64,000 nt of DNA from Polyangiaceae bacterium (GTDB lineage Bacteria; Myxococcota_A; Polyangia; Polyangiales; Polyangiaceae), in NCBI GenBank assembly GCA_947475525.1, contig CANJMI010000006.1, forward strand, positions 62,001-126,000, read 5' to 3'. The notes below the pieces were generated by a model. It searched no databases. It worked only from the letters and a program-made list of their open reading frames with translations, and was not told the DNA's origin. How positions within the stretch are numbered: position 1 is the first letter of the stretch; each line of letters starts with the position of its first letter. Below, one piece after another: positions 1 through 64,000 of the stretch. The position numbers and the translations under genes were made by a program.

Positions 1-621
1 CACCACGGCGGCTCCGGCAAGTCGCACGCCGCGGCGCAAGGCTGGCAAGTACAGGTCGCCCACCAAGCAGCCTTCCTGCGGCAAGTGGCGCCTGGCATCG
101 GCGGAGAGCACCTGAGCTCCGACGAAATCGGCGCCGGCCACTTCGGTGCCGAAGACCTCGCCGCGCAGCCGGACGACGGTCCCGTCCGCCGCGAGCCCGA
201 CGGTTCCTTGGCCGGAAGCGCGACGGTCGGCGACGGCGAGGGTAGCGAAGCGGTCTTGCGCCGCGTGCTCTGCCATCAAGGTTGTGACGTCGAGTTCCGC
301 GAGGATGTCGCCGTTGACGACGACGAGTGCGCCGACGCCGACCGCTTCCCCGGCGTGATGCACGCCGCCGGCCGTGCCGAGGATCGCCGTCTCGCGGACG
401 ACGTCGAGGTCGAGTCGCTTGCCCGCCGCGCCGACGGCGTCGGGCAGGTGGTGTGCGTTGACGACGATTCGCTCGAGCCCCGCGGCGCGCAGCTGCCGAA
501 CGATGTGGTCGAGCAAGGCCGCGTCGCCAATCGGCACGAGCGGCTTCGGTAGCTCCTCGGTGAGGGGGCGCAGGCGCGTCCCGAATCCTGCGCAGAGGAC
601 CATCGCTCGGTCGATCGTCAC
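1..621 (-). CDS. Sugar-phosphate nucleotidyltransferase (C-terminus off the left edge)
   Basis: The reverse strand reads continuously from a GTG at 621 off the window edge with no stop. The N-terminus holds the nucleotidyltransferase signature AGFGTRLRPLTEELPKPLVP, followed by an LDHIVRQLRAAG helix, an EIRVVVN-like strand (ERIVVNAHH), the ETAILGTAGGV stretch and VVVNGDIL, the Asp that binds Mg2+ and nucleotide in this fold. This is the GT-A fold of mannose-1-phosphate guanylyltransferases and glucose-1-phosphate thymidylyl- or uridylyltransferases, which make nucleotide sugars in the cytoplasm for surface glycans. The start could be GTG 621, preceded by AGGTGA about 10 nt upstream, or ATG 603, which would begin right at the motif. 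The substrate cannot be decided because only about 207 residues are visible. It diverges from the lipoprotein gene at 681. Confidence 0.85.
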   Translation of the reverse strand, partial: MTIDRAMVLCAGFGTRLRPLTEELPKPLVPIGDAALLDHIVRQLRAAGLERIVVNAHHLPDAVGAAGKRLDLDVVRETAILGTAGGVHHAGEAVGVGALVVVNGDILAELDVTTLMAEHAAQDRFATLAVADRRASGQGTVGLAADGTVVRLRGEVFGTEVAGADFVGAQVLSADARRHLPQEGCLVGDLYLPALRRGVRLAGAAVV

Positions 622-680
622 CGCGGCACCGTCACCTATCGCTCGGGCCTTGTCAAAAACTCCACCCGAGTTGTGCGTCC

Positions 681-1187
681 ATGCTACGGCGGCCTATGCT
701 TCGAGTCGGACGGTTGGCACTTTTGAGCCTTTTTTCCGTCGCTTTCTGGCACTGCGGCGGTGGCGCGACGGGCATCGCAGCGTGCCGCGACATCGAATCG
801 AAAAAATGCGAACTCTTGCTCGGCTGCCCAACGGTGCCGATCGCCGACGCAAACGACGTCGACGCCTGCAAGCTCTTTTACCGAGACCAGTGCCTTCACG
901 GGCTGGCCGACTCCGCCGACCCGGCTCCGGTTGCGGTCTCTGCGTGTCTCGCGGCGATCGACCGCGCCGCAACTTGCAAAGCCGAGCCGCTGGGCTCGTG
1001 CGCGACGGCTCCCTTACTCGCGGCTGGGCAAGACGCGCAGAAGCTCACCGGGTGCGACGCGATGCTCGCGACCGAAGCTCTCGCGGACTGCGCGTTTCTG
1101 TCACCGGCGAACGGCGCTGGCGGAGCGGGCGGCGCGAACACGGGCGCAGCAACCGGCGGAGCGGGGGGCTCCGGCGGCGGCGGGTGA
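681..1187 (+). CDS. Cys-rich lipoprotein, unknown function
   Basis: A 168-residue protein with a basic N-terminus, a hydrophobic segment and a lipobox-like SVAFWHC near residue 25, so it is probably exported and lipid-anchored. The mature part has about ten cysteines in CxxxxxxxC-type spacing (ACRDIESKKCELLLGC, DACKLFYRDQC), suggesting disulfides. It ends in a low-complexity Gly/Ala tail (GAGGAGG, TGGAGGSGGGG). Such cysteine-rich lipoproteins with Gly tails are common in Polyangia and have no known role. The residue before the Cys (H) is not ideal for signal peptidase II, so lipidation is likely rather than certain. It converges on the lipoprotein gene that ends at 1197; only 9 bp separate the two stops. 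Confidence 0.7.
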   Translation: MLRRPMLRVGRLALLSLFSVAFWHCGGGATGIAACRDIESKKCELLLGCPTVPIADANDVDACKLFYRDQCLHGLADSADPAPVAVSACLAAIDRAATCKAEPLGSCATAPLLAAGQDAQKLTGCDAMLATEALADCAFLSPANGAGGAGGANTGAATGGAGGSGGGG

Positions 1188-1196
1188 CCGGACACT

Positions 1197-2558
1197 TCAA
1201 GGCGCGGTCCACGACTCCACGGTGAGGGCAGGCTGACCATCGCTGATGCGCGTGCCTCCGAGGACGGCGAGCGAGCCGAGTGGCGTCGAGAGGGCTGTGG
1301 CACCCGAGCGGGGTTCGCGCAGCGGGACGTCGTAAACGGCACTTGGGGCGAGGGTGATGCGCCGCACCGCGGTCTCGTGGCTGGCCGCGTCCTCGCAGAC
1401 GGCGAGGAGCAACCCCGGCCCCGCGAGGTATCCCTGGCAATGTGTCAGTGCGGCGGCGAGCCCGTTCGCGTCGATGGTCGTCGACGTGCACGCAGCAGCG
1501 CAACCCGGTGAGAGGCTACGTGTGGCTGCTGCCTTTCCGTCCAAGAGGCCGCCTATCAAGAGCAACTCTCCCGGATTGCCGCTCGCGACAGCCGCGGCTC
1601 CGACTACGGGATCCTCGACGTAGGCCCGCGCGAAGAATGCTGACGCCCCTGCGCTGAGCGTTTCGAGCCCCGGCGCGGAGATGCTTCCACCGACGACGAC
1701 GAGGCCCACGCCATCGACCCACGCGGCGGCAGCGCCGAGCCGTGGGCTCGTCAGTCGAACGGCCTTGAGCGAGCCGTCCTGGCCAACGACGAGGACGCGG
1801 TCACTCGCCGATGACGTGCGTGTGCCTCCGACGACGTAAGATTCGCCGCTCGCGCTGCGGACAACGCCTCCGCCGGCGACACTCGCGAACGAGTCGAGGC
1901 CGTTCGGCAGCTCGGCGTCGGTTACGGTCCCCGCGGCGAAGTCGACCCAACTCCCACCGACCGCGCCACCGTCGCTCGGCTTGCCGATGACGAGGAGCGT
2001 CGTACCGCTGCCTACGACGACGAGCGTCTCAGCTACGCGCGGCAAGACTCCGCCCGCCGCGGGCCCAAACGAGAAAAGGTCGTAGTAGGAGGCGCGGCTT
2101 GGGTCGTCGCCCGTGCCACCCGTGAGGAGGAGGAAACGCTCGCCCACGCTCGCCGCTACGCCCCCCGTGTGCGCTTCGGTGAGTGCCGACGGCGGACGCG
2201 CGAATTCATTTACACGCTGAGCGAATACCGGGAAAAACGTGCCTCCGACGTCCCCCAGCGTCACGCCCATGCTGCGGCCCCGAACCCGCACGTCATTCGT
2301 CGCGTCGCGGCCCTCGACCTCGAGAGAGACGAACTCATCGGGCGAAAATTCACCGAGCGAAAATGTCCCTCCTGGCGCGCTCTCGGTCGCGGCGATCACC
2401 GCCTGACCCGAGTTGAGCGCGCGGATGGTCATCGTCGTGATTGCGGGCTCGCGCGAGAACGCATCCGTCTCGTGGCCGGGCGTAATCTCGAGGCTCAGCC
2501 ACGGCGTGGCAGGCGTGCAGCCACCGACCACGAGTGCGGCGAAGAGGAGGCGACGCAT
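1197..2558 (-). CDS. Lipoprotein with kelch-like beta-propeller repeats
   Basis: A 453-residue protein starting MRRLLFAALVVGGC, a short signal peptide with lipobox VVGGC; in-frame ATG 2570 would add four residues. The body has repeated Gly-rich strand motifs such as LLLTGGTGDD, SYVVGGTRT, GLVVVGGS, LLLIGGLLDG and LAVLGGTRI, at about 50-70 residue spacing. That is the pattern of kelch-type propeller blades, so a folded extracytoplasmic beta-propeller is likely. Ligand unknown. Its start codon overlaps that of the divergent pabB gene by two bases within one CATG, so its promoter must lie inside pabB or the gene is read from a leaderless transcript. No clear Shine-Dalgarno sequence was seen. Confidence 0.75.
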   Translation of the reverse strand: MRRLLFAALVVGGCTPATPWLSLEITPGHETDAFSREPAITTMTIRALNSGQAVIAATESAPGGTFSLGEFSPDEFVSLEVEGRDATNDVRVRGRSMGVTLGDVGGTFFPVFAQRVNEFARPPSALTEAHTGGVAASVGERFLLLTGGTGDDPSRASYYDLFSFGPAAGGVLPRVAETLVVVGSGTTLLVIGKPSDGGAVGGSWVDFAAGTVTDAELPNGLDSFASVAGGGVVRSASGESYVVGGTRTSSASDRVLVVGQDGSLKAVRLTSPRLGAAAAWVDGVGLVVVGGSISAPGLETLSAGASAFFARAYVEDPVVGAAAVASGNPGELLLIGGLLDGKAAATRSLSPGCAAACTSTTIDANGLAAALTHCQGYLAGPGLLLAVCEDAASHETAVRRITLAPSAVYDVPLREPRSGATALSTPLGSLAVLGGTRISDGQPALTVESWTAP

Positions 2559-3918
2559 GGGGTGTTGCATGCTAGCACGGCGAACGGTGACCGCCCTCCG
2601 CGCACGGCTCCTGCGGCTCCCGCCCGATCCCATTCAGCTTGCGCGAAACTGCCACGCAAGTGGGCTCGAGCGCGTGTGTCTGCTCCATTCCGCTGAGGCG
2701 GCGACCGTGACCCCGCGCGTCTCCTACGTGGCCGCCGCGCCCGATCGCGAGACCGCCGAGCTCGACCCGTTCGAGGATGATGCGCCACTCGCAACCGGAG
2801 CGCTGGCGGGCGTGCCGCGGTGGATCGGGGTGATCCCGTACGAGTCACGGCGCAGTCTCGAGCGCCCTGCGTGGCGGCGCGTCGATCAGCGCGCGGTCCC
2901 GATGCTCGTGCATCCGCAATGGCTGCGTTTTCCCGCAGTTCTTCGCGTTGATGCCGATACGGGGGAGGTGCTCGCGGTCGGTGAGAGTGACGCGGCTATC
3001 GAGCGACTCGCGGCTGCTGCCGGACGTGCCGCTCCACGCGCCGAGCACGCGCTCATCGTCGCCACCGATGCCGATTCACCGTCTCTTCACCTCGAACGGG
3101 TGCGCCGCGCGGTGGCCTTCATCCTCGAGGGACACCTCTACCAAGTCAACGTCGCTCGGAAGCTCGACCTCTCGGTCGAAGGTAGTTGGCTCGAGGCGTA
3201 TGCGGCACTCGCCGGTCGGTCACCGGCCGCATTCGGAGCCGCACTCGATCTCGGTCAGGTTCGGGTCCTTTCGACGTCGCCGGAGCTGCTGCTTCTCGGT
3301 CCGCGCGCAGTCGGTCCGTCGTCCAACGTCGCGTGGCTCTACACCGAGCCCATCAAGGGAACGCGACCACGAGGGCTCGACGCGCCTGCCGATCTTGCGA
3401 GCGCCCGCGAGCTTGACGCGGATCCGAAGGAGCGCGCCGAGCTTGCGATGATCCTCGACGTCGAGCGTAGCGACCTCGGTGCCGTGGCAGCATTCGGTTC
3501 GGTGCGGATCGTCCGACCGCCAGAGATCGTGACGCACCGCACCGTGCATCATCGCAAGGCGTTGATCGCCGCCGTTCTCGCTCCTGGGGTTTCACGACGA
3601 GAACTTCTCGAGCGCATGGTCCCAAGCGGAAGTGTCACCGGCGCCCCGAAGGTCCGTGCGATGGAGGTGATAGCCGAGCTCGAAGCCCATCGCCGCGGCC
3701 TCTACACCGGGGCGCTTGGTTATGGAGCGCATGACGGCTCCTTCACGCTCGCGATGGCAATTCGGACCGCCGTCCTCGCGGGCGAGGAAGGGAACTACCG
3801 GGGCGAGTATTTTACGGGCGGCGGGATCGTCGCCGACTCAGACCCCGAATGCGAGCTTGCCGAGACGCGCTGGAAGGCCTTGCAGGTCGGGGTCACGCCT
3901 CGCGGAGCCGCGGGATGA
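2557..3918 (+). CDS. pabB: Aminodeoxychorismate synthase component I (PabB-type chorismate-utilising enzyme)
   Basis: About 453 residues; converts chorismate plus ammonia to 4-amino-4-deoxychorismate, the precursor of p-aminobenzoate and folate. The C-terminal chorismate-binding domain shows TEPIKGTRPRG, where PIKGT carries the lysine (residue 267) typical of PabB rather than the PIAGT of anthranilate synthase. It also has RAELAMILDVERSDLG, HRTVHHRK, PSGSVTGAPKVRAMEVI and ECELAETRWKAL. Start: ATG 2557 is preceded by GAGGAGG about 7 nt upstream; ATG 2569 and GTG 2587 are alternatives. No glutamine amidotransferase (PabA) or lyase (PabC) gene is adjacent. The 3' end overlaps that of the convergent moaB gene by 26 bp. 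Confidence 0.9.
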   Translation: MGCCMLARRTVTALRARLLRLPPDPIQLARNCHASGLERVCLLHSAEAATVTPRVSYVAAAPDRETAELDPFEDDAPLATGALAGVPRWIGVIPYESRRSLERPAWRRVDQRAVPMLVHPQWLRFPAVLRVDADTGEVLAVGESDAAIERLAAAAGRAAPRAEHALIVATDADSPSLHLERVRRAVAFILEGHLYQVNVARKLDLSVEGSWLEAYAALAGRSPAAFGAALDLGQVRVLSTSPELLLLGPRAVGPSSNVAWLYTEPIKGTRPRGLDAPADLASARELDADPKERAELAMILDVERSDLGAVAAFGSVRIVRPPEIVTHRTVHHRKALIAAVLAPGVSRRELLERMVPSGSVTGAPKVRAMEVIAELEAHRRGLYTGALGYGAHDGSFTLAMAIRTAVLAGEEGNYRGEYFTGGGIVADSDPECELAETRWKALQVGVTPRGAAG

Positions 3919-4435
3919 GCTCGATGAAGTTGCAAGGACGGTAGCGGCGGTCGAGCTGGGTCGCGAGGATCCCGTCCCACGCGTCGCGACAGGCGCTCGG
4001 GGAGCCGGGGAGGGCGAACACATACGTGCCTCGCGCAACGCCGCCGAGGGCGCGCGACTGAATCGTCGAGGTGCCGATTTTTTGGTAGCTGAGCCATCGG
4101 AAAAGTTCACCGAACCCAGGTATTTCCTTGTCGATCACGCGCCTGACCGCTTCCGGTGTCACGTCGCGTCCGGTGAGGCCGGTGCCGCCCGTCATCAAGA
4201 CGACGTCGATGTTTGGATCGGCGATGAACCCATCGAGTGCGCTGACGAGCCGCTCGATGTCATCCGGAAGAATGCAACGCGCCCGTACCAGGTGCCCTGC
4301 CGCCCTCGCCCGTTCGAACAGCGCTGCCCCCGATAGGTCCGTCGCTTCGGTGCGGCTGTCCGAGACCGTCATCAGCGCGAGGTGACACGGCACAAAAGGC
4401 AGGGATTCGTCGATTCCTGGCACATTCGGTGGCAT
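3893..4435 (-). CDS. moaB: Molybdenum cofactor biosynthesis protein MoaB/Mog
   Basis: A 180-residue member of the MoaB/Mog family, which adenylylates molybdopterin before molybdenum insertion. Visible family features are the N-terminal strand [17 protein letters not shown], the substrate-binding [19 protein letters not shown], the [19 protein letters not shown] helix, and [20 protein letters not shown]. The start [11 protein letters not shown] fits the family length. It is divergent from the MBL-fold gene with only 3 bp between the two start codons, and it overlaps the end of pabB by 26 bp. No other molybdopterin gene is in the window, so whether it acts as MoaB or Mog cannot be decided. Confidence 0.9.
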
Positions 4436-4438
4436 ACC

Positions 4439-5311
4439 ATGGTGGCCATGCGACGCATCTGGTCCCTCGAAGGCAATCGTCAACGGCTCGACGGTGGAGC
4501 GATGTTTGGCAACGCCCCGCGGGCGCTCTGGCAGCGTTGGGCGGTGCCCGACGACCTTGGGCGAATCGACCTCGCATGCCGCTGCCTCCTGCTTGAAGAC
4601 GCTGGTCGCTTCACCCTGTTCGAGACGGGGATCGGCGCATTCTTCGCCCCGGAATTGCGCGAACGCTATGGCGTGTTTGATCCGCGCCACGCGCTCTTGG
4701 ACGCACTTGCGCAGGTCGGGCCCGGTCACGAAGGGATCGACACCGTCGTCTTGTCGCACCTGCATTTCGACCACGCGGGCGGGCTGCTCGCCGCTCATGA
4801 GCACGGTCGTGCGCCAGCTCTCCTCTTTCCGAATGCTCGCTTCGTGACCTCGCGCGAAGCCTTTGAGCGTGCCGTCGCCCCGCATGAACGCGACCGCGCC
4901 TCGTACATCGCTGAGCTACCGAAGTTGCTCGTGGACAGCGGCCGGCTCGAGCTCGTCGCGCGGGGCGGCTCGGCCGTTGCGACCCCGGGCATTCGCTATC
5001 ACTTCTCGGATGGGCATACCCCCGGTCTCCTCTTGGCCGAGCTCGCATCGGAGGACGGCCCGATCGTCTTCGCGGCGGATGCAATCCCCGGGGCGGCGTG
5101 GGTGCACGTACCCATCACGATGGGCTACGACCGCTACCCCGAGATGCTGATCGACGAGAAGCGCGCGCTCCTCGGGGAGCTTCTGGATCGCCGAGGACGC
5201 CTGTTTTTCACGCATGATTCCGCAACCGCACTCGGGCGCGTGGCCCGAGACGAGCGCGGCCGCTTTCACGTGACCGAAGCCGTCGGCGACGTGTCCGCGT
5301 TTCCGATCTAG
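4439..5311 (+). CDS. Metallo-beta-lactamase-fold hydrolase
   Basis: About 290 residues with the MBL-fold metal-binding signature [11 protein letters not shown] (H107, H109, D111, H112), then DGHTPG, FAADAI and a late THDSA histidine/aspartate. This arrangement is typical of lactonase/glyoxalase-like MBL hydrolases that bind two metals. The substrate is unknown; candidates include lactones and thioesters. Starts at ATG 4439 (MVAMRRIW) or ATG 4448. The N-terminal residues [20 protein letters not shown] resemble the opening strand of the fold, so nothing appears missing. The promoter would have to lie inside the divergent moaB gene, whose start is at 4435. Confidence 0.85.
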
Positions 5312-5340
5312 CTCGCCCGGTCGAGGTTGCCCGACCGAGC
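5311..5340. terminator. Possible bidirectional hairpin between convergent genes
   Basis: The 48-bp gap between the stop of the MBL gene and the stop of topA contains an inverted repeat: GGTCG and CGACC arms, extended by GCTC and GAGC, around an 8-nt loop. No U-tract follows on either strand, so intrinsic termination is uncertain. Confidence 0.3.
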
Positions 5341-5359
5341 GCGGCAGCGCCCGTGCGGA

Positions 5360-8152
5360 CTACGTCTTCGAGGTCGCTTTTTTGGCGGCCTTTTTCGGAG
5401 CAGCCTTCTTCGTGGCAGCCTTTTTGGCGGCCTTCTTCGGCGCTGCCTTGACGGTAGTGGACCCGACCTCAGCAGCCTCGCTTGCGGGCTTCTTGGTCGC
5501 CTTTTTCGGCGTCTTCGCCGCACCGAATCGCGCCGGACCCGCGCGGCGCGCACCGCCTGCACGGCCCTTTTTCGGTGGGCTCGTCCCAGCCGTGTCGCGT
5601 CGGAGCTGCAAGAGCTCTTGCGCACGCTCGGGCGTCATCTCTTCGGGGACGTCACCGGCACGGAGGGATGCATTCGTCTCGCCGTCCGTCACGTAAAGTC
5701 CGAACCGGCCCTGGCGGAGCGTGATGGTCTTGCCGCTGGCGAGATCGGCACCGAACTCGCGCATCGGAGCTGCGGCTTGGCGTCGTTGGATCGTGCGCGG
5801 CGCGGCCAAGAGCGTGATGGCGTCCGCCAGCGCGACTTCGAAAACCTGCTCTTCGCTCGCGAGGCTGCGTCGGTCCTCACCGCACGCGATGTAGGCGCCA
5901 TAGCGGCCCAAGTGTGCGGTAATTTCACGACCGGTCGCATCGGCCCCGACGACGCGTGGCAACGCGAGCAGCCGAAGGGCTTCTTCGAGCGTGACGGTCG
6001 CGGCCTTCATGGTGCCGAGCAAGGATTGCGTTTTCGGCTTGGTCTTCAGGTCCTCGCCGAGCTGCACGTAGGCGCCGAAGCGTCCCTCGCGCACCAGGAC
6101 GTTCTCGCCGGAATCGGCGTCGACACCGAGCACCCTGTTGCCGCTTGGTGTGTCGAGCATCTCGACCGCTCGAGCAAGCGTCACTTCGTCGGGCGCGAGC
6201 TCCGGGGGTAGGCTCGTCGTCGTCTCGCCGCGCTGCAGGTAGGGGCCGAAGCGACCGACGCGCACGACGATGTCGCGGTTCTCGGCGTCTTGGCCGAGGG
6301 CGATCGTGTTAATCCCGCGCGCATCGATCTCCTCGAGTTTGGTCGAGACCATGTCTCGGAGTCCCTGGCGCTTCGAACCGTCATCGCCGAAGTAGAAGGC
6401 CTTGAGCCACGGGAGCGACTGCTTTTCCCCTTTGGCGATCTCGTCGAGGTCGTCCTCCATTCGGGCGGTAAATTCGTAGTCGACGAGCGACCCAAAATGC
6501 TCTTCGAGCAAGCGAATCACGCTGAATGCGGTGAAGGACGGGACGAGGGCGGTGCCCTTTTTCCAGACGTAGCCGCGTTCGACGATGGTGTTGATGATGC
6601 TCGCATAGGTGCTCGGACGACCGACGCCGAGCTCTTCCATGTTCTGCACGAGCGACGCTTCGGTGTAGCGCGCCGGGGGCTGAGTCTCATGTCCCGACGG
6701 GGTGAACGTCTTGCCTCGAATCGCCTCGCCTTCGCGCAGCTCGGGCAGGTGCTTCTCGCGCTCTTCGAGCTCCGCCTCGGGGTCGTCGCTGCCTTCGACG
6801 TAGGCGCGCAGAAATCCCGGGAAGGTTATCGTGTTGCCGCTCGTGGAAAAGACGACCTCGCGACCGGAGGGCGTCTTGGCCGTGACGCGGAGCTGGACGC
6901 GCTGTCCGACGGCATCTTCCATCTGCGACGCGAGGGTGCGCTTCCACACGAGCTCGTAGAGGCGGCGCTCGTCGGGGCCGAGTTCGGATTCGACCGTTTC
7001 GGGGGTGCGGAAGCGATCGCCCGCCGGGCGAATTGCTTCATGCGCCTCCTGCGCGTTCTTGACCTTGCGCTTGTAGACGCGCGGCGTTTTCGGCAAGTAG
7101 GCGTCGCCGTAGAGTTCGCCTATCTGCCGACGCGCCGCGTCGAGCGCGGTCTCCGACAGGGTCGTCGAGTCGGTACGCATGTAGCTGATGTAGCCATTCT
7201 CGTAGAGGCGCTGGGCCGCCCGCATCGTGCGCGACGAGCTGAAGCGCAGTTTGCGCCCCGCTTCCTGCTGCAGCGTCGAGGTCATGAACGGCGCCATCGG
7301 TGAACGCCGGTAAGGCTTCGTGACGAGCGAGGTCACCGTGAAGGTCGATGCTCCGAGCTCGGCGGCGAGGGCCCGCGCGTCTTTTTCGTTGAGGACGACG
7401 GTCTTTTCGACTTTCGCAGCGTCGCCCTTTAGCTTGCCGTCGGAACCGAAATCCTTGCCCGATGCGATGCGCGCGCCGTCGAGCTGCACGCTCGTGGCGG
7501 TGAAGGCGCCGGCGGCGGCTTCGAGAGCGGCATCGATGTCCCAATAACTTGAGCCGACGAAGCGCATCCGCTCGCGTTCGCGTTCGACGATGACGCGCGT
7601 GGCGACGCTCTGGACGCGGCCTGCGCTGAGCTTCGGCATCACCTTTTTCCAGAGGACTGGCGACACCTCATAACCGAAGAGTCGGTCGAGGATCCGCCGT
7701 GCCTCCTGGGCATCCACCAGACGACGGTCGATCTCGCGTGGATTTTGGATCGCGAGCGCGATCGCTCTCGGGGTGATCTCGTGGAACACCATCCGCTTGA
7801 CGGGCACGCGAGGCTCCAAGACCTCGAAAAGATGCCAAGCGATCGACTCTCCTTCGCGATCCTCGTCGGTCGCGAGCAGCACTTCGTCGCTCTCGCGGAT
7901 AAGCTTCTTCAGCTTCGCGATGTGCTGCCGCTTGTCCGCATCGAGCACGTAAAGGGGCCGAAAGTCATGATCGACGTCGACTCCGAGGCGCGCCCAGCTC
8001 GCCTTCTTGAACTCGACCGGTACGTCGCTCGCGCGACGAGGCAGGTCTCGGATGTGGCCGATCGATGACTCGACCACGTATTTGTCCCCAAGGAATCCCG
8101 CGATGGTACGGGCCTTGGCAGGCGACTCTACGATGACGAGCGATCGGGCCAC
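5360..8152 (-). CDS. topA: DNA topoisomerase I (type IA)
   Basis: About 930 residues; relaxes negatively supercoiled DNA through a 5'-phosphotyrosine intermediate. The TOPRIM domain starts at the N-terminus (LVIVESPAKARTI, ATDEDREGESIAWH). The catalytic tyrosine is Y324 in YISYMRTDSTTLS, with SAGRVQSVATR and GRPSTYASII also present. The C-terminus has four topoisomerase C-terminal repeats (GRFGPYLQRG, GRFGAYVQLG, GRYGAYIACG, GRFGLYVTDG) and no four-cysteine zinc fingers. It ends in a roughly 45-residue Lys/Ala-rich tail resembling histone H1, as in actinobacterial enzymes. Start: GTG 8152 gives VARSLVIVESP, the usual family start; ATG 8200 would add 16 unrelated residues. Probably monocistronic. 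Confidence 0.97.
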   Translation of the reverse strand: MARSLVIVESPAKARTIAGFLGDKYVVESSIGHIRDLPRRASDVPVEFKKASWARLGVDVDHDFRPLYVLDADKRQHIAKLKKLIRESDEVLLATDEDREGESIAWHLFEVLEPRVPVKRMVFHEITPRAIALAIQNPREIDRRLVDAQEARRILDRLFGYEVSPVLWKKVMPKLSAGRVQSVATRVIVERERERMRFVGSSYWDIDAALEAAAGAFTATSVQLDGARIASGKDFGSDGKLKGDAAKVEKTVVLNEKDARALAAELGASTFTVTSLVTKPYRRSPMAPFMTSTLQQEAGRKLRFSSSRTMRAAQRLYENGYISYMRTDSTTLSETALDAARRQIGELYGDAYLPKTPRVYKRKVKNAQEAHEAIRPAGDRFRTPETVESELGPDERRLYELVWKRTLASQMEDAVGQRVQLRVTAKTPSGREVVFSTSGNTITFPGFLRAYVEGSDDPEAELEEREKHLPELREGEAIRGKTFTPSGHETQPPARYTEASLVQNMEELGVGRPSTYASIINTIVERGYVWKKGTALVPSFTAFSVIRLLEEHFGSLVDYEFTARMEDDLDEIAKGEKQSLPWLKAFYFGDDGSKRQGLRDMVSTKLEEIDARGINTIALGQDAENRDIVVRVGRFGPYLQRGETTTSLPPELAPDEVTLARAVEMLDTPSGNRVLGVDADSGENVLVREGRFGAYVQLGEDLKTKPKTQSLLGTMKAATVTLEEALRLLALPRVVGADATGREITAHLGRYGAYIACGEDRRSLASEEQVFEVALADAITLLAAPRTIQRRQAAAPMREFGADLASGKTITLRQGRFGLYVTDGETNASLRAGDVPEEMTPERAQELLQLRRDTAGTSPPKKGRAGGARRAGPARFGAAKTPKKATKKPASEAAEVGSTTVKAAPKKAAKKAATKKAAPKKAAKKATSKT

Positions 8153-8306
8153 GGTGTCTCTCAGGTTGGGGGCAGGGGCGCCCAGCAGCGGGCATCCCAT
8201 AGGGCGCAGGCCCGTGGGCTGTCAAGCGTGGCCGCCGTTGCCGGGGTGGGTGGGTGCGCCCGTTACTTGGCCTACCGCTTCGAAATTCAGTAACAATTAT
8301 GCCGTG

Positions 8307-9143
8307 ATGAAGCGAACTTCTGACCGCGATAGCGGCGACGCGGTCAGCGTTCGGAACCTGGAACAGATCCAGGAAAAAGAGCCGCACCAAGGTGCCACCA
8401 AGCTCGGCGCGCTGATCATGGCCTCCTTCGGCGGGGCCTGCATTGTGTTCTGTTCGCTGATGTTGGTGCGCTCCCCCGACACCGAAACACCGAAAGGCTC
8501 CGACCCACTCGGGGCCCTCGTGGCGGCGACTCCCTCGAGCCCGAAAAAAAAGGCGAAACCGGCGCTCGAGGTTGGCGACGTGACCTTCCCCGAGGTCTTG
8601 ACGGATCGCGAGGACAAGACGACCGCGCTCGCCGCGGTTCGGGCGCTGCGCCCCGCCACCAGCGGTTCGCCTGAAGCCGAGTTGCCGCGCGGTGCCGGTC
8701 GCGAACCGCCGCCTGCGACGGATCAACTTCAGGTTGTTCCGCTGCCCGCCCAAGATGTCCTCGGACAGGACGTGCCGCGTCCCATCGCCTCGGCCGACAC
8801 GCTACAGGCCGCCGCGCAGACGCTCTCGCGCGAGCCCGAAGGGACGGCGCTGGCCGATCGGGGTGAGCCGGGGGGCTACCAGCTCCAGGTAAGCTCCTTC
8901 AAGAGCCGTGAAGAAGGCGAGGCGTTCGCCACCGCGCTCCGTCGCCGGGGCCACAAGGCGCACGTCGAGGAGGCCAACGTTCCTGGACGCGGATTGTGGT
9001 TTCGCGTGCGCGTGGGGTCGTTCAAGTACAAGCGCTCGGCGCAGATTTACCGCGAAGAATTCGAAGCAAAGGAGCGCATGGTGAGTTTCATCGTCGATCC
9101 GCCGAAGAACGCGGTCAGCATCTCCGTCACCGACGCGGATTAG
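8307..9143 (+). CDS. SPOR-domain membrane protein
   Basis: About 278 residues. A short basic cytoplasmic N-terminus is followed by one transmembrane helix (LGALIMASFGGACIVFCSLM, roughly residues 32-52) and a Pro/Ala/Lys-rich linker. A C-terminal SPOR domain spans about residues 190-270 (YQLQVSSFKSREEGEAF, RVRVGSFKYKRSAQIY). SPOR domains bind denuded peptidoglycan at division sites, so the protein probably sits in the inner membrane with SPOR in the periplasm. Start ATG 8307; in-frame GTG 8304 is also possible. No Shine-Dalgarno is evident, and the upstream sequence is locally AT-rich. It diverges from topA and converges with the next gene. Confidence 0.85.
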   Translation: MKRTSDRDSGDAVSVRNLEQIQEKEPHQGATKLGALIMASFGGACIVFCSLMLVRSPDTETPKGSDPLGALVAATPSSPKKKAKPALEVGDVTFPEVLTDREDKTTALAAVRALRPATSGSPEAELPRGAGREPPPATDQLQVVPLPAQDVLGQDVPRPIASADTLQAAAQTLSREPEGTALADRGEPGGYQLQVSSFKSREEGEAFATALRRRGHKAHVEEANVPGRGLWFRVRVGSFKYKRSAQIYREEFEAKERMVSFIVDPPKNAVSISVTDAD

Positions 9144-9188
9144 CGCGGCCGCATCCCGAGCGGGCCCTTGGTGCTCGCGGCGCGGGGG

Positions 9189-10310
9189 TCAGTGGTCGCG
9201 CCGCTGCAGGTGGCGTTTGGCGGCCATTTGGACGGCCGAAGACACGTTCTTGTCGGTGGCGAGCTTCTTGAGATCGGCCTCGCGGAGCTGCGTTATCAGG
9301 GCGGCGGCGATCGCGACGGGCGTCTTCGAGTTCTCCACGAGGTTCTTCTTCACGTGGTAGCTCTTCAGCCATATCGGGGAGGTCGCGATGATGCGCAAGA
9401 CTTCATCGGAAATGTTCCGATTGCGGGCGATCATCGCGATGTCGCCTTCCTGCATGAGGGGACTTCGGGCTGCGGCGGTCGCCACGACCTTATTTTGTTC
9501 CCTCACGAGCAGCATGCGCTCCTGTTTCGTCCCGAGCATGGCGCGTCGCACGCGCTGCGAGACGCTCATTTCCTGAAGTCGGGCGAGCAGGGGCTTGAAG
9601 CGCTCTTTCACTGCTTCTTCACCGGGCGCGGGCTCCTCGAAGACGTCGTCGGCACTCTCCGCAGCGAGCGCCTCCGCAACGGCGTGCTGCTCGAAAAAGA
9701 GGGTGTCTTCCGGGAGTGGCTCGTCGCTCGCCTCGCTTATCAGCTCGTCTTGGATCGCGCTCACGACCTCCCGCCAAGCGGGGATCCCGCTCACGGTGAC
9801 GCCGTTGCGTGCCGCAAGCTCGACGATCCGGTCGGCCGTCGACATGCGGGTGGCCTTGTTCATGTACAACGCGGCGATGATCGACGGGTGCCGCAGGAGG
9901 CGGTCTTCGTTGATAGCCACGAGCTCCGAGACGAATTCTTCGCCCAAGCGCGCGAGGTCCTCGACGGTTTCCACATCGACGCGCGGCAACGTGAGCAGCC
10001 GCGCGAGCGTGTCGCGGTCACCGATGTAGGACCGAGCGACGCAGTCGATGACCCAAGGATGGAGGTCGGTGGCCAGGGCGCCGTTCATCACGGGCGCCGG
10101 CAGCTTGGCGAGGGTGCTCGCGGCCTCCTGTGCGATGCCGGGGTCCGCGTCGCGCGTCAAGATCGCGAGGACCGCCACGATGCCTTCCGGGCGGACGCCA
10201 GGAATGACGCCCTTGGCAGCCATTTGCTTGAGCCGCGGTGGAGCGTCGGCGGCGACGGCACGCTGGGCGGGGACGGGGAGGGTCGCGAGGTCGAAGGGTT
10301 CGATGGCCAT
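9189..10310 (-). CDS. Conserved helical-repeat protein, unknown function
   Basis: A 373-residue, apparently soluble protein with no signal peptide or membrane segment. Its helices repeat in pairs containing short phrases such as IIAALYMNKATRM, EVLRIIATSPIW and AIAAALITQL, which suggests a HEAT- or DUF2336-like alpha-solenoid. A conserved-looking central stretch is SVSQRVRRAMLGTKQERMLL followed by ARSPLMQEGDIAMIARN. An acidic linker (around residues 190-225) separates two helical parts. Solenoids of this type usually bind proteins. It is divergent from the SPFH gene with a 109-bp gap. I recognise it only as something seen in Myxococcota; no function can be assigned. Confidence 0.65.
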   Translation of the reverse strand: MAIEPFDLATLPVPAQRAVAADAPPRLKQMAAKGVIPGVRPEGIVAVLAILTRDADPGIAQEAASTLAKLPAPVMNGALATDLHPWVIDCVARSYIGDRDTLARLLTLPRVDVETVEDLARLGEEFVSELVAINEDRLLRHPSIIAALYMNKATRMSTADRIVELAARNGVTVSGIPAWREVVSAIQDELISEASDEPLPEDTLFFEQHAVAEALAAESADDVFEEPAPGEEAVKERFKPLLARLQEMSVSQRVRRAMLGTKQERMLLVREQNKVVATAAARSPLMQEGDIAMIARNRNISDEVLRIIATSPIWLKSYHVKKNLVENSKTPVAIAAALITQLREADLKKLATDKNVSSAVQMAAKRHLQRRDH

Positions 10311-10419
10311 AGGTGGAGTAACAAGTCGGGAGGGAGGGTTTGCTCCTGGACCGAACCACGATTATCTTCCGTTCCGGCCCCGCGAACAATTAGCACGCGG
10401 TAGCGCTCGGAGGATCTCG

Positions 10420-11643
10420 ATGGGCATATTCGATTTCGTAAAACAAGGCGTACAGCAAATGATGATCGCTCGTCCGGAGGACAAGCATCAGCTGATCGTC
10501 TACAAATGGCCCGACCGCACGATCCCGATGTACACGCAGCTCACCGTCAAGAGTGACGAAGGCGCCGTGTTTTTCAAGGGCGGAACGATGGCGGGTGTCG
10601 TCGGCTCCGGGCGGCACACGATCGACGGCTCCAACATCCCGTTTCTGAAGAACTGGATTGACTCGGCGACCGGCGGCAATGTCCTCCTGTCCGAAATCTT
10701 TTTCGTTCGGACCCAGCCGAACCGGAACGATCCGGTCCGCTTTGGGGGCAAATTTGACGGCCTGATCGACCCGGGGACCGGCATGCCGTGCACGCCGCGG
10801 CTTTTTGGTGAGCTCGTGATTCGGGTCGTCGATCCGATAGCCTTCATCATCGGCCTTACGGGGCAGTCGATCGCCGCGGATGACAATTCGCAGATCCTCG
10901 AGTGGGTCGGAAAACGCTTCATGATGGGCGCGGAGGCCTTGATCGCGTCGTTCTGCACCGACCAGGGGGCGAGTGTGCTGAACCTCAGCGCGCTGAAGAA
11001 GCAACTCGAAGAGCGTCTCGTCGCGCAGCCGATCCCGGCCATGCGCGAAGTCGGTATCGAGCTTGTCGAACTCACGTCGTTCAACGTGACGTTGAGCGAC
11101 ACGGATCGCGCGGCGCTCATGGAAGTCTGGAAGGACATCGAAGTCGAGACACGCAAGAAGGCGGCGGAGCTCAAGCGGCGACAGATGGAGATCGGCGTCA
11201 ACATCGCGGAGCGCCAAGCCTACGTCAACATGGCGGGGCAGCCGGGCTACATGCAATACGCGCAATCGGAGGCATTGCTCAACGCGGGGGTCGGTATGGC
11301 GAAGGGCGGCGGCTCCGGCATGGGCGGCCTCGGCGCTGAAATGGCCATTGGCGTTGGGATGGCGGGAATGTTTCAGCAGAGCTTTCAGCCTGCCATGCAC
11401 GTTCAGCGCGTCGCGCCGCAGGCCGGCTCAGGCGGAGCCGTGTGTGGCGGCTGCCAGTTCAACAACGTGGGTGGCGGAAAATTCTGCGCGAATTGCGGCC
11501 AACCGCTCGCCCCGCCACAGCCCGTGTTGGCATTCTGCACGGGTTGCGGTAACCAGCACCCCGCGTCCACGAAATTCTGTGCAAACTGCGGGGCTCAACA
11601 GGGCGCCGCGACCCAAGCGTCGCCGGGCAGCGGCCAGAGCTAA
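10420..11643 (+). CDS. SPFH/Band 7 protein with C-terminal double zinc ribbon (YdjI-like)
   Basis: 407 residues. The first about 290 form an SPFH (stomatin/prohibitin) domain of the soluble YdjI/COG4260 type: IVYKWPDRTIPMYTQLTVKS, VRTQPNRNDPVRFGGKF, then the helix AALMEVWKDIEVETRKKAAE. A Gly/Met-rich segment follows. Two zinc-ribbon modules end the protein, each with CxxC pairs (CGGC...CANC from about residue 342 and CTGC...CANC from about residue 373). In Firmicutes, YdjI works with YdjH/PspA-type proteins at the membrane. No transmembrane helix is seen here. Start ATG 10420 is set by GGAGGA about 6 nt upstream. The next gene starts 21 bp downstream, so the two may be co-transcribed. Confidence 0.85.
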   Translation: MGIFDFVKQGVQQMMIARPEDKHQLIVYKWPDRTIPMYTQLTVKSDEGAVFFKGGTMAGVVGSGRHTIDGSNIPFLKNWIDSATGGNVLLSEIFFVRTQPNRNDPVRFGGKFDGLIDPGTGMPCTPRLFGELVIRVVDPIAFIIGLTGQSIAADDNSQILEWVGKRFMMGAEALIASFCTDQGASVLNLSALKKQLEERLVAQPIPAMREVGIELVELTSFNVTLSDTDRAALMEVWKDIEVETRKKAAELKRRQMEIGVNIAERQAYVNMAGQPGYMQYAQSEALLNAGVGMAKGGGSGMGGLGAEMAIGVGMAGMFQQSFQPAMHVQRVAPQAGSGGAVCGGCQFNNVGGGKFCANCGQPLAPPQPVLAFCTGCGNQHPASTKFCANCGAQQGAATQASPGSGQS

Positions 11644-11664
11644 GATGACGAGAGGCTTTCGTCC

Positions 11665-13836
11665 GTGATCACCAAGCAGATCCTTCTCGTCGAGAGTGAC
11701 CCAAAACAGCTGCGTCTCTTGCGCGTGGCGCTCGAGCAAGACGGCTTCGACGTCGTGCCTGCCGAAGACGGCAAGGTTGCGCTCGAGGTGCTTGAGGCGC
11801 AAGCCGTCGACCTCGTCCTCAGCGCGACGGCGCTGCCGCGTGTTGATGGCTTCGAGCTCGTCGAGGCGATGCAAGACCATGATGATTGGCAGGCGCTGCC
11901 GACGGTCTTGATGATCGATGGCGACGTGCGTGCCGCCCGCATGCGCGGCGTTCGACTCGGCGTCGAAGAGTTCCTTACCAAGCCGGTCTTCGTGAAAGAG
12001 ATGCTGGCACGGGTCCATGTGCTCCTCGCCAAACAGGTCCGTGAGCGATTGAGTGGCAACTCGACGGCGCACGCCGCGGCGGCGAAGTTGAACGGCTCGA
12101 TCGAAGACCTGCCCACCATCGATCTGCTTGAGTCCCTCGAGCAGGGCAAGCAGAGCGGCAGCGTCACCGTGACGTCGCACGGTCGCACCGCCTCCGTTTA
12201 TTTCCGCCAAGGCGCCATCGTCGACGCGACCTTGTCCCGGTTGCGCGGTGAAGAGGCCGTGTTCCGTCTGCTGACCTGGACCGAGGGTCAGTATGACGTC
12301 ACCATCGAGCCGAGCGCGCGCGCGGCGGTCGTCGAGATGGAAACCCGTGCGATGCTCGACCTCGGCGTTCGCCAGGCGGCAGAGTTCCATCGCCTCGCGG
12401 ACCAGTTGCCTCCGCTCGACTCGTGCCTCACGGTGGACCGCGCTTCGCTCGCAGAGCTCCTCGACGAGGTGCCTGAGCCGATCGAGGCGTTGCTCGCGCT
12501 CCTCGACGGTCAGCGTACGATTTTGGACGTGATCGATGCGTCGCCGTTCGACGACCGATCGACCCTGCGCACGCTGCATCAATTGTTTACCGAAGGCGTC
12601 CTCGCGGAGGTCACCGACGACGAGCCGCCGCGGTCCTTCGACCTGACCAAAATAATAACGGCTCCTGAATCTGTGGCGCCGCAAACAGCGCCGCAACCGT
12701 TTGGAAAGGCGAGCGCGCTCGCTCCGTCGTTCGCGGAGGAAGAAGCTTCGCTCGTGGCCGCCGCGCCCGTCGACGCGAAGGGGAAAAACCCTTCAGCGGG
12801 CAATGGCAAAGCCAAGTCGAAAGGCAAATCCAAAGGCAAAAGGAAGAACGGCGACGAGACGTCCAGTGTGGCTGTCGCTGCCGTGGCCGCGGCGCTCGAC
12901 GGGGCGGAGCCGTCGTCCTCGACGGGCGGCTCGAGGCCAATCGGCACCGAGCTTCAGCTGCCGTCGCCGTTCGCGCTCGCAGGCAGGAAAGGCGGAACGG
13001 AGATCGGCGGCGCACCCGCGATGAGCGACTCTGCGTCGGCACCCAACATGCCGAGCGCGTTGCCTTCGGTGGAGACCGCATCCACGCTCGATGCTGAGGC
13101 CGTCGAATCACCGGTCCCACCTTCCGCTCCGGGCGACGAGCGACCAAGCGATGAGCCGCGCTCCCTTAGCGAGAGCGGGGTCAGCAATACGTTCTTCTCG
13201 ACGCGGCCGCCGTCTGCGCCGACAGAGGAGGATGCGCCCCTCTCGTCGTCCGTGGAGTTCGACGAGCCCGTCTACTTGACGCACCACCAAATCACGCGGC
13301 GGCAGAAGAGTCGTAAACTCGTCGTTGGCGTCCTTGGGGTCATTGCGGCACTTGGGGTCTTCGCGGTGCTCGGGCCGAAGCTTTTCGGTAGCAGCGAGAA
13401 CGCCTCGACGACGAAGCCTATCGCCTCCGTGAAAGCGACCCCATCGGCCCTGGTGAAGGCGTCCGCGAACGCTCCCGCGTCAGCGGCGCCCGAACCCGCT
13501 TTAGCGGTGACCGCGCCCGCTTTAGCGGTGACCGCCGCATCGAGTGCGAGCCCCGCCGTGGTTGAGGGTCAGGCCGCGGAGGAAAACCTCCCGGATGTAC
13601 CGGAGCCCCTCAAGGCGGCGATGAACAAACTCGACGTAGGCGCGTACGCGGATGCGATCCAACTCGCCAAGGCCGCGATCAAGAAGGACCCTGAGAACGC
13701 CGATGGCTACTTCGCGCTCTTCACCGCCTACGACAGCGTCGGCAAGGGTGCTGAGGCGGCGAAGGCTCGCGCCGCGTGCGCGGCCTCAGCCACGAAGGGG
13801 CAGTACAAAGGCTACTGTCCGAAAAGGCGGCACTAA
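11665..13836 (+). CDS. Pseudo-receiver / DUF4388 (PATAN) / TPR membrane protein
   Basis: 723 residues from a GTG start. Residues 5-125 are a CheY-like receiver (ILLVESD at the acidic pocket, FLTKP lysine), but the phosphoacceptor position reads DLVLSATALP with Ala54, so it cannot be phosphorylated normally. Residues about 140-230 form a DUF4388/PATAN domain (IEDLPTIDLLESLEQGKQSG, VYFRQGAIVDA). A helical DUF follows. Then comes a long Ser/Pro/Lys low-complexity linker, a transmembrane helix near residue 550 (KLVVGVLGVIAALGVFAV) and a C-terminal TPR-like region (AYADAIQLAKAAIKKDPENA). PATAN proteins are tied to gliding and c-di-GMP-type signalling in Myxococcota. Probably coupled to the SPFH gene upstream. 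Confidence 0.8.
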   Translation: MITKQILLVESDPKQLRLLRVALEQDGFDVVPAEDGKVALEVLEAQAVDLVLSATALPRVDGFELVEAMQDHDDWQALPTVLMIDGDVRAARMRGVRLGVEEFLTKPVFVKEMLARVHVLLAKQVRERLSGNSTAHAAAAKLNGSIEDLPTIDLLESLEQGKQSGSVTVTSHGRTASVYFRQGAIVDATLSRLRGEEAVFRLLTWTEGQYDVTIEPSARAAVVEMETRAMLDLGVRQAAEFHRLADQLPPLDSCLTVDRASLAELLDEVPEPIEALLALLDGQRTILDVIDASPFDDRSTLRTLHQLFTEGVLAEVTDDEPPRSFDLTKIITAPESVAPQTAPQPFGKASALAPSFAEEEASLVAAAPVDAKGKNPSAGNGKAKSKGKSKGKRKNGDETSSVAVAAVAAALDGAEPSSSTGGSRPIGTELQLPSPFALAGRKGGTEIGGAPAMSDSASAPNMPSALPSVETASTLDAEAVESPVPPSAPGDERPSDEPRSLSESGVSNTFFSTRPPSAPTEEDAPLSSSVEFDEPVYLTHHQITRRQKSRKLVVGVLGVIAALGVFAVLGPKLFGSSENASTTKPIASVKATPSALVKASANAPASAAPEPALAVTAPALAVTAASSASPAVVEGQAAEENLPDVPEPLKAAMNKLDVGAYADAIQLAKAAIKKDPENADGYFALFTAYDSVGKGAEAAKARAACAASATKGQYKGYCPKRRH
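13495..13536 (+). repeat. Two exact-like 21-bp tandem copies inside coding sequence
   Basis: Two adjacent 21-bp units encode PALAVTA twice, in the Ala/Pro-rich periplasmic linker of the preceding CDS. A recent slippage duplication is the simplest explanation; the reading frame is kept. Confidence 0.85.
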
Positions 13837-13854
13837 CGGAGGCGCTCGCCCGCG

Positions 13855-14838
13855 CTATTTGCGTAGGCGCGGATCGAGCGCCACTTGCAGCGCATCCAGC
13901 ACGAACGAGGCGACCGCGACCGCGGCCGCGGCGACGATCACGGTCCCGAACAGCACGGGCGCGTCTCGATTGACGACCGCATCGACCGTGAGCGCGCCGA
14001 GTCCGGGCCAGCGAAAAAGCTTTTCGGTCACGATGGCGCCGCCGACCAACGCGCCGAACTCGAGCACGAAGAGTGTCGTCAGCGAGCCTAGGGCATTGCG
14101 CCACGCGTGGACGAAGAGCACGCGCAACCGAGAAGCGCCACGCGCCCGAGCGCTCCTGGCGAAGTCGGAGTCGAGTGCACGCCCGAGTTCTTCGCGGGCG
14201 AGCCGGGCATACAGGGCGGAGCCGTAGAGCCCAAGCGTGAGGGCGGGCAGGGCGAGGGCTCGGAGGTCACCCGCAGCGCCGTCGAGTGGCAGCCAGCCGA
14301 GGCGATGGGCAAGGACGTATTGCAGCCCTACACCGAGGACGAACGTAGGCGCGCTGACGACGAGCATCGTTGCGGCAATTGTGGCCTGGTCGGCGAACCG
14401 GCCGCGTCGATGGGCTGCGAAGGTGCCGACGCCGAGGCCGATGACGAGCTGCAGCAGCGTTGCCGCCAACGCGAGCTTTGCCGAAAGTGGCGCCTTCGCG
14501 GCGACCAGCGCGGCCACCCCTTTGCGGCTGCGATGGCTGTAACCGAGGTCGACGTGCACGGGCCCGACGGCGCTGCAGCTCTTGTGCTCGGCGCCGCTTT
14601 TAGGCGCGTGGATGAGTCGCTGCCAGAATCGCGCGCATTGGATGTGGAGCGGCTGGTCTAGGCCGTAGATCGCGCGTGCGGTCGCGACGTCGGCCGCGCT
14701 CGCCTGCGGTCCCACGAGCATGCGTACGGGATCGCCTGGCAACGTGCGGGCGAGGACGAACGCGAGGTTCGCGACCCCGACCACCAACGTGATCGAGCGC
14801 AGCAATCGCAAGGCGACTTGGCGAAGGGCTGGCTTCAC
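13855..14838 (-). CDS. DppB-type ABC transporter permease
   Basis: About 327 residues with six predicted membrane helices and the family features of the DppB/OppB subunit. These are an N-terminal helix (ITLVVGVANLAFVLARTLPG), the conserved periplasmic DPVRMLVGP stretch, and an EAA-like cytoplasmic loop (DFARSARARGASRLRVLFVH). The start is fixed by context: GTG 14838 overlaps the TGA stop of the upstream permease/binding-protein gene in a GTGA 4-bp overlap, giving VKPALRQVALRLL. It pairs with the DppC-like half of the upstream fusion to form the channel of a peptide/nickel-type importer (family 5). No ATP-binding subunit gene follows; the next gene is convergent. Confidence 0.9.
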   Translation of the reverse strand: MKPALRQVALRLLRSITLVVGVANLAFVLARTLPGDPVRMLVGPQASAADVATARAIYGLDQPLHIQCARFWQRLIHAPKSGAEHKSCSAVGPVHVDLGYSHRSRKGVAALVAAKAPLSAKLALAATLLQLVIGLGVGTFAAHRRGRFADQATIAATMLVVSAPTFVLGVGLQYVLAHRLGWLPLDGAAGDLRALALPALTLGLYGSALYARLAREELGRALDSDFARSARARGASRLRVLFVHAWRNALGSLTTLFVLEFGALVGGAIVTEKLFRWPGLGALTVDAVVNRDAPVLFGTVIVAAAAVAVASFVLDALQVALDPRLRK

Positions 14839-17372
14839 GGCAGACGCTCGACGGTTGGGTTGTTCGGCGTACGCACCTCGACGCGTGCGGCGCGCAGGTC
14901 GAGCCTTCCGTCGGCGGTTGTCGACAGCCCGCGCACGTAAGGTTGCCATACGCGGATGCGGCGACTCGAGTAGGTCGGGATCCACGGCGCTTCGTCGCGA
15001 ACGATCCCTTCGAGCTGCGCGTAAAGTTCCATGCGCTTGTCGGTCGACGCCTCGCGGCGCGCCGCGGTCGCGAGGCTGTCGAAGGCGGGATTCGCGAAGA
15101 ACGAGACGTTTTGACTGCCTTGTTCGGAGATCGCCGCACGGGTCAGCGTTGGGTCGAGTACGGCGGCCGGATCAGGGAAGTCTGGGTGCCAACTGCGCCA
15201 ACCCATCGCGCATGCGCCTCTCGTGCCGATCGCTGCGAGAAAGCTTGCGTACGCGAGAGGCTTGACGCGAATTCGCACGCCGACGCGGGCGAGTTGTTGC
15301 TGGTAGACCTCGGCTACGGATTGGTCGAGGCTCGAGGCGACGGTGACATAGTCGACAGGCTCGGGGTAGCCACCGCGACCGGTGCTCGGGTCGAAGGCGA
15401 ACCCAGCGAGGCGCATCTCTTCGAGTGCCGCCGTCACATCGTGCGTGCGATGGGGGGCATCGAGGGGCCGCGGGATCCCGTCAGGAAGGAGACGATCGCG
15501 TGGCGCGACGCTCGGGCGGAGTCGCGGCAGCACGGTTGGATCGACGGCGAACGCGACGGCGCGGCGCACGTGGCGGTTGTCGAAGGGCGCGTGCTCGGTG
15601 TTTAGAAAAATGCCATCGACCGCGCCGCTCCCGGCCCACTTGATGGTGGGGGACCATCTCGGATCGGCGGTAAAACGCTGTGAATCGATGCCGCTTAGCT
15701 CGGTGAGCACGTCCAGCTCGCCACGTTGGAACTGGAAGAGCTGGGTGCGAAACGGGACGCCGAGGCTCCAGTGTACGGCAGCCACAGTTGGGAGCCCTTT
15801 GAGGTAATAGCCATCGAATCGGCTGAGTTCGAGGCTCTCCTCGTGGCGGCGAGCGAGTCGAAATGGTCCGGCTCCGCAGGGCGGCGGGGCAGTCGGATCG
15901 GCGTGGTCGAGTCCGGTGTCACACACCGGTGCGGTGAAGCCCAGGCCAAGGAGCGAAGGGAAGGCGGCATCTGCGACCGCGAGGTCGACAGTCAGCTCGA
16001 GTTCGGCTGCGATGATGAGGCCCGCAAGGTGACGGGTGCGCCTCGCACGAAAGTCCGCGAAGCCCGCGATCGCCGAGAATTCACTCGCGGCCGGGCACGG
16101 TGTGTCGGGGTGCAGCGTGCGTTCGATGCTGCGCTTGACGTCGCTTGCGCCGAGCGGCGAGCCATCGTGGAACGTAAGCCCCTGGCGCAGCACGACGCGA
16201 ACACGCGTACCGCCGTTCTCGATGACGAACCGTTCGGCGAGCTCCCCGACGAGCTCCCCTTTTTCGTTGCGACCGAGGAGGCGCGCGTGGACGAGCTCAT
16301 CAACGGCAAGGCCCGTTTCGTCACTGATGAGCGACGGGTCCAGCGAGCCGATGGTGGTCGACGAGGCGAGTCGAAGCACCTCGCCGCCGTGCGGGGAGGC
16401 CGCGAGTGGCGCGTCGAGTGCAGCGGCCCCTGAGAACCCGACGAGCACGCAGAGGAGCCCGCCGAGGACGAGGGCATCGGCGGGAAATGGAGAACGTGAA
16501 CGCAGTGATTTCTCTGCGAGCGCATCACCGAGGCCATCCGCGACGCGGGTGAAGCCGAAGACCGTCAGCACAATCGCGAACGCCGGAGCACCGACGAGCA
16601 ATGGCTGCGCGCCGAGGTAATGCTCGGCTTCCTGGAGCATCCGCCCGAAGCTCGCCTGGGGCGGTCCGACCCCGACGGTCAAGTAGCCGAGCACCGCCTC
16701 GGCGAGCACGAGCTGCCCGACCGCTTGCGAGCCAAGGACCAGCAGCGTGCCGCGCAAGCTCGCAAGCACGTGCCGACCGACGATCGCGCTCTCCCGTACG
16801 CCGAGCGCGCGCGCGGCGAGGATGTAGTCACGCCGTTTGATCTCCAGGGTCCGCGCCCGAACGAGTCGCGCCATGCCGACCCAGCTCGTCACACCAAGAA
16901 TCAGCGCAATGGTCGCCGGGCCCGCTCGATCCACCGCGACCCCGATCGCGGTAACGAGCAAAAGGTATGGGAAAGCGAGCGCCAAGTCGAGCAGCCAGGT
17001 AAGGGCGCCGTCCACGACACGGAGGCGCGTGCCTTCGCAAAAACCCGCCACAACGCCGACGATGGTCCCCAGGAAAAGGGCGACAACGGTGGCTGACAGT
17101 GCGACCCCTAAAGACAGGCGGGCGCCTGCTCCGAGACGCGCGAGCACGTCGCGGAAGAGTGGATCGGCCCCCAGCGGATGCGCGAATGACGGTGCCGGTG
17201 GGCCACCGATGGCGCTGCGGGGGAGAGCGAAATCGCTCACATTCGGATCGTAAGGGATCAAAACTGGCGCGAGGCAGGTGAACGCCAGGAGCAATGCGAC
17301 GATTCCGAGTCCGAACATCGCCGGGCGGTTCGCGCGAAAGCGCCTCCACCGCGTCGGCGGCGCCGTGTTCAT
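14835..17372 (-). CDS. Fusion of DppC-type permease and family 5 solute-binding protein
   Basis: 845 residues joining two normally separate subunits. Residues about 15-285 are a DppC-like permease (MFGLGIVALLLAF; HPLGADPLFRDVLARLG; EAA loop RDYILAARALGVRESAI). An extra membrane helix at about 298-315 (ALVLGGLLCVLVGFSGAA) would carry the chain outside. Residues about 328-840 form an extracytoplasmic solute-binding protein family 5 domain (LDPSLISDETGLAVDELVHA, GLTFHDGSPLGASDVKRS, CGAGPFRL, IFLNTEHAPFDNRHVRRAV). The start ATG 17372 overlaps the stop of the upstream hydrolase (ATGA), and its own stop overlaps the start of the DppB gene. The substrate is probably a short peptide or similar, but this is inference. 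Confidence 0.9.
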   Translation of the reverse strand: MNTAPPTRWRRFRANRPAMFGLGIVALLLAFTCLAPVLIPYDPNVSDFALPRSAIGGPPAPSFAHPLGADPLFRDVLARLGAGARLSLGVALSATVVALFLGTIVGVVAGFCEGTRLRVVDGALTWLLDLALAFPYLLLVTAIGVAVDRAGPATIALILGVTSWVGMARLVRARTLEIKRRDYILAARALGVRESAIVGRHVLASLRGTLLVLGSQAVGQLVLAEAVLGYLTVGVGPPQASFGRMLQEAEHYLGAQPLLVGAPAFAIVLTVFGFTRVADGLGDALAEKSLRSRSPFPADALVLGGLLCVLVGFSGAAALDAPLAASPHGGEVLRLASSTTIGSLDPSLISDETGLAVDELVHARLLGRNEKGELVGELAERFVIENGGTRVRVVLRQGLTFHDGSPLGASDVKRSIERTLHPDTPCPAASEFSAIAGFADFRARRTRHLAGLIIAAELELTVDLAVADAAFPSLLGLGFTAPVCDTGLDHADPTAPPPCGAGPFRLARRHEESLELSRFDGYYLKGLPTVAAVHWSLGVPFRTQLFQFQRGELDVLTELSGIDSQRFTADPRWSPTIKWAGSGAVDGIFLNTEHAPFDNRHVRRAVAFAVDPTVLPRLRPSVAPRDRLLPDGIPRPLDAPHRTHDVTAALEEMRLAGFAFDPSTGRGGYPEPVDYVTVASSLDQSVAEVYQQQLARVGVRIRVKPLAYASFLAAIGTRGACAMGWRSWHPDFPDPAAVLDPTLTRAAISEQGSQNVSFFANPAFDSLATAARREASTDKRMELYAQLEGIVRDEAPWIPTYSSRRIRVWQPYVRGLSTTADGRLDLRAARVEVRTPNNPTVERLP

Positions 17373-18190
17373 CCTCGCTTGCCCTCGCAATACTCCCGAA
17401 CGACGAGGACAAAGTCGTGCGGCCGTTCGGCGTGGGGAGCGTGGGCCGTGTCGAATAGCTCGAGCCGCGCGTCGGGGATTTCACGCACGAGCTTCAAGGC
17501 CTGGTGCGCTGGAAACATCCGGTCCTCTCGTCCCCAGGTGACGAGCGTCGGGCGGCGGATCCGCGTGATGCGCGCCACCGTGGGCCGAGTGTCGAGCATG
17601 CTTCTCAGCACGGCATAAGCGCTCTCGCGTCCCGACGGGCTGTTGAACGCCTCGTAGTTTTGGTCGACTTCAGCGGGGAGCGCGAACTCGGCCCCATACA
17701 CCCACTGCCGGAAGTGCTTCCGAAAGGCGCGGAGCCCGAAAAACTGCTTGAAGAAGACACTGCCGACGATCGGAATGAGGTGCAGCTTGAAGATCGCGTC
17801 CGCTTGAAAAGCGTAGCAGAGCGGGGCCACCAGGATAAGCCGGCTGACCAGCTCGGGGTGCAGCGCGGCCAACGTGATGCCCACCGCGCCACCGAGTCCG
17901 TGGCCCACCACAAGTGCGCGACCGAGCCCATACGCGGAAATCAGATCAGCGATGGCCTCCGCAAACGCTTCGACCCCGTAGTTGTACCGGGTGGGACTCG
18001 GCTTTTCGCTGTCGCCAGAGCCCGGCAAGTCGGGAGCGATCACATGAAAATGGGGTGCGAAAAGGTCGATAACCTCGTCGAATTCGAGGTGCGTCGAGAG
18101 AAAGCCGTGGACCAAAACCAGCGGTGGACCGTTGCCCGCGCCCGCTTCAACGACGCGCATTCGGACGCCCTGAGCGGTGACGTCGCGCAT
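17369..18190 (-). CDS. Alpha/beta-hydrolase-fold protein lacking the serine nucleophile
   Basis: About 273 residues with the alpha/beta hydrolase fold: oxyanion strand VLVHGFLSTHLEFD, APDLPGSGDS, the elbow VVGHGLGGAVG, acid TWGREDRMFP and late histidine DTAHAPHAERP. At the nucleophile elbow GxSxG the central residue is Gly98 (codon at 17897-17899), so the usual Ser/Asp/Cys nucleophile is absent while the acid and histidine remain. It may be a non-catalytic binding protein or use another mechanism. ATG 18190 (MRDVTAQGVRMRVVEAG) fits the usual family start; GTG 18214 and TTG 18262 are alternatives. It is first in the coupled operon with the fused permease and DppB. Confidence 0.8.
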   Translation of the reverse strand: MRDVTAQGVRMRVVEAGAGNGPPLVLVHGFLSTHLEFDEVIDLFAPHFHVIAPDLPGSGDSEKPSPTRYNYGVEAFAEAIADLISAYGLGRALVVGHGLGGAVGITLAALHPELVSRLILVAPLCYAFQADAIFKLHLIPIVGSVFFKQFFGLRAFRKHFRQWVYGAEFALPAEVDQNYEAFNSPSGRESAYAVLRSMLDTRPTVARITRIRRPTLVTWGREDRMFPAHQALKLVREIPDARLELFDTAHAPHAERPHDFVLVVREYCEGKRG

Positions 18191-18331
18191 CGTCCGCAAA
18201 ACCTCGGAGCTCACGCGTGTATTCAAGTACTTGTAAGCGTTCGATGTCAAACGCGAGGTCAAGGGCCGCGTCGAATGGTCGTTTTTCGCTCAGGACAAAG
18301 AATGTCCGCCCATAACGCATGACGCGCAAAA

Positions 18332-18341
18332 TGACGCGTCA
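18332..18341. promoter_or_regulatory. TGACGCGTCA palindrome with flanking half-sites
   Basis: A perfect 10-bp palindrome lies between the divergent hydrolase and MerR-like genes. TGACGC also recurs just before (18320s) and just after (about 18345) it, giving three half-sites in about 35 bp. It could be an operator for either gene; the binding protein is unknown. Confidence 0.4.
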
Positions 18342-18377
18342 ATTTGACGCCTGCGCAAAAGTTCGGGCGACCATCGT

Positions 18378-18407
18378 TTGACTGGACTCCACTGAGTGGA
18401 ATACATT
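18378..18407 (+). promoter_or_regulatory. Sigma-70-type promoter with dyad in the spacer, upstream of the MerR-like gene
   Basis: TTGACT (5/6 to the -35 consensus) and TACATT (4/6 to the -10) are separated by 18 bp. A perfect dyad, TCCACTGAGTGGA (18388-18400), fills the spacer. MerR-family regulators classically bind dyads between -35 and -10 of long-spacer promoters, so autoregulation by the gene starting at 18460 is a reasonable inference. The -10 is 53 bp from the start codon. Confidence 0.5.
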
Positions 18408-18459
18408 CGCCCACGCTTTGAGTCTGGCCATGTTACGGCCAGCAAGAGGTCGAGACGCG

Positions 18460-19002
18460 ATGAGTAAGGTGGCGGAGAGCACGCTTGAGCAGGTCGAACG
18501 CGACCACTCGACGGGCATTTCGTCGGTGGACCTCCTCGCGTTTTTCGAGGGCCAGGAGATTCGCTTCGGAGAGGCGACCCTCCGCAAGTGGGTGCAACTC
18601 GGGCTCCTTCCGCGCAGCGTGCGCGTTGGGCGCAAGGGCAAGCACCAGGGCTCTAAGGGCAAGTATCCAGTGCGCGTCGTTCGGCAGATCCTTCGTATCA
18701 AGGACCTGATGGACAAGGACATCACGATCGAGGACATCCAGAAGCAAATTCTTTTCGTGCGTGGGGACATCGACGAACTCGAAACCACGCTCGACAAGGT
18801 GTTCGCTTCGCTCGAGCGAAATGTCGCACGGCGTTCGAGTGCCGACGCCACCGCATCCCTCACTGGGCTGCGCGTGGTGAAGGCCGACATCGCTCGGGCG
18901 CGCGCTCAAGCCGACGACTTGCTCGTGCGGCTGGAGAGTCTCGAGGAGCGGCTCATCAGCGAGCCCGACACCGGTCGCGAGGACCACGTCGTAGCCTCCT
19001 GA
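18460..19002 (+). CDS. MerR-like transcriptional regulator
   Basis: 180 residues. The N-terminal winged helix-turn-helix reads ISSVDLLAFF, FGEATLRKWVQLGLLPRSV, a basic wing (RVGRKGKHQGSKGKYP) and VRVVRQILRIKDLMDKDITI, the layout of MerR-family DNA-binding domains. The rest is a helical, probably coiled-coil, region (residues 85-165) that would mediate dimerisation. No effector-binding cysteine motif is seen, so the inducer is unknown. The start ATG 18460 has AGAGGT 9 nt upstream. A candidate promoter with a dyad in its spacer lies 53 bp upstream. The gene is followed by a sigma region 4-like gene on the same strand after a 181-bp gap. Confidence 0.8.
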   Translation: MSKVAESTLEQVERDHSTGISSVDLLAFFEGQEIRFGEATLRKWVQLGLLPRSVRVGRKGKHQGSKGKYPVRVVRQILRIKDLMDKDITIEDIQKQILFVRGDIDELETTLDKVFASLERNVARRSSADATASLTGLRVVKADIARARAQADDLLVRLESLEERLISEPDTGREDHVVAS

Positions 19003-19093
19003 CTTCGCAAAGCAACCGATTCCGCCGTCTCCTTCGGGAACGGTAATACGACCAGATTGAGACGCGAGGCTTAGGGCCCGCAAATCGAGGCAA

Positions 19094-19109
19094 ACCCGTG
19101 AAAACGGGT
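19094..19109 (+). other. GNRA-tetraloop hairpin in a 5' leader
   Basis: ACCCGT-GAAA-ACGGGT forms a 6-bp stem with a GAAA tetraloop, 75 nt upstream of the sigma-like start at 19184. It is preceded by GAGGCAA. It could be a structured leader element; no known riboswitch class matches in full. Confidence 0.45.
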
Positions 19110-19183
19110 CGATTGGGTGAAGATTGTGCGATGCGCGCGATGAGGATTCGTGCGTCTCGTGGTTGGGCAACCGGGAGGAAATT

Positions 19184-19819
19184 ATGGATATGGACGCGGA
19201 CGACAATTGGGAAGAGCAGGCTGGGGCCGTTGTGGAGACAGGGTCGGTTGACCCGCTCGCTGTTTCGAGCAACCTCGCGCTGGCGCGAAATGTTCAAACG
19301 GCCGACACGGCAGTGACCCGCGAGCAGCGGCGTTCGCGCCGGAAGCGCGCTGTGCGAGCCCGCACCATCAGCGTGAAGCGGATGACGAAGCGCGAGCTCG
19401 AGCTCGGTCGCGTGCTGTATCCGGAGGACGACTACGTCAAGGCGAAGACCCGCGAGGAGTGCCATGGCGCCGAGCGGCCCTGTCCCTTCGTCTCCTGCCA
19501 ATACCATCTCTACCTTGATGTCTCGCCGCGCACCGGCGCCATCAAGCTGAACTTCCCGGACCTCGAAGTCTGGGAGATGAACGAGAGCTGCGCGCTCGAT
19601 GTCTCCGATAGGGGCGGCACGACGCTCGAGGACGTTGGCGCGATCATGAACCTGACCCGTGAGCGCATTCGCCAAGTCGAAGTTCGCGCTCTCGCGAAGC
19701 TCGAGGCGTTGCGCGACATGATGGCGCTCCGCGACTACATCGACGAAGGACCCGTCGGCAAGCGCCGTCTACCGGTGCTGCGCGCGGACGACTCGTCCGA
19801 CAAAGCGTACGACGACTGA
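19184..19819 (+). CDS. Sigma-70 region 4-like DNA-binding protein with a cysteine cluster
   Basis: 211 residues. The C-terminal half holds a helix-turn-helix of sigma-70 region 4 type ([20 protein letters not shown], then [15 protein letters not shown]). Just before it lies a cysteine cluster, [20 protein letters not shown], with a further Cys in NESCAL: spacing CX6C, CX4C and one more Cys, which could bind zinc or an iron-sulfur cluster. The N-terminal 70 residues are acidic then strongly basic ([17 protein letters not shown]). Regions 1-3 of a true sigma factor are missing, so it is more likely an accessory transcription factor than a sigma. The start ATG 19184 is set by GGGAGGA 5-6 nt upstream. 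A good intrinsic terminator follows. Confidence 0.75.
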
Positions 19820-19853
19820 GCGCGCTCTTCGCACATCTTCCGTAGCCCAATTC

Positions 19854-19890
19854 AAACGGCGGGATCGAATCATCCGATCGCGCCGTTTTT
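19854..19890 (+). terminator. Rho-independent terminator
   Basis: Arms AACGGCG and CGCCGTT, extended inward by GATCG and CGATC with a single G mismatch, enclose a short loop and are followed by TTTTT. It lies 35 bp after the stop of the sigma region 4-like gene and is the clearest intrinsic terminator in the window. Confidence 0.8.
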
Positions 19891-19948
19891 CATTTTGCGC
19901 GCTGCTTCTATAACCGTCTCGCTAACTGGCGAGACCGGCAAGGCCGCA

Positions 19949-20977
19949 TCAGTTCGAGACGCCAGGGTCACGCCCTTCGTCTTGCAGCTGGCGAAGCTCG
20001 CGCTCGAGCGCCTCCCGGATCGCGGGCTCGACCGCGGGCAAAGAGCCTGCCTGTCGGAGCAGGTTTACCGCGTAGAGGAAGACGCGCAAGCGGCTCGTAG
20101 CGAGCAGCGCAGGGGCGCCAGCAGGGCTCGATGAGTCACCCGTCTCTCGGTCCGCCCCAAGCACGTCGACGAGCGCCATGGCGTGCACGTCGATGCCGTC
20201 GACGAGCATCTCTGGCCCCGGCATATCGACGACGTAGACTTCGGCTTGGGTCATGAGCTTGCCGAGCTCGGCGGGAAGGGCGGCGACCGCTTGCTCGACG
20301 AACGCCATGAAGGCTTGTTCGTTCGGTGCCCACGGCGGCAGCTCGGCGTCGCACTCGATCTGCCGCACGCGCAGAAACAGCATGCTCGCTTCCTGGTGGT
20401 TGCCTTCGGCCTCGGCGAGAAGCCCTGCGTAGTAGCTGATTTCCGGATTGCCCGGTTCGCTCGCCAACGCCGCATCGAGGAGCGGGCGCGCCCGCGCGGT
20501 CTCGCCGAGTTCGAAGTGGGCACGGCCCGCGAGCAAATTGTGCATCGCGGATTCGAAGGGCCCGGTCGGGAGCCGCAGCAACACTTTGCGCGCTTCGTCG
20601 TCGTCGTTCATGCCGAAGTGGGCGTCGAATTTGAGGAGCAGCGCGTCGAGGATCTCGTCATCGAATTCCGAGATGTCGAGCACGCGCTCGCAGAGGTCGA
20701 TCGCTTGTTCGAAATCGGCGAGTGGATGCACGCACAGCTCGGCTGCGTTCAGCATCGCCTCGACGTAGCCATCATCGAGCGCGATCGCCTGCTGGTAGGC
20801 CTCGATGGCCTCATCGGTGTCGCCTTCGAGCGAGGCTACGTAACCGAGCAGGTTGAAGGCTTCAGGAGAGTCTGGGGCGAGCTCAAGTGCGCGGCGTGCC
20901 GATGACTCCGCTCCGCGGGCGTCTCCGCTTTGAGCCAAATCCCAACCTCGGTCCAGGTGCGCCGTGAGCTGATCCAT
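19949..20977 (-). CDS. TPR protein with degenerate zincin-like (DUF1025-type) C-terminal domain
   Basis: 342 residues. TPR motifs fill residues 5-205 (ARRALELAPDSPEAFNLLGY, EAIEAYQQAIALDDGYVEAM, ISYYAGLLAEAEGNHQEA). Residues about 222-335 resemble the Zincin_1/DUF1025 metallopeptidase family: FVEQAVAALPAELGKLMTQA, VYVVDMP, then RLRVFLYAVNLLRQAG and AIREALERELRQL. Where the family has HExGH, this protein has R326-E-L-R-Q330, so zinc binding is lost. It is likely a protein-binding scaffold. The start ATG 20977 (MDQLTAHLDRG) is preferred over TTG 21016. The downstream strand shows no signal peptide, so it is cytoplasmic. Confidence 0.75.
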   Translation of the reverse strand: MDQLTAHLDRGWDLAQSGDARGAESSARRALELAPDSPEAFNLLGYVASLEGDTDEAIEAYQQAIALDDGYVEAMLNAAELCVHPLADFEQAIDLCERVLDISEFDDEILDALLLKFDAHFGMNDDDEARKVLLRLPTGPFESAMHNLLAGRAHFELGETARARPLLDAALASEPGNPEISYYAGLLAEAEGNHQEASMLFLRVRQIECDAELPPWAPNEQAFMAFVEQAVAALPAELGKLMTQAEVYVVDMPGPEMLVDGIDVHAMALVDVLGADRETGDSSSPAGAPALLATSRLRVFLYAVNLLRQAGSLPAVEPAIREALERELRQLQDEGRDPGVSN

Positions 20978-21018
20978 TGCAAACAAGCAATTTTCGCGGA
21001 GGCGGCGCGGAGTCAACC

Positions 21019-22926
21019 TTACTCGTGAACGACGACCCAGCTTCCTTGCCGCTTGTCGCTCGACCAGACGCCGTGCCAGCCGCGAGGCAGAGCCGGTTCA
21101 GTCCAAAAAAAGAGCCATTTGGCGTCTTGAGGGGCGAGGTTCACGCAGCCGTGGCTCTGCTCGTGGCCGAAGTTGTTGTGCCAAAACGCAGCGTGAAGGG
21201 CGTAAGAGCCGTCGTAGTACTCGACGTACGGCACATCCATGATGCTGTAAGGCAGATCACCGCCGGCGGTTCCGTCGCCATCCATCGTCGTGGCGATGTG
21301 TTTTTCTCGGATGCGGAAGATGCCGCTCTTTGTGCGGTGATCTTTTTCCTTTTTCGCGGACGTCTTGCCTGGAGAGATCATCGCGGCGTAGACAGGCTTG
21401 TCGCCGACCATCGCGACGAGGGTTCTGCGCGTGAGGTTGACGTCGACCCACTTCTCGTCCGCGGCGATGCGCTCGGGGCGCGGACCGGGTTCCGTTAACG
21501 CCGCGTCGGCCTCGCGAATCCAGAAGCCGTCGGCGGTCTCGAGGTAGCGTTGCTTGCCGTCGAGATCCGTCTTGCCAGTCAGCGCGTACGACGTGAACCG
21601 CGCGGCTTTGCCCTTTTTCGTGAACCCCTTGCCGTCCTTTTTTTGGTCGTGCTTCGAGGCCTGGCTCCCGCGAATGAAGCCGACCTGTTTCACGCCGCTC
21701 GCCATGTCGAAGCCTCGAAGCTCCGGCGTCTTCGGGACGATCATGCGGTCGCTCGGAGCGATCAAACCCTCGGTCGTTTTGTACCAAAGGCGGTTGTTCC
21801 AGGAGAAGCTGCGATCGATCGCGACGAAGAAGCCTTTCACCATGCGCTTGGCGATGGTGCCGTCCTTTTCGTCGAGGTCGCTCAGCTTGACGTCGAGCGG
21901 CTTGTCCTTCGTGTCGCGCTGCCACCAAGGCTTTTCGTCTTCGTCGTCTTCGTCGACGGCGGACGCCGAAGGCGCCGGGGCCTCAAGGACGAGCGCGCTC
22001 CCGCTAGCGATGGCGTGATCGGGAGCGGCCGCGCTGGCCGTAGCGCTCGGGGCTGGGCGGGCGGTGGAGGCCTGGTCGCCTTCGTCGCGGCGCGGCTGAT
22101 CGGCTTTCTCGACGGACTTGGCGTCGGTGTCCTTGTCCTTCTTTTTTGCGCGGTCCAAAAGGTACGGCTCGTATTTGAGCATGTCGTCCTTCGAGGGCAC
22201 CTGGGCGTAGAGCGGCGTGCCGTGCGCGGTGTTGTAAGCGTACTTGTAGGGCATCGGCCCCTCGAGGTCGGGCGCCTTCACCCCGAGCTTCACGCGCGAG
22301 TCTTGCTCATCGAGCGTGGCGTACTTGCCGCAAACGTAGCCGCCATCGATCAGCGCGTAGAAGCCTTGCTTGCACGAATCGGTGTGGACCGCTTTTTCGC
22401 TCGTGGCCACCTTCGCGCCGCGGCGCAAGTACCCCAAGCGGTTCTTCGAGAAGCGCGGCGTCGGGTACACCGGCGTGACCTGAGCTATGGCCCCGAGCCA
22501 CGGTCCCGTCCACGGTTTCGCTTCGGTCTCTTTCGTGGGGGCGTCGGGCTCCGCGACTTCGGGCTCGTTCGAGTCGTCGGGCGCCGGTGCCACCTCGGTC
22601 GAGACCGAGAAGCTCGGCGCCGACTCGCTCGTCGTGGTGGTCGCGGAGGGCAGTGTCGTCACCGCCTTGTTCGCACGGTTGCCACAACCGCTCCCCCACG
22701 TCACAGCCCCGATTCCGACGGCTCCGACCGCAATGCCGACGAGTGCGCCGACGACCGTCGCGAGGCCACCACGTCCACCCGTTGGGGTAGGAGCAGCCGC
22801 GCTTGGCGCCCCGTGGCCACGACGGTTGCCCGGCGTGCCGGGGCGGTCTTCTCCGCTTCTCGAAGCCACGCGTCGGTTCTTCGGCGCGGTCGGCTTCGCC
22901 GGGTTTTCAGGGTCCATCGCCGACAT
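21019..22926 (-). CDS. L,D-transpeptidase (YkuD domain)
   Basis: 635 residues. A basic N-terminal stretch of about 50 residues precedes one membrane helix (LATVVGALVGIAVGAVGIGA), then an acidic Pro/Thr linker. An SH3-like region follows (about 150-260; WLGAIAQVTPVYPTP, GYLRRGAKV). The C-terminal YkuD domain ends with the catalytic motif HAAFWHNNFGHEQSHGCVN, with Cys594 as nucleophile. L,D-transpeptidases make 3-3 peptidoglycan cross-links or attach proteins to the wall in the periplasm. The linker around residues 300-390 is low complexity and charged. Start ATG 22926 (MSAMDPENP), with GAGGCG about 11 nt upstream; ATG 22917 is possible. It is divergent from the 23006 gene. Confidence 0.9.
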   Translation of the reverse strand: MSAMDPENPAKPTAPKNRRVASRSGEDRPGTPGNRRGHGAPSAAAPTPTGGRGGLATVVGALVGIAVGAVGIGAVTWGSGCGNRANKAVTTLPSATTTTSESAPSFSVSTEVAPAPDDSNEPEVAEPDAPTKETEAKPWTGPWLGAIAQVTPVYPTPRFSKNRLGYLRRGAKVATSEKAVHTDSCKQGFYALIDGGYVCGKYATLDEQDSRVKLGVKAPDLEGPMPYKYAYNTAHGTPLYAQVPSKDDMLKYEPYLLDRAKKKDKDTDAKSVEKADQPRRDEGDQASTARPAPSATASAAAPDHAIASGSALVLEAPAPSASAVDEDDEDEKPWWQRDTKDKPLDVKLSDLDEKDGTIAKRMVKGFFVAIDRSFSWNNRLWYKTTEGLIAPSDRMIVPKTPELRGFDMASGVKQVGFIRGSQASKHDQKKDGKGFTKKGKAARFTSYALTGKTDLDGKQRYLETADGFWIREADAALTEPGPRPERIAADEKWVDVNLTRRTLVAMVGDKPVYAAMISPGKTSAKKEKDHRTKSGIFRIREKHIATTMDGDGTAGGDLPYSIMDVPYVEYYDGSYALHAAFWHNNFGHEQSHGCVNLAPQDAKWLFFWTEPALPRGWHGVWSSDKRQGSWVVVHE

Positions 22927-22977
22927 TGTGTGAGTCGCCTCGTCGCTTGTGTCTAGTACCTGCATCAACGGCCTCGA

Positions 22978-22990
22978 GCTAGTTTCTAGC
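22978..22990. promoter_or_regulatory. GCTAG-TTT-CTAGC dyad in a divergent intergenic region
   Basis: A perfect 5-bp inverted repeat with 3-bp loop lies between divergent starts at 22926 and 23006. Two more CTAG tetramers lie close by (22953, 23045). CTAG is usually rare in proteobacterial DNA, so four copies in about 95 bp suggest an operator for a regulator of one or both genes. Confidence 0.35.
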
Positions 22991-23005
22991 GAAGGGCGTG
23001 CCACG

Positions 23006-24436
23006 ATGTGGGCCCAAGCACGTTCGCGTACTTGGACCCGCGTGCTAGGGTCGGCTGTGGTTAATGGGACGCATGCACGCGTCGGGGAATCCACGCCGGT
23101 CGTCCCCGCGCTCGTCACCGGGAGACGCGCGAGATTGGCGGCTCGCGCTTTCCCGATAGCGCTGCTCGTTGCGGCCGGACTGCACGCCCCGCTCGCGCCG
23201 GGGTTGATTCCCGGTTGGCTGCGCCGGCTGCTTCGCGCCGAGGAGGTCCTCCCGCCGCTGCCCGACGAGGTCATCGTGCCGATCGATCTCGACATGGGTT
23301 TCGTCGATGAGCCTCCGCCTGAGGAACCCGACGCCGCCCCCGCGCGAGCGGCCACGGCGGACATCGATGACGACGACGAGGACGCGGAGGTTGCCCAAGA
23401 AGCGGCTCTCGAAAAGCTCGAAGCGTCCCGCAAGGCACGCGAGCTCGAGAGTGAACGGCAACGAAAGAAGCAAAAAGACGAGGAAATCGCGAAGGCCGCC
23501 GCCAGCGCAGCTGCCTCGGCGTCGGCCGCGCCCGTGGCCAGCGCAGCCCCCAGCGCGACCGGCTCATCGACTCCTGCGCCTCCGCGGCACCCTACGCCGA
23601 TGGAGGATCCTGCCAAGCTTGCGGGCGGCGCTGGCGCCATCCAGGCGAAGGCCACCAACGTCATGATCTACATGGCGACGGACATCGCGCGAAAACACGA
23701 ACTCGGTCCGCTTCTCGGCGACTTGCTCGCAAAAATCCCTCAGTGGAACGAGCTGCTCGGCGGCACCGACCTCGACCCGATCCGCGATTTTGACCACATC
23801 TGGTTGACCGGCCCGCACATGCAGAGCGCGAAGGTCGTCGTCGCGGTCGTCGAGTACAACGTCGGCGTCGGACGGATGCAGCGCGCGATCGAGCAGGCGA
23901 TGAAGCGCAGCAAGCCGGCGGGCAAGTGGCTCGCCGAGAAGCCCGTCCCCCTCGGCGTGCTCGGCAACGGCGGCACGCAGCGCGTGGCCCTGCGTCCCGA
24001 CAAGCGAGCCATCATCGTTGCGCCCGCGGAAGCCGAGTCTCAGCTTCGGCAGCCGACGGAACTGCGCTTCAATAAATCGGGCTCGACGCTGATGGCGATG
24101 ACGATGCGCACGCCGTGGCGCGGCTTTATGCGAACGGCCGTAAAGTTCCCGAAATCGATCTCATTACTGAAGCTCACGTTGACCCCAACGGACAAGGGCT
24201 TCCTCTTGCGAATCGAAGCAAACGACGCGACTCCAGAGTCGGCGACGACGACCGCACGCGAGCTTGCGGCCTCGATCGAGGAGTTCCGCGACCCTCCGGT
24301 GCTCGCCCCTTGGTTCGACCGACCCGCGTTCACGATCGATGGAGCCGTCGTGCGGGCCGAGGTGCTCGTGACGACCGTTCAGGTCAAGCGCATCCTGAAC
24401 CTCGTCTCGGGGCTTCTCGCGTTCAGCGACCCTTGA
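23006..24436 (+). CDS. Membrane-anchored protein of unknown function with charged coiled-coil linker
   Basis: About 476 residues, function not recognised. A hydrophobic segment near residues 45-65 (ARAFPIALLVAAGLHAPLA) should anchor it. Next come VLPPLPDEVIVPIDLDMGF, an acidic patch, then a highly charged Glu/Lys/Arg helix (about 110-160) and an Ala/Ser/Pro linker. The C-terminal 270 residues look folded, with repeated strands (VMIYMATDIARKH, KVVVAVVEYNVGVG, LLKLTLTPTDKGFLLRIEA). The N-terminal layout is reminiscent of TonB- or AgmX-like envelope proteins, but no TonB motif is seen. The start is uncertain: ATG 23006, GTG 22949 or GTG 23057. The gene at 24487 follows after 50 bp and may be in the same operon. 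Confidence 0.65.
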   Translation: MWAQARSRTWTRVLGSAVVNGTHARVGESTPVVPALVTGRRARLAARAFPIALLVAAGLHAPLAPGLIPGWLRRLLRAEEVLPPLPDEVIVPIDLDMGFVDEPPPEEPDAAPARAATADIDDDDEDAEVAQEAALEKLEASRKARELESERQRKKQKDEEIAKAAASAAASASAAPVASAAPSATGSSTPAPPRHPTPMEDPAKLAGGAGAIQAKATNVMIYMATDIARKHELGPLLGDLLAKIPQWNELLGGTDLDPIRDFDHIWLTGPHMQSAKVVVAVVEYNVGVGRMQRAIEQAMKRSKPAGKWLAEKPVPLGVLGNGGTQRVALRPDKRAIIVAPAEAESQLRQPTELRFNKSGSTLMAMTMRTPWRGFMRTAVKFPKSISLLKLTLTPTDKGFLLRIEANDATPESATTTARELAASIEEFRDPPVLAPWFDRPAFTIDGAVVRAEVLVTTVQVKRILNLVSGLLAFSDP

Positions 24437-24486
24437 GCCCTTGACCCCACGACGTTGCTGGTCGATTACCCCCCGAGAGCTTCGCG

Positions 24487-25803
24487 ATGAGCACCGAGTC
24501 GTCGATCGCCAACCATCCCCACCGAACGTCACTCGCCACTGTCGTGCGGACGCTCGCGCTGACGGCCGCCGACGAGCGCCGTTCCCGCCTGGGAGACGGT
24601 CTCGAAGAGTTGGTGAAGGAGCATCGTCTCGGTGATGCGAACGGCCGCGTCGGTGACGTGGACGTGCTCGCCGTGCTCCGCACGCTCGACGCGGGCAAGG
24701 GGCCAAGTCCGAAGGAGAGCGCCATGCTCTCTCGGTTGCTCGCCTACGGGGTCGCCGACCGCGTCGTCGGTCAGAACAAAGACGATGCACTCCCAAGCGG
24801 CGCCTCTGGCGTCGAGCGACTCGATGCGCTCGCCGCGAGTCTGACCTGGCTGGCCGCACACACGTTTCTAGACGCGCTGCCCGACCTCGACGCGGTCCTC
24901 GGTGCCGACGACGCGGATGCCTTTTGGCAGGCTGTCTTTCGTCGTGTACGCACGCTCGACGACGAGACCTCGCGAGGCGGTCGCGCCGAGGCGCTGTGCG
25001 CGCTTGCGGCACTGGCACGGAGCGTATCTCCCGCCGCGGGCTCAGCCCTGCGTGTGCTTGCCGATGAACTCGCGGACCCGACACTCAAGGCGTTTGCGGA
25101 GCAAGCCGCGGTTGGCATGGAGGACGCGCTAGCGGCGCCCGTCTTGTCCGATGACGCCGCGGAATCCGTCGATGACGACCCCGACGATGAGGACCTCCCC
25201 ACTCGTCCGCGTCAGCGACGCTCGTCGATGCATGCGAGGCGGGTGACGTTCTCGGGGGACGTAGCGCCTTTCCCACTCGGCATGTTCGGGCTCGTCTTCG
25301 GAGCGGCCACAGGTCTGCTCGTCGTGCGTTTCATGCTGCGCGAAGGGGCGCGCGTGTTGCTTCGGACAGAGAGGCCCGTCGAGGTGCGCGTCGACGGCAC
25401 AGGGCTTACGATTTCATCCCGCCTCGTGATGCTTGGTCGCACACTGAAGACGGAGGAAGTCGCGATCCCGTTCTCGAACCTCGCCGTCTTGGCCCGCGAA
25501 GTAAAATTCCCCCGATTGGGGCTCTACGCTGGGCTCATCACCCTTGCGCTAGGCACATTCTCCGGCGTCTCGCTGATGGGTGATGGCGCACGGGCCGGGT
25601 CACCTTCGCTCATCGCGCTCGGGGCCGCCGTCTTCGGCGTCGGTATCGCCCTCGACATGGTGCTCTCGAGTGTTGGCGTGGGCCGCGGGGGACGTCATCA
25701 CGTCCTGGTCGTGCCGCGTCGGGGGGCTCGAATGGCTATCCGCGTGGAAGACCCGCGACTCGCCGACGAAGCCTTGCGCGCCGTGTCGGAACGGTCGAGC
25801 TGA
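24487..25803 (+). CDS. Polytopic membrane protein, unknown function
   Basis: 438 residues, not recognised. The first about 250 residues are soluble and helical, rich in Ala/Asp/Glu (LEELVKEHRLGD, ALCALAALARSVSP), and close with an acidic stretch (DDDPDDEDLP) and a basic patch. The C-terminal part has about three or four membrane segments (GMFGLVFGAATGLLVVRFML, LGLYAGLITLALGTFSGVSL, LGAAVFGVGIALDMVLSSV) around a short domain with an EVRVDGTGLTIS strand. That last element recalls PH-like membrane-protein domains, but this is only an impression. Starts at ATG 24487, 50 bp after the preceding CDS, probably co-transcribed. Confidence 0.65.
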   Translation: MSTESSIANHPHRTSLATVVRTLALTAADERRSRLGDGLEELVKEHRLGDANGRVGDVDVLAVLRTLDAGKGPSPKESAMLSRLLAYGVADRVVGQNKDDALPSGASGVERLDALAASLTWLAAHTFLDALPDLDAVLGADDADAFWQAVFRRVRTLDDETSRGGRAEALCALAALARSVSPAAGSALRVLADELADPTLKAFAEQAAVGMEDALAAPVLSDDAAESVDDDPDDEDLPTRPRQRRSSMHARRVTFSGDVAPFPLGMFGLVFGAATGLLVVRFMLREGARVLLRTERPVEVRVDGTGLTISSRLVMLGRTLKTEEVAIPFSNLAVLAREVKFPRLGLYAGLITLALGTFSGVSLMGDGARAGSPSLIALGAAVFGVGIALDMVLSSVGVGRGGRHHVLVVPRRGARMAIRVEDPRLADEALRAVSERSS

Positions 25804-25836
25804 CGGCGCCCGGGGAGCCGGACGCCAGGTCATGGC

Positions 25837-26088
25837 TCACGCCGCAGCGATGTCGGTGGCCACATCGAGGGTCATCGTTGCCGGACCGCTGACGATGGCG
25901 CGTTCTTCACCGACCAACGCGAGCAATTCGTCTTTCGAGGCCATCCCCGTCTCGAGTAGCGCGCGCATATAGCCATCGACGTACCCGTGTGACCGGGTGA
26001 TTTTCGGGTGCAGAGCGCCCGTCGCGCGGGCGACGAACACGTCATGCAGCATTTTGCGGAGCTCGGACAGCATCTCGGCCTTCGACAT
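25837..26088 (-). CDS. Small conserved protein, unknown function
   Basis: 83 residues, MSKAEMLSELRKMLHDVFVA onward, largely helical with a central Gly/Tyr-rich turn (HGYVDGYMRALLETGM). GAGGC lies about 4 nt before ATG 26088. No signal peptide, membrane helix or known motif is visible. It lies 62 bp upstream-of-stop from the giant lipoprotein gene, on the same strand and downstream of it, so it may be the last gene of that transcript. Confidence 0.6.
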   Translation of the reverse strand: MSKAEMLSELRKMLHDVFVARATGALHPKITRSHGYVDGYMRALLETGMASKDELLALVGEERAIVSGPATMTLDVATDIAAA

Positions 26089-26150
26089 GCCTCACGGGTA
26101 ACCGATGGTCCGTCGAAGGGCCAAAATAGCGACGTGCGACATCGCCTCGC

Positions 26151-29100
26151 TCAAGGCGAAACGAAGCGCACATCGCCCTTCGGGAGCGGGTTGCCAACGC
26201 GCCACCAATTCGCGATGCGATAATCGCCGTTCACGACGATTTGCTGGGAGAAATGACCAGCGAACCCATCTTGCGGGACAACCTGGCGCGTCCACTCGTG
26301 GTTGCCAGGCGCTCCCGTTCCGATGGCGAGCACGAGGTCCCCGGTGGTCGCGTCTTGGTAGCTGACACGCAGCTCGCCGCCGGGCGTGACGAACACGTTC
26401 GCGTCGTCGCCGACGATATGGTGGCCATCTTTTGCCCCGAGGCCATCGTCGAGCAGCTCGCGGGCGAGCGCGGTCGTGCCCCCTTGCACCGTTCGGAAAA
26501 CCAGGGACTCGCTAAGGCCGTCGACGTACGCGAGATGGAGATCATCTTTGTCGCCCACCGCGAGGGAGAGGCCGATGCCCATGTCGCCGGTGTCGTTGCC
26601 TTTGCCGTCCGCACCGTCGAGCACCACGTTCGTCCAAGTGGCGCCGCTCTTCGTCGCGACCACGACGTTTCCGTGCGGCCGATCGTAGTAAGCGATGCGT
26701 GGGACACCGTCCGCGCCGACGCCCATCGAGACGTAAAGACCGACCTCGTTCGGGTAGGTTATCAGGGCGGATTTAAGGCGAACTTCGGCGCAGGTCGCGC
26801 CTCCCATGCCGTCGTCGACGCACTCGGCTCCGGAACCGCAGGTGTCGCAGCCCGTCTTTTTGGCCGCGCAAGCTCCGGTCGTGAGGCAATGCTGCGTGCT
26901 CGAGCACAAGAGCGCATTGCACGGAGTTTTTGGATCTGCGGCGACGTCCTCGAAACTCCAGCTCGCGCCCGTAGCGTCGTTGCCGGTAGCGAGGCGAACA
27001 CCGCTCGTGATGCCAGCACTCGCGGCTTCGATGAAGTGGTACGCGATCACCGGCTTTCCGCCGAGGAACTTGAGCTTGGCGTACGTGCCGTAGTCGCTGC
27101 CGGTCGCGCCGGACTGAACCGTGCTCACCGTCCAGCGCGTGCCGTCAAAATGCGCGTATTTCAGCGCGTGGTTCGTGACGTCGTAGTACGCGACACCAAG
27201 CCCGCCGCCAGCCTCGACAGCGATACTCGTCCAGAGCCCGACGTCATCGCCGCTCTCGATTTTGCCGTTGCGAAAGCCTGTCGGGTCGTACATTTCAGGA
27301 TCGACGACCTCACTCGGCTCGGTGCCGTCAACGACGACCCAGGCGACCTCACCCGTAGCCGAGGCTGCTCCGACGACGAGATCGCCGTAGCTGATGCCGT
27401 AATCCGGATCCCAATTTCCCTCGAGGTAGCCTGCCACCCAAACGCGGCCGTCCGGCGCCACCGCGACGGAGGTGTACGCGCCGACGAGCCCTGGCATGAC
27501 GACGCTGCAGTCGCCGCGCGCACGGCAGCCCGTCGCCTCAACCGTATCTTCGCTGCTGCACGAGCAGCCGGGAGCCATACCGACCGCCGCAATGAAGCCC
27601 AGGGCCGCGAGCGCTCTTGCCGCCGTCGCTACGGCACGCGCACGTGAGTGGCGAGCACGCCGGCGTGCCGCGAAGCCACCGGCTAGGGCCATGCCGAGCA
27701 CCAGGCCGAGTGCGCCTCCGCTGCGAGTGGGCACTCCCGGCTCGACCGCGCATTGGCAGCCCGACGCCGCGTTCTCCGCGACGCCGCGAATCAAAGCTTC
27801 GGTCACCGTCCCGACGTTTTCGCCTTCGTCTTTCGCTTCGACCTGAATGAAGTTCGCGCCCCCAATGGTCACAGGCTCGACGTCGAGTGCCGGTTGCCAT
27901 GCGGTCCAATCGCCCCACGCCGCGTCGCCTTCACTCTCGCCTGTGCCGAGGCGCGTGCGTACGGTGACTTCATCTCCGCTGACGAGGTCGGCCGCTTCCA
28001 CCCGTACGTGGGTCGCGCCTTCGCGCAGCACGCGGATTTCGGGCGCCATCGCGTCGACACGCAACTCGATGAGCTTCGGTTCCGGATCGAGCGACATCGG
28101 ATCGCCGACCACGCGGGAGCGAACCCACACCTTGTGTACGCCCTGGTTACGCAGGACCGAATCGGTAAGCTCGAGGTCGCGTTCCCGCGTGAAGGGATGC
28201 CACGCGCCGTTGTCGATGCGGTACTGCCACTCCAGCGCTCGCTGACCGTCATCGAGGTTCGAGCCGAGGCGGAGGTGGGCACGCGGTCCGTTGTCGGGAG
28301 TCCACGTGTCGAGGTCGAGCCCATGCGGATCGATGTCCAACGACGTCACTTCGACGCTCGTGGATGAGGACATCTTCGGTGGCGCTGCAGCCACGCCAAG
28401 CGCCGCGAAAATGCCGAGGTAGCGGTCGGTGCCTTTCGTGAGTTTGCGGAGGCCCGGCGAGCCATTGCCTTCGACAGAGTCCGGAATGTCGAGGGTGAGG
28501 CCGACGCCCGCCAGTTGCTGATTGATGTCGATCGCCTTGAGCGACCCGCCGAGCGCTCCGCCGACGAGCTGTCCAACAAGGCCTTCGAGCGCACTCGCGA
28601 TGGCGATTGGGTCATCGCGGAGGAGTTTGTCGTGGTTCGACAACACCGTCTTCGAGAGCTTGATCTCCTTTATCACCGGAGTCAGCCCTTCTGGCGTGAC
28701 GGCGAGGTTGCCTGGAACCTGGATGTCGGTGGTGACGGTCATCGCTCGGATGTACCGGTCGAGTGACCAGACGTAGAAGTCGATGGCCATCGAGTCGACG
28801 CGCACATCGAAGGTCGGATCCTTCGCGATGTCGGTGCCGTTGCCGAAGGCGATCGTCGGCGGCTTCTGAGGTCGGAGCAAGAAGGCCACGTTCGCGCCTT
28901 GCTTCTGTCGACCGAGCTCGGGCAGCGACTTTGCGCCGAGGCCGAGACCGAGAATCGTGCTCGTCACCGGGGTGCCGATCGTGTCGGCCGAGATCCCGAG
29001 ACACAGCGCCCCTGAATTGTAGATCTGCTCGAGCGCGTAGTTCGCGAAGCGCTCCGAGAGCGCGAGGCCGAAGTGCGGCGTCTCACCCATCGGCCAATCG

Positions 29101-30344
29101 GAAACCGAATTTCCGAGCAATTCATCAGGGATCGGAATCGCGGTCGGCAGCTTGCTCACAACCGGCGGCACACACGACGACGGCGGAGAAGGCTCCGCGC
29201 CGCCATACATCCCGAGGGTGATCCCCTGGCTGACTGGATTCAAGTCACCCCAGTGCTCGCCCGAGTTGTCATTGCGAACGCTCGCGCCTCCGCCTGCTAG
29301 CAGGAAGTCGAACGCGCCGGATGCGCCGCCGCTTATCCCCTGGAGCGCTGCCCCGAGATCGAGGCGACCTTCCGTGCCGAGCACGATGGAAGCGCACTCG
29401 TCCGTGTCTTTGTTGCCGTAGCGGCACACGCCTCCGACGTCTTGCGTGCCGCTCGGGCACGCGGGTACGAGCTCCGCATTGGCCTTCATGCAAAGGGCTT
29501 GGTCGATCTGGTCGGTAAGCACGCCCGATACTTGGTCGACGAGCAAACCACCGATTAAATCGAGCAACCCGTTGTAGAGCGTGGCGTCGAACCCGCCGCA
29601 GATCGTGATCGAGTTCTTGAGCTTCTCCTTGTCGATCGCGACGTCGACACCGACTTTGCTGTAGCCGTAGCGGGAGTGCTTCTGGTCCGCATCGATCGCG
29701 ATCGCGACCGTGACGTCGAGGTCGAGGTCGGCGGCGGTTTGGTCGCCGCCACACGATTGGTTGCCCGTGAGCGTGACCGCTACATTGCTCTTCGCGCAGC
29801 CGATCACCGGCAGGCAGAAGTACTCAATCGTTAGCGGGAGCTTACGGAGCCGCACGGGCAGGGGACCGGTGATCTTGAGGTTGTGCGGCGCGGTCGGTTT
29901 GAGCTTCAGCTGCGCCTTACCGAGATCGATCTCGGCGACGCATTCCGGGGGGTTCGCATCCGGCTTCGGCCCGGCTGCGCAGACGTCGTATTTGATCGTC
30001 GTGATAAGGGCGTTGAAGCTCCCACTCGTCGGAGGAATCTCGAACGCGACCACCCCGTCCTGACCGCCATTCGCCCCAAGCAACGCGCTCGCGAGCGTGC
30101 CCATGTTGCTCTCGAGGAACCCGATCCCCGTCTCGGTCAGCCGCAGCGATGCGGCATTCTCGATTCGCTGGGCAGGTTTGAATCCTTCCGCGAGCGGCGT
30201 CATTCCGCCGCAGGCGCAGCCGCTCGAGCAGCCGCCGCCGCTGCAGCCCGCCGCGATGACGAACAAGACCGCAAGCGTGACGTGCTTCGCGACGGACGCA
30301 AAAGAGCGCGCGCGCGTCCGCCGGACAACAATTCGATCCCTCAT
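26151..30344 (-). CDS. Giant lipoprotein: apparent in-frame fusion of a MYXO-CTERM protein and a second lipoprotein
   Basis: 1397 residues in one frame. An N-terminal signal peptide ends at VIAAGCSGGGCSSGCACGG, so the chain is a lipoprotein. Residues 60-850 contain beta-rich domains and an Ig-like part (WQYRIDNGAWHPF). Residues about 863-895 carry what looks like a complete MYXO-CTERM sorting signal: GCQC with C863/C865 reading CQC, a hydrophobic helix (GGALGLVLGMALAGG) and RRRAR. Immediately after comes a second signal-like helix (ALAALGFIAAVG) ending in PGCSCSS, lipobox Cys927. The remainder (930-1397) is a repeated YYD-type beta-propeller-like domain with an EGF-like cysteine cluster. So two proteins seem to have been fused in frame; an assembly or sequencing error is possible. 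Confidence 0.75.
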   Translation of the reverse strand: MRDRIVVRRTRARSFASVAKHVTLAVLFVIAAGCSGGGCSSGCACGGMTPLAEGFKPAQRIENAASLRLTETGIGFLESNMGTLASALLGANGGQDGVVAFEIPPTSGSFNALITTIKYDVCAAGPKPDANPPECVAEIDLGKAQLKLKPTAPHNLKITGPLPVRLRKLPLTIEYFCLPVIGCAKSNVAVTLTGNQSCGGDQTAADLDLDVTVAIAIDADQKHSRYGYSKVGVDVAIDKEKLKNSITICGGFDATLYNGLLDLIGGLLVDQVSGVLTDQIDQALCMKANAELVPACPSGTQDVGGVCRYGNKDTDECASIVLGTEGRLDLGAALQGISGGASGAFDFLLAGGGASVRNDNSGEHWGDLNPVSQGITLGMYGGAEPSPPSSCVPPVVSKLPTAIPIPDELLGNSVSDWPMGETPHFGLALSERFANYALEQIYNSGALCLGISADTIGTPVTSTILGLGLGAKSLPELGRQKQGANVAFLLRPQKPPTIAFGNGTDIAKDPTFDVRVDSMAIDFYVWSLDRYIRAMTVTTDIQVPGNLAVTPEGLTPVIKEIKLSKTVLSNHDKLLRDDPIAIASALEGLVGQLVGGALGGSLKAIDINQQLAGVGLTLDIPDSVEGNGSPGLRKLTKGTDRYLGIFAALGVAAAPPKMSSSTSVEVTSLDIDPHGLDLDTWTPDNGPRAHLRLGSNLDDGQRALEWQYRIDNGAWHPFTRERDLELTDSVLRNQGVHKVWVRSRVVGDPMSLDPEPKLIELRVDAMAPEIRVLREGATHVRVEAADLVSGDEVTVRTRLGTGESEGDAAWGDWTAWQPALDVEPVTIGGANFIQVEAKDEGENVGTVTEALIRGVAENAASGCQCAVEPGVPTRSGGALGLVLGMALAGGFAARRRARHSRARAVATAARALAALGFIAAVGMAPGCSCSSEDTVEATGCRARGDCSVVMPGLVGAYTSVAVAPDGRVWVAGYLEGNWDPDYGISYGDLVVGAASATGEVAWVVVDGTEPSEVVDPEMYDPTGFRNGKIESGDDVGLWTSIAVEAGGGLGVAYYDVTNHALKYAHFDGTRWTVSTVQSGATGSDYGTYAKLKFLGGKPVIAYHFIEAASAGITSGVRLATGNDATGASWSFEDVAADPKTPCNALLCSSTQHCLTTGACAAKKTGCDTCGSGAECVDDGMGGATCAEVRLKSALITYPNEVGLYVSMGVGADGVPRIAYYDRPHGNVVVATKSGATWTNVVLDGADGKGNDTGDMGIGLSLAVGDKDDLHLAYVDGLSESLVFRTVQGGTTALARELLDDGLGAKDGHHIVGDDANVFVTPGGELRVSYQDATTGDLVLAIGTGAPGNHEWTRQVVPQDGFAGHFSQQIVVNGDYRIANWWRVGNPLPKGDVRFVSP

Positions 30345-30415
30345 GTGCGGGATCTTAAAGGTGTCCGCACACTACGGGTAGCGTGAAGTGCGCACCCGTT
30401 CAGGATTTGCGATGC

Positions 30416-31450
30416 TTAGTTCGAGCCGCCCGCGCCGCTCGCGCCGCCGCCCGACGTGGTCGTAGTCGACGCGACGCAATCGTCACGGAATTTCGCTGAG
30501 CTCGCGGCGAGCTCGGCCTTGAGCTGGAACGAGTCCTTGCAGCCCCCCGCGCTGTTCGTGGCGGAACACCAGTCGCCTTCGAGATCGACCTTGCCCGCCG
30601 TGCGTTTGCACTTCTTCGGAGTGCCGCCGTCCGCATACTTCGTCGGGTCACCGCTGAGGAGTACGCAGAGCGATTGGCCGAGAAGGTCAACGTTGACCGA
30701 GTCCGCCTCTTCGATCGTGATGTGACCCGTGAGGGTCGCGTCGTTGATGAAGAAATCGATGCCGGCTTCGGGGTCGGGCAAGCAGCTGTTGATAGGCTCG
30801 AGTCCTTGCGCGTTGAACGAGCCGATGCAGTTGTGGTCGGCGCTAAACTTCCCGTTCGTCAACTTCGCCGACGTAACCGGCAGAAAAACGGCGCTTTGCG
30901 CATTGGCATCGACATAGACCGGCAGGACGATTTTCGGAATCGCGTCGCTGCTGAACGTGAGATCGGCACCGAACGTCGCCTTGACGTCGACGGCCTTCAC
31001 GCCGTGGGCCGCGTCGTCGATGAAGCAATAGCCGTCCGCAGGATTGAGTTCGGGGGCGGCGCCTCCAGCCCGCAAAGTGCCTTTGTCGATGTCGAAGTCG
31101 ACCATCAGCGAAAAGGTGCCTTTGCCTGGAATGTTGCACTTCGGCAGGTTGATGTTGACGCCGTCGCCGACGACCTTCTTCACGGTCGGTGTCGTGAGCG
31201 CGGTGGGTGCGGTGACCGAGAGCTGCGACATTCGTAATGCGAAATGATTCTTGCCGGCGTTGTCGATAAGGCCGAGGCAATCGCTTTTGACGTCGAGCGC
31301 AACGCAACCCGGATCCGTCGGCGCGCAGCTCACTCCCGTACCGGTGCTCGTCGTCGCGGTCGCCGATTCTTCCGAGGTGCCGCAAGCGGCCGCAAGACCG
31401 AACGCACCGAGTGCGCCGGCAACCCAATACCCGAGATGTCGCTTCTTCAT
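30416..31450 (-). CDS. Lipoprotein, unknown function
   Basis: 344 residues; MKKRHLGYWVAGALGAFGLA followed by AAAC gives a lipoprotein signal. The mature chain is Thr/Ser-rich, then beta-rich with paired cysteines (CAPTDPGC, KSDCLGLI, GYCFIDD, CKRTAGK, DWCS, GGCKDSF). It ends in a Ser/Gly tail (SGGGASGAGGSN). The start ATG 31450 is set by GGAGAAG about 11 nt upstream. It begins only 2 bp after the stop of the PfkB kinase gene, so the two are translationally linked. A role in the outer membrane or cell surface is likely but unproven. Confidence 0.75.
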   Translation of the reverse strand: MKKRHLGYWVAGALGAFGLAAACGTSEESATATTSTGTGVSCAPTDPGCVALDVKSDCLGLIDNAGKNHFALRMSQLSVTAPTALTTPTVKKVVGDGVNINLPKCNIPGKGTFSLMVDFDIDKGTLRAGGAAPELNPADGYCFIDDAAHGVKAVDVKATFGADLTFSSDAIPKIVLPVYVDANAQSAVFLPVTSAKLTNGKFSADHNCIGSFNAQGLEPINSCLPDPEAGIDFFINDATLTGHITIEEADSVNVDLLGQSLCVLLSGDPTKYADGGTPKKCKRTAGKVDLEGDWCSATNSAGGCKDSFQLKAELAASSAKFRDDCVASTTTTSGGGASGAGGSN

Positions 31451-31452
31451 GT

Positions 31453-32424
31453 TCACTCTTCTCCAACGTGGGTGAGGTGGCGGATGCGCTCGACGCGCTG
31501 ACGGATGTTTTCGCGCGAGAGCTCGCTTAGGCCGAGGGTGCCAACGGCTTCGACGCAGTAGGAAGCCGCAGCCGTGCCGTGCATCATCGCGCGACGCATG
31601 GTGTGGTGATCGTACTTCCCCTGCTCCGCGAGGTAGCCGAGGAGGCCGCCTGCGAACGAGTCCCCAGCCCCCGTCGGATCGACGACGTGCTCGAGAAGGA
31701 GAGCCGGTGCCGCGAACACGCCGTCCTTGTCGAAGAACAGCGAGCCGTGCTCGCCCCGCTTGATGATGAGACCCTTCGGGCCGCGCGATAGGATCTCCTT
31801 CGCGGCGCGCGCCAAGTTGTGGATCCCTGATAAAAGACGGGCCTCCTCGTCGTTGATGATGAGGAGGTCGATCCGCGCAATCAACTTGGCGAGGGTCTTC
31901 GGCTCGCCGGTGATCCAGAAATTCATCGTGTCGGCGACGACCAACTCCGGCTTCGTCGTCTGCTCGAGGACCTCGAGCTGGAGCTCGGGGTGGATGTTGC
32001 CGAGCAGGACAAGCGGCGAGTCTCCGTAGCCCGAAGCGAGCCTCGGTCGGAAGTTTGCAAAGACGTTCAACTGGGTGTCGAGCGTGTCGCGGTTGACGAG
32101 ATCCGCGTGGTAGCGGCCCTTCCAACGAAAGGTGAGCCCGTCTGCGCGTTCGATGCCCGCGGTGTCGATGCGCCGAGACCGCAGCGTCTCGAGCGTGGCC
32201 TCGGGGAAGTCTCTTCCGACGACGGCGACGACCCGAACCGGGGCAAAGGCCGAAGCTGCCAATGCCGAGTAGGTGGCCGACCCACCGACGACGTCCTTGA
32301 ACGAGGTCGTCGCGCGCGGGTCTGACTCCGCTGCCGAACGGACGTCCGGAGAGGCGACTGGAACGGGAAATTCGAGATCGTCAAAGGCCATCGAACCGAC
32401 GATCAGAATGGGCTTGGTTTGCAC
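31453..32424 (-). CDS. PfkB-family sugar/nucleoside kinase
   Basis: 323 residues of the PfkB (ribokinase-like) family. The start ILIVGSMAFDDLEFPV and the Gly-rich SFKDVVGGSATYSALAAS mark the substrate-binding side. The C-terminal signature DPTGAGDSFAGGLLGYLAEQ carries the catalytic Asp of the GAGD motif. Substrates of this family include ribose, fructose, adenosine and 2-keto sugars; residues here do not settle it. The Asp/Glu positions around ADTMNFW and the NDEEARLL motif fit family norms. It is directly upstream (2 bp) of a lipoprotein gene and downstream of guanylate kinase on the same strand; a degenerate tandem repeat lies in the gap. Confidence 0.9.
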   Translation of the reverse strand: MQTKPILIVGSMAFDDLEFPVPVASPDVRSAAESDPRATTSFKDVVGGSATYSALAASAFAPVRVVAVVGRDFPEATLETLRSRRIDTAGIERADGLTFRWKGRYHADLVNRDTLDTQLNVFANFRPRLASGYGDSPLVLLGNIHPELQLEVLEQTTKPELVVADTMNFWITGEPKTLAKLIARIDLLIINDEEARLLSGIHNLARAAKEILSRGPKGLIIKRGEHGSLFFDKDGVFAAPALLLEHVVDPTGAGDSFAGGLLGYLAEQGKYDHHTMRRAMMHGTAAASYCVEAVGTLGLSELSRENIRQRVERIRHLTHVGEE

Positions 32425-32435
32425 GTGCGCTTTCC

Positions 32436-32506
32436 TGGCGAAGTTGCCTAGCGAAGTTGCCTAGCGGAGGTTGGGTAGCGGAGTTGAGGGTCTAGCGAAA
32501 TTGGCG
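32436..32506. repeat. Five degenerate 13-15 bp tandem units
   Basis: Units related to TAGCGAAGTTGCC occur head to tail five times between gmk and the PfkB gene; the first two differ at one base, the others drift. CTAGC recurs at the junctions. In the direction of transcription they sit just upstream of the PfkB start. Confidence 0.75.
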
Positions 32507-32548
32507 GCGACTGTCATTCGCTGAGGAGCCACGCGAGTGCGCTTCGGC

Positions 32549-33193
32549 TCACGGGCTCCGCTCGAACGACTGCGCCTGTGCGAGAAGGCGTTCGCAGCGC
32601 AAGGAGTGGCGCGATCTGCGGCAACGCTCGGCGATGACGATCGAGCCCAATCGAAGGGCCGCGGCGTCGATGTCGTCGTTGACGAGGACGTAGTCGAAGA
32701 GCCCGTAGTGGGCGATCTCGCGCTTGGCGTTGCCCAGCCGACGGAGCGTGGTCTCTTCGTCCTCCGTGCCGCGTCCGCGCAGGCGTCGCTCGAGCTCGGC
32801 GTGCGATGGCGGCAGGATGAACACACCGACCGCTTCCGGCATCGTGGCGCGCATCTGGCGGGCTCCCTGATAGTCGATGTCGAAAATGATGCCCTTTGCT
32901 GAGCGCCGCGCATTCTCGACCTCCTCGAGAGCGGTGCCGTAGTAGCGGTCGTGTACGCGCGCCCATTCGGCGAACTGGCCTTGCTGGATCATGCGCTCGA
33001 AGTTCGCTTCATCGACGAAGTGGTACTCGCGACCGTCGAGTTCTCCCGGGCGGGGCTTGCGGGTCGTGTGCGAGACGCTGAAACGGAGATCGGGAAATTG
33101 CTGCCGCAAACGCGCGCAAAGGGTCGTCTTTCCAGCTCCGGAGGGAGAGGAGACGATCAGCATCACAAATCCTTCGAGCTCGTCGGGGGGCAT
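32549..33193 (-). CDS. gmk: Guanylate kinase
   Basis: 214 residues; converts GMP to GDP with ATP, essential for guanine nucleotide supply. The P-loop is IVSSPSGAGKTTL; the GMP-binding region SVSHTTRKPRPGELDGREYHF, the EWARVHDRYYGT stretch and the lid RLRGRGTEDEETTLRRL are all present, so it looks fully active. ATG 33193 gives a 10-residue leader before MLIVSSPSGAGK; ATG 33163 would be a minimal start. It is preceded by a 9-bp tandem repeat and by the DUF507 gene on the same strand. The C-terminal part is somewhat basic (ERCRRSRHSLRCERLL) compared with shorter homologues. Confidence 0.95.
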   Translation of the reverse strand: MPPDELEGFVMLIVSSPSGAGKTTLCARLRQQFPDLRFSVSHTTRKPRPGELDGREYHFVDEANFERMIQQGQFAEWARVHDRYYGTALEEVENARRSAKGIIFDIDYQGARQMRATMPEAVGVFILPPSHAELERRLRGRGTEDEETTLRRLGNAKREIAHYGLFDYVLVNDDIDAAALRLGSIVIAERCRRSRHSLRCERLLAQAQSFERSP

Positions 33194-33220
33194 GTTCCGA
33201 ACCTCCGTGGTGCAATCAGC

Positions 33221-33262
33221 CGTCGCGTCCGTCGCGTCCGTCGCGTCCGTCGCGTCCGTCGT
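33221..33262. repeat. 9-bp tandem repeat upstream of gmk
   Basis: The 9-mer CGTCGCGTC repeats about 4.7 times with no variation, ending in CGTCGTGG. It lies between DUF507 and gmk, with its end 28 bp from the gmk start. Short perfect repeats like this usually vary in copy number. Confidence 0.9.
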
Positions 33263-33291
33263 GGTGCCGTCGAAAGCGGGTACGGTACCTG

Positions 33292-33810
33292 TCAGCTGCC
33301 GCGGCGACGACGGATCTCGTCTTTGATGCGCGCGTACTCAATCTCCCACGTTCGCGTGCCTTCCTGGACGTGCTTGAGCTTGCCGCGCACTTCGGCTTCG
33401 ACCTGACCTTCGAGCTCGGCCTCGGCGAGGATGAAAGGACGCATGCGCACTCGAAGCTGGTGATCGGCCGCGTAGACTTCATCCACGTGCGCCGAGCGCA
33501 TCAGCATCTCGTTCAACTGATCGAGCACGTAGTCGAGGGCTTCGTCACCGACCTTGATCCCGAGTTGCTCGGCGGCCATCGACTTGATGCGACCGAACTC
33601 GCCTTGGTGCAGGCCGCGCTGCTGCGTGAGCTCACGCGCCTTGGTCATCGATTGGTCGACTTGGTCCAAGTAATGGGAGAGCACGGACTCGATGTCCCGC
33701 TCGACCTCGCGCGCCGTTCCGCCTTCTGCGAGCTCAATCTCACGAGCGTCGATGAGCGCTTTGACGATGTTTCGGGCGAGACCGGGAAGCTGATGACGTT
33801 GCAGGCGCAT
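33292..33810 (-). CDS. DUF507 family protein (two tandem copies fused)
   Basis: 172 residues of the DUF507 family. In many Deltaproteobacteria DUF507 occurs as two adjacent genes of about 90 residues; here the N-terminal copy (RLQRHQLPGLARNIVKALID, VERDIESVLSHYLDQVDQ) and the C-terminal copy (LRVRMRPFILAEAELEGQVE, EGTRTWEIEYARIKDEIRRR) lie in one chain. It is soluble and almost wholly helical, with no catalytic motif. Function unknown. ATG 33810 has AAGGA 5 nt upstream. It is followed after a 98-bp gap with a 9-bp repeat by gmk, and diverges from the zinc-ribbon gene upstream. Confidence 0.8.
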   Translation of the reverse strand: MRLQRHQLPGLARNIVKALIDAREIELAEGGTAREVERDIESVLSHYLDQVDQSMTKARELTQQRGLHQGEFGRIKSMAAEQLGIKVGDEALDYVLDQLNEMLMRSAHVDEVYAADHQLRVRMRPFILAEAELEGQVEAEVRGKLKHVQEGTRTWEIEYARIKDEIRRRRGS

Positions 33811-33951
33811 GATATCCTTGCGCGGGCGCGCATTCGGGGAGCGCGAATCCTGATCTTCCCGCGATTGGGAGTCAACGTGGAACGCGCGCATTCGGGCAGC
33901 GCGAATTCATGTCGCGCGGGCGAGGCCAAGCAGGGGATACTCCTGGGCCTC

Positions 33952-35370
33952 GTGAATCGATGTCCCTGGTGCGGCGCAAGTTTTGATCCCCGGCGTGATG
34001 AATGCGCGGTGTGCTCGCGTCGTCCGGGCGACCAGCCCGCGCAAAAGCCTCAGGTTGGCGGCGCCGGTGACCTGCCGATCGCCATCGACTTCGACCTCGA
34101 CGTCGATGGCGATGAGGCCCCCCGAAAAAAAGGGGAGTTGCCGGTTTCACCCGCCGCGCCCCCGCAACGGGCAGTCGGCGGTGGCGGCAAGATCGCGGTT
34201 GATTCCGATGACCTCTTGGCACTCGACGTTGGGCTCGAGGACGAGCAACCCGTCGCACGCTCACGCCCGAATGCGGCACCGCCTTCTTCCGCGCGGGGAC
34301 CGGAACACGACCGCGGCGGTTCGGAGGCAACGTCGGCCCTCACCCCCGATCTTGCTGAGATCCCCGAGTACGAAGTGGCCGCGCTGGCGGGCTACGGCGC
34401 TCCACCTTTCGAATGGGTGACCTCGGTTTCCTACGCGTTTCGTGTGCTCCGTCGGCGGCATGAGCTGCAGCAATTGCTCGCCCGGGTGCGCATCGAGAGC
34501 GAGGCTGGCCGCCGAGGCGTGCAGGGACGGATGGTGGCGCTACTCGAAGCCGTTCACGCGCGCCATCCGACCGACGAGGCCCTCGCCGTCGTCGTGCGGC
34601 CAGTTCACGACATGCTGAGTCAGCTCTCTGCGCAGACCGCCTCGCTCGCGAACGCGGCCGAACGCCACCGTGCGGATGTTGCGGCGCTTGAAGCCGACCT
34701 TGCCGTTCGAAATCTCGAAAAAGAGCAGCTCGTCCCCGAGCGACGGACCGCGCGCGTGTTCGTCGAGGACGGGATGTCGAAGCTTGGAAACGCCAAAGCC
34801 GAGCTCGCGCGCCTGAGCCGCGACGTCACGGCCGCCCACACGGAAGCGACGCGCGCCGCAGGCCAATCCGAGTTCGCTCCACCCGAGCACGCGCGACGCA
34901 TCGCCGACCTTGAGGCACAGCAGGCACGCTCCGCTGCGGCAGTCACCGAAGCCGAGCGAACCCTTGGCGAGCGGCGCGTCCAGCTCGGCGGCGTGGAGCA
35001 GCGAATCGCTCAAGCGGAACGCGCCACAAGTGACGTGCATGGGCGTAGAAAGGCCCTCGATCAGCGCGCGACGGCCGAACGCAAACAAGCCGAGCAAGCG
35101 ATCCGCAGTGCTGATTTTCAGCGTCTCGACGCCTGCGAAGGGGCACTCCGGCGCATCGTGTCGACCTACGGCGACAGGCTCTCCGCCGCCGAGTCGACAC
35201 GGTTCGGGGACATCGAATCCGAGCATAAACGCTTCGAGCGCGAAGTAAAACGTCACGAGCTCGCGGTTCGGGCTTTCAGCTCCGATGCGCTTGCACGGGG
35301 GCTTGGGCTCGTGCTCGGTGCGGTCGCGCTCTTGGTGCTCGCGGTGGTTCTTTTGACCCGACGTGGCTGA
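33952..35370 (+). CDS. Zinc-ribbon, coiled-coil, tail-anchored membrane protein
   Basis: 472 residues. It opens with a zinc ribbon, RCPWCGASFDPRRDECAVC (two CxxC pairs), then an Asp/Ala/Pro-rich disordered region. Around residues 170-250 is a folded helical part (FEWVTSVSYAFRVLRRRHEL). Residues 250-420 form long coiled coils rich in Glu/Arg/Ala. A single membrane helix ends the protein (GLVLGAVALLVLAVVLLT) with a short basic tail, so it is a tail-anchored inner-membrane protein. The start is GTG 33952; the upstream sequence has only a weak AGGGGA at a long spacing. Not recognised; the plan recalls membrane-tethered sensors or scaffolds. Confidence 0.65.
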   Translation: MNRCPWCGASFDPRRDECAVCSRRPGDQPAQKPQVGGAGDLPIAIDFDLDVDGDEAPRKKGELPVSPAAPPQRAVGGGGKIAVDSDDLLALDVGLEDEQPVARSRPNAAPPSSARGPEHDRGGSEATSALTPDLAEIPEYEVAALAGYGAPPFEWVTSVSYAFRVLRRRHELQQLLARVRIESEAGRRGVQGRMVALLEAVHARHPTDEALAVVVRPVHDMLSQLSAQTASLANAAERHRADVAALEADLAVRNLEKEQLVPERRTARVFVEDGMSKLGNAKAELARLSRDVTAAHTEATRAAGQSEFAPPEHARRIADLEAQQARSAAAVTEAERTLGERRVQLGGVEQRIAQAERATSDVHGRRKALDQRATAERKQAEQAIRSADFQRLDACEGALRRIVSTYGDRLSAAESTRFGDIESEHKRFEREVKRHELAVRAFSSDALARGLGLVLGAVALLVLAVVLLTRRG

Positions 35371-35397
35371 GGGCTTGGGCTCGCGCGTTGCCGCGGT

Positions 35398-36498
35398 TCA
35401 TTCGCGCGGGCGAATGCTGCGCCGCTTGGCGCGATCTTGGCCAAGCTCGAGTCGGCGCATCACGGCGAGGCGCTGGCGCTCTTTGTAGCTGGCGTGGCTC
35501 GCGTCACCCTTTTCGTTCGACTCGTCGGTTTCGCTATCGGCCATTTGAAACTCGCAGAGACCAAAGACGACGGGGCCAAGCTTGCGCTGTTCGGGCGCGG
35601 CCGTCGCCAGGATCGCGTCGGGTACACGTACGGGCACGTCCACCACGAAGTGGATGATGCGGTAGTCCTCGGCGCTGAAGCGGTTGTCGCTCGGCGTGAA
35701 GTCACCGTGAAGCGCGAGCTTCCGTCCGAGAGCCGCGAGGTGCGCGTTTTCGTCGCAGAAGGTACGGAACTGAAAGATGGTGTTCGTGCTTTCGCCCGGA
35801 ACGACGTAGTTGAACGGGAACAGGTTGTGGCTCAGGTAGAGCAGCACGGGCACGATGTCCTCGCGCGTGCGCGTCACAATCCGGAAACGCTGTTTGTCGT
35901 ACACCGCGGAGGCATGCGCCTCCCGTTTGCTGAGAAGCTTGGTGTAGATGGAGTCTTTGCGTTTGCGCCCACCGACAAATTCGGTGATCGGCAACCCTTC
36001 GGCGAGCATCTGGCCGACGAGGCGATAGACCCGCTCTTCGATCAGTCGAAAAAGCCCTTGGTCCGAAAGCGCCAGCGAGTACTGGAGCTCGCGGGCCTCG
36101 ACGTGATGAATGATGTGCATCGCCTTGAGAATCACGCAGGCGGCGAGCTGGCGGCTGCTCTTGCCGGAAGCGATCTGAAGCAACTCGAGCGTCGAGGCCG
36201 CCTCGAGTTGACGCGGGATCGGAAAGTCGACCTGGCGTCGCAAGTAGTCGATTGCCGAGCCCTTGATCGTCTCGAGGCGATGGCGGTCGCCTTGGCGCTC
36301 GAGGTCGAACTCCTGCGATTGGAGGAAAAACCGCGCCTCGTCTTCGGTGGGGAGCTCAAGCCTCCGCCAGTCGATGACGGACTCGCCTTTCAAAATCAAC
36401 GAAACGCTTCGTAGATCCGCGAGAGAAAAGTCACCGAGCCGTTTGAGCGGGCGCGTCTCGTGAGCGGCGGCGACCTGCGGCGGCTGGGCGTTGGCCAT
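35398..36498 (-). CDS. Divergent RelA/SpoT-like protein (resembles TIGR04552)
   Basis: 366 residues. I think this is the myxobacterial family catalogued as TIGR04552, from memory. Its central part lines up in order with the (p)ppGpp synthetase fold: R178-K-R-K-D-S183-I-Y-T-K187 (GxxKxxxSIxxK), D201-K-Q-R-F-R206 (DxxGxRI), Y279-R-I-I-H283 (YxSxH) and E316-F-Q-M (ExQxR). The Arg of the last motif is Ala here. It may be a (p)ppGpp or other nucleotide-modifying enzyme, or a degenerate one. An N-terminal helical region (residues 85-160) and a basic C-terminal tail (RRLELGQDRAKRRSIRPRE) flank the fold. Start ATG 36498. The 56-residue membrane protein gene lies 28 bp upstream. Confidence 0.6.
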   Translation of the reverse strand: MANAQPPQVAAAHETRPLKRLGDFSLADLRSVSLILKGESVIDWRRLELPTEDEARFFLQSQEFDLERQGDRHRLETIKGSAIDYLRRQVDFPIPRQLEAASTLELLQIASGKSSRQLAACVILKAMHIIHHVEARELQYSLALSDQGLFRLIEERVYRLVGQMLAEGLPITEFVGGRKRKDSIYTKLLSKREAHASAVYDKQRFRIVTRTREDIVPVLLYLSHNLFPFNYVVPGESTNTIFQFRTFCDENAHLAALGRKLALHGDFTPSDNRFSAEDYRIIHFVVDVPVRVPDAILATAAPEQRKLGPVVFGLCEFQMADSETDESNEKGDASHASYKERQRLAVMRRLELGQDRAKRRSIRPRE

Positions 36499-36526
36499 CG
36501 AGCGCGATACTAGACGGAAACCTGAT

Positions 36527-36697
36527 TCAGGGATCGGTCTTCGGTTGTGGCGCGACAGGCAGGCGGCCGATCGTCAACGTGCCGGCAAAGATCCCCATCG
36601 TCAGAAGAACGACGAACAGGTGGCTCAGGTGGGCGCCGCTGTAGCCGAGGGCCGCGAAGGGGGCCAGAGCTGCGAGGTACCAGGGAGCAATCTTCAT
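36527..36697 (-). CDS. Small membrane protein, 56 residues
   Basis: Read directly from the sequence: MKIAPWYLAALAPFAALGYS, then a hydrophobic region (LFVVLLTMGIFAGTLTIG) and a polar tail ending PQPKTDP. There are probably two membrane segments. The start ATG 36697 has GGAG 7 nt upstream; the stop is TGA at 36527. It lies 28 bp before the RelA/SpoT-like gene and 282 bp after the small membrane protein gene at 36980, so it is likely co-transcribed with the former. No known family was recognised. A hairpin and a 16-bp repeat array lie in its leader region. Confidence 0.6.
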   Translation of the reverse strand: MKIAPWYLAALAPFAALGYSGAHLSHLFVVLLTMGIFAGTLTIGRLPVAPQPKTDP

Positions 36698-36756
36698 GGG
36701 GACTCCATCGGTTGTGTGTGGTCGGTGGACTGTGAAACGCCGCTCTCGAGGAGAGG

Positions 36757-36773
36757 CTTCCCTGAGAGGGAAG
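36757..36773. other. Hairpin in the leader of the small membrane protein gene
   Basis: CTTCCCT-GAG-AGGGAAG is a perfect 7-bp stem with a 3-nt loop, 60 bp upstream of the 36697 start. No U-tract follows on either strand, so it may be a leader structure or a weak terminator. Confidence 0.45.
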
Positions 36774-36904
36774 AGAGGGTTTACCTTTGGCGCTGACTCA
36801 GTTCACCCGATGCGGCCGTGTAACCAAGTGTAGGTTTGGATACCACCCACCGTGCCGAGTGGCAAAGAAGTAGTCGGCCTTTGTTTCGGGCTCAACCCAT
36901 TTCC

Positions 36905-36967
36905 AACCTTGGGGACCCGCAACCTTGGGGACCCGCAACCTTGGGGACCCGCAACCTTGGGGACCCG
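36905..36967. repeat. 16-bp tandem repeat, four copies
   Basis: The unit AACCTTGGGGACCCGC repeats four times without gaps; the last copy is 15/16. It lies in the 282-bp stretch between two small membrane protein genes, 12 bp downstream of the stop at 36980, and in front of the 36697 gene. It does not encode anything recognisable. Confidence 0.95.
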
Positions 36968-36979
36968 AATGGGAGACGG

Positions 36980-37249
36980 CTAATCGTCGCGCGGCTCCAT
37001 ACGCCCCGTGAGCTTTTCCCAGAGGTGCCAGCTGCCGACGAAGGCCACGTACGAGACGACGACGGCCACCGCGTAGAGGTCCCAGACGATGATTCGCCCC
37101 ATCCAATGGTTGGCCTGCTCCAGGTGCAGCATCCGCGTGCCGACCCAGCCGATGAAGGCCACGAACAAAATCACGGAGACCCCGTAGAGCGCGCCGAAAA
37201 ACCACTTCATTGCATCGGTGGGCCTAGCACGAAGCGGCTCGCCGGTCAC
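36980..37249 (-). CDS. Small two-helix membrane protein
   Basis: 89 residues from GTG 37249, which overlaps the TGA stop of the preceding gene as GTGA, strong evidence for coupling; internal ATG 37210 (MKWFFGALYGV) is the alternative. Two membrane helices are evident (FFGALYGVSVILFVAFIGWV and IIVWDLYAVAVVVSYVAFVG), with a short cytoplasmic tail. Not recognised. It is third in the run after cytochrome c and the anchored 162-residue protein, so a respiratory-chain accessory role is a reasonable guess. Confidence 0.65.
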   Translation of the reverse strand: MTGEPLRARPTDAMKWFFGALYGVSVILFVAFIGWVGTRMLHLEQANHWMGRIIVWDLYAVAVVVSYVAFVGSWHLWEKLTGRMEPRDD

Positions 37250-37734
37250 GGAACCGACAGGACCGTCTCCTCGTCGCCGGCGAAGCGGACCGTCTCGTCG
37301 CGGTGCTCGACCGAGCCATCGCTTCGCTCGATCGTCAGGGCGGCGCGAACCTCACCACGTCGAGCGCGCACGCGTGTCGCGAGCCTGCCCGGAGCATACG
37401 CTTGGGCCGTGGTTCGGGTAGCAGGATGGCCCGCCACGCCGTCGAAGGCCCAGCGCGTCGAGGCGAGCATGTCCCCGTCGTGGTCCCGCCAGACAAGCTC
37501 GACTGCGCGAACCGTCTTGGGGTCTGAAAAACGGAGCGTGACTGCGCGTTCTTTGGGGGCCACGCCTTCGAACAGCGCGACGAGCCCAAGCGCCCCCACG
37601 AGCAGCACGAGCAGCGGCCAGCGTCGAGGGCGCAGTTGCTCGGGCGCAAGCTCCTCGGCGGGATCGCTTTCGGCCGTTGGATCGGTTTCGTCTTCAGGCG
37701 ACGGCAGTTGGGCCAGGGGACCCGGGTGCGTCAT
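37246..37734 (-). CDS. Single-pass membrane protein in cytochrome c operon
   Basis: 162 residues. An acidic Pro-rich N-terminus (residues 1-38) precedes one membrane helix (WPLLVLLVGALGLVALFEGV) and a beta-rich extracytoplasmic domain (VTLRFSDPKTVRAVELVWRD, EVRAALTIERSDGSVEHRDE). ATG 37734 overlaps the stop of the cytochrome c gene as ATGA, and its own stop overlaps the next start as GTGA. It is not FixH as far as I can see. It is probably a partner of the adjacent cytochrome c in the inner membrane; the function is unknown. Confidence 0.65.
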   Translation of the reverse strand: MTHPGPLAQLPSPEDETDPTAESDPAEELAPEQLRPRRWPLLVLLVGALGLVALFEGVAPKERAVTLRFSDPKTVRAVELVWRDHDGDMLASTRWAFDGVAGHPATRTTAQAYAPGRLATRVRARRGEVRAALTIERSDGSVEHRDETVRFAGDEETVLSVP

Positions 37735-38153
37735 CGGCCCGGAGCGCCGGGAGCCACCGCGCCGCCGACCGCAAACGTGCGCACGTAGCGCACCAGGCCG
37801 GTCACGACCTTTTCGGGCAGCTTGTCGAACGCAGGCATCTTGTTGCGACCATGCTGGATGGTCGCGACCAGGGCAGCGTCACCGATAGCTGCGAGTTCGG
37901 GGCGCGCGAGGTCGGGGATTCGGAGCATCTGCCCCTGTTGGGTATCGCCTCGGCCGCCGAGACCATGGCAGACCGCGCAGTTTTGACGCCACGCGACCTC
38001 GATCAAGGTGGCATCCTCAGTCGGCTCCGCGACGTCCGGGACCTGTCCCCGGTTGCGTTGGGCGCCTTGGTGGTCCGCCACCACCCACTCGCGCCGCTCG
38101 CCTCCGGCGTCACAGCCGGCGAGGAGAGCGAGCACGAGCAAGAGGTTTTTCAT
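37731..38153 (-). CDS. Lipoprotein cytochrome c (single haem)
   Basis: 140 residues. MKNLLLVLALLAGC is a lipoprotein signal (Cys14). The mature protein carries one c-type haem: NCAVCHGLGGRGDTQQG (C59, C62, H63) with likely axial Met106 in NKMPAF, the class I cytochrome c layout. A C-terminal Gly/Ala/Pro tail follows. It would shuttle or receive electrons at the outer face of the inner membrane or in the periplasm. It is the first gene of a coupled run with two small membrane proteins, and OmpA-like lipoprotein lies upstream on the same strand (22-bp gap). No terminal oxidase is in the window. Confidence 0.9.
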   Translation of the reverse strand: MKNLLLVLALLAGCDAGGERREWVVADHQGAQRNRGQVPDVAEPTEDATLIEVAWRQNCAVCHGLGGRGDTQQGQMLRIPDLARPELAAIGDAALVATIQHGRNKMPAFDKLPEKVVTGLVRYVRTFAVGGAVAPGAPGR

Positions 38154-38175
38154 AGGGAAAATGCTCGGCAATCGA

Positions 38176-38778
38176 TCATTGGCAGACGTTGCCGGCGATC
38201 GTGCCCCCGCCGTCGAGCGGAAGTCCGCCGATGGCCTTGCCAGCGATCTCGGCATTGACGAAGTCGACGCGGCGGTTCGTCGCGCGGTCTTCCGGCGTTG
38301 CTTCCGGGGTGATCTTGAGACGCGTCTCGCCGAAGCCCACGGCCACGAGGCGGTTGCAGTCGATGCCCTTCGCGACCAGCCATTTTGCGACGGCATACGC
38401 GCGAGCCTGGCTTAGAACCATGTTGTGCGTGTTGTCGCCGCCCGTGTCGGTGTGGCCTTCGACGCGGTGTTTGGTGACCTTCGGCGTCTGCTTCAGATAC
38501 TCGTAAACGAGCTCGAGCACGGCGTCGCTCTCGGGCTTCAGGGTCGCCTTGTCTTCGTTGAAAAGCACCGGTCCCGGAAGCTCGACCTTGTTGTCTTTGA
38601 CTTCGGGGAGCTTGAACACACGAAGGCGGCGCGCCTTCGGCGCTTCTACGACTACCGCCGCTGGCGGCGGGGGCGGCGGCGGCGGAGCCTCCTTCGCGGG
38701 GCGGACGCGGACGACGCATCCGACGGTTGAGGCGGCAAGAGCCGTGACGCACAGAAAGCCAACGAGAGAGAGGCGCAT
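38176..38778 (-). CDS. OmpA-like peptidoglycan-binding lipoprotein
   Basis: 200 residues. The signal peptide ends in ASTVGC, so it is a lipoprotein; a Pro-rich linker (PPPPPPPP) follows. The C-terminal OmpA domain has the peptidoglycan-binding pattern: VLFNEDKATLKPESDAVL, HRVEGHTDTGGDNTHNMVLS, KGIDCNRLVAVGFGETRL, and NRRVDFV. The conserved Asp (HTD) and Arg (NRRV) that bind diaminopimelate are present. It tethers the outer membrane to the wall, in the manner of Pal. Start ATG 38778, with AGGAGA about 12 nt upstream. It sits 22 bp upstream of the cytochrome c gene. Confidence 0.93.
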   Translation of the reverse strand: MRLSLVGFLCVTALAASTVGCVVRVRPAKEAPPPPPPPPAAVVVEAPKARRLRVFKLPEVKDNKVELPGPVLFNEDKATLKPESDAVLELVYEYLKQTPKVTKHRVEGHTDTGGDNTHNMVLSQARAYAVAKWLVAKGIDCNRLVAVGFGETRLKITPEATPEDRATNRRVDFVNAEIAGKAIGGLPLDGGGTIAGNVCQ

Positions 38779-38984
38779 GGGAAGGGATTCTCCTGGTGAA
38801 GGTCGTTGCGAAACTGAAGGCGCACCGAACGTGCGCTCCACGTGGGGGAGACACGCCGATGCTCGCGCAGCTGCGGTGCCCCCCAACAGGCGAGGGATTT
38901 ACCCCGTTGGGAAGTCGATTGAAATTCGGAAATCGCGCCAACCGCAAGGGCCGACGCGATTTCTACGCGGACTCAAAGCACGAT

Positions 38985-40106
38985 TCAGCCAGCGCCACCG
39001 GCGCCGCCGGTGCCCGGACCAGCGCCGCCGGTGCCCATCGGCTCCGCGCACGGGTCGTTCTTCGGGCCGGCCTTGTCGCCGATCTTACCGAGCTTCGCGA
39101 TGCCGGCTTCGAAGCCGAGACCGATCGAGATCGCGTTGCACTCCTTCGAGGGGTTCTGGCTGCCGTCTTCGAGGATGTCGGCCGCTTGGCGAATGCTCTC
39201 GGCGATGCTCTCGAACGTGCTGCCGGTGCAGAGCTCGGGGCTGAAGCCGCCCGCGACCTTCTTCAGCTCGTTGATGAGGGGCTCGACGGGGAGCACGCCG
39301 GCGATGATGCCGTTGGACGCGCTCTTGCGGTCGGGCGCGATGTCCATCGTGACGACGGCGTTGCTGATGCCGAGCGTCAGGCTGAAGCCCGCGACGGAGA
39401 GCTGCAGGTCGAGGTTCCCCTTGCTGCCGCTGACCCAGGTGTTGCTCGAGAGATAGCTATTCGGGAACTTGAGCTTCGCGGTCGCGATGTCGCTCGGGTC
39501 CGTGAGGAGCTCCGGGACGATCGGCCACTCGTCGGTGCCGTCGAACTTCGCGGGGCCGCCGAGCTGCGTCCCGACGTAGAGCGCGGTCGGCAAGTCGATG
39601 TAGTCCGATTTTTCGCCGAGCGTGTCGATCTTCATGAGGATCGTGAACGCGCCCGAAGCGATGTTCTCGTTCACCTTGGTGCTCGCGTCTGCCGAGAGGC
39701 TGCCGATGATCGGCATCAGGAGCTTGCCGAAGGCGTTGTCGAGACCGCCTTTGCCGTCCGTCTTGACCGATTTCGGCTGTGCGCCGGCGCGCGGCTTGCA
39801 AACGTCCGTCGAGGTCGCGGTCGAGATCTTGCCGTCGAGGTTGTAGCCGTAGCTTTCCCAAGCGGTCGGCTTCGGTGAGCCGCTGCGGTCGGTGTCACCG
39901 AGGAAGAGCTTCTGGACCGCGAACACCTGGCCCGGGCCGTCGCCTTTGACGCCACCTGCGGGCTTGGCTGGCGGCTCATTCGAAACGGGCACCTCGGGGG
40001 TCGGGGTCTCGTCCGTGCTGCTCGAGCAGCCGACGGTGACGATGCCCGCGAGAGCGGCGAGGGACAGACCAGCAAGCGAAGCGTAGACGAACGAAGAACG
40101 AAGCAT
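38985..40106 (-). CDS. Lipoprotein, unknown function
   Basis: 373 residues; MLRSSFVYASLAGLSLAALA ending in TVGC gives a lipoprotein. The mature chain begins with a Pro/Ser/Thr-rich segment, then beta-rich sequence with paired cysteines (DVCKPRAG, ELCTGSTF, KECNAIS, DPCAEP). It ends in GGAGPGTGGAGGAG. There is no motif I recognise. The start ATG 40106 has AAGGAAG about 12 nt upstream; TTG 40130 in the same frame is less likely. It resembles in style the lipoprotein at 30416 (signal, linker, paired cysteines, Gly tail) but no clear residue-level similarity was seen. Divergent from dnaE. Confidence 0.7.
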   Translation of the reverse strand: MLRSSFVYASLAGLSLAALAGIVTVGCSSSTDETPTPEVPVSNEPPAKPAGGVKGDGPGQVFAVQKLFLGDTDRSGSPKPTAWESYGYNLDGKISTATSTDVCKPRAGAQPKSVKTDGKGGLDNAFGKLLMPIIGSLSADASTKVNENIASGAFTILMKIDTLGEKSDYIDLPTALYVGTQLGGPAKFDGTDEWPIVPELLTDPSDIATAKLKFPNSYLSSNTWVSGSKGNLDLQLSVAGFSLTLGISNAVVTMDIAPDRKSASNGIIAGVLPVEPLINELKKVAGGFSPELCTGSTFESIAESIRQAADILEDGSQNPSKECNAISIGLGFEAGIAKLGKIGDKAGPKNDPCAEPMGTGGAGPGTGGAGGAG

Positions 40107-40290
40107 TGGGATGTCTTCCTTAGGGTTCAAGGATGGAGAGCGGGGTGGCGTCCGCGACGAGCGTAGACGGCCCCATTTACGAGTCTCATAGCGTTGCCGG
40201 GCGGCAGAAGCAACGCACCTTGACCTCTCACGCCGGCGCCCGTAGCGGTGAGTGCACGCGCCTGGCTCCTTCGAGCTCCGCCCCTCGACG

Positions 40291-43200
40291 ATGACCGACT
40301 TCGTCCATCTTCACGCCCACAGCGAGTACTCGCTGCTCGACGGCGCCATTCCATGTAAATCGCTCGCGGCGCGCGCCAAGGCTCACGGCATGCGTGGGAT
40401 CGCGCTCACGGACCATGGCAACATGTTCGGCGCGATCACGCACTACAAGGCGTGTCAGGGCTACGGAATCACGCCGATCCTCGGCTGCGAGGTGAACGTC
40501 CTCCGCGACGAAACGCTCCGTCCCGGCGACGGTCGCGCGCTGGCCGCGGGCACCGAGCCGCTCGACCACCTCGTGCTGATTGCGGAGAACGCGATCGGCT
40601 ACCAAAACCTCCTGCGGATCGTGTCGATGGGTCACATCGAACCGGCGAGCCCCATGGCCCCGAGCATCCGCCTCTCGGAGCTCGCCAACGGGACCGAAGG
40701 GCTCATCGCCTTGACGGGGTGCATGGGTGGCGTGCTCGCGCAACAAGTGCTCGAGTTCGGCAAAGACGCCGGCCGCGCCGCGCTCGACCGGTTGCGAGGG
40801 CTCTTCAGTCCCGGAGCGCTCCACGTGGAACTCCAGGATCACGGCCTCGTCGAGCAGCCTATTCTCAACGGGTTGCTGGCCGAGCTCGCGCGGGATCTCG
40901 AGGTCCCGATCGTCGCGACGAACGATTGCCATTTCCTCGAGCGCACCGACGGCGAGGCCCAGCTCTACCTCTCGTGCATCGCGTCGGGTCGGTCCTTTGC
41001 GATGGCGCTCGAAGGGCACCACGGTCGCTACGAGATGTACCTGAAGACCGCCGACCAAATGGCGGCGACCTTTCGCGATCGACCCGCCGCGTTGCGGGCG
41101 ACTACGGCGATCGCCGAGCGGTGCCAGGCGCTCAAACTGAAGCTCGACAAGCCCATGCTGCCGACCTTCGCCGTCCCTGAAGGCTTCGATGCACCAGGGT
41201 ACTTTCGCCATGTCGCAGGCCGCGGTCTCGAGGAGCGATTCGGCGAGCTCGAACGGTCCGGCGTTCGCGTGGATCATGCCGCGTATCGCGCGCGACTCGC
41301 GATGGAGCTCGATGTCATCGTCGGGATGGATTTCCCAGGTTATTTCCTGATCGTTTGGGATTTTATTCGGTACGCGAAGGACAAGGGTATCCCCGTCGGA
41401 CCTGGGCGCGGCTCGGGCGCCGGCTCGCTCGTCGCCTACGCGATGCGGATAACCGACCTCGATCCCATCACGCACGGGCTGCTCTTTGAGCGGTTCCTCA
41501 ACCCAGAGCGCGTGAGCATGCCGGACTTCGACATCGATTTCTGCATGGACCGCCGTGACGAGGTCATCGCCTACGTGTCCGAGAAATACGGCAAGACGTC
41601 GGTCGGCCAGATCGCCACCTTTCACGAGCTCAAGGCACGCAGTGTCATCAAGGATGTCGGGCGCGCGATGGGGCTCTCGCCGCAAGAAGCGCAGCGGATC
41701 GCCAGCATGATCCCCGACAAGGGGCAGGGGCAAACGTACACAATAGCCGAGGCGCTCACCGTCGAGCCGAAGCTAAAAGCCGCGAGTGAAGTCGACACGA
41801 CGATCCGCGAGCTCTTGACGCAGGCTCAAAAACTCGAAGGCCTTACGCGCCACGCCGGCATGCACGCAGCCGGCGTCGTCATCAGCGAAGGTCCCCTTTG
41901 GGAGCACGTGCCGTGCTTCAAGAATGGCGAGCTCCTCGTCGCGCAGTTCGCGAAAGACGAGGTCGAGGCGGCGGGCCTCGTGAAGTTCGACTTCCTCGGC
42001 CTCAAAACCCTCACGGTCATCGACATCGCCGAGCGGCTGATCAATGGGCGCCCCGATCGCAAAGGCGAGCGTTTTTCCGTAGGGACCCTGCCGCTCAATG
42101 ATGCGCCCACGTTCGCGCTCTTGCAGTCCGGCGAGACCACGGGCGTCTTCCAGCTCGAGTCGAGCGGCATGCAGAAGCTCTTCAAGCAACTGCGCCCCGA
42201 CCAATTCAACGACATCGTCGCAGCCGTGGCGCTTTATCGTCCGGGACCACTCGGTACCGGGATGGTGAAGGACTACGTCGATTGCAAGCACGGGAAACCC
42301 ATCTCGACGCTGCACCGTCTCGTCGACGATATCGTCAAGCCGACCTACGGCGTCATCGTTTATCAAGAGCAGGTCATGCAGATCGCGCAGCAGCTCGCCG
42401 GCTACACCCTCGGGGGCGCCGACCTTTTGCGCCGTGCCATGGGCAAGAAAAAACCCGAGGAAATGGCCAAGCAGAAAAGCACGTTCCTCGACGGTTCGGT
42501 CGCCAACGGCGTCGTTCGCGAAGAGGCCGAGAAGATCTTCGAGTTGCTCGAGTTTTTCGCCGGCTACGGCTTCAACAAATCGCACAGTGCCGCGTACGCG
42601 TTGCTCACCTACCAAACCGCCTATTTGAAGGCTCATTTCCCTGTCGAGTTTCTCTGCGCGCTCCTGACCGCGGACCGCGACAAAACCGAGAAGGTCGTGC
42701 GCATCATTGCCGAGGGGCGCGCGTGGGGCGTCGAGATCCTCCCGCCCGAGGTGAACGAATCCAATATCGATTTCACGGTCGTTTATGCCGCGGACGGAAA
42801 ACCCAAGAAGGTTGGGCAGGCCCCGCGAAACACGCGGCGCTCGCGACTCAAAGATGCCCTCGAGCCGCGCATCCGATTCGGGCTTGGGGCCGTGCGCGGC
42901 GTGGGCGACATGGCGCTCGAAGCGGTGCTCGACGCACGACAGAAAGGCCCCTTCGCGGACTTGTTCGATCTCGCCGAGCGAGTCGATGCAAAGAAATTGA
43001 ACCGCGGCGTGCTCGAGGCGCTGATCTACGGTGGGGCATTCGATGCGTCGCTGAAGGTGCGCGGGCTCAGTCGGCCGCGCGCCGTGGCCTCGGTGGAGCG
43101 TGCGCTCGAGCGTGGCAAGTCCGTTGCCCGCGATCGCGAGTGCGGTCAGACGAATTTATTCGGCCTTATCGCAGCGCCGGCGAGCTCCGGCAACGCGAAG

Positions 43201-43899
43201 CCCACGACCAACGATTACGTCGAGGCCGAGCCCTGGGACCTCCGTGAACTGCTCCGGCGTGAGAAGGAGGCGCTCGGATTCTACGTCTCGGGCCACCCGC
43301 TCGATCGCTACGGTGGCGAGCTCAAGCGCTTCGAGGTCGTGCCCACCCGGGATCTCCCGAGCATGGATGATTGGGCGAAAGTGCGCGTCGCGGGCACCGT
43401 CGAGAATTATCGAGAGCGCATCTTCAAGGGCGGTGGCGGAAAGGTCGCCTTCTTCATCCTCGAGGACCTTTCGGGTGGAATCGAAGTCAAGGTGCGCGAG
43501 AACCAGATCGAGCGCTTCGGCGAGTTGCTGGTGCGTGGCGAGCCCGTGCTCGTCAATGGAAAGCTTCAGTTCCCGCGGGGGGAAGAGGAAGGCGGAGAGA
43601 TCGAGCGCATCCCGACGCTCTTGCTCGACGATGCCACGGCGCTTGCGGATGCCATTCGTGCCGAGACCCGTGGTGTTCAAATCCGCCTCCGCGCGGCGGA
43701 GATAAGCCGTCGCCACATCGAGCGCCTCGAGCAGGTGTTGCGGGCTTCACCGGGCACGTGCCCCGTTCAACTCGTTATCCAAACCGAGGACGGCGACGCG
43801 GTCCTCGCGGTGTCGAAGGAGCTGCGCGTCGAGCCGAATGACGCTTTGCTCGCCAGCCTCGAACGCGTCTTCGGAATGAACGTGGCCGAGCTTCGGTGA
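40291..43899 (+). CDS. dnaE: DNA polymerase III alpha subunit (DnaE)
   Basis: About 1202 residues, the replicative polymerase of the DnaE1 type. N-terminal PHP domain: HLHAHSEYSLLDGA, ALTDHGNMFGA, GCEVNV, NDCHFLERTDGEAQLYLSC. Palm catalytic aspartates: MPDFDIDFCMDRRDE (D412, D414). It has GPGRGSGAGSLVAYA, the Pol III motif GFNKSHSAAYALLTY, a helix-hairpin-helix segment and an OB-fold (VRVAGTVENYRERIFKGG) near the C-terminus, as in full-length bacterial DnaE. The PHP metal ligands appear intact, so a phosphatase or exonuclease activity cannot be excluded. The start ATG 40291 (MTDFVHLHAHSEYS) is the usual family start. Confidence 0.97.
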   Translation: MTDFVHLHAHSEYSLLDGAIPCKSLAARAKAHGMRGIALTDHGNMFGAITHYKACQGYGITPILGCEVNVLRDETLRPGDGRALAAGTEPLDHLVLIAENAIGYQNLLRIVSMGHIEPASPMAPSIRLSELANGTEGLIALTGCMGGVLAQQVLEFGKDAGRAALDRLRGLFSPGALHVELQDHGLVEQPILNGLLAELARDLEVPIVATNDCHFLERTDGEAQLYLSCIASGRSFAMALEGHHGRYEMYLKTADQMAATFRDRPAALRATTAIAERCQALKLKLDKPMLPTFAVPEGFDAPGYFRHVAGRGLEERFGELERSGVRVDHAAYRARLAMELDVIVGMDFPGYFLIVWDFIRYAKDKGIPVGPGRGSGAGSLVAYAMRITDLDPITHGLLFERFLNPERVSMPDFDIDFCMDRRDEVIAYVSEKYGKTSVGQIATFHELKARSVIKDVGRAMGLSPQEAQRIASMIPDKGQGQTYTIAEALTVEPKLKAASEVDTTIRELLTQAQKLEGLTRHAGMHAAGVVISEGPLWEHVPCFKNGELLVAQFAKDEVEAAGLVKFDFLGLKTLTVIDIAERLINGRPDRKGERFSVGTLPLNDAPTFALLQSGETTGVFQLESSGMQKLFKQLRPDQFNDIVAAVALYRPGPLGTGMVKDYVDCKHGKPISTLHRLVDDIVKPTYGVIVYQEQVMQIAQQLAGYTLGGADLLRRAMGKKKPEEMAKQKSTFLDGSVANGVVREEAEKIFELLEFFAGYGFNKSHSAAYALLTYQTAYLKAHFPVEFLCALLTADRDKTEKVVRIIAEGRAWGVEILPPEVNESNIDFTVVYAADGKPKKVGQAPRNTRRSRLKDALEPRIRFGLGAVRGVGDMALEAVLDARQKGPFADLFDLAERVDAKKLNRGVLEALIYGGAFDASLKVRGLSRPRAVASVERALERGKSVARDRECGQTNLFGLIAAPASSGNAKPTTNDYVEAEPWDLRELLRREKEALGFYVSGHPLDRYGGELKRFEVVPTRDLPSMDDWAKVRVAGTVENYRERIFKGGGGKVAFFILEDLSGGIEVKVRENQIERFGELLVRGEPVLVNGKLQFPRGEEEGGEIERIPTLLLDDATALADAIRAETRGVQIRLRAAEISRRHIERLEQVLRASPGTCPVQLVIQTEDGDAVLAVSKELRVEPNDALLASLERVFGMNVAELR

Positions 43900-43921
43900 T
43901 ACGCCGACTGCGTGCGGGAGC

Positions 43922-45340
43922 TCAACCGCGCTTGATGCCGTAGGCGCGGATTTTCTTGTGCAGGTTCGTACGCTCGACGCCGAGCTCGGCGGCCGCCCGC
44001 GAGACGTTCCACTCCTGGTTTTCAAGGACGGCCACGATGTGGTCGCGCTCGGCGCGGTCGCGCACTTCACGCAACGTCATGCGGCCTGTCGAGGGGAGAA
44101 GAGCGGGAGTTGAGGGGGTGTCGTCGCTAAACGGATCGACGTGCGGATCTTCCGGCAGGTCGGCCATCGTGATCTCGGGGCCCGATAAAATCGCGGCGCG
44201 CTCGACGATGTTCTTCAGCTCGCGGACGTTGCCCGGCCAGCGGCGCTTCGCGAGTGCGGTCACGACCTCGGGGAGCATGCGCTTCGCACCGAGCCCGTTC
44301 TCTTGGCAAAAGGCCCGCAAGAAAGTCTCGGCGAGTAACGGCACGTCATCGGCGCGCTCTTCAAGCGTCGGCACACGGATTGGAAATACATTCAGGCGAA
44401 AGAAAAGATCCTCCCGAAACCGCCCGTCGGCCACGTCGCGCTCGAGGTCCCGGTTGGTGGCCGCGAGCACACGCACATCGACTTGCAAGGTCCGCTCCGA
44501 ACCCAACCGGGATAGCTCTCCGGACTGAAGCACACGGAGCAGCTTTGCTTGGGCGGCGTGCTCCATGTCACCGATTTCGTCGAGAAAAAGCGTCGCTCCG
44601 TGAGCGAGCTCAAACAACCCTCGCTTCTTGGATTCCGCACCGGTGAACGCGCCCCGCTCGTGCCCGAAAAGCTCGCTCTCGATCAGCTCGCGCGGAATGG
44701 CCCCACAGTTGACCTTGACGAACGGCATCGTGTGGCGCGGAGAGAGAGAATGAATGGCGCGGCTGACGAGCTCCTTTCCGGTACCGCTCGGCCCGGTGAT
44801 AAGCACGTTGGCCTTCGTCGGCGCCACCCGCTCGACCTCGTGATAGAGGCGGCGCATCACAGGGCTCGAGCCGAGCATCTCGCGGCGCGAATCGACTTGG
44901 CGGCGCAGGTAGACGAGCTCGCGCCGGAGCGAGGCCGTGTGAAGCGCGCCGGTAACACTGACGAGGATCCGTTCGCGATTCAGCGGTTTTTCAAAAAAGT
45001 CCGCCGCACCGAGTTTCATCGCCTGGGCGGACTCCTCGCTCGACGCATGCCCGCTTATCACGATCACCGGCAGCTCGCGGTGCAGCTCGTCGCAGCGCAA
45101 CTCGGTCAACCATTCGAGGCCGCTCTTGCCCGGGAGCATGAGGTCCAAGAGGACGAGGTCGACGGGCTCCGCAATCTCGGCGAGTGTGCGGGCCGCATCT
45201 TCCGCGCTCGGGGCCTCGTGCACGCGGTGGCCTTGGGCTTCCAGGATGAGCCGCATGGCCCGGCGGATATTCTTCTCGTCGTCGACGAGCAGGATCACGA
45301 ATGGCAAGGCTGCGTCGATAGGGGGACCCGCCTGGGACAT
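43922..45340 (-). CDS. NtrC-family sigma-54-dependent response regulator
   Basis: 472 residues. Receiver domain residues 14-130, phosphoacceptor D66 (VDLVLLDLMLPGKSG) with the acidic VDDE and the ADFFEKP lysine. AAA+ domain: Walker A GPSGTGKE, GAFTGA at 230-235 (contact with sigma-54), Walker B LFLDEIGD and the arginine finger region REDLFFRLN. A C-terminal Fis-type HTH (WNVSRAAAELGVERTNLHKK) completes it. Intact in all catalytic positions, so it should activate sigma-54 promoters. The HTH wording is closest to NtrX-type regulators. No histidine kinase gene is adjacent. It diverges from bamD, 43 bp away. Confidence 0.95.
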   Translation of the reverse strand: MSQAGPPIDAALPFVILLVDDEKNIRRAMRLILEAQGHRVHEAPSAEDAARTLAEIAEPVDLVLLDLMLPGKSGLEWLTELRCDELHRELPVIVISGHASSEESAQAMKLGAADFFEKPLNRERILVSVTGALHTASLRRELVYLRRQVDSRREMLGSSPVMRRLYHEVERVAPTKANVLITGPSGTGKELVSRAIHSLSPRHTMPFVKVNCGAIPRELIESELFGHERGAFTGAESKKRGLFELAHGATLFLDEIGDMEHAAQAKLLRVLQSGELSRLGSERTLQVDVRVLAATNRDLERDVADGRFREDLFFRLNVFPIRVPTLEERADDVPLLAETFLRAFCQENGLGAKRMLPEVVTALAKRRWPGNVRELKNIVERAAILSGPEITMADLPEDPHVDPFSDDTPSTPALLPSTGRMTLREVRDRAERDHIVAVLENQEWNVSRAAAELGVERTNLHKKIRAYGIKRG

Positions 45341-45383
45341 GGGCCGGTTGTACCATGGTGGGCTTGTGCTAGCCTGCACCGCG

Positions 45384-46196
45384 ATGTCGCGCATGATCCG
45401 CCGAATGGCCGTCCTCGCCCTCGGCGGCGCGGCGCTCTGCGCGTGCGAAGGGCAGAAGCCGGCGGCCGATGTAGCGAGCATCTCGTACACCGATGACTCG
45501 CGCTCGGCGTACTTGGAGGCGATGGAAGCCTTCAAGGCGAAGACGTGGGAGGAGGCTCGCACGAAGCTCCAGGAAGTACGGCGCATCTTCGGTTACAGCC
45601 AGTATGCCCGCCTGGCGGAGCTCCGGCTCGCCGACGTCGAGTTCGAGCAGGGCAAGTACCCTGACGCCATATCGGGCTACCGAGCTTTCATTCGTGCGCA
45701 CCGCAGCGACGACAACGTCGAGTACGCGCGTTACCGAGTTGCAAAGGCGTCGTATCTCGAGGTCGGCGACACGCCGCTCCTCCCGCCGGCCGAAGAGCGC
45801 GACCAAGGAAACACCGAAGACGCTCACCGCGAGCTGCAGGCGTTCGCGGAGCGTTACCCTACGAGTCGCCACCGTGCCGACGCCGGCTACATGCTCGCCG
45901 TCGCGACGCAGCGGCTCGTTCGCCACGAGCTTTTTGTGGCGCGCTATTACCTCGCGGAGGACAACTTCAATGCCGCGATCGCTCGCATCGACCACGCGGT
46001 GAAGAAGTATCCGGGCTCGAGCCTCGAGGCCGAGGCGCTCGTGCTGAAGGGCGAAACGCTGTTGAAGAAGCGCGCGCGGCCTGAGGCGAGAGCCGTCTTC
46101 GAGCGCGTCATCCATGAGCACCCCGGGCCGTTCGTCGCGGTCGCGAAGCGCTTTCTGGCGTCGATGGGTGAGGTCGAGAAGCCGGGCGGCGGATGA
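45384..46196 (+). CDS. bamD: BamD outer-membrane assembly lipoprotein
   Basis: 270 residues. A basic signal peptide (MSRMIRRMAVLALGG) ends in a lipobox-like ALCAC. TPR repeats fill the mature chain: AYLEAMEAFKAKTWEEARTK, QYARLAELRLADVEFEQGKY, DAISGYRAFIRAHRSDDNVE, AFAERYPTSRHRADAGYMLA, NFNAAIARIDHAVKKYPGSS. This is the five-TPR plan of BamD, the essential partner of BamA. ATG 45393 is an alternative start. The next gene starts in a 4-bp ATGA overlap. BamA itself is outside the window; bamB is 5.6 kb downstream. Confidence 0.88.
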   Translation: MSRMIRRMAVLALGGAALCACEGQKPAADVASISYTDDSRSAYLEAMEAFKAKTWEEARTKLQEVRRIFGYSQYARLAELRLADVEFEQGKYPDAISGYRAFIRAHRSDDNVEYARYRVAKASYLEVGDTPLLPPAEERDQGNTEDAHRELQAFAERYPTSRHRADAGYMLAVATQRLVRHELFVARYYLAEDNFNAAIARIDHAVKKYPGSSLEAEALVLKGETLLKKRARPEARAVFERVIHEHPGPFVAVAKRFLASMGEVEKPGGG

Positions 46197-46498
46197 CGGA
46201 GGATCCCCCGCCATCGAACGGTGTGCGCTTCACCTTGGAGCTCGCGCGTGGAGGAGCTGACGGGCGGTATGAATACCGTGGCGCGGCACGAATTGCCGAG
46301 CGCGACATCGCGCTCAAGGTGGACGTGGTGGTCGACGGTGAGTCGATTTCGGTTTTTGCCGCGGCGTTGCCAGACTCCGGCGAGCGCGAGAAAAAACTGG
46401 AAAAGGTGGCGCTTGCGTTCGTGCGAACGGCCGTTCGGTCGGCGATCGTCCGGGGGCAGAGCATGCCCCGCCGGGTGCAGCGCTGGCGCGAAGGGTAA
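46193..46498 (+). CDS. Small protein coupled to bamD, unknown function
   Basis: 101 residues; ATG 46193 overlaps the bamD stop in a 4-bp ATGA. The chain has a short beta-rich part (VRFTLELARGGADGRYEYRG, VDVVVDGESISVFAAALP) then a basic C-terminal helix (VALAFVRTAVRSAIVRGQSM, RRVQRWREG). No signal peptide or membrane helix, so it is cytoplasmic. Not recognised. Overlap with bamD and the following greA gene suggests co-expression. Confidence 0.6.
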   Translation: MTEDPPPSNGVRFTLELARGGADGRYEYRGAARIAERDIALKVDVVVDGESISVFAAALPDSGEREKKLEKVALAFVRTAVRSAIVRGQSMPRRVQRWREG

Positions 46499-46558
46499 GC
46501 GGACGAAGGGAATTGACCGACCGGGCAACGTGCTTCAGAGTCGGCGCGGATTCAAGCC

Positions 46559-47035
46559 ATGGCCGAACGAGTACCCATGACCCCCGAGGGGCAACAGAAG
46601 CTGCGGGATGAACTCCACAGACTTCGTGATATCGAGATGCCGCAGGTCGTTCGCGACATTGGGACGGCGCGCGAACACGGCGATCTCAAGGAGAACGCGG
46701 AGTATCACGCGGCCAAGGACCGGCAGGGCATGATCCACGCGCGTGCGAAGTACTTGGAAGACTCCTTGTCGCGCGCGGAGGTGATCGACCCGTCGAAACT
46801 CAGCGGAAATACCGTGAAGTTTGGCGCACACGTCTCGCTCATGAACCTCGAGACCGACGAGGTCGTCGCGTACCAAATCGTCGGCGCCGAAGAGTCGGAC
46901 ATCAACATCGGCCGCATTTCGATATCGTCGCCTCTTGCGCGCGCGCTTATCGCCAAGCAGGTCGGTGACGAGATTTCGGTTCGTCTCCCGGCGGGCAATC
47001 GCACCTTCGAAATTCAAGAAATCGAGTTTCGCTGA
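46559..47035 (+). CDS. greA: Transcription elongation factor GreA
   Basis: 158 residues. Two-domain plan: N-terminal coiled-coil finger (MAERVPMTPEGQQKLRDELH, REHGDLKENAEYHAAKDRQG, with the acidic tip residues D and E in GDLKENAEYHAAK) and a C-terminal FKBP-like domain (VSLMNLETDEVVAYQIVGAE, IGRISISSPLARALIAKQVG). It stimulates RNA cleavage by backtracked RNA polymerase. All conserved positions are present. It is on the same strand as bamD and the 101-residue gene, 60 bp downstream. Confidence 0.97.
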   Translation: MAERVPMTPEGQQKLRDELHRLRDIEMPQVVRDIGTAREHGDLKENAEYHAAKDRQGMIHARAKYLEDSLSRAEVIDPSKLSGNTVKFGAHVSLMNLETDEVVAYQIVGAEESDINIGRISISSPLARALIAKQVGDEISVRLPAGNRTFEIQEIEFR

Positions 47036-47116
47036 GTATTCATTGTCCCCTCGGTTGACGCGGCGCCCGTGGGCTCTTTCGAAAACGCCTGACCGGGGCG
47101 GGCGCTGGGCCCCTTG

Positions 47117-50100
47117 ATGTCCGGGTGGTTTCGACGCTGGGCGGACGCGTGGCTTGCCGCTTCGCTCGCGCTCGCCCTCGAGACGTTGGGTGTGGCCGCG
47201 TGCGCTCGCTCCGAATTTGCGGGCGGCTTCGAGGTCGTCCTCGCGTTGCAAACGCTGTTGCCCCTCGCGATGGTGCTCGCGGTGCCCGCCGCGCTGTGCG
47301 GAGCCATGCTGGTGTCTGCGCTCGAGCAGCGAGACTCGGCGCGCGGGCGAGGCGGGGTGGCGCTCTTGTCCGCGGGTTGGGTTGGCGCGGTCGCATGGGC
47401 GAGCTCATCGGGACGGTTGCTCGCCGGAGCGCGGCGTCCAGCATTTGTGCTTGTTGCGGTGGTCCTCGGCGCGGTGAGCGGCTGGCTGCTCGCGCGGCCC
47501 GTGGGTGATGCGCTGCGGCGACTCGCCCGACGTCCAGCGTTCGCTTGCGCGGCCGTCGCGTGCGCTTTTGCCGGCCTCGAGTGGGTGAATCTGCGCGTGC
47601 TTTCTAAGCTTTATCCAGGCTTTCACGCTGGATTGGCGCTGCTTTCACTCGCGACTGCGGCCCTCTGGGCGTTTTCAGTTCGCGAGCCGGTCGCGTCCCC
47701 TCGGCATTCCGCTGGAGCGGCGGGACCACGCCCACGCGCGCCTCGTGTCGGGCGCTTGTTCACGTTGTTGACGTGCGCACTCCTCGCCTTTGCCCTCGTC
47801 GCATCGGTCGCCGCGCCCAAGCGCCTGCGGCTCCAAGACAACCTGCGGTGGATCTACCTCGAGCATGGGCCCATGCTCGCGTACGCGGTTCGGCTCGCCG
47901 CCCTCGTCGAGCCGCCACCGCCGCTCGACGATGAGCTCGCGCCGCCAGAGCCACGAACGGGTGAACGCACGCTCGACCTCGGAGGCCGTGACATCCTCCT
48001 CGTGACGATCGACGCCCTTCGAGCCGATCACGTCGGTGCTTACGGCTACGCACGCAACACCACCCCGCGGCTCGACGCCCTGGCGCGCGAGGGCGCGGTG
48101 TTCGATGCGGCGTACACCGCCACGCCGCACACCTCGTACGCGATAGCGTCGCTGATGACGGGGAAGTACATGCGTCCGCTGCTTTTGCAGGGCCTCGGCG
48201 CGGATTCGGAGACGCTTGCCGGCTCCCTCCGCCGCTACGACGTTCGCACCGCTGCATTCTACCCGCCCGCGATTTTTTTCGTCGACCACGAGCGCTTCGC
48301 CACCTTCGACGAGAGCGGTTTCGGGTTCGAGTACAAGAAGGAGCAGTTCGCGCCCGCGCACGATCGTGCCGACCAACTGCGTGCCTACCTCACGACTCGA
48401 GCGCCGGCCGACCGGCTGTTTGTGTGGGTTCACTTGTTTGAGCCGCACGAACCGTACGTGACCCACGAAGGCCATGATTTTGGTGAGCGCGCTATCGATC
48501 GCTACGATTCCGAGGTGGCGCAAGCCGATGCGGGTCTCGGCGCCATCGTGGATGCGATGCGTGCGGTTCGGCCGGATGCTGCGGTTGTCGTCACGGCGGA
48601 CCATGGCGAAGAGTTCGGCGACCACGGCGGGCGTTATCACGGCACGACGGTCTTCGACGAACAGGTCCGGGTGCCGCTCGTCTTTCACGCGCCTGGACTC
48701 ATTGCGCCTTCGCGCGTAGGCACGCCGGTCGGGCTCGTCGACGTGATGCCAACGCTGCTCAATGCCGTGGCCATTCCGACGTCGCCGCGCGTTCGCGGTC
48801 GGGACCTCGGGCCATGGCTCGCGGGGCGCGGCCTCGAAGGAACCGCATTCAGCGAGACGGAGGAGCAGACGCTCCTTGCACGCGGGTCCTCGCGGCTCGT
48901 TTGTGCGCGCAAGGTCGGAGCCTGCCGATTGTTCGACGTGGTGGCGGATCCTCGGCAGCAGCATGATGTTGCGGCCCGCCACCCCGCCGATACCGCGGCG
49001 TTGAAAGATGAGCAGCGTCGCTTCATGGCGTCGCTCGGGCGCTTTGAAGCCGGGGCGGACGCGTCCTGGCCCCACGCGCTGCGCCGAGGGCTCGCCGGCG
49101 ATGTCGAGGCGGCTGTCGATATCGCGACCTTGCTCGGAGACGCGGACGTTCGAATTCGAAGAAAGGCTGCCGAAACGCTCTTCGAACTCGGGTACGCCGA
49201 GCGAACCGCGATGCCGGGCGCGCCCGCGGACGCGTCGACCTCATCGGTCGGGGCGCGACTCGGGCTCGAGGTCACGGAGCCGCTGGGTCGTGCACTCGCG
49301 AGCGACGAAGATGAGAGTGTGCGGAGCTTCGCTGCCGTTGCGCTGACGAGGCTAGGGCAGGGAGCCCCACTCGCCTTTGACCTCGTACGCGGTTCGGCGA
49401 AGGAGTGGCAACGCTTGTCGGCGCTCGCCCTCGCGGAAACGGACGACGCCCGAGGCGCCGACGTGCTTCTGGCGTGGTGGAGCGCCGCGTACCCCGCCGA
49501 AGGGGGGACCCCGGAACCGCTCTCATTCGAACGGGCCAAACAGCTCGTGTCGGCGCTCGCGCGCCTCAAGCGGGAGGATGCGGTAGGTCCGCTGACGCGT
49601 GGCCTCGCTGACGTGCGGTTGCGTCGCTGGGTGGCGAAGGCGCTGGCGAACATCGGTCGCGATGCGGCGCGCCCGGCGCTCGCGGCGGCGCTATCCCTCG
49701 AGCCGTACCACGACGCGCGTTCGGTGCTCGCGCGGGCGCTCGTCGACCTCGGGGGAAGGGCGGAATTGGTGGCGCCGCTTGCGCACTTTTTAGGCGTGCC
49801 CGACCCGCTGCCGGATGGACTCGAACTCGCACAAAAGGCTGATATTTTGGCGTGGATCGGTGGCCCGAACTCGGACGAACTCGTGCGCCTGCGTCGCTTC
49901 TCGACGAGTGGGGTCACCGTGGGTGTCGTCTTGCCGGCCGGCGCGGTCTCCGGGGGGCTGCGGATCGTCGTTCGCGCGCGGACGAAAGACGGGCTCGTCG
50001 GCGAGGTGCGCGTCGGCGTGAAGGCGGGGCCGCGCGGTATCGAGGATCGCACGCGCGACGTGCCGAAGGCGGCTGCGCACCTCGACCCGGCCCGGACGGT

Positions 50101-50281
50101 GAAGTTCACTGTCATGACGGCCGAGGCGACCGAGCTCTACGAGGAAGTGCCGAACACCGTGCGCGTGGCGCGCGGGAGCGCCGTGGATCTCATCGTTTAT
50201 ACAACGCAGAACGTCGTACTTGAGTCGCTCGTGCTCGTCCCGATGAGCGACGAGGGACCGGTACCGAAGCGAGACGACTGA
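47117..50281 (+). CDS. Membrane protein with alkaline-phosphatase-superfamily (sulfatase-like) domain and HEAT-like repeats
   Basis: 1054 residues. About six membrane helices occur in the first 250 residues (VVLALQTLLPLAMVLAVPAA, FVLVAVVLGAVSGWLLA). The extracytoplasmic domain (about 290-630) is of the sulfatase/phosphatase type: VTIDALRADHVGAYGY (D299), TPHTSYAIASLMTG, and the metal-site ADHGEEFGDHGGRYHG. The nucleophile position carries Thr339, not the Cys/Ser of formylglycine sulfatases. This suggests a phosphotransferase- or LtaS/Ept-like enzyme. The C-terminal 400 residues contain HEAT-like repeats (AVDIATLLGDADVRIRRKAA) and a beta-rich end. Start ATG 47117. Downstream of greA on the same strand. 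Confidence 0.8.
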   Translation: MSGWFRRWADAWLAASLALALETLGVAACARSEFAGGFEVVLALQTLLPLAMVLAVPAALCGAMLVSALEQRDSARGRGGVALLSAGWVGAVAWASSSGRLLAGARRPAFVLVAVVLGAVSGWLLARPVGDALRRLARRPAFACAAVACAFAGLEWVNLRVLSKLYPGFHAGLALLSLATAALWAFSVREPVASPRHSAGAAGPRPRAPRVGRLFTLLTCALLAFALVASVAAPKRLRLQDNLRWIYLEHGPMLAYAVRLAALVEPPPPLDDELAPPEPRTGERTLDLGGRDILLVTIDALRADHVGAYGYARNTTPRLDALAREGAVFDAAYTATPHTSYAIASLMTGKYMRPLLLQGLGADSETLAGSLRRYDVRTAAFYPPAIFFVDHERFATFDESGFGFEYKKEQFAPAHDRADQLRAYLTTRAPADRLFVWVHLFEPHEPYVTHEGHDFGERAIDRYDSEVAQADAGLGAIVDAMRAVRPDAAVVVTADHGEEFGDHGGRYHGTTVFDEQVRVPLVFHAPGLIAPSRVGTPVGLVDVMPTLLNAVAIPTSPRVRGRDLGPWLAGRGLEGTAFSETEEQTLLARGSSRLVCARKVGACRLFDVVADPRQQHDVAARHPADTAALKDEQRRFMASLGRFEAGADASWPHALRRGLAGDVEAAVDIATLLGDADVRIRRKAAETLFELGYAERTAMPGAPADASTSSVGARLGLEVTEPLGRALASDEDESVRSFAAVALTRLGQGAPLAFDLVRGSAKEWQRLSALALAETDDARGADVLLAWWSAAYPAEGGTPEPLSFERAKQLVSALARLKREDAVGPLTRGLADVRLRRWVAKALANIGRDAARPALAAALSLEPYHDARSVLARALVDLGGRAELVAPLAHFLGVPDPLPDGLELAQKADILAWIGGPNSDELVRLRRFSTSGVTVGVVLPAGAVSGGLRIVVRARTKDGLVGEVRVGVKAGPRGIEDRTRDVPKAAAHLDPARTVKFTVMTAEATELYEEVPNTVRVARGSAVDLIVYTTQNVVLESLVLVPMSDEGPVPKRDD

Positions 50282-50368
50282 GGCGTTCCGCTCGAGCCTC
50301 CTCGCGTTCCAGGCGGCGCGGGCCACCTGCGACTTGACGTTCGAGGTGCACTCGCACAGAGTCCGCCC

Positions 50369-51763
50369 GTGGCAGAGGACATGGAACCGGACGAAGCCAG
50401 CGGGGCCCCAACCCCCATCGCAGATGAAGAGCCGTCATCGAATGCCGATGAGGGTGACGCTGGCGATGACGCTGGCGATGACGCTGGCGATGACGCTGGC
50501 GATGACGCTGACGATGACGCTGACGATGACGCTGACGCTGACGCTGACGACGCCCTCGGTCGCGATCGTGCCCGCAAGGCCGCGACGGCACTTGGCGTCG
50601 GCCTTGAAAAAGAAGAACCGTCGGAAACGAGCGGTACCCCCGAGACGCAAGGTCCGCAGAACCGCGCTGAGCGCCGTCGCGCCCTCGCGCAGAAGCGCCG
50701 CAAGGGGAAGGGCTCCGCTTTCGACGAGGCCCCCAAAGACCGAAATCTTCGCAAACGCCAGGAAGCCCTGGAAAAGCGTAAAGGGACCGGGCAGGGCGGC
50801 GATGAAGCGGGAGAGCCGTCGGACGTATCGCTCGCGGTCGATGACGCACTCGCACGCACCGGCGCCGCTGCCGGGCGCTGGCTGAAGCGCAACTCGAGCT
50901 GGATTCAGTGGGCACTCGTGGCCGGTATCGCAGGCGGCATCGGGAGCCTGGTCTACGTTTGGCGCACCGGCACCACGAACGCGGCAACGTCGGACCTTTT
51001 GGCGAATGCCATCGCGGCGGAGCAGGCACGGGTGGTCCCGGCCGACAAAGACAAGCGCACGGAAGACGAGAAAAAGAAGACGGACCGCGTCGTCTACGCG
51101 ACCTACGAGGAGCGGGACAAGGTTGCGCTCGAGCGCTATGAAAAGGCCGCGCTCTCGAAGGCCGGCTCGGGTCCGTCGGTGCTCGCACGGCTCGGCAGCG
51201 CGGGCACGCAGCTCGACCGTCGCGAATGGGACACCGCGATCGCGGGATTCGAAGACGTGCTGCGCTCAAAGCTCGCCGAGGCGGACTCCGACGTGAAGGG
51301 CCGCGCGCTCGAAGGCCTCGGCTTCGCGTACGAAGGCAAAAAAGATCCGGCAAAGGCGACCGCGACCTTCGAAAAGCTCGCCGACCTTTCTCCCCCGATT
51401 TTCAAAGCACTCTCGAAATACCATCGCGCGCGGGTGCTTCTCGCCAAGCCCGACAAGGATGGCGCAAAGAAATTGCTCGAAGAGACGCGCAAAGATATCG
51501 AGACCGCCGAGCTCGAAGTCAAGCGCGTGTCCGGGGGGTCGATGAACCCGTTCAATGGGCTGCGCAACACCGTCGAACAGACGCTCAAGCGCATCGATCC
51601 GAGCGCCGTTCCCCCGAAGTTCATTCAAGGTGGGGCGCTCGACCCGTCGCAACCCCGCGCGCCCGGCCCCGGGAACGCGGGCATGCAGATCACGCCGGAG
51701 CAGATAAAGCAGCTCCTCGAGCAACGTGGCGTTCAGCCCGGAATGCCGGCTCGGCCCGAGTGA
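50369..51763 (+). CDS. YfgM-like membrane TPR protein
   Basis: 464 residues from GTG 50369; in-frame ATG 50381 is an alternative. The first 170 residues are extremely charged: an Asp/Ala/Gly run (DDAGDDADDDA, from a 12-bp repeat) and a basic Arg/Lys stretch. A membrane helix follows at about 172-192 (WALVAGIAGGIGSLVYVW), then TPR-type repeats (KVALERYEKAALSKAGSGPS, DTAIAGFEDVLRSKLAEADS, ALEGLGFAYEGKKDPAKATA). The helix-then-TPR plan and its place directly before bamB match the yfgM-bamB pair of Enterobacteria, where YfgM works at SecYEG with chaperones. The extended acidic N-terminus is not usual for YfgM. Confidence 0.7.
   Translation: MAEDMEPDEASGAPTPIADEEPSSNADEGDAGDDAGDDAGDDAGDDADDDADDDADADADDALGRDRARKAATALGVGLEKEEPSETSGTPETQGPQNRAERRRALAQKRRKGKGSAFDEAPKDRNLRKRQEALEKRKGTGQGGDEAGEPSDVSLAVDDALARTGAAAGRWLKRNSSWIQWALVAGIAGGIGSLVYVWRTGTTNAATSDLLANAIAAEQARVVPADKDKRTEDEKKKTDRVVYATYEERDKVALERYEKAALSKAGSGPSVLARLGSAGTQLDRREWDTAIAGFEDVLRSKLAEADSDVKGRALEGLGFAYEGKKDPAKATATFEKLADLSPPIFKALSKYHRARVLLAKPDKDGAKKLLEETRKDIETAELEVKRVSGGSMNPFNGLRNTVEQTLKRIDPSAVPPKFIQGGALDPSQPRAPGPGNAGMQITPEQIKQLLEQRGVQPGMPARPE
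50453..50548 (+). repeat. 12-bp minisatellite encoding an Asp/Ala/Gly run
   Basis: GATGACGCTGGC-type units occur about seven times, drifting to GATGACGCTGAC and then to 6-bp GCTGAC units. The 12-bp unit keeps the reading frame and gives GDDA/DDDA/DADA. Copy number is likely to vary between strains. Confidence 0.95.
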
Positions 51764-51771
51764 GTTCACCT

Positions 51772-53031
51772 ATGCTGCGGAGGCAAACGGTGCCCCAGCG
51801 CACCGCGGGGGTGGCTTTCGCGGTGCTGCTGCTCACCGCCTGCGATCAGCTTGGGGCGGTGGCAAAACCCGAAGTGCCTCTGTGGGTCAACCATCCCGGA
51901 ACGGCCCTATCGGTCGATGCCCGGCGCGAACTCTCTGCAAAGCAGCTCGACGCCGGCGAGCCGTATGAGCGCGCCGTGCCCGCCATCGACCCAGCGCACC
52001 GACGCGTCTTCGTCGGCTCGAGCGATCGGGGCATGTATGCATTGTCGGCCGCGACCCTCGCCACGGTCTGGCGTTTCGAGACGGGCGGAGCCGTGCAGGG
52101 CGAGCCGCTCTATTCCCAGGCCGAAGACGCGCTCTATTTCGGCTCCAACGACGGCGCCGTCTACAAACTGAGGGCGGCGGATGGGGCTATGCAATGGCGG
52201 TTCGCGACGAACTCCGAAGTCCTGCGAAAGCCCGTCCAGAGTGGCAACACACTCTTCGTGATGAACGCGAACGATACTCTCGTAGCTATCGATAAAGACA
52301 AGGGAACTTTGAGATGGTTCCGCCAGCGAACTCCCGCGTTTGGCATGGAGGTAGCGGGCTACGCTGGGCCCACCATCCACGACGGTCTCGTCTACACCGC
52401 GTTCTCCGATGGCGCCGTCATGGCTTACCGTATCGAGGACGGCAGCGAAGCCTGGCCCGCCATTGCCGACCTCACGGCTGAAGCGGAACAAAGCTCCGGT
52501 GGGACTGAATTTCGCTACCTGGATGTCGATACGACGCCGGTCGTGGCGCACGTTGCCGGCGAAGCCATGCTGCTCGTGGCGAGCTACGAAGGCGGCGTGT
52601 TCGCACTGGATCCGAAGACCGGTGGGCAGCTCTGGCGCAACGAGAAAGCCACCGGCGTAACCGAGCTCACGCTTTGGACGGGCCCGACTCGCCAGGCGCA
52701 GGCCTCGAGTGGCGCGGCGCATCCGGGGGTGCTCGTGGCCTCATCCGGGCTCACGGGCCTGTGGGGCATCAAGCCCAGTGACGGCTCCGCAATCTGGCGC
52801 CGTGAACTCCCGGCCGGTGGCGCTACGGCGGCCGTGGCGTGGGCCGGCGCGCTGTTGGTCGGCACCTCGCGCTACGGGATGTTTCTGATGCATCCGCTCG
52901 ACGGAAGCGTCCTCGACGGCGTGGCGTCCGGCGGTTCGTTCGGCGCGACTCCCGCAGCTTATGGCCGCCATGCGTTTGCGTTGACCAACGAAGGCACGGT
53001 CTTGGCGCTCGGGATCGAGCCTCCGCAGTGA
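51772..53031 (+). CDS. bamB: BamB-like outer-membrane assembly lipoprotein (PQQ-repeat propeller)
   Basis: 419 residues. A signal peptide ends in LLTACDQLG, so it is a lipoprotein. The body is an eight-bladed PQQ-type propeller: RVFVGSSDRGMYALSAATLA, VWRFETGGAVQGEPLYSQ, ALYFGSNDGAVYKLRAADG, DTLVAIDKDKGTLRWFRQR, GGVFALDPKTGGQLWRNEKA. That matches BamB (YfgL), which binds BamA in the BAM complex. The start ATG 51772 follows GAGTGAG about 9 nt upstream; it begins 8 bp after the YfgM-like gene. A PQQ-dependent enzyme is unlikely as no catalytic cofactor residues or Cys pair were noticed. Confidence 0.8.
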   Translation: MLRRQTVPQRTAGVAFAVLLLTACDQLGAVAKPEVPLWVNHPGTALSVDARRELSAKQLDAGEPYERAVPAIDPAHRRVFVGSSDRGMYALSAATLATVWRFETGGAVQGEPLYSQAEDALYFGSNDGAVYKLRAADGAMQWRFATNSEVLRKPVQSGNTLFVMNANDTLVAIDKDKGTLRWFRQRTPAFGMEVAGYAGPTIHDGLVYTAFSDGAVMAYRIEDGSEAWPAIADLTAEAEQSSGGTEFRYLDVDTTPVVAHVAGEAMLLVASYEGGVFALDPKTGGQLWRNEKATGVTELTLWTGPTRQAQASSGAAHPGVLVASSGLTGLWGIKPSDGSAIWRRELPAGGATAAVAWAGALLVGTSRYGMFLMHPLDGSVLDGVASGGSFGATPAAYGRHAFALTNEGTVLALGIEPPQ

Positions 53032-53084
53032 CGTTGGGCGCGATCCACTGAATGCGCGGGACCTCGGTAAGTCGCTGCGTTTGC

Positions 53085-53130
53085 GCGCCAATAAAACGCG
53101 CATAAGATAGATTATGTTAACTTTTTGAAT
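53085..53130. other. AT-rich island between convergent genes
   Basis: About 46 bp with several A/T runs, against the very G+C-rich surroundings. It includes a short CATAA-loop-TTATG hairpin followed by a T-run (TTAACTTTTT). It may be a weak terminator for bamB; no gene is seen in the 166-bp gap. Confidence 0.4.
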
Positions 53131-53197
53131 ACGCGCTCGGGGGATGGCTGCGCACCGCGAAACTCTGGACACGCCCCCTCGTGCGCGCGGCGGCGTT

Positions 53198-53782
53198 TCA
53201 CCAAGTCGGTTCGGGCGGCGGCAAGCCCGGGATGGTGCCGAGCCCTTCTGTGCCGGTCCACCAGAGCTCGAGCCCAGGGACGATGCGGCCGGCTCCGAGA
53301 CCTTGCAGCCATGCCGAGACCACGGTCGGAAGTTCGGCGTCTGGCTTGGCGGTCATGAATCCACGCTTGCTCAGGAATATCCTGGCGACCATGTCTCCGG
53401 CTGGGCACAAAACGACCGCGAACGGGATCGCGTGGTCTTTTGCCTTGTCACCGATCTCACGGAGCAACCGCGTGCCGAGGCCGTATCTCCGAAGCGTGCC
53501 GTCGATCGCGAGGGCCTCAATCACGGCGATGCCCGGCGCTTGGTCGCGCCATGCCAGGTAGCCGGCTGGCTCGTAGTCGGCTTCGAGGACGCGTACGTCG
53601 TGGTCACGCATCATCACGACGAGGTCGGTGTCGGTGCGGGCAACGCACGCGCTGGCCGCTACGCCGGCTTGGGCGCGTTCGAATGCGATCTCGCCTTCGA
53701 TGCGGACGAGGTCCGCGAGTTGTGCTTCTTGGAGTCCTGTGACCCTGAGTTTGACCGGTGGTTCGCGTCGATTGTCGTTCAT
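53198..53782 (-). CDS. GNAT-family N-acetyltransferase
   Basis: 194 residues of the GNAT fold. Motif A for acetyl-CoA binding is visible in IDGTLRRYGLGTRLLREIGD (R/Q-x-x-G-x-G/A), preceded by a beta-strand AVIEALAI and followed by VLCPAGDMVARIFLSKRGFM, the usual motif B with a late Phe/Tyr. Substrate unknown. ATG 53782 has GAAGGG about 6 nt upstream. It converges with bamB. The N-terminal sequence MNDNRREPPVKLRVTGLQEA is longer than the minimal GNAT domain. Confidence 0.85.
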   Translation of the reverse strand: MNDNRREPPVKLRVTGLQEAQLADLVRIEGEIAFERAQAGVAASACVARTDTDLVVMMRDHDVRVLEADYEPAGYLAWRDQAPGIAVIEALAIDGTLRRYGLGTRLLREIGDKAKDHAIPFAVVLCPAGDMVARIFLSKRGFMTAKPDAELPTVVSAWLQGLGAGRIVPGLELWWTGTEGLGTIPGLPPPEPTW

Positions 53783-53852
53783 GGTGCCCTTCGGTTCGCC
53801 GGCTCCGGTGTCCTATCTCAGCTCGTTGCCAGGACCAAGCGGCGGCACTACG

Positions 53853-54080
53853 ATGCTCGGTGTGAAGCCCCCGGTCTCGATTGCTCTTGGCGTCATCGCA
53901 GCTTCACTCGCTCTCGGGATGTTTGCGGGGGGCTGTGCGGACACGTGCGCGGATTTGCAGAGGCTTTGCAATCGGTGCGTCGATCCAAATCAGAAGACCG
54001 CCTGTGAAGCGTTGGTCGACGCGGAGGTTGCGGACCGCTGCGAACAGGGTGTCGACGATTACACGAATGTCTGCAAGTAG
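53853..54080 (+). CDS. Small Cys-rich lipoprotein
   Basis: 75 residues, MLGVKPPVSIALGVIAASLA then FAGGC as the lipobox. The mature part is only about 45 residues with seven cysteines (ADTCADLQRLCNRC, KTACEALV, DRCEQGV, NVC). A compact disulfide-rich surface protein is likely. No similarity to known toxins or inhibitors was recognised. It lies 32 bp upstream of the pseudo-caspase gene on the same strand, so co-transcription is probable. The Cys spacing recalls the lipoprotein at 681. Confidence 0.7.
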   Translation: MLGVKPPVSIALGVIAASLALGMFAGGCADTCADLQRLCNRCVDPNQKTACEALVDAEVADRCEQGVDDYTNVCK

Positions 54081-54112
54081 CGCGGCGGGGCGTGCCATAC
54101 TCCGCGGCAACG

Positions 54113-57100
54113 ATGCGGCTCGGGATCATCGCCGCGGCAGCGGCCAGCGGCACCTCGGAACCTGCGCTCGGTGAGCGTGACGCCCAACTCCTCAGAGAGC
54201 GCCTGGGGCTCGAGGACATGGGGTTTATCGTCCACCTGCTCGAGCCTTCGAGCGACATGGCCGAGCAGCTCGACACGCTGCTCGCGGATTACGCGGGTCA
54301 AGTCGACGACATCTTGCTCTACGTCTCGGCCGTGGCGGTCACCCTCGAGGACGGCCAGTGTTTTTTCTGCCTCGATCTCGATAATCCCGATGTTGGCGAC
54401 GGCGTTCACGACGTCGCCCACGCGATAGCGCAACGCCGCGAGAGCCGCGCGCTGATCGTCATCGAGGCGCGCAGTGAGGCCACCGATGCTGCGTCCTTGC
54501 GCGCGGCGGCGACCGCCCTTCGCGACGCGATTGACCCTCCTCGCACGGGGATCGAGACCATCGTGTCGATTCGGTCGCTCGGTGCGCATGTCGAGCGCAT
54601 TCCGTCACGCTTCACCGTGGGCCTCCTCGAGGAGGTGGACTCGCGCGAGGGTTCGCTGCAGGCGAAACAGGCGTATGCGGCCGTCGTGCAGCATGCGGAT
54701 CTTGGTTCGTGGCCTCACGCCGAGTTGTACGCTTCCGGCACGCATTCGCTCGCGCTTCGCGACCCGGCGTTTCTCGTCCAACCCGCGGTGCGCCAGGGGG
54801 CTGCCGTTCACACCGCCTCAGCGCCAAACCCGCGTGACGGCGCGTCCCCCGCCGTGCCTCCCCCGCCGCCGGTGCGCAGCGCTCGGTCGGCTCGCGCCGT
54901 GCCTACGCCGGTGGCTGAGATGCCTCCCGAGGTGCCCGTCGCGGCGGCACCCGAACCGCCGCAATCGCCCGTCCCTCCCCCCGCGCTTGCTCCCGATCCG
55001 ACTCCGGCTGCGGGTGACTCCTCCGTCCTGCGTACGGCCGCGAAGGGCAAAGGAAAGAAAGGCGAGCCACGCCGCCCGCCGCCGCCGTCCGAGCGCGTCG
55101 ATGCGGCTACGGTCACGCTCTCCGAGAAGCGCAAGCCAGCGCCGCAGCAAGACCTGCAGCTGCCGAAGGTCGTCATTTCCGCGACGGCGGACGCGCGGCG
55201 CCGACCGACGCTGCGCAACGTCGAAGGCCAGGCAAGCGAACCGCCACCAGGCCGCTCACTCGAAGACGATTCGCCGCCCCGGCCTCAATCCGTGTCCGCT
55301 GACGCCCCGTCCGTGAGCGCTCCGCTCTCGAGCGCGGCCACCTCCCCCTCCGCAAGTTCTGAGGCCACCGCGTCATCGGCTCGTCTTCAAAAAAAGGCGA
55401 CCGAGTGGAGCGTGCAGGACCACATGGAAGCGGGCGACGAGTTCTTTGCGCAGAACGACCTCGAGGCGAGTCACGCGGAGTTTAAGAAAGCGCTCGGCAA
55501 GCTCGGAACGGCCACCACGCCCGCCCGCGCGGAGCTCTACGTACGCATCGGCAATGTCAATCGCCGGCAGGGGAACACGCGGCTCGCGCTCTCGAACTAC
55601 GAGAAGGCGCTTGGCATCGTTCCGCAGCTCTCTGGGGCGCATGCCGGCGTGCTTGATTTGCTCGTCGAGCAAGGAAATTGGCGAGCCGTTCAGAGCACCG
55701 AGGACAAACTGATCGCGAGCTTGCCAAGCGGCGACGAGGGGCGTTTGCTTCGCCTGCTCGAGTTCGGCGATCGCGCGGCGGCCTCTGACAGCGCAGACCA
55801 GGCTCGAACCCGGTTCGCACAAGCGCGTCACGAGTTCCCCACCGACGAACGACCCTTGCGAAGGCTCCTCGCGCTCTTCGAGAAGCAGAACGCAGTGCCT
55901 GAGCTTATCGAGGTGCGTCGCCGGATCGCCGACTTTATCGATGACCCCATCGCGCGCGCCCGGGACTATTACGAGCTTGCCCAGTTTTGCTTGGAGCCGG
56001 GCAACGACGAAGAAGAGGCCATTCGCCTTTACGAGCTTGCTCTCGATGACGATTCGAACCTGCTCGAAGCGCTCGCCGCGCTGGCGACCATCCTCGCGGA
56101 GAATCAAGAATGGGCCGAGCTCGAGCGCATCTACCGCAAGATGATCAACGCTTACGCGGGTCGTGACGAGGCGACGAGCCGCGCGGTCTTGGCGGAACTC
56201 TACCGCAAGCTTGCGCTGTTGTTCCGCGACCACCTCGAAGACTGCGAGCAAGCGAGGGCCGTACTGAACGACGATCTGAAGTTGCGCCCGGACGATTTGT
56301 CGGGACATCTCCTCGCCGCGGAGATTGCCGTCGAACTGGAGGATCCGGCGCAGGCCCTCGTCCATTTGCGCCGCTCGACGGAACTCGAGCCGCTTCGCAT
56401 CGAGACGTACCGGCAGCTCTACGAGCTTGGCGAGCGTTTCGAAGAACCCGAGACGGCGTTTCTCGCGGCTAGCGTCATTCACGCCCTCGGCGCGGCCCGT
56501 GAGGCTGAGATCGAAACGTTCGAATCGAGCCGCATCCACGGTGTCCCGGCGCACCGTCGCACCTTGCGCCGTGAAGCCTGGAGCTGGCTGCATGACAAGA
56601 AGCACGACACCGCGCTTGATCGCGTGATGCGTGCAATCTCGCCAGCCATCTTGCGCGCACGCGTGATTCAGCTGGAGGAGCGTGGCAAGCTCGCGCCGCT
56701 GCCCGAGCGCCAGGATGCGAAGACGAGCACCGCAAGCGTCGTGCGATCGATCGCGTGGGCCGCGCAGTACCTTGGCGTCGATGCTCCGGCGATCTACCTC
56801 GACGACAAACTCGATGCGCCGATCGCGGCTCGGTTCGCCAAGCACCAAGCACTGGTCGTCGGCAAAGCGGCGATGCGCGGACGGAGCGTGGCTGAACTCG
56901 CGTTTTTGGCCGGGCGCCACCTCGCCTTTCGGTTGCCCGAACACGAGCTCGTCGCCCACATGCAGACGATTGACGAGCTGACGGCGTGCTTCCTTGCGGG
57001 CATCAAGCTGACGTTAGGAGCTGCGCCGAGCGGCCCCCTCTCCGCGATCGTCGACGGCCTCGCGAAGGTGCTCGGGTCGCAGATCACGCCAGCGGAATTT

Positions 57101-57409
57101 GCGGAGCTCGAGACGGCGGTGAAAATTCTAACCGCACGGACGACCTCGCTCGATCTTGGCGCGTGGGTTGCGTCGGTTGAGCGCTGCGCCACACGAGCGG
57201 GCTTCGTTCTGTGCGGGGATCTCGCGTTGTCGATCAAACAAGTCGAGTCGGAGGGCGACAGCGGATTTTCGACAGCACGCGCTCGCATCGCCGATCTCTG
57301 TGCGTTTGCCGTCAGTGGGTCGCACATGAAGTTGCGGCAAGAACTCGGTTCGACCTTGATCGACGCGACCGACCGCCCTCGCCTCACGATGCCGCCTCCG
57401 GGCCTTTGA
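54113..57409 (+). CDS. Pseudo-caspase/TPR protein
   Basis: 1098 residues. Residues 1-170 follow the caspase (C14) fold: LGERDAQLLRERLGLEDMGF, DDILLYVSAVAV, ALIVIEARSEA. Where active caspases have YFSGHG with the catalytic His there is Y70-V-S-A-V74-A, and where they have DxCxSG there is E118-A-R120. So both catalytic residues are gone. A long Pro/Ala/Ser/Lys disordered region (about 235-440) follows, then TPR repeats to about residue 800 (FFAQNDLEASHAEFKKAL, ELYVRIGNVNRRQGNTRLAL, RLYELALDDDSNLLEALAAL). The C-terminal 300 residues form a helical domain with HEAT/armadillo-like pairs. The start ATG 54113 gives MRLGIIAAAAASG. Function unknown. Confidence 0.7.
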   Translation: MRLGIIAAAAASGTSEPALGERDAQLLRERLGLEDMGFIVHLLEPSSDMAEQLDTLLADYAGQVDDILLYVSAVAVTLEDGQCFFCLDLDNPDVGDGVHDVAHAIAQRRESRALIVIEARSEATDAASLRAAATALRDAIDPPRTGIETIVSIRSLGAHVERIPSRFTVGLLEEVDSREGSLQAKQAYAAVVQHADLGSWPHAELYASGTHSLALRDPAFLVQPAVRQGAAVHTASAPNPRDGASPAVPPPPPVRSARSARAVPTPVAEMPPEVPVAAAPEPPQSPVPPPALAPDPTPAAGDSSVLRTAAKGKGKKGEPRRPPPPSERVDAATVTLSEKRKPAPQQDLQLPKVVISATADARRRPTLRNVEGQASEPPPGRSLEDDSPPRPQSVSADAPSVSAPLSSAATSPSASSEATASSARLQKKATEWSVQDHMEAGDEFFAQNDLEASHAEFKKALGKLGTATTPARAELYVRIGNVNRRQGNTRLALSNYEKALGIVPQLSGAHAGVLDLLVEQGNWRAVQSTEDKLIASLPSGDEGRLLRLLEFGDRAAASDSADQARTRFAQARHEFPTDERPLRRLLALFEKQNAVPELIEVRRRIADFIDDPIARARDYYELAQFCLEPGNDEEEAIRLYELALDDDSNLLEALAALATILAENQEWAELERIYRKMINAYAGRDEATSRAVLAELYRKLALLFRDHLEDCEQARAVLNDDLKLRPDDLSGHLLAAEIAVELEDPAQALVHLRRSTELEPLRIETYRQLYELGERFEEPETAFLAASVIHALGAAREAEIETFESSRIHGVPAHRRTLRREAWSWLHDKKHDTALDRVMRAISPAILRARVIQLEERGKLAPLPERQDAKTSTASVVRSIAWAAQYLGVDAPAIYLDDKLDAPIAARFAKHQALVVGKAAMRGRSVAELAFLAGRHLAFRLPEHELVAHMQTIDELTACFLAGIKLTLGAAPSGPLSAIVDGLAKVLGSQITPAEFAELETAVKILTARTTSLDLGAWVASVERCATRAGFVLCGDLALSIKQVESEGDSGFSTARARIADLCAFAVSGSHMKLRQELGSTLIDATDRPRLTMPPPGL

Positions 57410-57445
57410 ACGCGCGCGGCGCCCATCATCGATGATGCGCGTCCC

Positions 57446-59578
57446 TCAACGTGGCCCGACGACGAACTCCACGAGGGCGCGTTCGTCCGTTTCGCGCCCA
57501 AGGAATTCGCGCAGCATCGCCCGCTCGTCACGTGCTCCGCTCCACACAAGCACGGCGCGGCGCCAGTCTTCGGCCACCCGCGCGGGGGCTACGCCGTCGC
57601 TCGCAAATCGGGTCCATGCGTCGCTCGCGAAGGCTTGCGACCACGCGTACGCGTAGTACGCCGCGTCGTAACCGACGAGGTGGCTGAAGCTCGACTGCGG
57701 GTGCGCACCTTCGACCGGTACGAACGGGTAATGCCGCTTTTGAACGTCGCGCAGGACCTGAGAGGTGTCGATAGGCGACGGAGTCGAGTGAAACGCGAGG
57801 TCGAGCTGGGCGAGAAAAATCTGGCGTTGCAGCCCGAGGGCGACTCCGAGGCGACGTGACGCGAGCAGCGCATCGACGAGGGCGCTGGGCGGAGCAAGTT
57901 TGGACTTTCGGTGACGCATGATGCGCTCCAGTACCGGTCGCGACCACGCCCACTCTTCGAAGAGCAGCGCGGGCGTTTCGACGAAGTCTCTTGCGGCGTT
58001 CGTTCCAGAGAACGAGGCGAGTTCGTGTGTGGCGAGGAGTTGCTGTAAAACGTGCCCGAATTCGTGAAAGTACATCACGACCTGTTCGTGCGCGACAGGT
58101 TGCCCAGGCCCGGGGAGGACCGCCACGAGCGCCACCATCGGTTGTTGCTGCATCCCGTCGCCACCCCGTCGCCCGCTCCTTACGCTGAACGTCGCGGGGT
58201 TCGGGTATTTGTTCGGCCGCGCGAATCGGTCGAGGAACAGTCGCCCAATCGGCGCTCCCTCTCGGATGACGTCGTAGCTCGCGACCGCGGGATCCCAGGT
58301 CGTGAGGGCGAGCTGTCGAAACGTCACGCCGTGGAGCCTCTCGGCGAGGGCGAAAAGCTCACGCGTGACAGCGTCGATGTCGAGGTAGTCCGCTACGAGC
58401 GCGGCATCGAAGCGATGCGCCTTGGTGCGAGTGCGCGGAAGCAAGTAGAGCCGCTCGGAGTCGAGCAACGGAGTGCCCGCGGCGCTCTTGTTTGCAAGCG
58501 TCGTTTGACTGGAGAGTTCGCCGAATTCACGCGCCACCGCGGGAGCAATCGCTTGCTCGAGTCGACCGAGGAACTCGCGAACACGCGCGCTGCTCCCCGC
58601 CATGCGCCCCGCGATCACGTAGTCGGACCAGCTCGAAAAACCGAGTAAAAGCGCCTTCTCGTGGCGCAGGGCGAGCAAGTGCTCGAGCCGCACGACGTTC
58701 GCTTCTCCGCCGCGATTCACGTACGATAGGTACACGCGACGCGCGGCCGTTCGATCGTGGCTGGTCGAGTAGAACGCGACGGCATCGGCCCCGTCGGCGG
58801 AGACTGCGACAAGCCCGTCTTGGCGCGGCGGATGTGCGCGGCGGAACAATTCACTTGTGCCGGCGAGGGACGCCGATGGAACTCGGACGATCGGCGCGGG
58901 GCTCGCGAGCGCTTCGATGTAGCTCTCGGCCGCTTCGGTCAGCGCGTCGTTTAGATTCCTCAGCCGAGCTTGGGCCTCGGGTGGCAGCGCAGCTCCGTTT
59001 CGTTCGAAGTCTCGCAGCACATGCCGAATGAAGCGTTGCCGCTCCTCGCTCACGGGCGTGTGTGTTGCGGCTTGGCGCGCGAGCACCCGGCCTACGCGGG
59101 CATCGAGGTAGCTCTCGGTCTCGAAGGCATCGGCCCGTCGCTCGCACTCGGCGGCCGCCGCCCGCATCGCCTCGTCCGGATGAACGACGCCAATCACATC
59201 GGCGTACTCGGCGGCGTTCGCGAGGGCGAGCCGGACCTCGTCGAATCGCCCAAACGTGTCGCTCCAGGCAACGCCCGCGGGCTCGCCTGCATCGAGGGCT
59301 GCGATGGCGTCGAGGCGGCGGCGCGCTTCGGCGAGCTGCGTCGTGCAATGGCGCGTGAGCCCGTCGACCGAGCCTGCAACGGCCACCGGATCGACGACCT
59401 CAAGGGGGAGAACGTCAACAGCGGCCTGCTGAAATGGCGGCGGCCCGCGTTGCGGAGACTGCCGCTCCGCGACCGAGGTCGTGCGGAGCGGAGCCAAATC
59501 CGCAAGCGGGCCGTGGCAGGCCGCGACGATGAAAACCGCCGCAGCCCAACTGACGCAACTGCGTGCGACGCGAATCAG
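57446..59578 (-). CDS. M3-family zinc metallopeptidase (oligoendopeptidase), probable lipoprotein with CTG start
   Basis: 710 residues. The active-site motif is MYFHEFGHVLQQLLATH (H505, E506, H509) with the second-shell TPALLFEEWAWS stretch; the long helical body fits the thimet/M3 oligopeptidase fold. An export signal (RSCVSWAAAVFIVAACHG) with a lipobox-like AAC lies at the very N-terminus. Upstream no ATG, GTG or TTG occurs in frame before an ATG at 59722 that would add 48 residues. CTG 59578 sits exactly where its last two bases overlap the TGA stop of the upstream gene (CTGA), in the same geometry as the ATGA and GTGA couplings elsewhere here. So CTG is the most likely start. Confidence 0.75.
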   Translation of the reverse strand: MIRVARSCVSWAAAVFIVAACHGPLADLAPLRTTSVAERQSPQRGPPPFQQAAVDVLPLEVVDPVAVAGSVDGLTRHCTTQLAEARRRLDAIAALDAGEPAGVAWSDTFGRFDEVRLALANAAEYADVIGVVHPDEAMRAAAAECERRADAFETESYLDARVGRVLARQAATHTPVSEERQRFIRHVLRDFERNGAALPPEAQARLRNLNDALTEAAESYIEALASPAPIVRVPSASLAGTSELFRRAHPPRQDGLVAVSADGADAVAFYSTSHDRTAARRVYLSYVNRGGEANVVRLEHLLALRHEKALLLGFSSWSDYVIAGRMAGSSARVREFLGRLEQAIAPAVAREFGELSSQTTLANKSAAGTPLLDSERLYLLPRTRTKAHRFDAALVADYLDIDAVTRELFALAERLHGVTFRQLALTTWDPAVASYDVIREGAPIGRLFLDRFARPNKYPNPATFSVRSGRRGGDGMQQQPMVALVAVLPGPGQPVAHEQVVMYFHEFGHVLQQLLATHELASFSGTNAARDFVETPALLFEEWAWSRPVLERIMRHRKSKLAPPSALVDALLASRRLGVALGLQRQIFLAQLDLAFHSTPSPIDTSQVLRDVQKRHYPFVPVEGAHPQSSFSHLVGYDAAYYAYAWSQAFASDAWTRFASDGVAPARVAEDWRRAVLVWSGARDERAMLREFLGRETDERALVEFVVGPR

Positions 59579-61092
59579 GGCGATTGGGTGGTTATGCCGC
59601 AGAGGTAGTGGCTGCTGGTCGCCCCACCCATGACCATCGTCGTCGAGCTTACCTTGAGGTAGTAGGTGCCCGTCTTCGCCTTGACGCCCGGCTTGCTCGC
59701 CGTGTCGCCGTCGTCGCTCCAAAAGATGTCCGCCGTAGGCTTCTCGGTCTCACTTTGGAGCACCATCTGGGCCGAGTCGAGGATCTCGACCTTGAAGTCG
59801 TTGACCCCGGAGCCCGCGCGGCGCGACGAGCACGCTACGCTAATTTTTTCGTTCACCGCCGCGTCGAACTTCCAGAAGTCGACGTCGCCCGCGGGGGCCG
59901 TTCCGCCGATGAAGCGGTTCGTGTACTTCGGATCGTTCATGTTGGCCTGAGCCATCATCGGCTCCGCGCCCGCGGACGTCAGGTTGCCGACGTTGTCGGT
60001 CTCTTGCGGGTTGAGCGTGTCGCTGCTGAAGGCCCTGAAGAAGTAGAAGTCGTTCGTGCCGAGGTCGGCACCGACCTTGCGGTTGATCTCGAAGAGGTAC
60101 GTCGTGGCCGGCAAAACCGGGATGCTGCTGAAACCGTAGCCGCCGCCGGCCTGGAGTTGCGCGGTGGCGTCGTTGAAGTCGAGCTGCGCTATCAGGGTCG
60201 TCGCGGTAGCGTTCCACACGTTGACGAGGCCGATGTTGCCGGTCGAGCCGTTGCCAAGCAAACCCGCAGGCTCGAAGTACATGCTGAGGCCGAGAGAAGC
60301 CTTCGGCGTCGTGAACTTGAAGGTGTCTTTGTCGGTTACCGGGTCGAGCACGCCGAACGGGAAGCCAGCGACCTGGCCGCTCTGAAGGACGTTGAGATTC
60401 GACATCGTCTGTGCCGTCATGACCGAATCGTTCGCCTCCTTGTCGAGCTCAGGACCCTTCAAGAGCGCGAGGTTTTCAGCATCGTAGGGGATGATGACGG
60501 CCGCGTACGCGAGCGACTCGTCGCCCTTTTTTGGCTCGACGTTCTTCCACGTCGAGAACTCTTGGACCTCGATGCAGTAGGTGCCGTCGGCCGGCACGCG
60601 GAAGTCGAACTTCGCGTTGGTGTCGACGCGCGGGAAGCTGTCGTCGACCTCGGCGATCGCCGTCTTGCCGTCGGCCGTGAAGAGCGTGATCACGGGATCG
60701 ATCACCGCGGCATCGCCGTCGGCGCCGCCTTCGGTTCCGATGCTGAACCAGTCACCCTTTTTGGCGGTAAACTTGAAGTAGTCTTTGTCCTCGGCGACCG
60801 CGAGCACGGCCGTGGCGGCGGAGTACTTCACGCCGCTCATCGAGTTCACGCCGACGACCAACTCGACCGCGTTCTCGCAGCCGGAGCTCTCATCGACAGA
60901 AGCCATGCCCGTCGAGCTTGAACTCATCGGACCGGCGACCGACGAGGTCGGACCGGGGCCGACCACGACGCTGGTGCTGCCCGTGCCGCCGGTTCCCCCG
61001 GCTCCATCGGTGCGCTCGATGTCCGAGCTGCAGCCATACGCCGCGAACAGAGTGGCAAGCCCGACGGAACCCAACAACTTGAAGCTTTGCAT
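59575..61092 (-). CDS. Lipoprotein with PPC (pre-peptidase C-terminal) domains
   Basis: 505 residues. A signal peptide ends in AAYGCSSD, a lipoprotein, followed by a Gly/Thr/Ser linker (GAGGTGGTGSTS). The mature body contains two or three PPC-type beta-sandwiches (KDYFKFTAKKGDWFSIGTEG, KDTFKFTTPKASLGLSMYFE, GDVDFWKFDAAVNEKISVAC), the folds seen attached to bacterial proteases. No protease domain of its own is present, but the next gene on the same transcript is an M3 peptidase. The start ATG 61092 is favoured because AGGGA lies 6 nt upstream; ATG 61098 is adjacent. Its stop overlaps the start of the peptidase. Confidence 0.8.
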   Translation of the reverse strand: MQSFKLLGSVGLATLFAAYGCSSDIERTDGAGGTGGTGSTSVVVGPGPTSSVAGPMSSSSTGMASVDESSGCENAVELVVGVNSMSGVKYSAATAVLAVAEDKDYFKFTAKKGDWFSIGTEGGADGDAAVIDPVITLFTADGKTAIAEVDDSFPRVDTNAKFDFRVPADGTYCIEVQEFSTWKNVEPKKGDESLAYAAVIIPYDAENLALLKGPELDKEANDSVMTAQTMSNLNVLQSGQVAGFPFGVLDPVTDKDTFKFTTPKASLGLSMYFEPAGLLGNGSTGNIGLVNVWNATATTLIAQLDFNDATAQLQAGGGYGFSSIPVLPATTYLFEINRKVGADLGTNDFYFFRAFSSDTLNPQETDNVGNLTSAGAEPMMAQANMNDPKYTNRFIGGTAPAGDVDFWKFDAAVNEKISVACSSRRAGSGVNDFKVEILDSAQMVLQSETEKPTADIFWSDDGDTASKPGVKAKTGTYYLKVSSTTMVMGGATSSHYLCGITTQSP

Positions 61093-61219
61093 AATCATTC
61101 CCTAACGACGAAAAGCACGGAGGATTAAAGGCGCACAGGCTCGCTCCTCGACGGCGCATGGAGCCCGGGCGATGTAGAGCATTCTTTATTGCGTTTTTGC
61201 TGCATGAGCAAGCCGAACG

Positions 61220-62920
61220 TCACCGCAAGCCGAACTTCGGCGGGTCCCCGCGAAGGCGCGGCGGCGGCAGTGGGGGCGTTGGGACGGGCTCGCGCTCACG
61301 GGCTGGCGCATCCTTCAGCATGTAGGGATGCGCGAACTGCGAGGTGCACGCAAAATACGGGTTTCGGTAGAATTCCCAGTGCAAGTACACCCGTCCGTCG
61401 GGCGACAGGATCACGTCGGGCGCTTTGCCATAAGGCGAGGCCTCTTCGATTGCGCGCAAGGCCGCGACCTCGAGTGCCGTGACCCCGCTCGGGCGCACGA
61501 TTCCGGCGTTGACAAGCTTGCCCGTCGCGCCATCCAAAATGATCTCGACGTGGGTGACGAGCTCGAGATTGGCGAGCCGAGGGTCGGGGCTCGCGTCGAG
61601 TGAAGCGAGAAATCCCTCCGCAAAAATCGGATGGATCCGGTTGTGCATGCTGTTGATGTACGAAGCAAACGGGACACGCGCCGCGTTGAGGCTCGTTTGG
61701 TTGCCTTCTTTCACCTGCGGTACGTAGTTCTCGATCGCGGCGCGGTACTTCTGGAAGTCGAGCCCTCGCATCGTGCCCCGGTGCTTATTCAGGCGTGTAT
61801 TCCGGGCAACTTCAGCCTCCGCGCGGAGTTGCTTCGCTCCGAGGGCATCCTGCAGTCCGTAGGCGTTGACGCTGAAGCGCGTCGGCAGGTGGCCTGGTAG
61901 AATCAACCCTTCGAGGGCGCCAAGGCCTTTGCGCCCACTTCGTAAAGCCCGCGCCTCGCCGCGCACGCGCCCGTCACCGCCATCGGGGTCGAGGCTGTAG
62001 GTGCCGCGCTCGCTCGATACCGCTTCGGGCATGCGCTCGCCCTGCCCGCCAAGGCTCGGGGCCTGCGCCTTTTCACTGGGCGTGGCGACGCGGCCGATGC
62101 GGCTCTCGGGGCTGAGTGGACTGCGCGCAGTCGGCGACGTTTCGTGGTCGGGGCCATGCTCGAGGCCCGGGTGCGGCGCGCCATCGCCTTTCGTTGCGAC
62201 CGAGTGACCACGCTCGTCCGTATCGGCGTTGCCCGGTTTTTGCTCGGGTCCCTCGTGGGGGCTTCCGCCGCCGGTCGGCTTCGGGGCGTTCTGGTCGTAC
62301 GAGCGGAGGGCGGCTTGGCGCTCCTCTTCGGTGGTGTTTGCGTTGTCCGCGATTCGACTCGCGTTGGGATTGTCCTGCTGATTTGGGTCGAGCGTCGGGT
62401 CGTTCTGTACCGCGATTCGCCCGTTCGGAAGGACGGGTGCGAGGGGCGGTGCGGGCGGCAGCGGCGCGGCTGGCGCCTCGAGCTTCGGGGGAGGCTTTGG
62501 CGCTTCGCCCGGCGGCGTTGGGGGGGCGGCCTTTTTTTCCGGCTCGGGCTCGGGCTTGGGTGGCGCTGGCACCTCCGCTGCTTTCGGCTCGGCCGTCGGT
62601 TGGGCCGTGGGGACGGGCAGCGGACCCGGTTCTACCTCGGACGGTGAGGAGGCTTCATCGGGTACGCCGGGACTCGCTTCGGTTGGAGGCAGCGGCGGCG
62701 CCTCGTCGAGAATCTCAATCTCGCTCGGTCCGCTCGAGCCGTCGACGGACGCTGCAACTTGCGAGCGCACGCCGCGCGAAAACCGCAGGATCGAGGCCCG
62801 TTCGGCCACGTTGACCGCCATCTCGGATGCACCCGTCCCGCCGCCAAGATGCAGCATCGCTGCTGCGGGCAGCCACAGCAGGATCGGAATATGGGCTTCT
62901 CGAAGCTTGCTGCGCGACAT
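61220..62920 (-). CDS. TonB-family energy transducer-like protein
   Basis: 566 residues. An N-terminal membrane helix (HIPILLWLPAAAMLHLGGGT) precedes a very long Pro/Glu/Ala-rich periplasmic linker (about 60-250), a Gly/His-rich part, and a helical stretch (LRAEAEVARNTRLNKHRGTM). The C-terminal region (about 455-530) looks like a TonB-C domain: THVEIILDGATGKLVNAGIV, RPSGVTALEVAALRAIEEAS, SPDGRVYLHWEFYRNP. TonB proteins couple the proton motive force to outer-membrane transport together with ExbB/ExbD. ExbB/ExbD are not in the window. Terminal Pro-rich tail after the domain is unusual. Confidence 0.78.
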   Translation of the reverse strand: MSRSKLREAHIPILLWLPAAAMLHLGGGTGASEMAVNVAERASILRFSRGVRSQVAASVDGSSGPSEIEILDEAPPLPPTEASPGVPDEASSPSEVEPGPLPVPTAQPTAEPKAAEVPAPPKPEPEPEKKAAPPTPPGEAPKPPPKLEAPAAPLPPAPPLAPVLPNGRIAVQNDPTLDPNQQDNPNASRIADNANTTEEERQAALRSYDQNAPKPTGGGSPHEGPEQKPGNADTDERGHSVATKGDGAPHPGLEHGPDHETSPTARSPLSPESRIGRVATPSEKAQAPSLGGQGERMPEAVSSERGTYSLDPDGGDGRVRGEARALRSGRKGLGALEGLILPGHLPTRFSVNAYGLQDALGAKQLRAEAEVARNTRLNKHRGTMRGLDFQKYRAAIENYVPQVKEGNQTSLNAARVPFASYINSMHNRIHPIFAEGFLASLDASPDPRLANLELVTHVEIILDGATGKLVNAGIVRPSGVTALEVAALRAIEEASPYGKAPDVILSPDGRVYLHWEFYRNPYFACTSQFAHPYMLKDAPAREREPVPTPPLPPPRLRGDPPKFGLR

Positions 62921-62977
62921 GGACCTGGGACCGAGCCCGTCTCAGTTTAGCGGTTCCACGGCCATCTGCCGTGCAAT

Positions 62978-63820
62978 TCAGACCTTCGTTATCGCGTCCC
63001 AATTCTCGGCGATTTCGTTGGCCGTCCACACCTCGTTTCCGTCTTTGAACTTTCCCTTCGCTTCGACGACTTTGTACGCGTACATGCGGCTGCCGCTGAC
63101 GGCGAGCACATGGCCTGTGCGGTCGGCGCACAGGGGTGAGGCGAGAAAGAGCACCGCGGGGGCGATGTGTTCCGGCGTCAGCGTGTCGATGCCCTGAAAC
63201 ATCGGGAGGTCATCGGTCATGCGCGTCTTCGCGATAGGGGCGATCGCGTTGACGGTGATGCGGTGCTTCTGGAGCTCGATCGCGGCAGTGCGCGTCAGTC
63301 CGTAAATACCCGCCTTCGCGGCTGCGTAGTTCGCTTGCCCGAAGTTGCCGAGTAGGCCGGAGACGCTGGTCGTGTTGACGATGCGGCCGCCCTCCCCCTG
63401 CGCCATCAGCTGCTTTGCCGCGGCTTGCGTGCACAGGAAGGTGCCTTTCAAATGCACCGCGATGACCGAGTCCCACATCTCTTCGGTCATCTTCATCAGC
63501 GACTTGTCGCGCACGATGCCCGCATTGTTGACGAGCACGTCGAGCCGACCGAACGCGGTCACCGCGGCCAAGACGATGCGGTGCGCACCCTCCGCCGTAG
63601 CCACGCTGTCGAAGTTCGCGACGGCCTCCCCGCCCGCGGCGCAGATCTCCGCCACCACTGCGTTCGCTGCGGCATCATCGGCTCCGACTCCGTCGCGTGC
63701 CCCACCGACATCGTTGACGACGACCTTCGCGCCTTCACTCGCCAAGAGCTTGGCTTCCGCGCGACCGATGCCTCCGCCCGCGCCCGTCACTACGACCACT
63801 TTTCCGTCGAGAAGTCCCAT
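62978..63820 (-). CDS. Short-chain dehydrogenase/reductase
   Basis: 280 residues of the classical SDR family. Nucleotide-binding TGAGGGIGRAEAKLL, NNAG motif (VLVNNAGIVRDKS), catalytic Ser in TTSVSGLLGNFGQ and the YxxxK pair in NYAAAKAG are all present, so it is expected to be an active NAD(P)-dependent oxidoreductase. The early VVVNDVGGARDG, close in wording to the dehydrogenase part of peroxisomal multifunctional protein 2 (HSD17B4), suggests a 3-hydroxyacyl-CoA-type substrate. Asp at the end of the second strand (VVVND) favours NAD. Starts at ATG 63820 and ends 57 bp after the TonB-like start. Confidence 0.93.
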   Translation of the reverse strand: MGLLDGKVVVVTGAGGGIGRAEAKLLASEGAKVVVNDVGGARDGVGADDAAANAVVAEICAAGGEAVANFDSVATAEGAHRIVLAAVTAFGRLDVLVNNAGIVRDKSLMKMTEEMWDSVIAVHLKGTFLCTQAAAKQLMAQGEGGRIVNTTSVSGLLGNFGQANYAAAKAGIYGLTRTAAIELQKHRITVNAIAPIAKTRMTDDLPMFQGIDTLTPEHIAPAVLFLASPLCADRTGHVLAVSGSRMYAYKVVEAKGKFKDGNEVWTANEIAENWDAITKV

Positions 63821-64000
63821 GCGGCCCGCACCCTACACCGATGCGCTCGCGTCGCGGGAGCAGGTTCGTCACGCGGGGCTGCGCGGTTTTCGACTATGCT
63901 GCGGCCGCCTGTGAAAGGGTCCCGCCGACGGCCCTGCCGCCTTCTCTCACGTCGACGATGACGCCCGCATCCGCACGCACCCGCACGCTGACACCCCACC
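63821..64000. other. Right edge without a supported gene
   Basis: The last 180 bp carry no convincing complete gene. A plus-strand ATG at 63958 opens MTPASARTRTLTP and runs off the window, so the start of a gene to the right is possible but cannot be judged from 14 codons. Confidence 0.4.

Follow-up and report, generated by a model that had tools for sequence, protein, structure and literature searches.

A DppC-type permease fused to a family 5 solute-binding protein in Polyangiales, with an orphan dppD-dppF pair as its candidate motor

Introduction

How would a peptide-class ABC importer be built and powered if one of its two permeases carried the binding protein in the same chain and no ATPase were encoded in its operon? 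Among importers of amino acids and betaine there are known cases in which a binding domain is fused to the permease, and ATPases encoded in the same operon are usual, if not strictly defining, for family 5 importers. For a fusion between a family 5 permease and its solute-binding protein (SBP), we found no published example in the open-access literature searched. A gene of this kind lies on a contig of a Polyangiaceae bacterium (CANJMI010000006.1), in a stretch of 64,000 nucleotides that was analysed as a whole and is here called the window. An original prediction, made from the sequence of the window, had pointed to this gene, to its coupling with two neighbours and to an ATPase that would have to be shared or encoded elsewhere.

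Results

The fusion gene and its operon

On the minus strand of the window, the operon runs from a hydrolase-fold gene through the fusion to dppB. Its features, in window coordinates, are the following:

17369..18262, minus strand: alpha/beta-hydrolase-fold gene of the operon, with the nucleophile Ser changed to Gly
14835..17372, minus strand: DppC::SBP fusion gene, 845 residues from the ATG at 17372; alternative start TTG at 17390
16503..17372, minus strand: DppC-type permease part (OppC_N and BPD_transp_1), for which homology to E. coli DppC and OppC gives six transmembrane (TM) helices
16740..16832, minus strand: EAA (coupling) loop RDYILAARALGVRESAIVGRHVLASLRG, residues 187-217, intact
16416..16472, minus strand: added seventh TM helix, residues 307-325, mean hydropathy 2.3
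14838..16385, minus strand: family 5 solute-binding domain, with the SBP_bac_5 core at 15135-16256
15180..15182, minus strand: Asp737 codon; this residue of WHPDFPDP does not vary among the aligned SBPs
13855..14838, minus strand: DppB-type permease, with its GTG start inside the GTGA overlap with the fusion stop; BPD_transp_1_N
18418..19002, plus strand: divergent MerR-like gene, a candidate regulator, with a weak Pfam match under the cut-off; kept beside the operon

The 4-bp overlaps that had been predicted to couple the fusion to DppB and to the hydrolase-like gene were both located: ATGA at 17369-17372 holds the stop codon of the hydrolase-fold gene and the start codon of the fusion, and GTGA at 14835-14838 the stop codon of the fusion and the GTG start of DppB. 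The frame is free of internal stops from 14835 to 17390 on the minus strand of the window and would encode 851 residues if the TTG at 17390 were used. In this 851-residue numbering, Pfam places OppC_N at residues 15-54 (E 1.1e-11), BPD_transp_1 at 108-293 (E 3.1e-16) and SBP_bac_5 at 379-752 (E 2.5e-49), each above its curated cut-off (168.8 bits against 32.4 for SBP_bac_5). The last is the only binding-domain family matched in the fusion, with no match to OpuAC or SBP_bac_3. Frame, Pfam domains and coordinates agree with the original prediction of a single frame that holds a complete DppC-like permease with its EAA loop, an added helix and a full SBP domain; the two domains that it had named for the 845-residue product, BPD_transp_1 and SBP_bac_5, are both found, in addition to OppC_N. 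The best PDB match of the permease part is E. coli OppC, with OppC and DppC both aligning end to end, and the best PDB relatives of the second part are peptide-binding SBPs. By sequence, the gene most likely encodes a subunit of a peptide-class (family 5) ABC importer, a DppC joined to a binding protein of its own. We also considered, and rejected, an internal start from which the SBP would be translated separately, as in-frame starts occur near the junction in most fused genes, with none at a conserved place.

The Asp of the WxADFPDP motif is invariant in all 51 aligned SBPs and stands at what we take to be the position of the OppA Asp that binds the ligand amine, or peptide N-terminus. Since it is invariant, the ligand probably carries a free amine and would be peptide-like or another amine.

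The nucleophile elbow of the hydrolase-fold protein reads GH[G/A]xG in 34 of 36 relatives, with a Ser only in G175 and G176, and the Asp and His of the operon's protein are retained even though its nucleophile is gone; it may be a pseudo-enzyme that has been conserved, or else an enzyme of an unusual kind. At the other end of the operon, a gene for a receiver and DUF4388 protein (window 11665-13836, plus strand) is convergent to dppB and conserved across much of the family.

Conservation of the fused form

Homologues were searched for in 59 relatives, then in 183 genomes of the order and then in a draw of 377 genomes from the phylum. Frame and stops were tested directly at the loci fetched, 27 of them fused and 23 split, and G178 provides one further fused case. 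This survey, which the original prediction had proposed, found the identical single-frame architecture in 28 genomes, at 35-58% identity. All 28 fused loci share the operon, with MerR, alpha/beta hydrolase, DppC::SBP and DppB, and the DppB gene is present in all relatives read. In about two dozen relatives DppC and SBP are adjacent separate genes, in a neighbourhood identical to that of the fused form. The single-frame form was found inside the window's order only, within a phylum draw of 377 genomes that is a sample and from which distant fusions under the E-value limit may escape. Two apparent fusions were rejected: G076, seen in the match table, has a stop between its two genes, and G135 has a TAG between them and keeps a lipobox. 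A scan of contig collections for relatives returned one distant actinobacterial locus only, which was left unused, and in the best plasmid records listed the match falls into two pieces, on separate genes where annotated.

Could an assembly artefact or a missed frameshift have joined two genes? The ancestral state was likely one of adjacent separate genes, which are easily joined, yet no direct sign of such an error was found, the fusion is uninterrupted in the 28 genomes, single-contig ones included, and the codon-position GC pattern of the fusion gene is unbroken across the junction between permease and SBP; the probability that we leave to an artefact is negligible. The missed stop or frameshift between the domains, of which the original prediction had warned, did not show in any of these genomes. 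Because the same fusion is conserved in all 28 of them, it is genuine and not an artefact of sequencing.

Origin of the fusion and of the seventh helix

Because split genes occur in every family read, the split state is taken as ancestral. A maximum-likelihood tree built from DppC plus SBP assigns two changes to the fused state, in counts that leave gain and loss indistinguishable: one fused clade of 26 members makes up the case of the window's family (support 100/100), and the second, G053, belongs to another family and stands beside the split G048. G178, from the genus of G053, is fused too. The tree would need two separate fusion events. In many split relatives the start codon of the SBP lies within the codons for RDALDP at the C-terminus of DppC, with an overlap of 26 bp in the +1 frame, so that a small indel or the loss of a stop would fuse the two genes.

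A lipobox Cys closes the N-terminal hydrophobic stretch in 21 of the 23 split SBPs (e.g., GALGC, followed by SNRIAPPIG), and none of the 27 fused proteins has a Cys at this ancestral position; the few that carry one have it deeper within the helix, out of register with the lipobox. The hydrophobic stretch itself is retained in the fused proteins, with a minimum mean hydropathy of 1.85 over 15 residues, and is followed by a Pro-rich motif in nearly all of them. By these comparisons, the added helix arose by conversion of the signal peptide that the ancestral SBP had as a separate lipoprotein, with loss of the lipobox Cys. In families f3 and f5, the split SBPs (L071 in G048 and L072 in G040) have a long N-terminal helix and no lipobox, and a helix anchor may there have preceded the fusion.

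E. coli DppC has six helices, and its coupling loop between TM4 and TM5 faces the ATPase (PMC12136057), so that its C-terminus lies in the cytoplasm and an SBP that follows a seventh helix would come to lie outside. Homology to this six-helix DppC with a cytoplasmic C-terminus, together with hydropathy and the descent of the helix from a signal peptide, supports the placing of the binding domain outside the membrane that had been predicted, rather than in the cytoplasm, and we infer an SBP tethered there 1:1 to the permease. In 18 of the 27 fused forms the side expected to be cytoplasmic has the higher net charge, in weak agreement with the charge rule. A single-sequence AlphaFold model of the fusion, with a pLDDT of 38, was discarded.

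ATPases encoded elsewhere

By reading, no ABC ATPase was found among the open reading frames listed for 10-24 kb of the window, and none stands beside the operon in any relative's neighbourhood read, as had been predicted for the surroundings of the fusion. Its absence is an old trait that belongs to the operon as a whole, independent of the fusion. The window genome (G000) has two DppDF pairs with oligo_HPY, one inside a complete SBP-B-C-D-F opp operon on the same contig as the fusion, the other an orphan at the end of contig C25. The orphan, on a contig other than that of the fusion and conserved across the order, is the DppD/DppF pair that the original prediction had suggested to look for, and it supports the view that the ATPase is shared or encoded elsewhere. 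An orphan dppD-dppF was found away from the fusion operon in every genome examined for the pair, and the surroundings fetched for 20 such loci in relatives contain neither a permease nor an SBP that could be recognised.

Several genomes have a single SBP_5. G147, a single contig with an estimated contamination of 15%, has the fusion at 3.25 Mb as its one SBP_5 and one DppDF pair at 9.78 Mb; G048, a single contig with the split form, has one SBP_5 and one DppDF pair, 0.85 Mb apart; and in G003, G017, G033 and G053 the fusion is the sole SBP_5, with one DppDF pair each. Evolutionary distances of DppC and the orphan DppF are correlated (r 0.79; partial correlation 0.70 given MerR, about 0.0005 by permutation), which, with a small and noisy protein as the MerR control, counts as supporting evidence only; for DppB and the orphan DppD the partial correlation is lower, at 0.25. 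In E. coli, it is DppF that DppC contacts (PMC12136057). Within the window genome the pairing is not forced, because this genome also contains a complete opp operon, ATPases included, and a permease pair without SBP.

This second Dpp-like permease pair (L020:4249-6716 on contig C17 of the window genome; L145:6282-8752 in G003) has no adjoining SBP or ATPase, and its DppB-like protein, which contains a large insert, is 498 aa long; the orphan DppDF may serve this pair too. In the SBP of the opp operon (L012:4111-6642; contig C6, 144-146 kb), an insert of about 160 aa splits SBP_bac_5, and the match is split in this way in several relatives. Directly upstream of the orphan dppD on contig C25, and overlapping it by 4 bp, lies the gene of a protein that has a DNRLRE domain and, close to the N-terminus, a Cys (L018:2073-2909), and a small gene of the DNRLRE type is kept near the orphan dppD in much of the family.

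Discussion

Proposed mechanism and alternatives

We propose, with a probability of about 0.7, that the locus encodes a peptide-class importer with a DppC-tethered SBP, powered in trans by the distant DppD/DppF. The old signal peptide would stay uncleaved as TM7 and bring about the export of the SBP, and the translocator, formed by DppB and DppC::SBP, would have one tethered binding domain and no more. This SBP would catch a small, peptide-like ligand with a free amine and, once loaded, dock on the DppB/DppC translocator to which it belongs, while DppD/DppF from the distant locus would bind both EAA loops and drive ATP-dependent uptake.

We consider it unlikely that the fusion is a precursor that signal peptidase cuts after TM7, freeing an ordinary periplasmic SBP and leaving the fusion to set 1:1 synthesis alone. 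TM7 does derive from a cleavable signal peptide, and loose motifs like those of signal peptidase I (A-x-A-like) follow the helix in 14 of the 27 fused forms, with AAA at this place in the window protein, but no cleavage site is conserved and many have Arg/Pro right behind the helix (IRPAPVAPP, SPSRVRPP). Moreover, the ancestral site was a lipobox, which is gone from all fused forms, and the f3/f5 split relatives already have their long, lipobox-free helix.

Two further alternatives concern the ATPases. With two pairs of DppDF and three of Dpp-like permeases, the window genome would allow the orphan DppDF to serve mainly other permeases, such as the SBP-less pair on C17, and the fusion to use the ATPases of the opp operon; against this improbable arrangement stand G003, G017, G033, G053 and G147, which have the fusion and one DppDF pair only, and G048 and G053, in which no second DppC-like permease appears at E 1e-20. 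Alternatively, the complex might be a peptide sensor, in which the tethered SBP and the permease signal to MerR or to the hydrolase-like protein, with no ATP-driven transport. The lack of an ATPase in the operon of any relative read, the conserved MerR-like neighbour and the hydrolase homologue without nucleophile would suit such a role, which we nevertheless judge very improbable: the permease keeps its EAA loop, the orphan DppDF is present wherever it was looked for, and some genomes offer no other SBP_5 for it to serve.

In the reading that we prefer, a tethered importer powered in trans, the heterodimeric permease would leave each transporter with a single tethered binding domain, and the effects of tethering on docking and rate could be studied cleanly. 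A comparison of split with fused relatives shows how the loss of its lipobox could turn an overlapping lipoprotein gene into a membrane-anchored domain, and the conservation of a distant dppDF across the order suggests an importer motor that is inherited apart from its body.

More tentatively, the exchange of a lipid anchor for a protein anchor might keep the only or main family 5 SBP at the inner membrane, near its permease, and remove the risk that it is sorted to the outer one. On this reading the system would be the first peptide importer to have a binding domain, and just one, built into it, with power from a dedicated or shared DppDF pair encoded elsewhere. In Myxococcus xanthus, 8 of 12 inner-membrane lipoproteins have a Lys at +2 (PMC3222651); its absence there from all 21 split lipoprotein SBPs speaks, if weakly, for such a swap of anchors against outer-membrane sorting.

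Comparison with known systems

As far as we found in the open-access literature, the combination suggested here by the sequences, of family 5, a heterodimeric permease, the conversion of a lipobox into a helix and a separately encoded ATPase, is unreported, although its elements have counterparts. With DppABCDF and OppABCDF of E. coli the system shares DppB and DppC with OppC_N and EAA loops, a family 5 SBP, DppD/DppF with oligo_HPY and a Cys-rich C-terminus, and a heterodimeric translocator; it differs in that the SBP is joined to DppC via a seventh helix and the ATPase genes are found at other places in the genome. GlnPQ and OpuA are known examples of tethered binding domains (PMC8025302, PMC11065425), and in them, as here, the domain is covalently linked to the transmembrane subunit; it lies outside the membrane there, the position predicted for the fused SBP. 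These importers, however, use other SBP families and homodimeric permeases, which yield two or four binding domains, whereas the heterodimer described here would have one, at the C-terminus of only one of its two different permeases, DppC.

The separation of the ATPase from the permease and SBP that it powers would be shared with the multitask ATPase MsmX, a single ATPase that serves sugar importers (PMC7658222), while here the candidate is a DppD/DppF pair, which may serve one permease or more. Finally, the lipoprotein SBPs of Gram-positive and some Gram-negative bacteria are likewise held at the membrane, likely the ancestral state of the present system and the one seen in its split relatives, but they are held by a lipid anchor, in whose place the fused proteins have a protein helix.

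Follow-up and report, generated by a model that had tools for sequence, protein, structure and literature searches.

A predicted polyprotein with an internal MYXO-CTERM/lipoprotein-signal hairpin, encoded in one frame across much of Myxococcota

The window, a 64,000-nucleotide stretch of DNA from a Polyangiaceae bacterium, carries on its reverse strand (as for all features below) an open reading frame of 1397 amino acids (26151..30344) that runs in a single frame with no internal stops. From this open frame and its one-frame relatives, we consider it probable that the gene encodes a conserved Myxococcota polyprotein, i.e. one chain that is cut at a hairpin by a myxosortase and LspA to give two lipid-anchored proteins. 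The ORF starts with an N-terminal lipoprotein-type signal peptide recognizable in the sequence (residues 1-33, 30246..30344) and ending at the lipobox Cys34 (30243-30245), which is followed by an internal MYXO-CTERM-like tail (residues 861-896) and a second hydrophobic stretch leading to Gly-Cys927. The sequence-only reading had pointed to a sorting tail (863-895) with a second hydrophobic helix behind it in the same frame, and this arrangement is real: the motif PGC(927)SCSS lies 32 residues past position 895.

In the mechanism that we propose, the ribosome would synthesise a single chain, whose domain A would be exported via the N-terminal signal. Helix 1 (out-in) would halt transfer, the Arg-rich loop would be kept in the cytoplasm, and helix 2 (in-out) would act as an internal signal peptide exporting domain B, the two helices forming a membrane hairpin. 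Cys863 and Cys927, which flank this hairpin, would become lipidated; myxosortase (here MrtC) would cut just after Cys863 and LspA just before Cys927, as on any lipoprotein. This would release a 63-residue hairpin peptide (864-926) and yield two lipoproteins, predicted product A (residues 34-863, 27756..30245), carrying lipid at both Cys34 and Cys863, and predicted product B (residues 927-1397, 26154..27566). The topology, the lipidation, both cuts, the final location and the product ends are what we infer from the signals described below.

The internal MYXO-CTERM match (TIGR03901; 27654..27764) covers SGCQC with the signature Cys863 (27756-27758), a helix (helix 1, residues 876-893, 27666..27719, assigned from the sequence) and RRR. 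When excised, the tail scored 20.2 and 21.1 bits against TIGR03901 (cut-off 20). Since the same site reached 18.7 bits in a six-frame genome search and no TIGR03901 tail was listed in an hmmscan of the whole 1397-aa protein, the match in the window species is borderline. The tails of eight relatives (six internal, two terminal) all scored above the cut-off, with 25.2-35.9 bits. Thus, the profile search confirmed the MYXO-CTERM assignment of the sequence-only reading, at the cut-off for the window gene and well above it for 8/8 relatives' tails. An invariant cysteine, a helix and an Arg-rich end are present in the window gene as well as in its relatives; the tail is not at the C-terminus, as about 500 residues come after it. 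Among the 33 MYXO-CTERM matches in the own genome, 20 besides the window gene were inspected, and 17 of these terminate within 14 residues of the tail. One more is truly internal (C10, L078/L102), L088 is an improbable match without the cysteine, and L089 is a weak match with 50 residues beyond it. The second internal case of the genome (L102:1513-6648; G000:C10:202067) has a TSP3-repeat adhesin-like part, the tail and six arginines, beyond which a signal-peptide-like stretch and then a barrel-like region with more TSP3-type repeats follow; this layout resembles that of Myxococcus xanthus MXAN_5598.

The second signal comprises an Arg-rich, predicted cytoplasmic loop (residues 894-910, 27615..27665), helix 2 as the predicted internal signal peptide (residues 911-926, 27567..27614), defined from the sequence and from the alignment and parse of relatives, and the lipobox Cys927 (27564..27566), which sits 64 residues past Cys863. 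In the hairpin alignment A3 (33 rows picked from fused relatives; L052, L056, L059 and L019 are among those excluded), the MYXO-CTERM cysteine and the lipobox cysteine are the sole invariant columns, at a mean column identity of 25%. The hairpin was parsed in 88 one-frame ORFs; the 89th, L056, which stands outside the parse, has the same layout by eye. The distance between the two cysteines varies from 37 to 96 residues (median 64). Summed over the 88 relatives, the loop contains 679 R/K versus 80 D/E, with R+K exceeding D+E in every one of them, and all 88 have a basic stretch, a short hydrophobic core and [GAS]Cys, the residue before the cysteine being G in 82, A in five and S in one. The layout with two signals is therefore beyond chance, as both cysteines, both hydrophobic stretches and the net basic loop recur in 88/88 parsed relatives.

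An internal MYXO-CTERM is already in print for MXAN_5598, where it is treated as a rare oddity and an exception to C-terminal placement; the authors of PMC11980579 propose processing of its N-terminal part and suggest that two genes were fused. The view that a sorting tail in mid-protein makes no sense for one polypeptide was hence overstated, as the same paper argues that sorting tags function in mid-protein. By analogy with the proposal for MXAN_5598, the chain could be cut once, e.g. at the MYXO-CTERM alone, with helix 2 staying on domain B as a membrane anchor. This would fit the less canonical -3 residue seen in the internal lipobox, which is I/L/V/A in 35/88 relatives (A in the window gene) as against 74/86 at the N-terminal lipobox of the same proteins, where the parse gives a rough measure of length because the uncharged stretch preceding the cysteine was taken as 1 in at least one row. 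A single cut nevertheless seems very improbable to us, given that helix 2 ends in [GAS]Cys in 88/88 relatives and that a lipoprotein-like signal opens stand-alone domain-B genes: the second lipoprotein signal, internal in the fused gene, is N-terminal in five of these.

Between 17 independent close pairs, differences at codon positions 1/2/3 numbered 233/175/385 in the linker and 81/66/122 in the loop core. From the third-position excess in the linker, we conclude that, on this substitution pattern, the linker is translated. This bears on the possibility that an internal start codon yields domain B separately and that the read-through chain is incidental. Some ATG/GTG/TTG codon is present between helix 1 and Cys-12 in 50/88 relatives, and overlapping starts are used in the split forms described below, both of which are compatible with internal initiation. 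However, 38/88 relatives have no such start in this interval, 69/88 have no ATG, and the loop of the window gene has no in-frame ATG/GTG/TTG codon. Together with the coding-type substitution in the linker and the absence of a stop conserved across the phylum, this makes separate initiation of domain B quite unlikely.

The one-frame form is widespread. At the protein level, 43/59 genomes were hit when the own genome and its relatives were searched, many with a single frame of ~1400 aa; a scan of named genomes matched one relative. With a profile of the second half, 98/132 genomes of the order (E 1e-10) and 102/189 genomes drawn from the phylum (E 1e-30) were matched. Sorting the matching ORFs from 107 loci of the order gave 89 with both halves in one frame, which came from 87 genomes and eight families; the remaining ORFs were 11 truncated by contig ends, nine stand-alone halves and one piece with an apparent frame break. 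In this last one (L119, G115), the first half of the fused gene is spread over two frames, possibly due to a frameshift or an assembly error. Beyond the order, 20 loci were taken from the 36 matching genomes of the phylum-wide search; both halves were in one frame at 19 of them, and the hairpin was visible in all 19 (16 by pattern, three by eye). Judging from these frames, the one-chain architecture is conserved across much of Myxococcota.

This distribution decides between the explanations offered in the sequence-only reading, which had considered a base error that removed a stop and a recent fusion of two genes. We reject both, as single chains with a conserved middle recur throughout the order and also occur in further classes of the phylum. 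A sequencing or assembly error, an assembly join and a recent private fusion are ruled out, since 87 genomes of the order and 19/20 loci fetched from beyond it share this frame, so that we assign them a negligible probability. The comparison with relatives, which revealed the same single chain and conserved middle, counts against error and recent fusion and not against processing.

In two genomes of the order (G029 and G011), the halves are encoded by two overlapping genes, the first of which ends in the MYXO-CTERM. Gene 1 of G029 (L053) stops a few residues beyond the Arg run; the two genes overlap by ATGA in this genome and by GTGA in G011 (L040). Each of the second genes opens with a short lipoprotein-like signal of its own that ends in Gly-Cys. 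A lipoprotein-like signal also stands at the start of the stand-alone domain-B genes of G069, G070 and G072, and the stand-alone domain-A paralogues of G048 and G055 end just past the Arg run. A domain-B tree, built with a quick method and showing a long branch for L040, requires four changes between fused and split states. The G029 and G011 splits look like later fissions, since they nest in a family f1 clade whose members are mostly fused. In G222 (L182), a distant genome beyond the order, the gene is split as well, with the domain-A gene overlapping the domain-B gene by GTGA. Its A-half has no MYXO-CTERM and is thus a counter-case to the pairing of the signals.

The split forms also bear on a reading without any cut, in which helices 1 and 2 are a permanent inner-membrane hairpin bearing two periplasmic domains. 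A basic loop flanked by two hydrophobic stretches is compatible with a stable hairpin. However, the helices are free to vary and only the flanking cysteines are invariant; moreover, the existence of split forms indicates that the covalent linkage is dispensable. We therefore regard a permanent hairpin as unlikely and favor the excision of the hairpin by two cuts.

The enzymes required for the two-cut model are encoded in the genome: MrtC (NF040594, 274 bits versus a cut-off of 195) and LspA, along with GspD, the type II secretion secretin. Three separate Lgt-like genes are present (C18, C12 and C24), one of which could serve MYXO-CTERM lipidation. According to PMC11980579, MrtX cleaves MYXO-CTERM in dependence on its cysteines, and Lgt is a leading candidate for the enzyme that attaches the lipid. 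Processing into two products, the third explanation of the sequence-only reading, is thus supported, because both signal cysteines are invariant in A3, the same signals stand at true ends in split orthologues, and MrtC, LspA and Lgt are encoded; the cleavage itself is predicted from sequence. Against the two-cut model stand the window MYXO-CTERM at the cut-off, an internal lipobox that is less canonical at -3 and the G222 A-half.

Scanning the complete protein against Pfam and NCBIfam revealed no family above the cut-off, and PDB profile searches for domain A gave no match below E 0.05. A match of domain A to BPI/LBP/CETP (TULIP) proteins was obtained with one of 39 members at E 0.0045 (0.36 for the window gene), and a single-sequence structure model of residues 19-935 had a pLDDT of 35 and was unusable. 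Domain A thus represents a family for which no solved relative was found, with a weak hint at an LBP/BPI/CETP-like nature. In alignment A1 (39 rows), domain A has an invariant cysteine at each end (columns C16, the lipobox Cys34, and C845). Because of these cysteines, product A may be lipidated at both ends (30243-30245 and 27756-27758). Product B is a predicted Cys-containing, beta-propeller-like lipoprotein. BNR_4 was matched in 3/38 relatives, and the low-confidence structure model of domain B matched sialidase and lectin propellers. Since this model is weak (pLDDT 51.5), we treat the propeller matches as a lead.

A search of 40 genomes of the order with the hairpin profile detected, among the matches listed, other large stop-free frames with a full hairpin. 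Examination of 14 such frames or near-misses among these matches showed that 11 continue for 149-1520 residues beyond the hairpin and three are ordinary terminal tails. A Pfam scan of nine of the eleven (L191 and L194 were left out) identified vWA/MopE-repeat/FGE-sulfatase, DUF4114-BNR, FG-GAP, nidogen-like and Peptidase M2 proteins; for L185, no Pfam family was above the cut-off. In L184, L186, L187, L191 and L194, the internal MYXO-CTERM/lipobox hairpin is followed by a VDPFCLxC-type motif, and the three of them that were scanned (L184, L186 and L187) have MopE metal-binding repeats and FGE-sulfatase domains, with a vWA match in two. In L190:2445-5423, the hairpin precedes a full, in-frame Peptidase M2 (angiotensin-converting-enzyme-like) domain of 600 residues. 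The presence of full hairpins in other large stop-free frames of several families suggests that the hairpin is a recurring device rather than a single freak. Extending this, we tentatively propose, at a little under an even chance, that an excisable MYXO-CTERM/signal-peptide hairpin is a general Myxococcota device used in several unrelated families, where one cut by myxosortase and another by a signal peptidase would let each ORF supply equal amounts of two surface-anchored proteins, the first product being lipidated at both ends in the present case.

The window gene shares the signature cysteine, helix and Arg cluster with the MYXO-CTERM/myxosortase system (TIGR03901, MrtX, MrtC), whose MrtC is present in the genome; this signal is usually a C-terminal tail, whereas here it is in mid-protein and paired with a lipoprotein signal. 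In Bradyrhizobium japonicum, the cytochrome b/c1 precursor FbcH is a single bacterial chain from which cleavage at an internal signal sequence produces two exported proteins; in contrast to the cuts proposed here, signal peptidase acts on one side only, and the proteins are unrelated. MXAN_5598 and TraA/TraB, both named in PMC11980579, are similar systems too. MXAN_5598 has, like the window gene, a secreted N-terminal part, an internal MYXO-CTERM and a second exported part in frame, but there an outer-membrane barrel and OmpA domains make up the second part, whereas the window gene has a propeller-like protein behind a lipobox, in an arrangement conserved across classes. In TraA/TraB, a MYXO-CTERM protein is also directly followed by a second exported protein, encoded however in two overlapping ORFs and not in one frame. 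A limited literature search found neither a MYXO-CTERM paired with a lipoprotein signal nor wide conservation of such a pairing; within this search, three points look new, namely how widely the arrangement is conserved, its pairing with a lipoprotein signal and the occurrence of hairpins in other families.

Polyproteins are uncommon in bacteria, and it would be unusual for two different membrane proteases to resolve one of them at a hairpin that they share. Such polyproteins would be natural substrates for testing what myxosortase reads and whether a tag functions in mid-protein. They would also bear on whether Lgt lipidates the MYXO-CTERM cysteine, an open question in PMC11980579. Finally, such chains may be taken for single odd proteins when genes are annotated or surface proteins are counted in Myxococcota.
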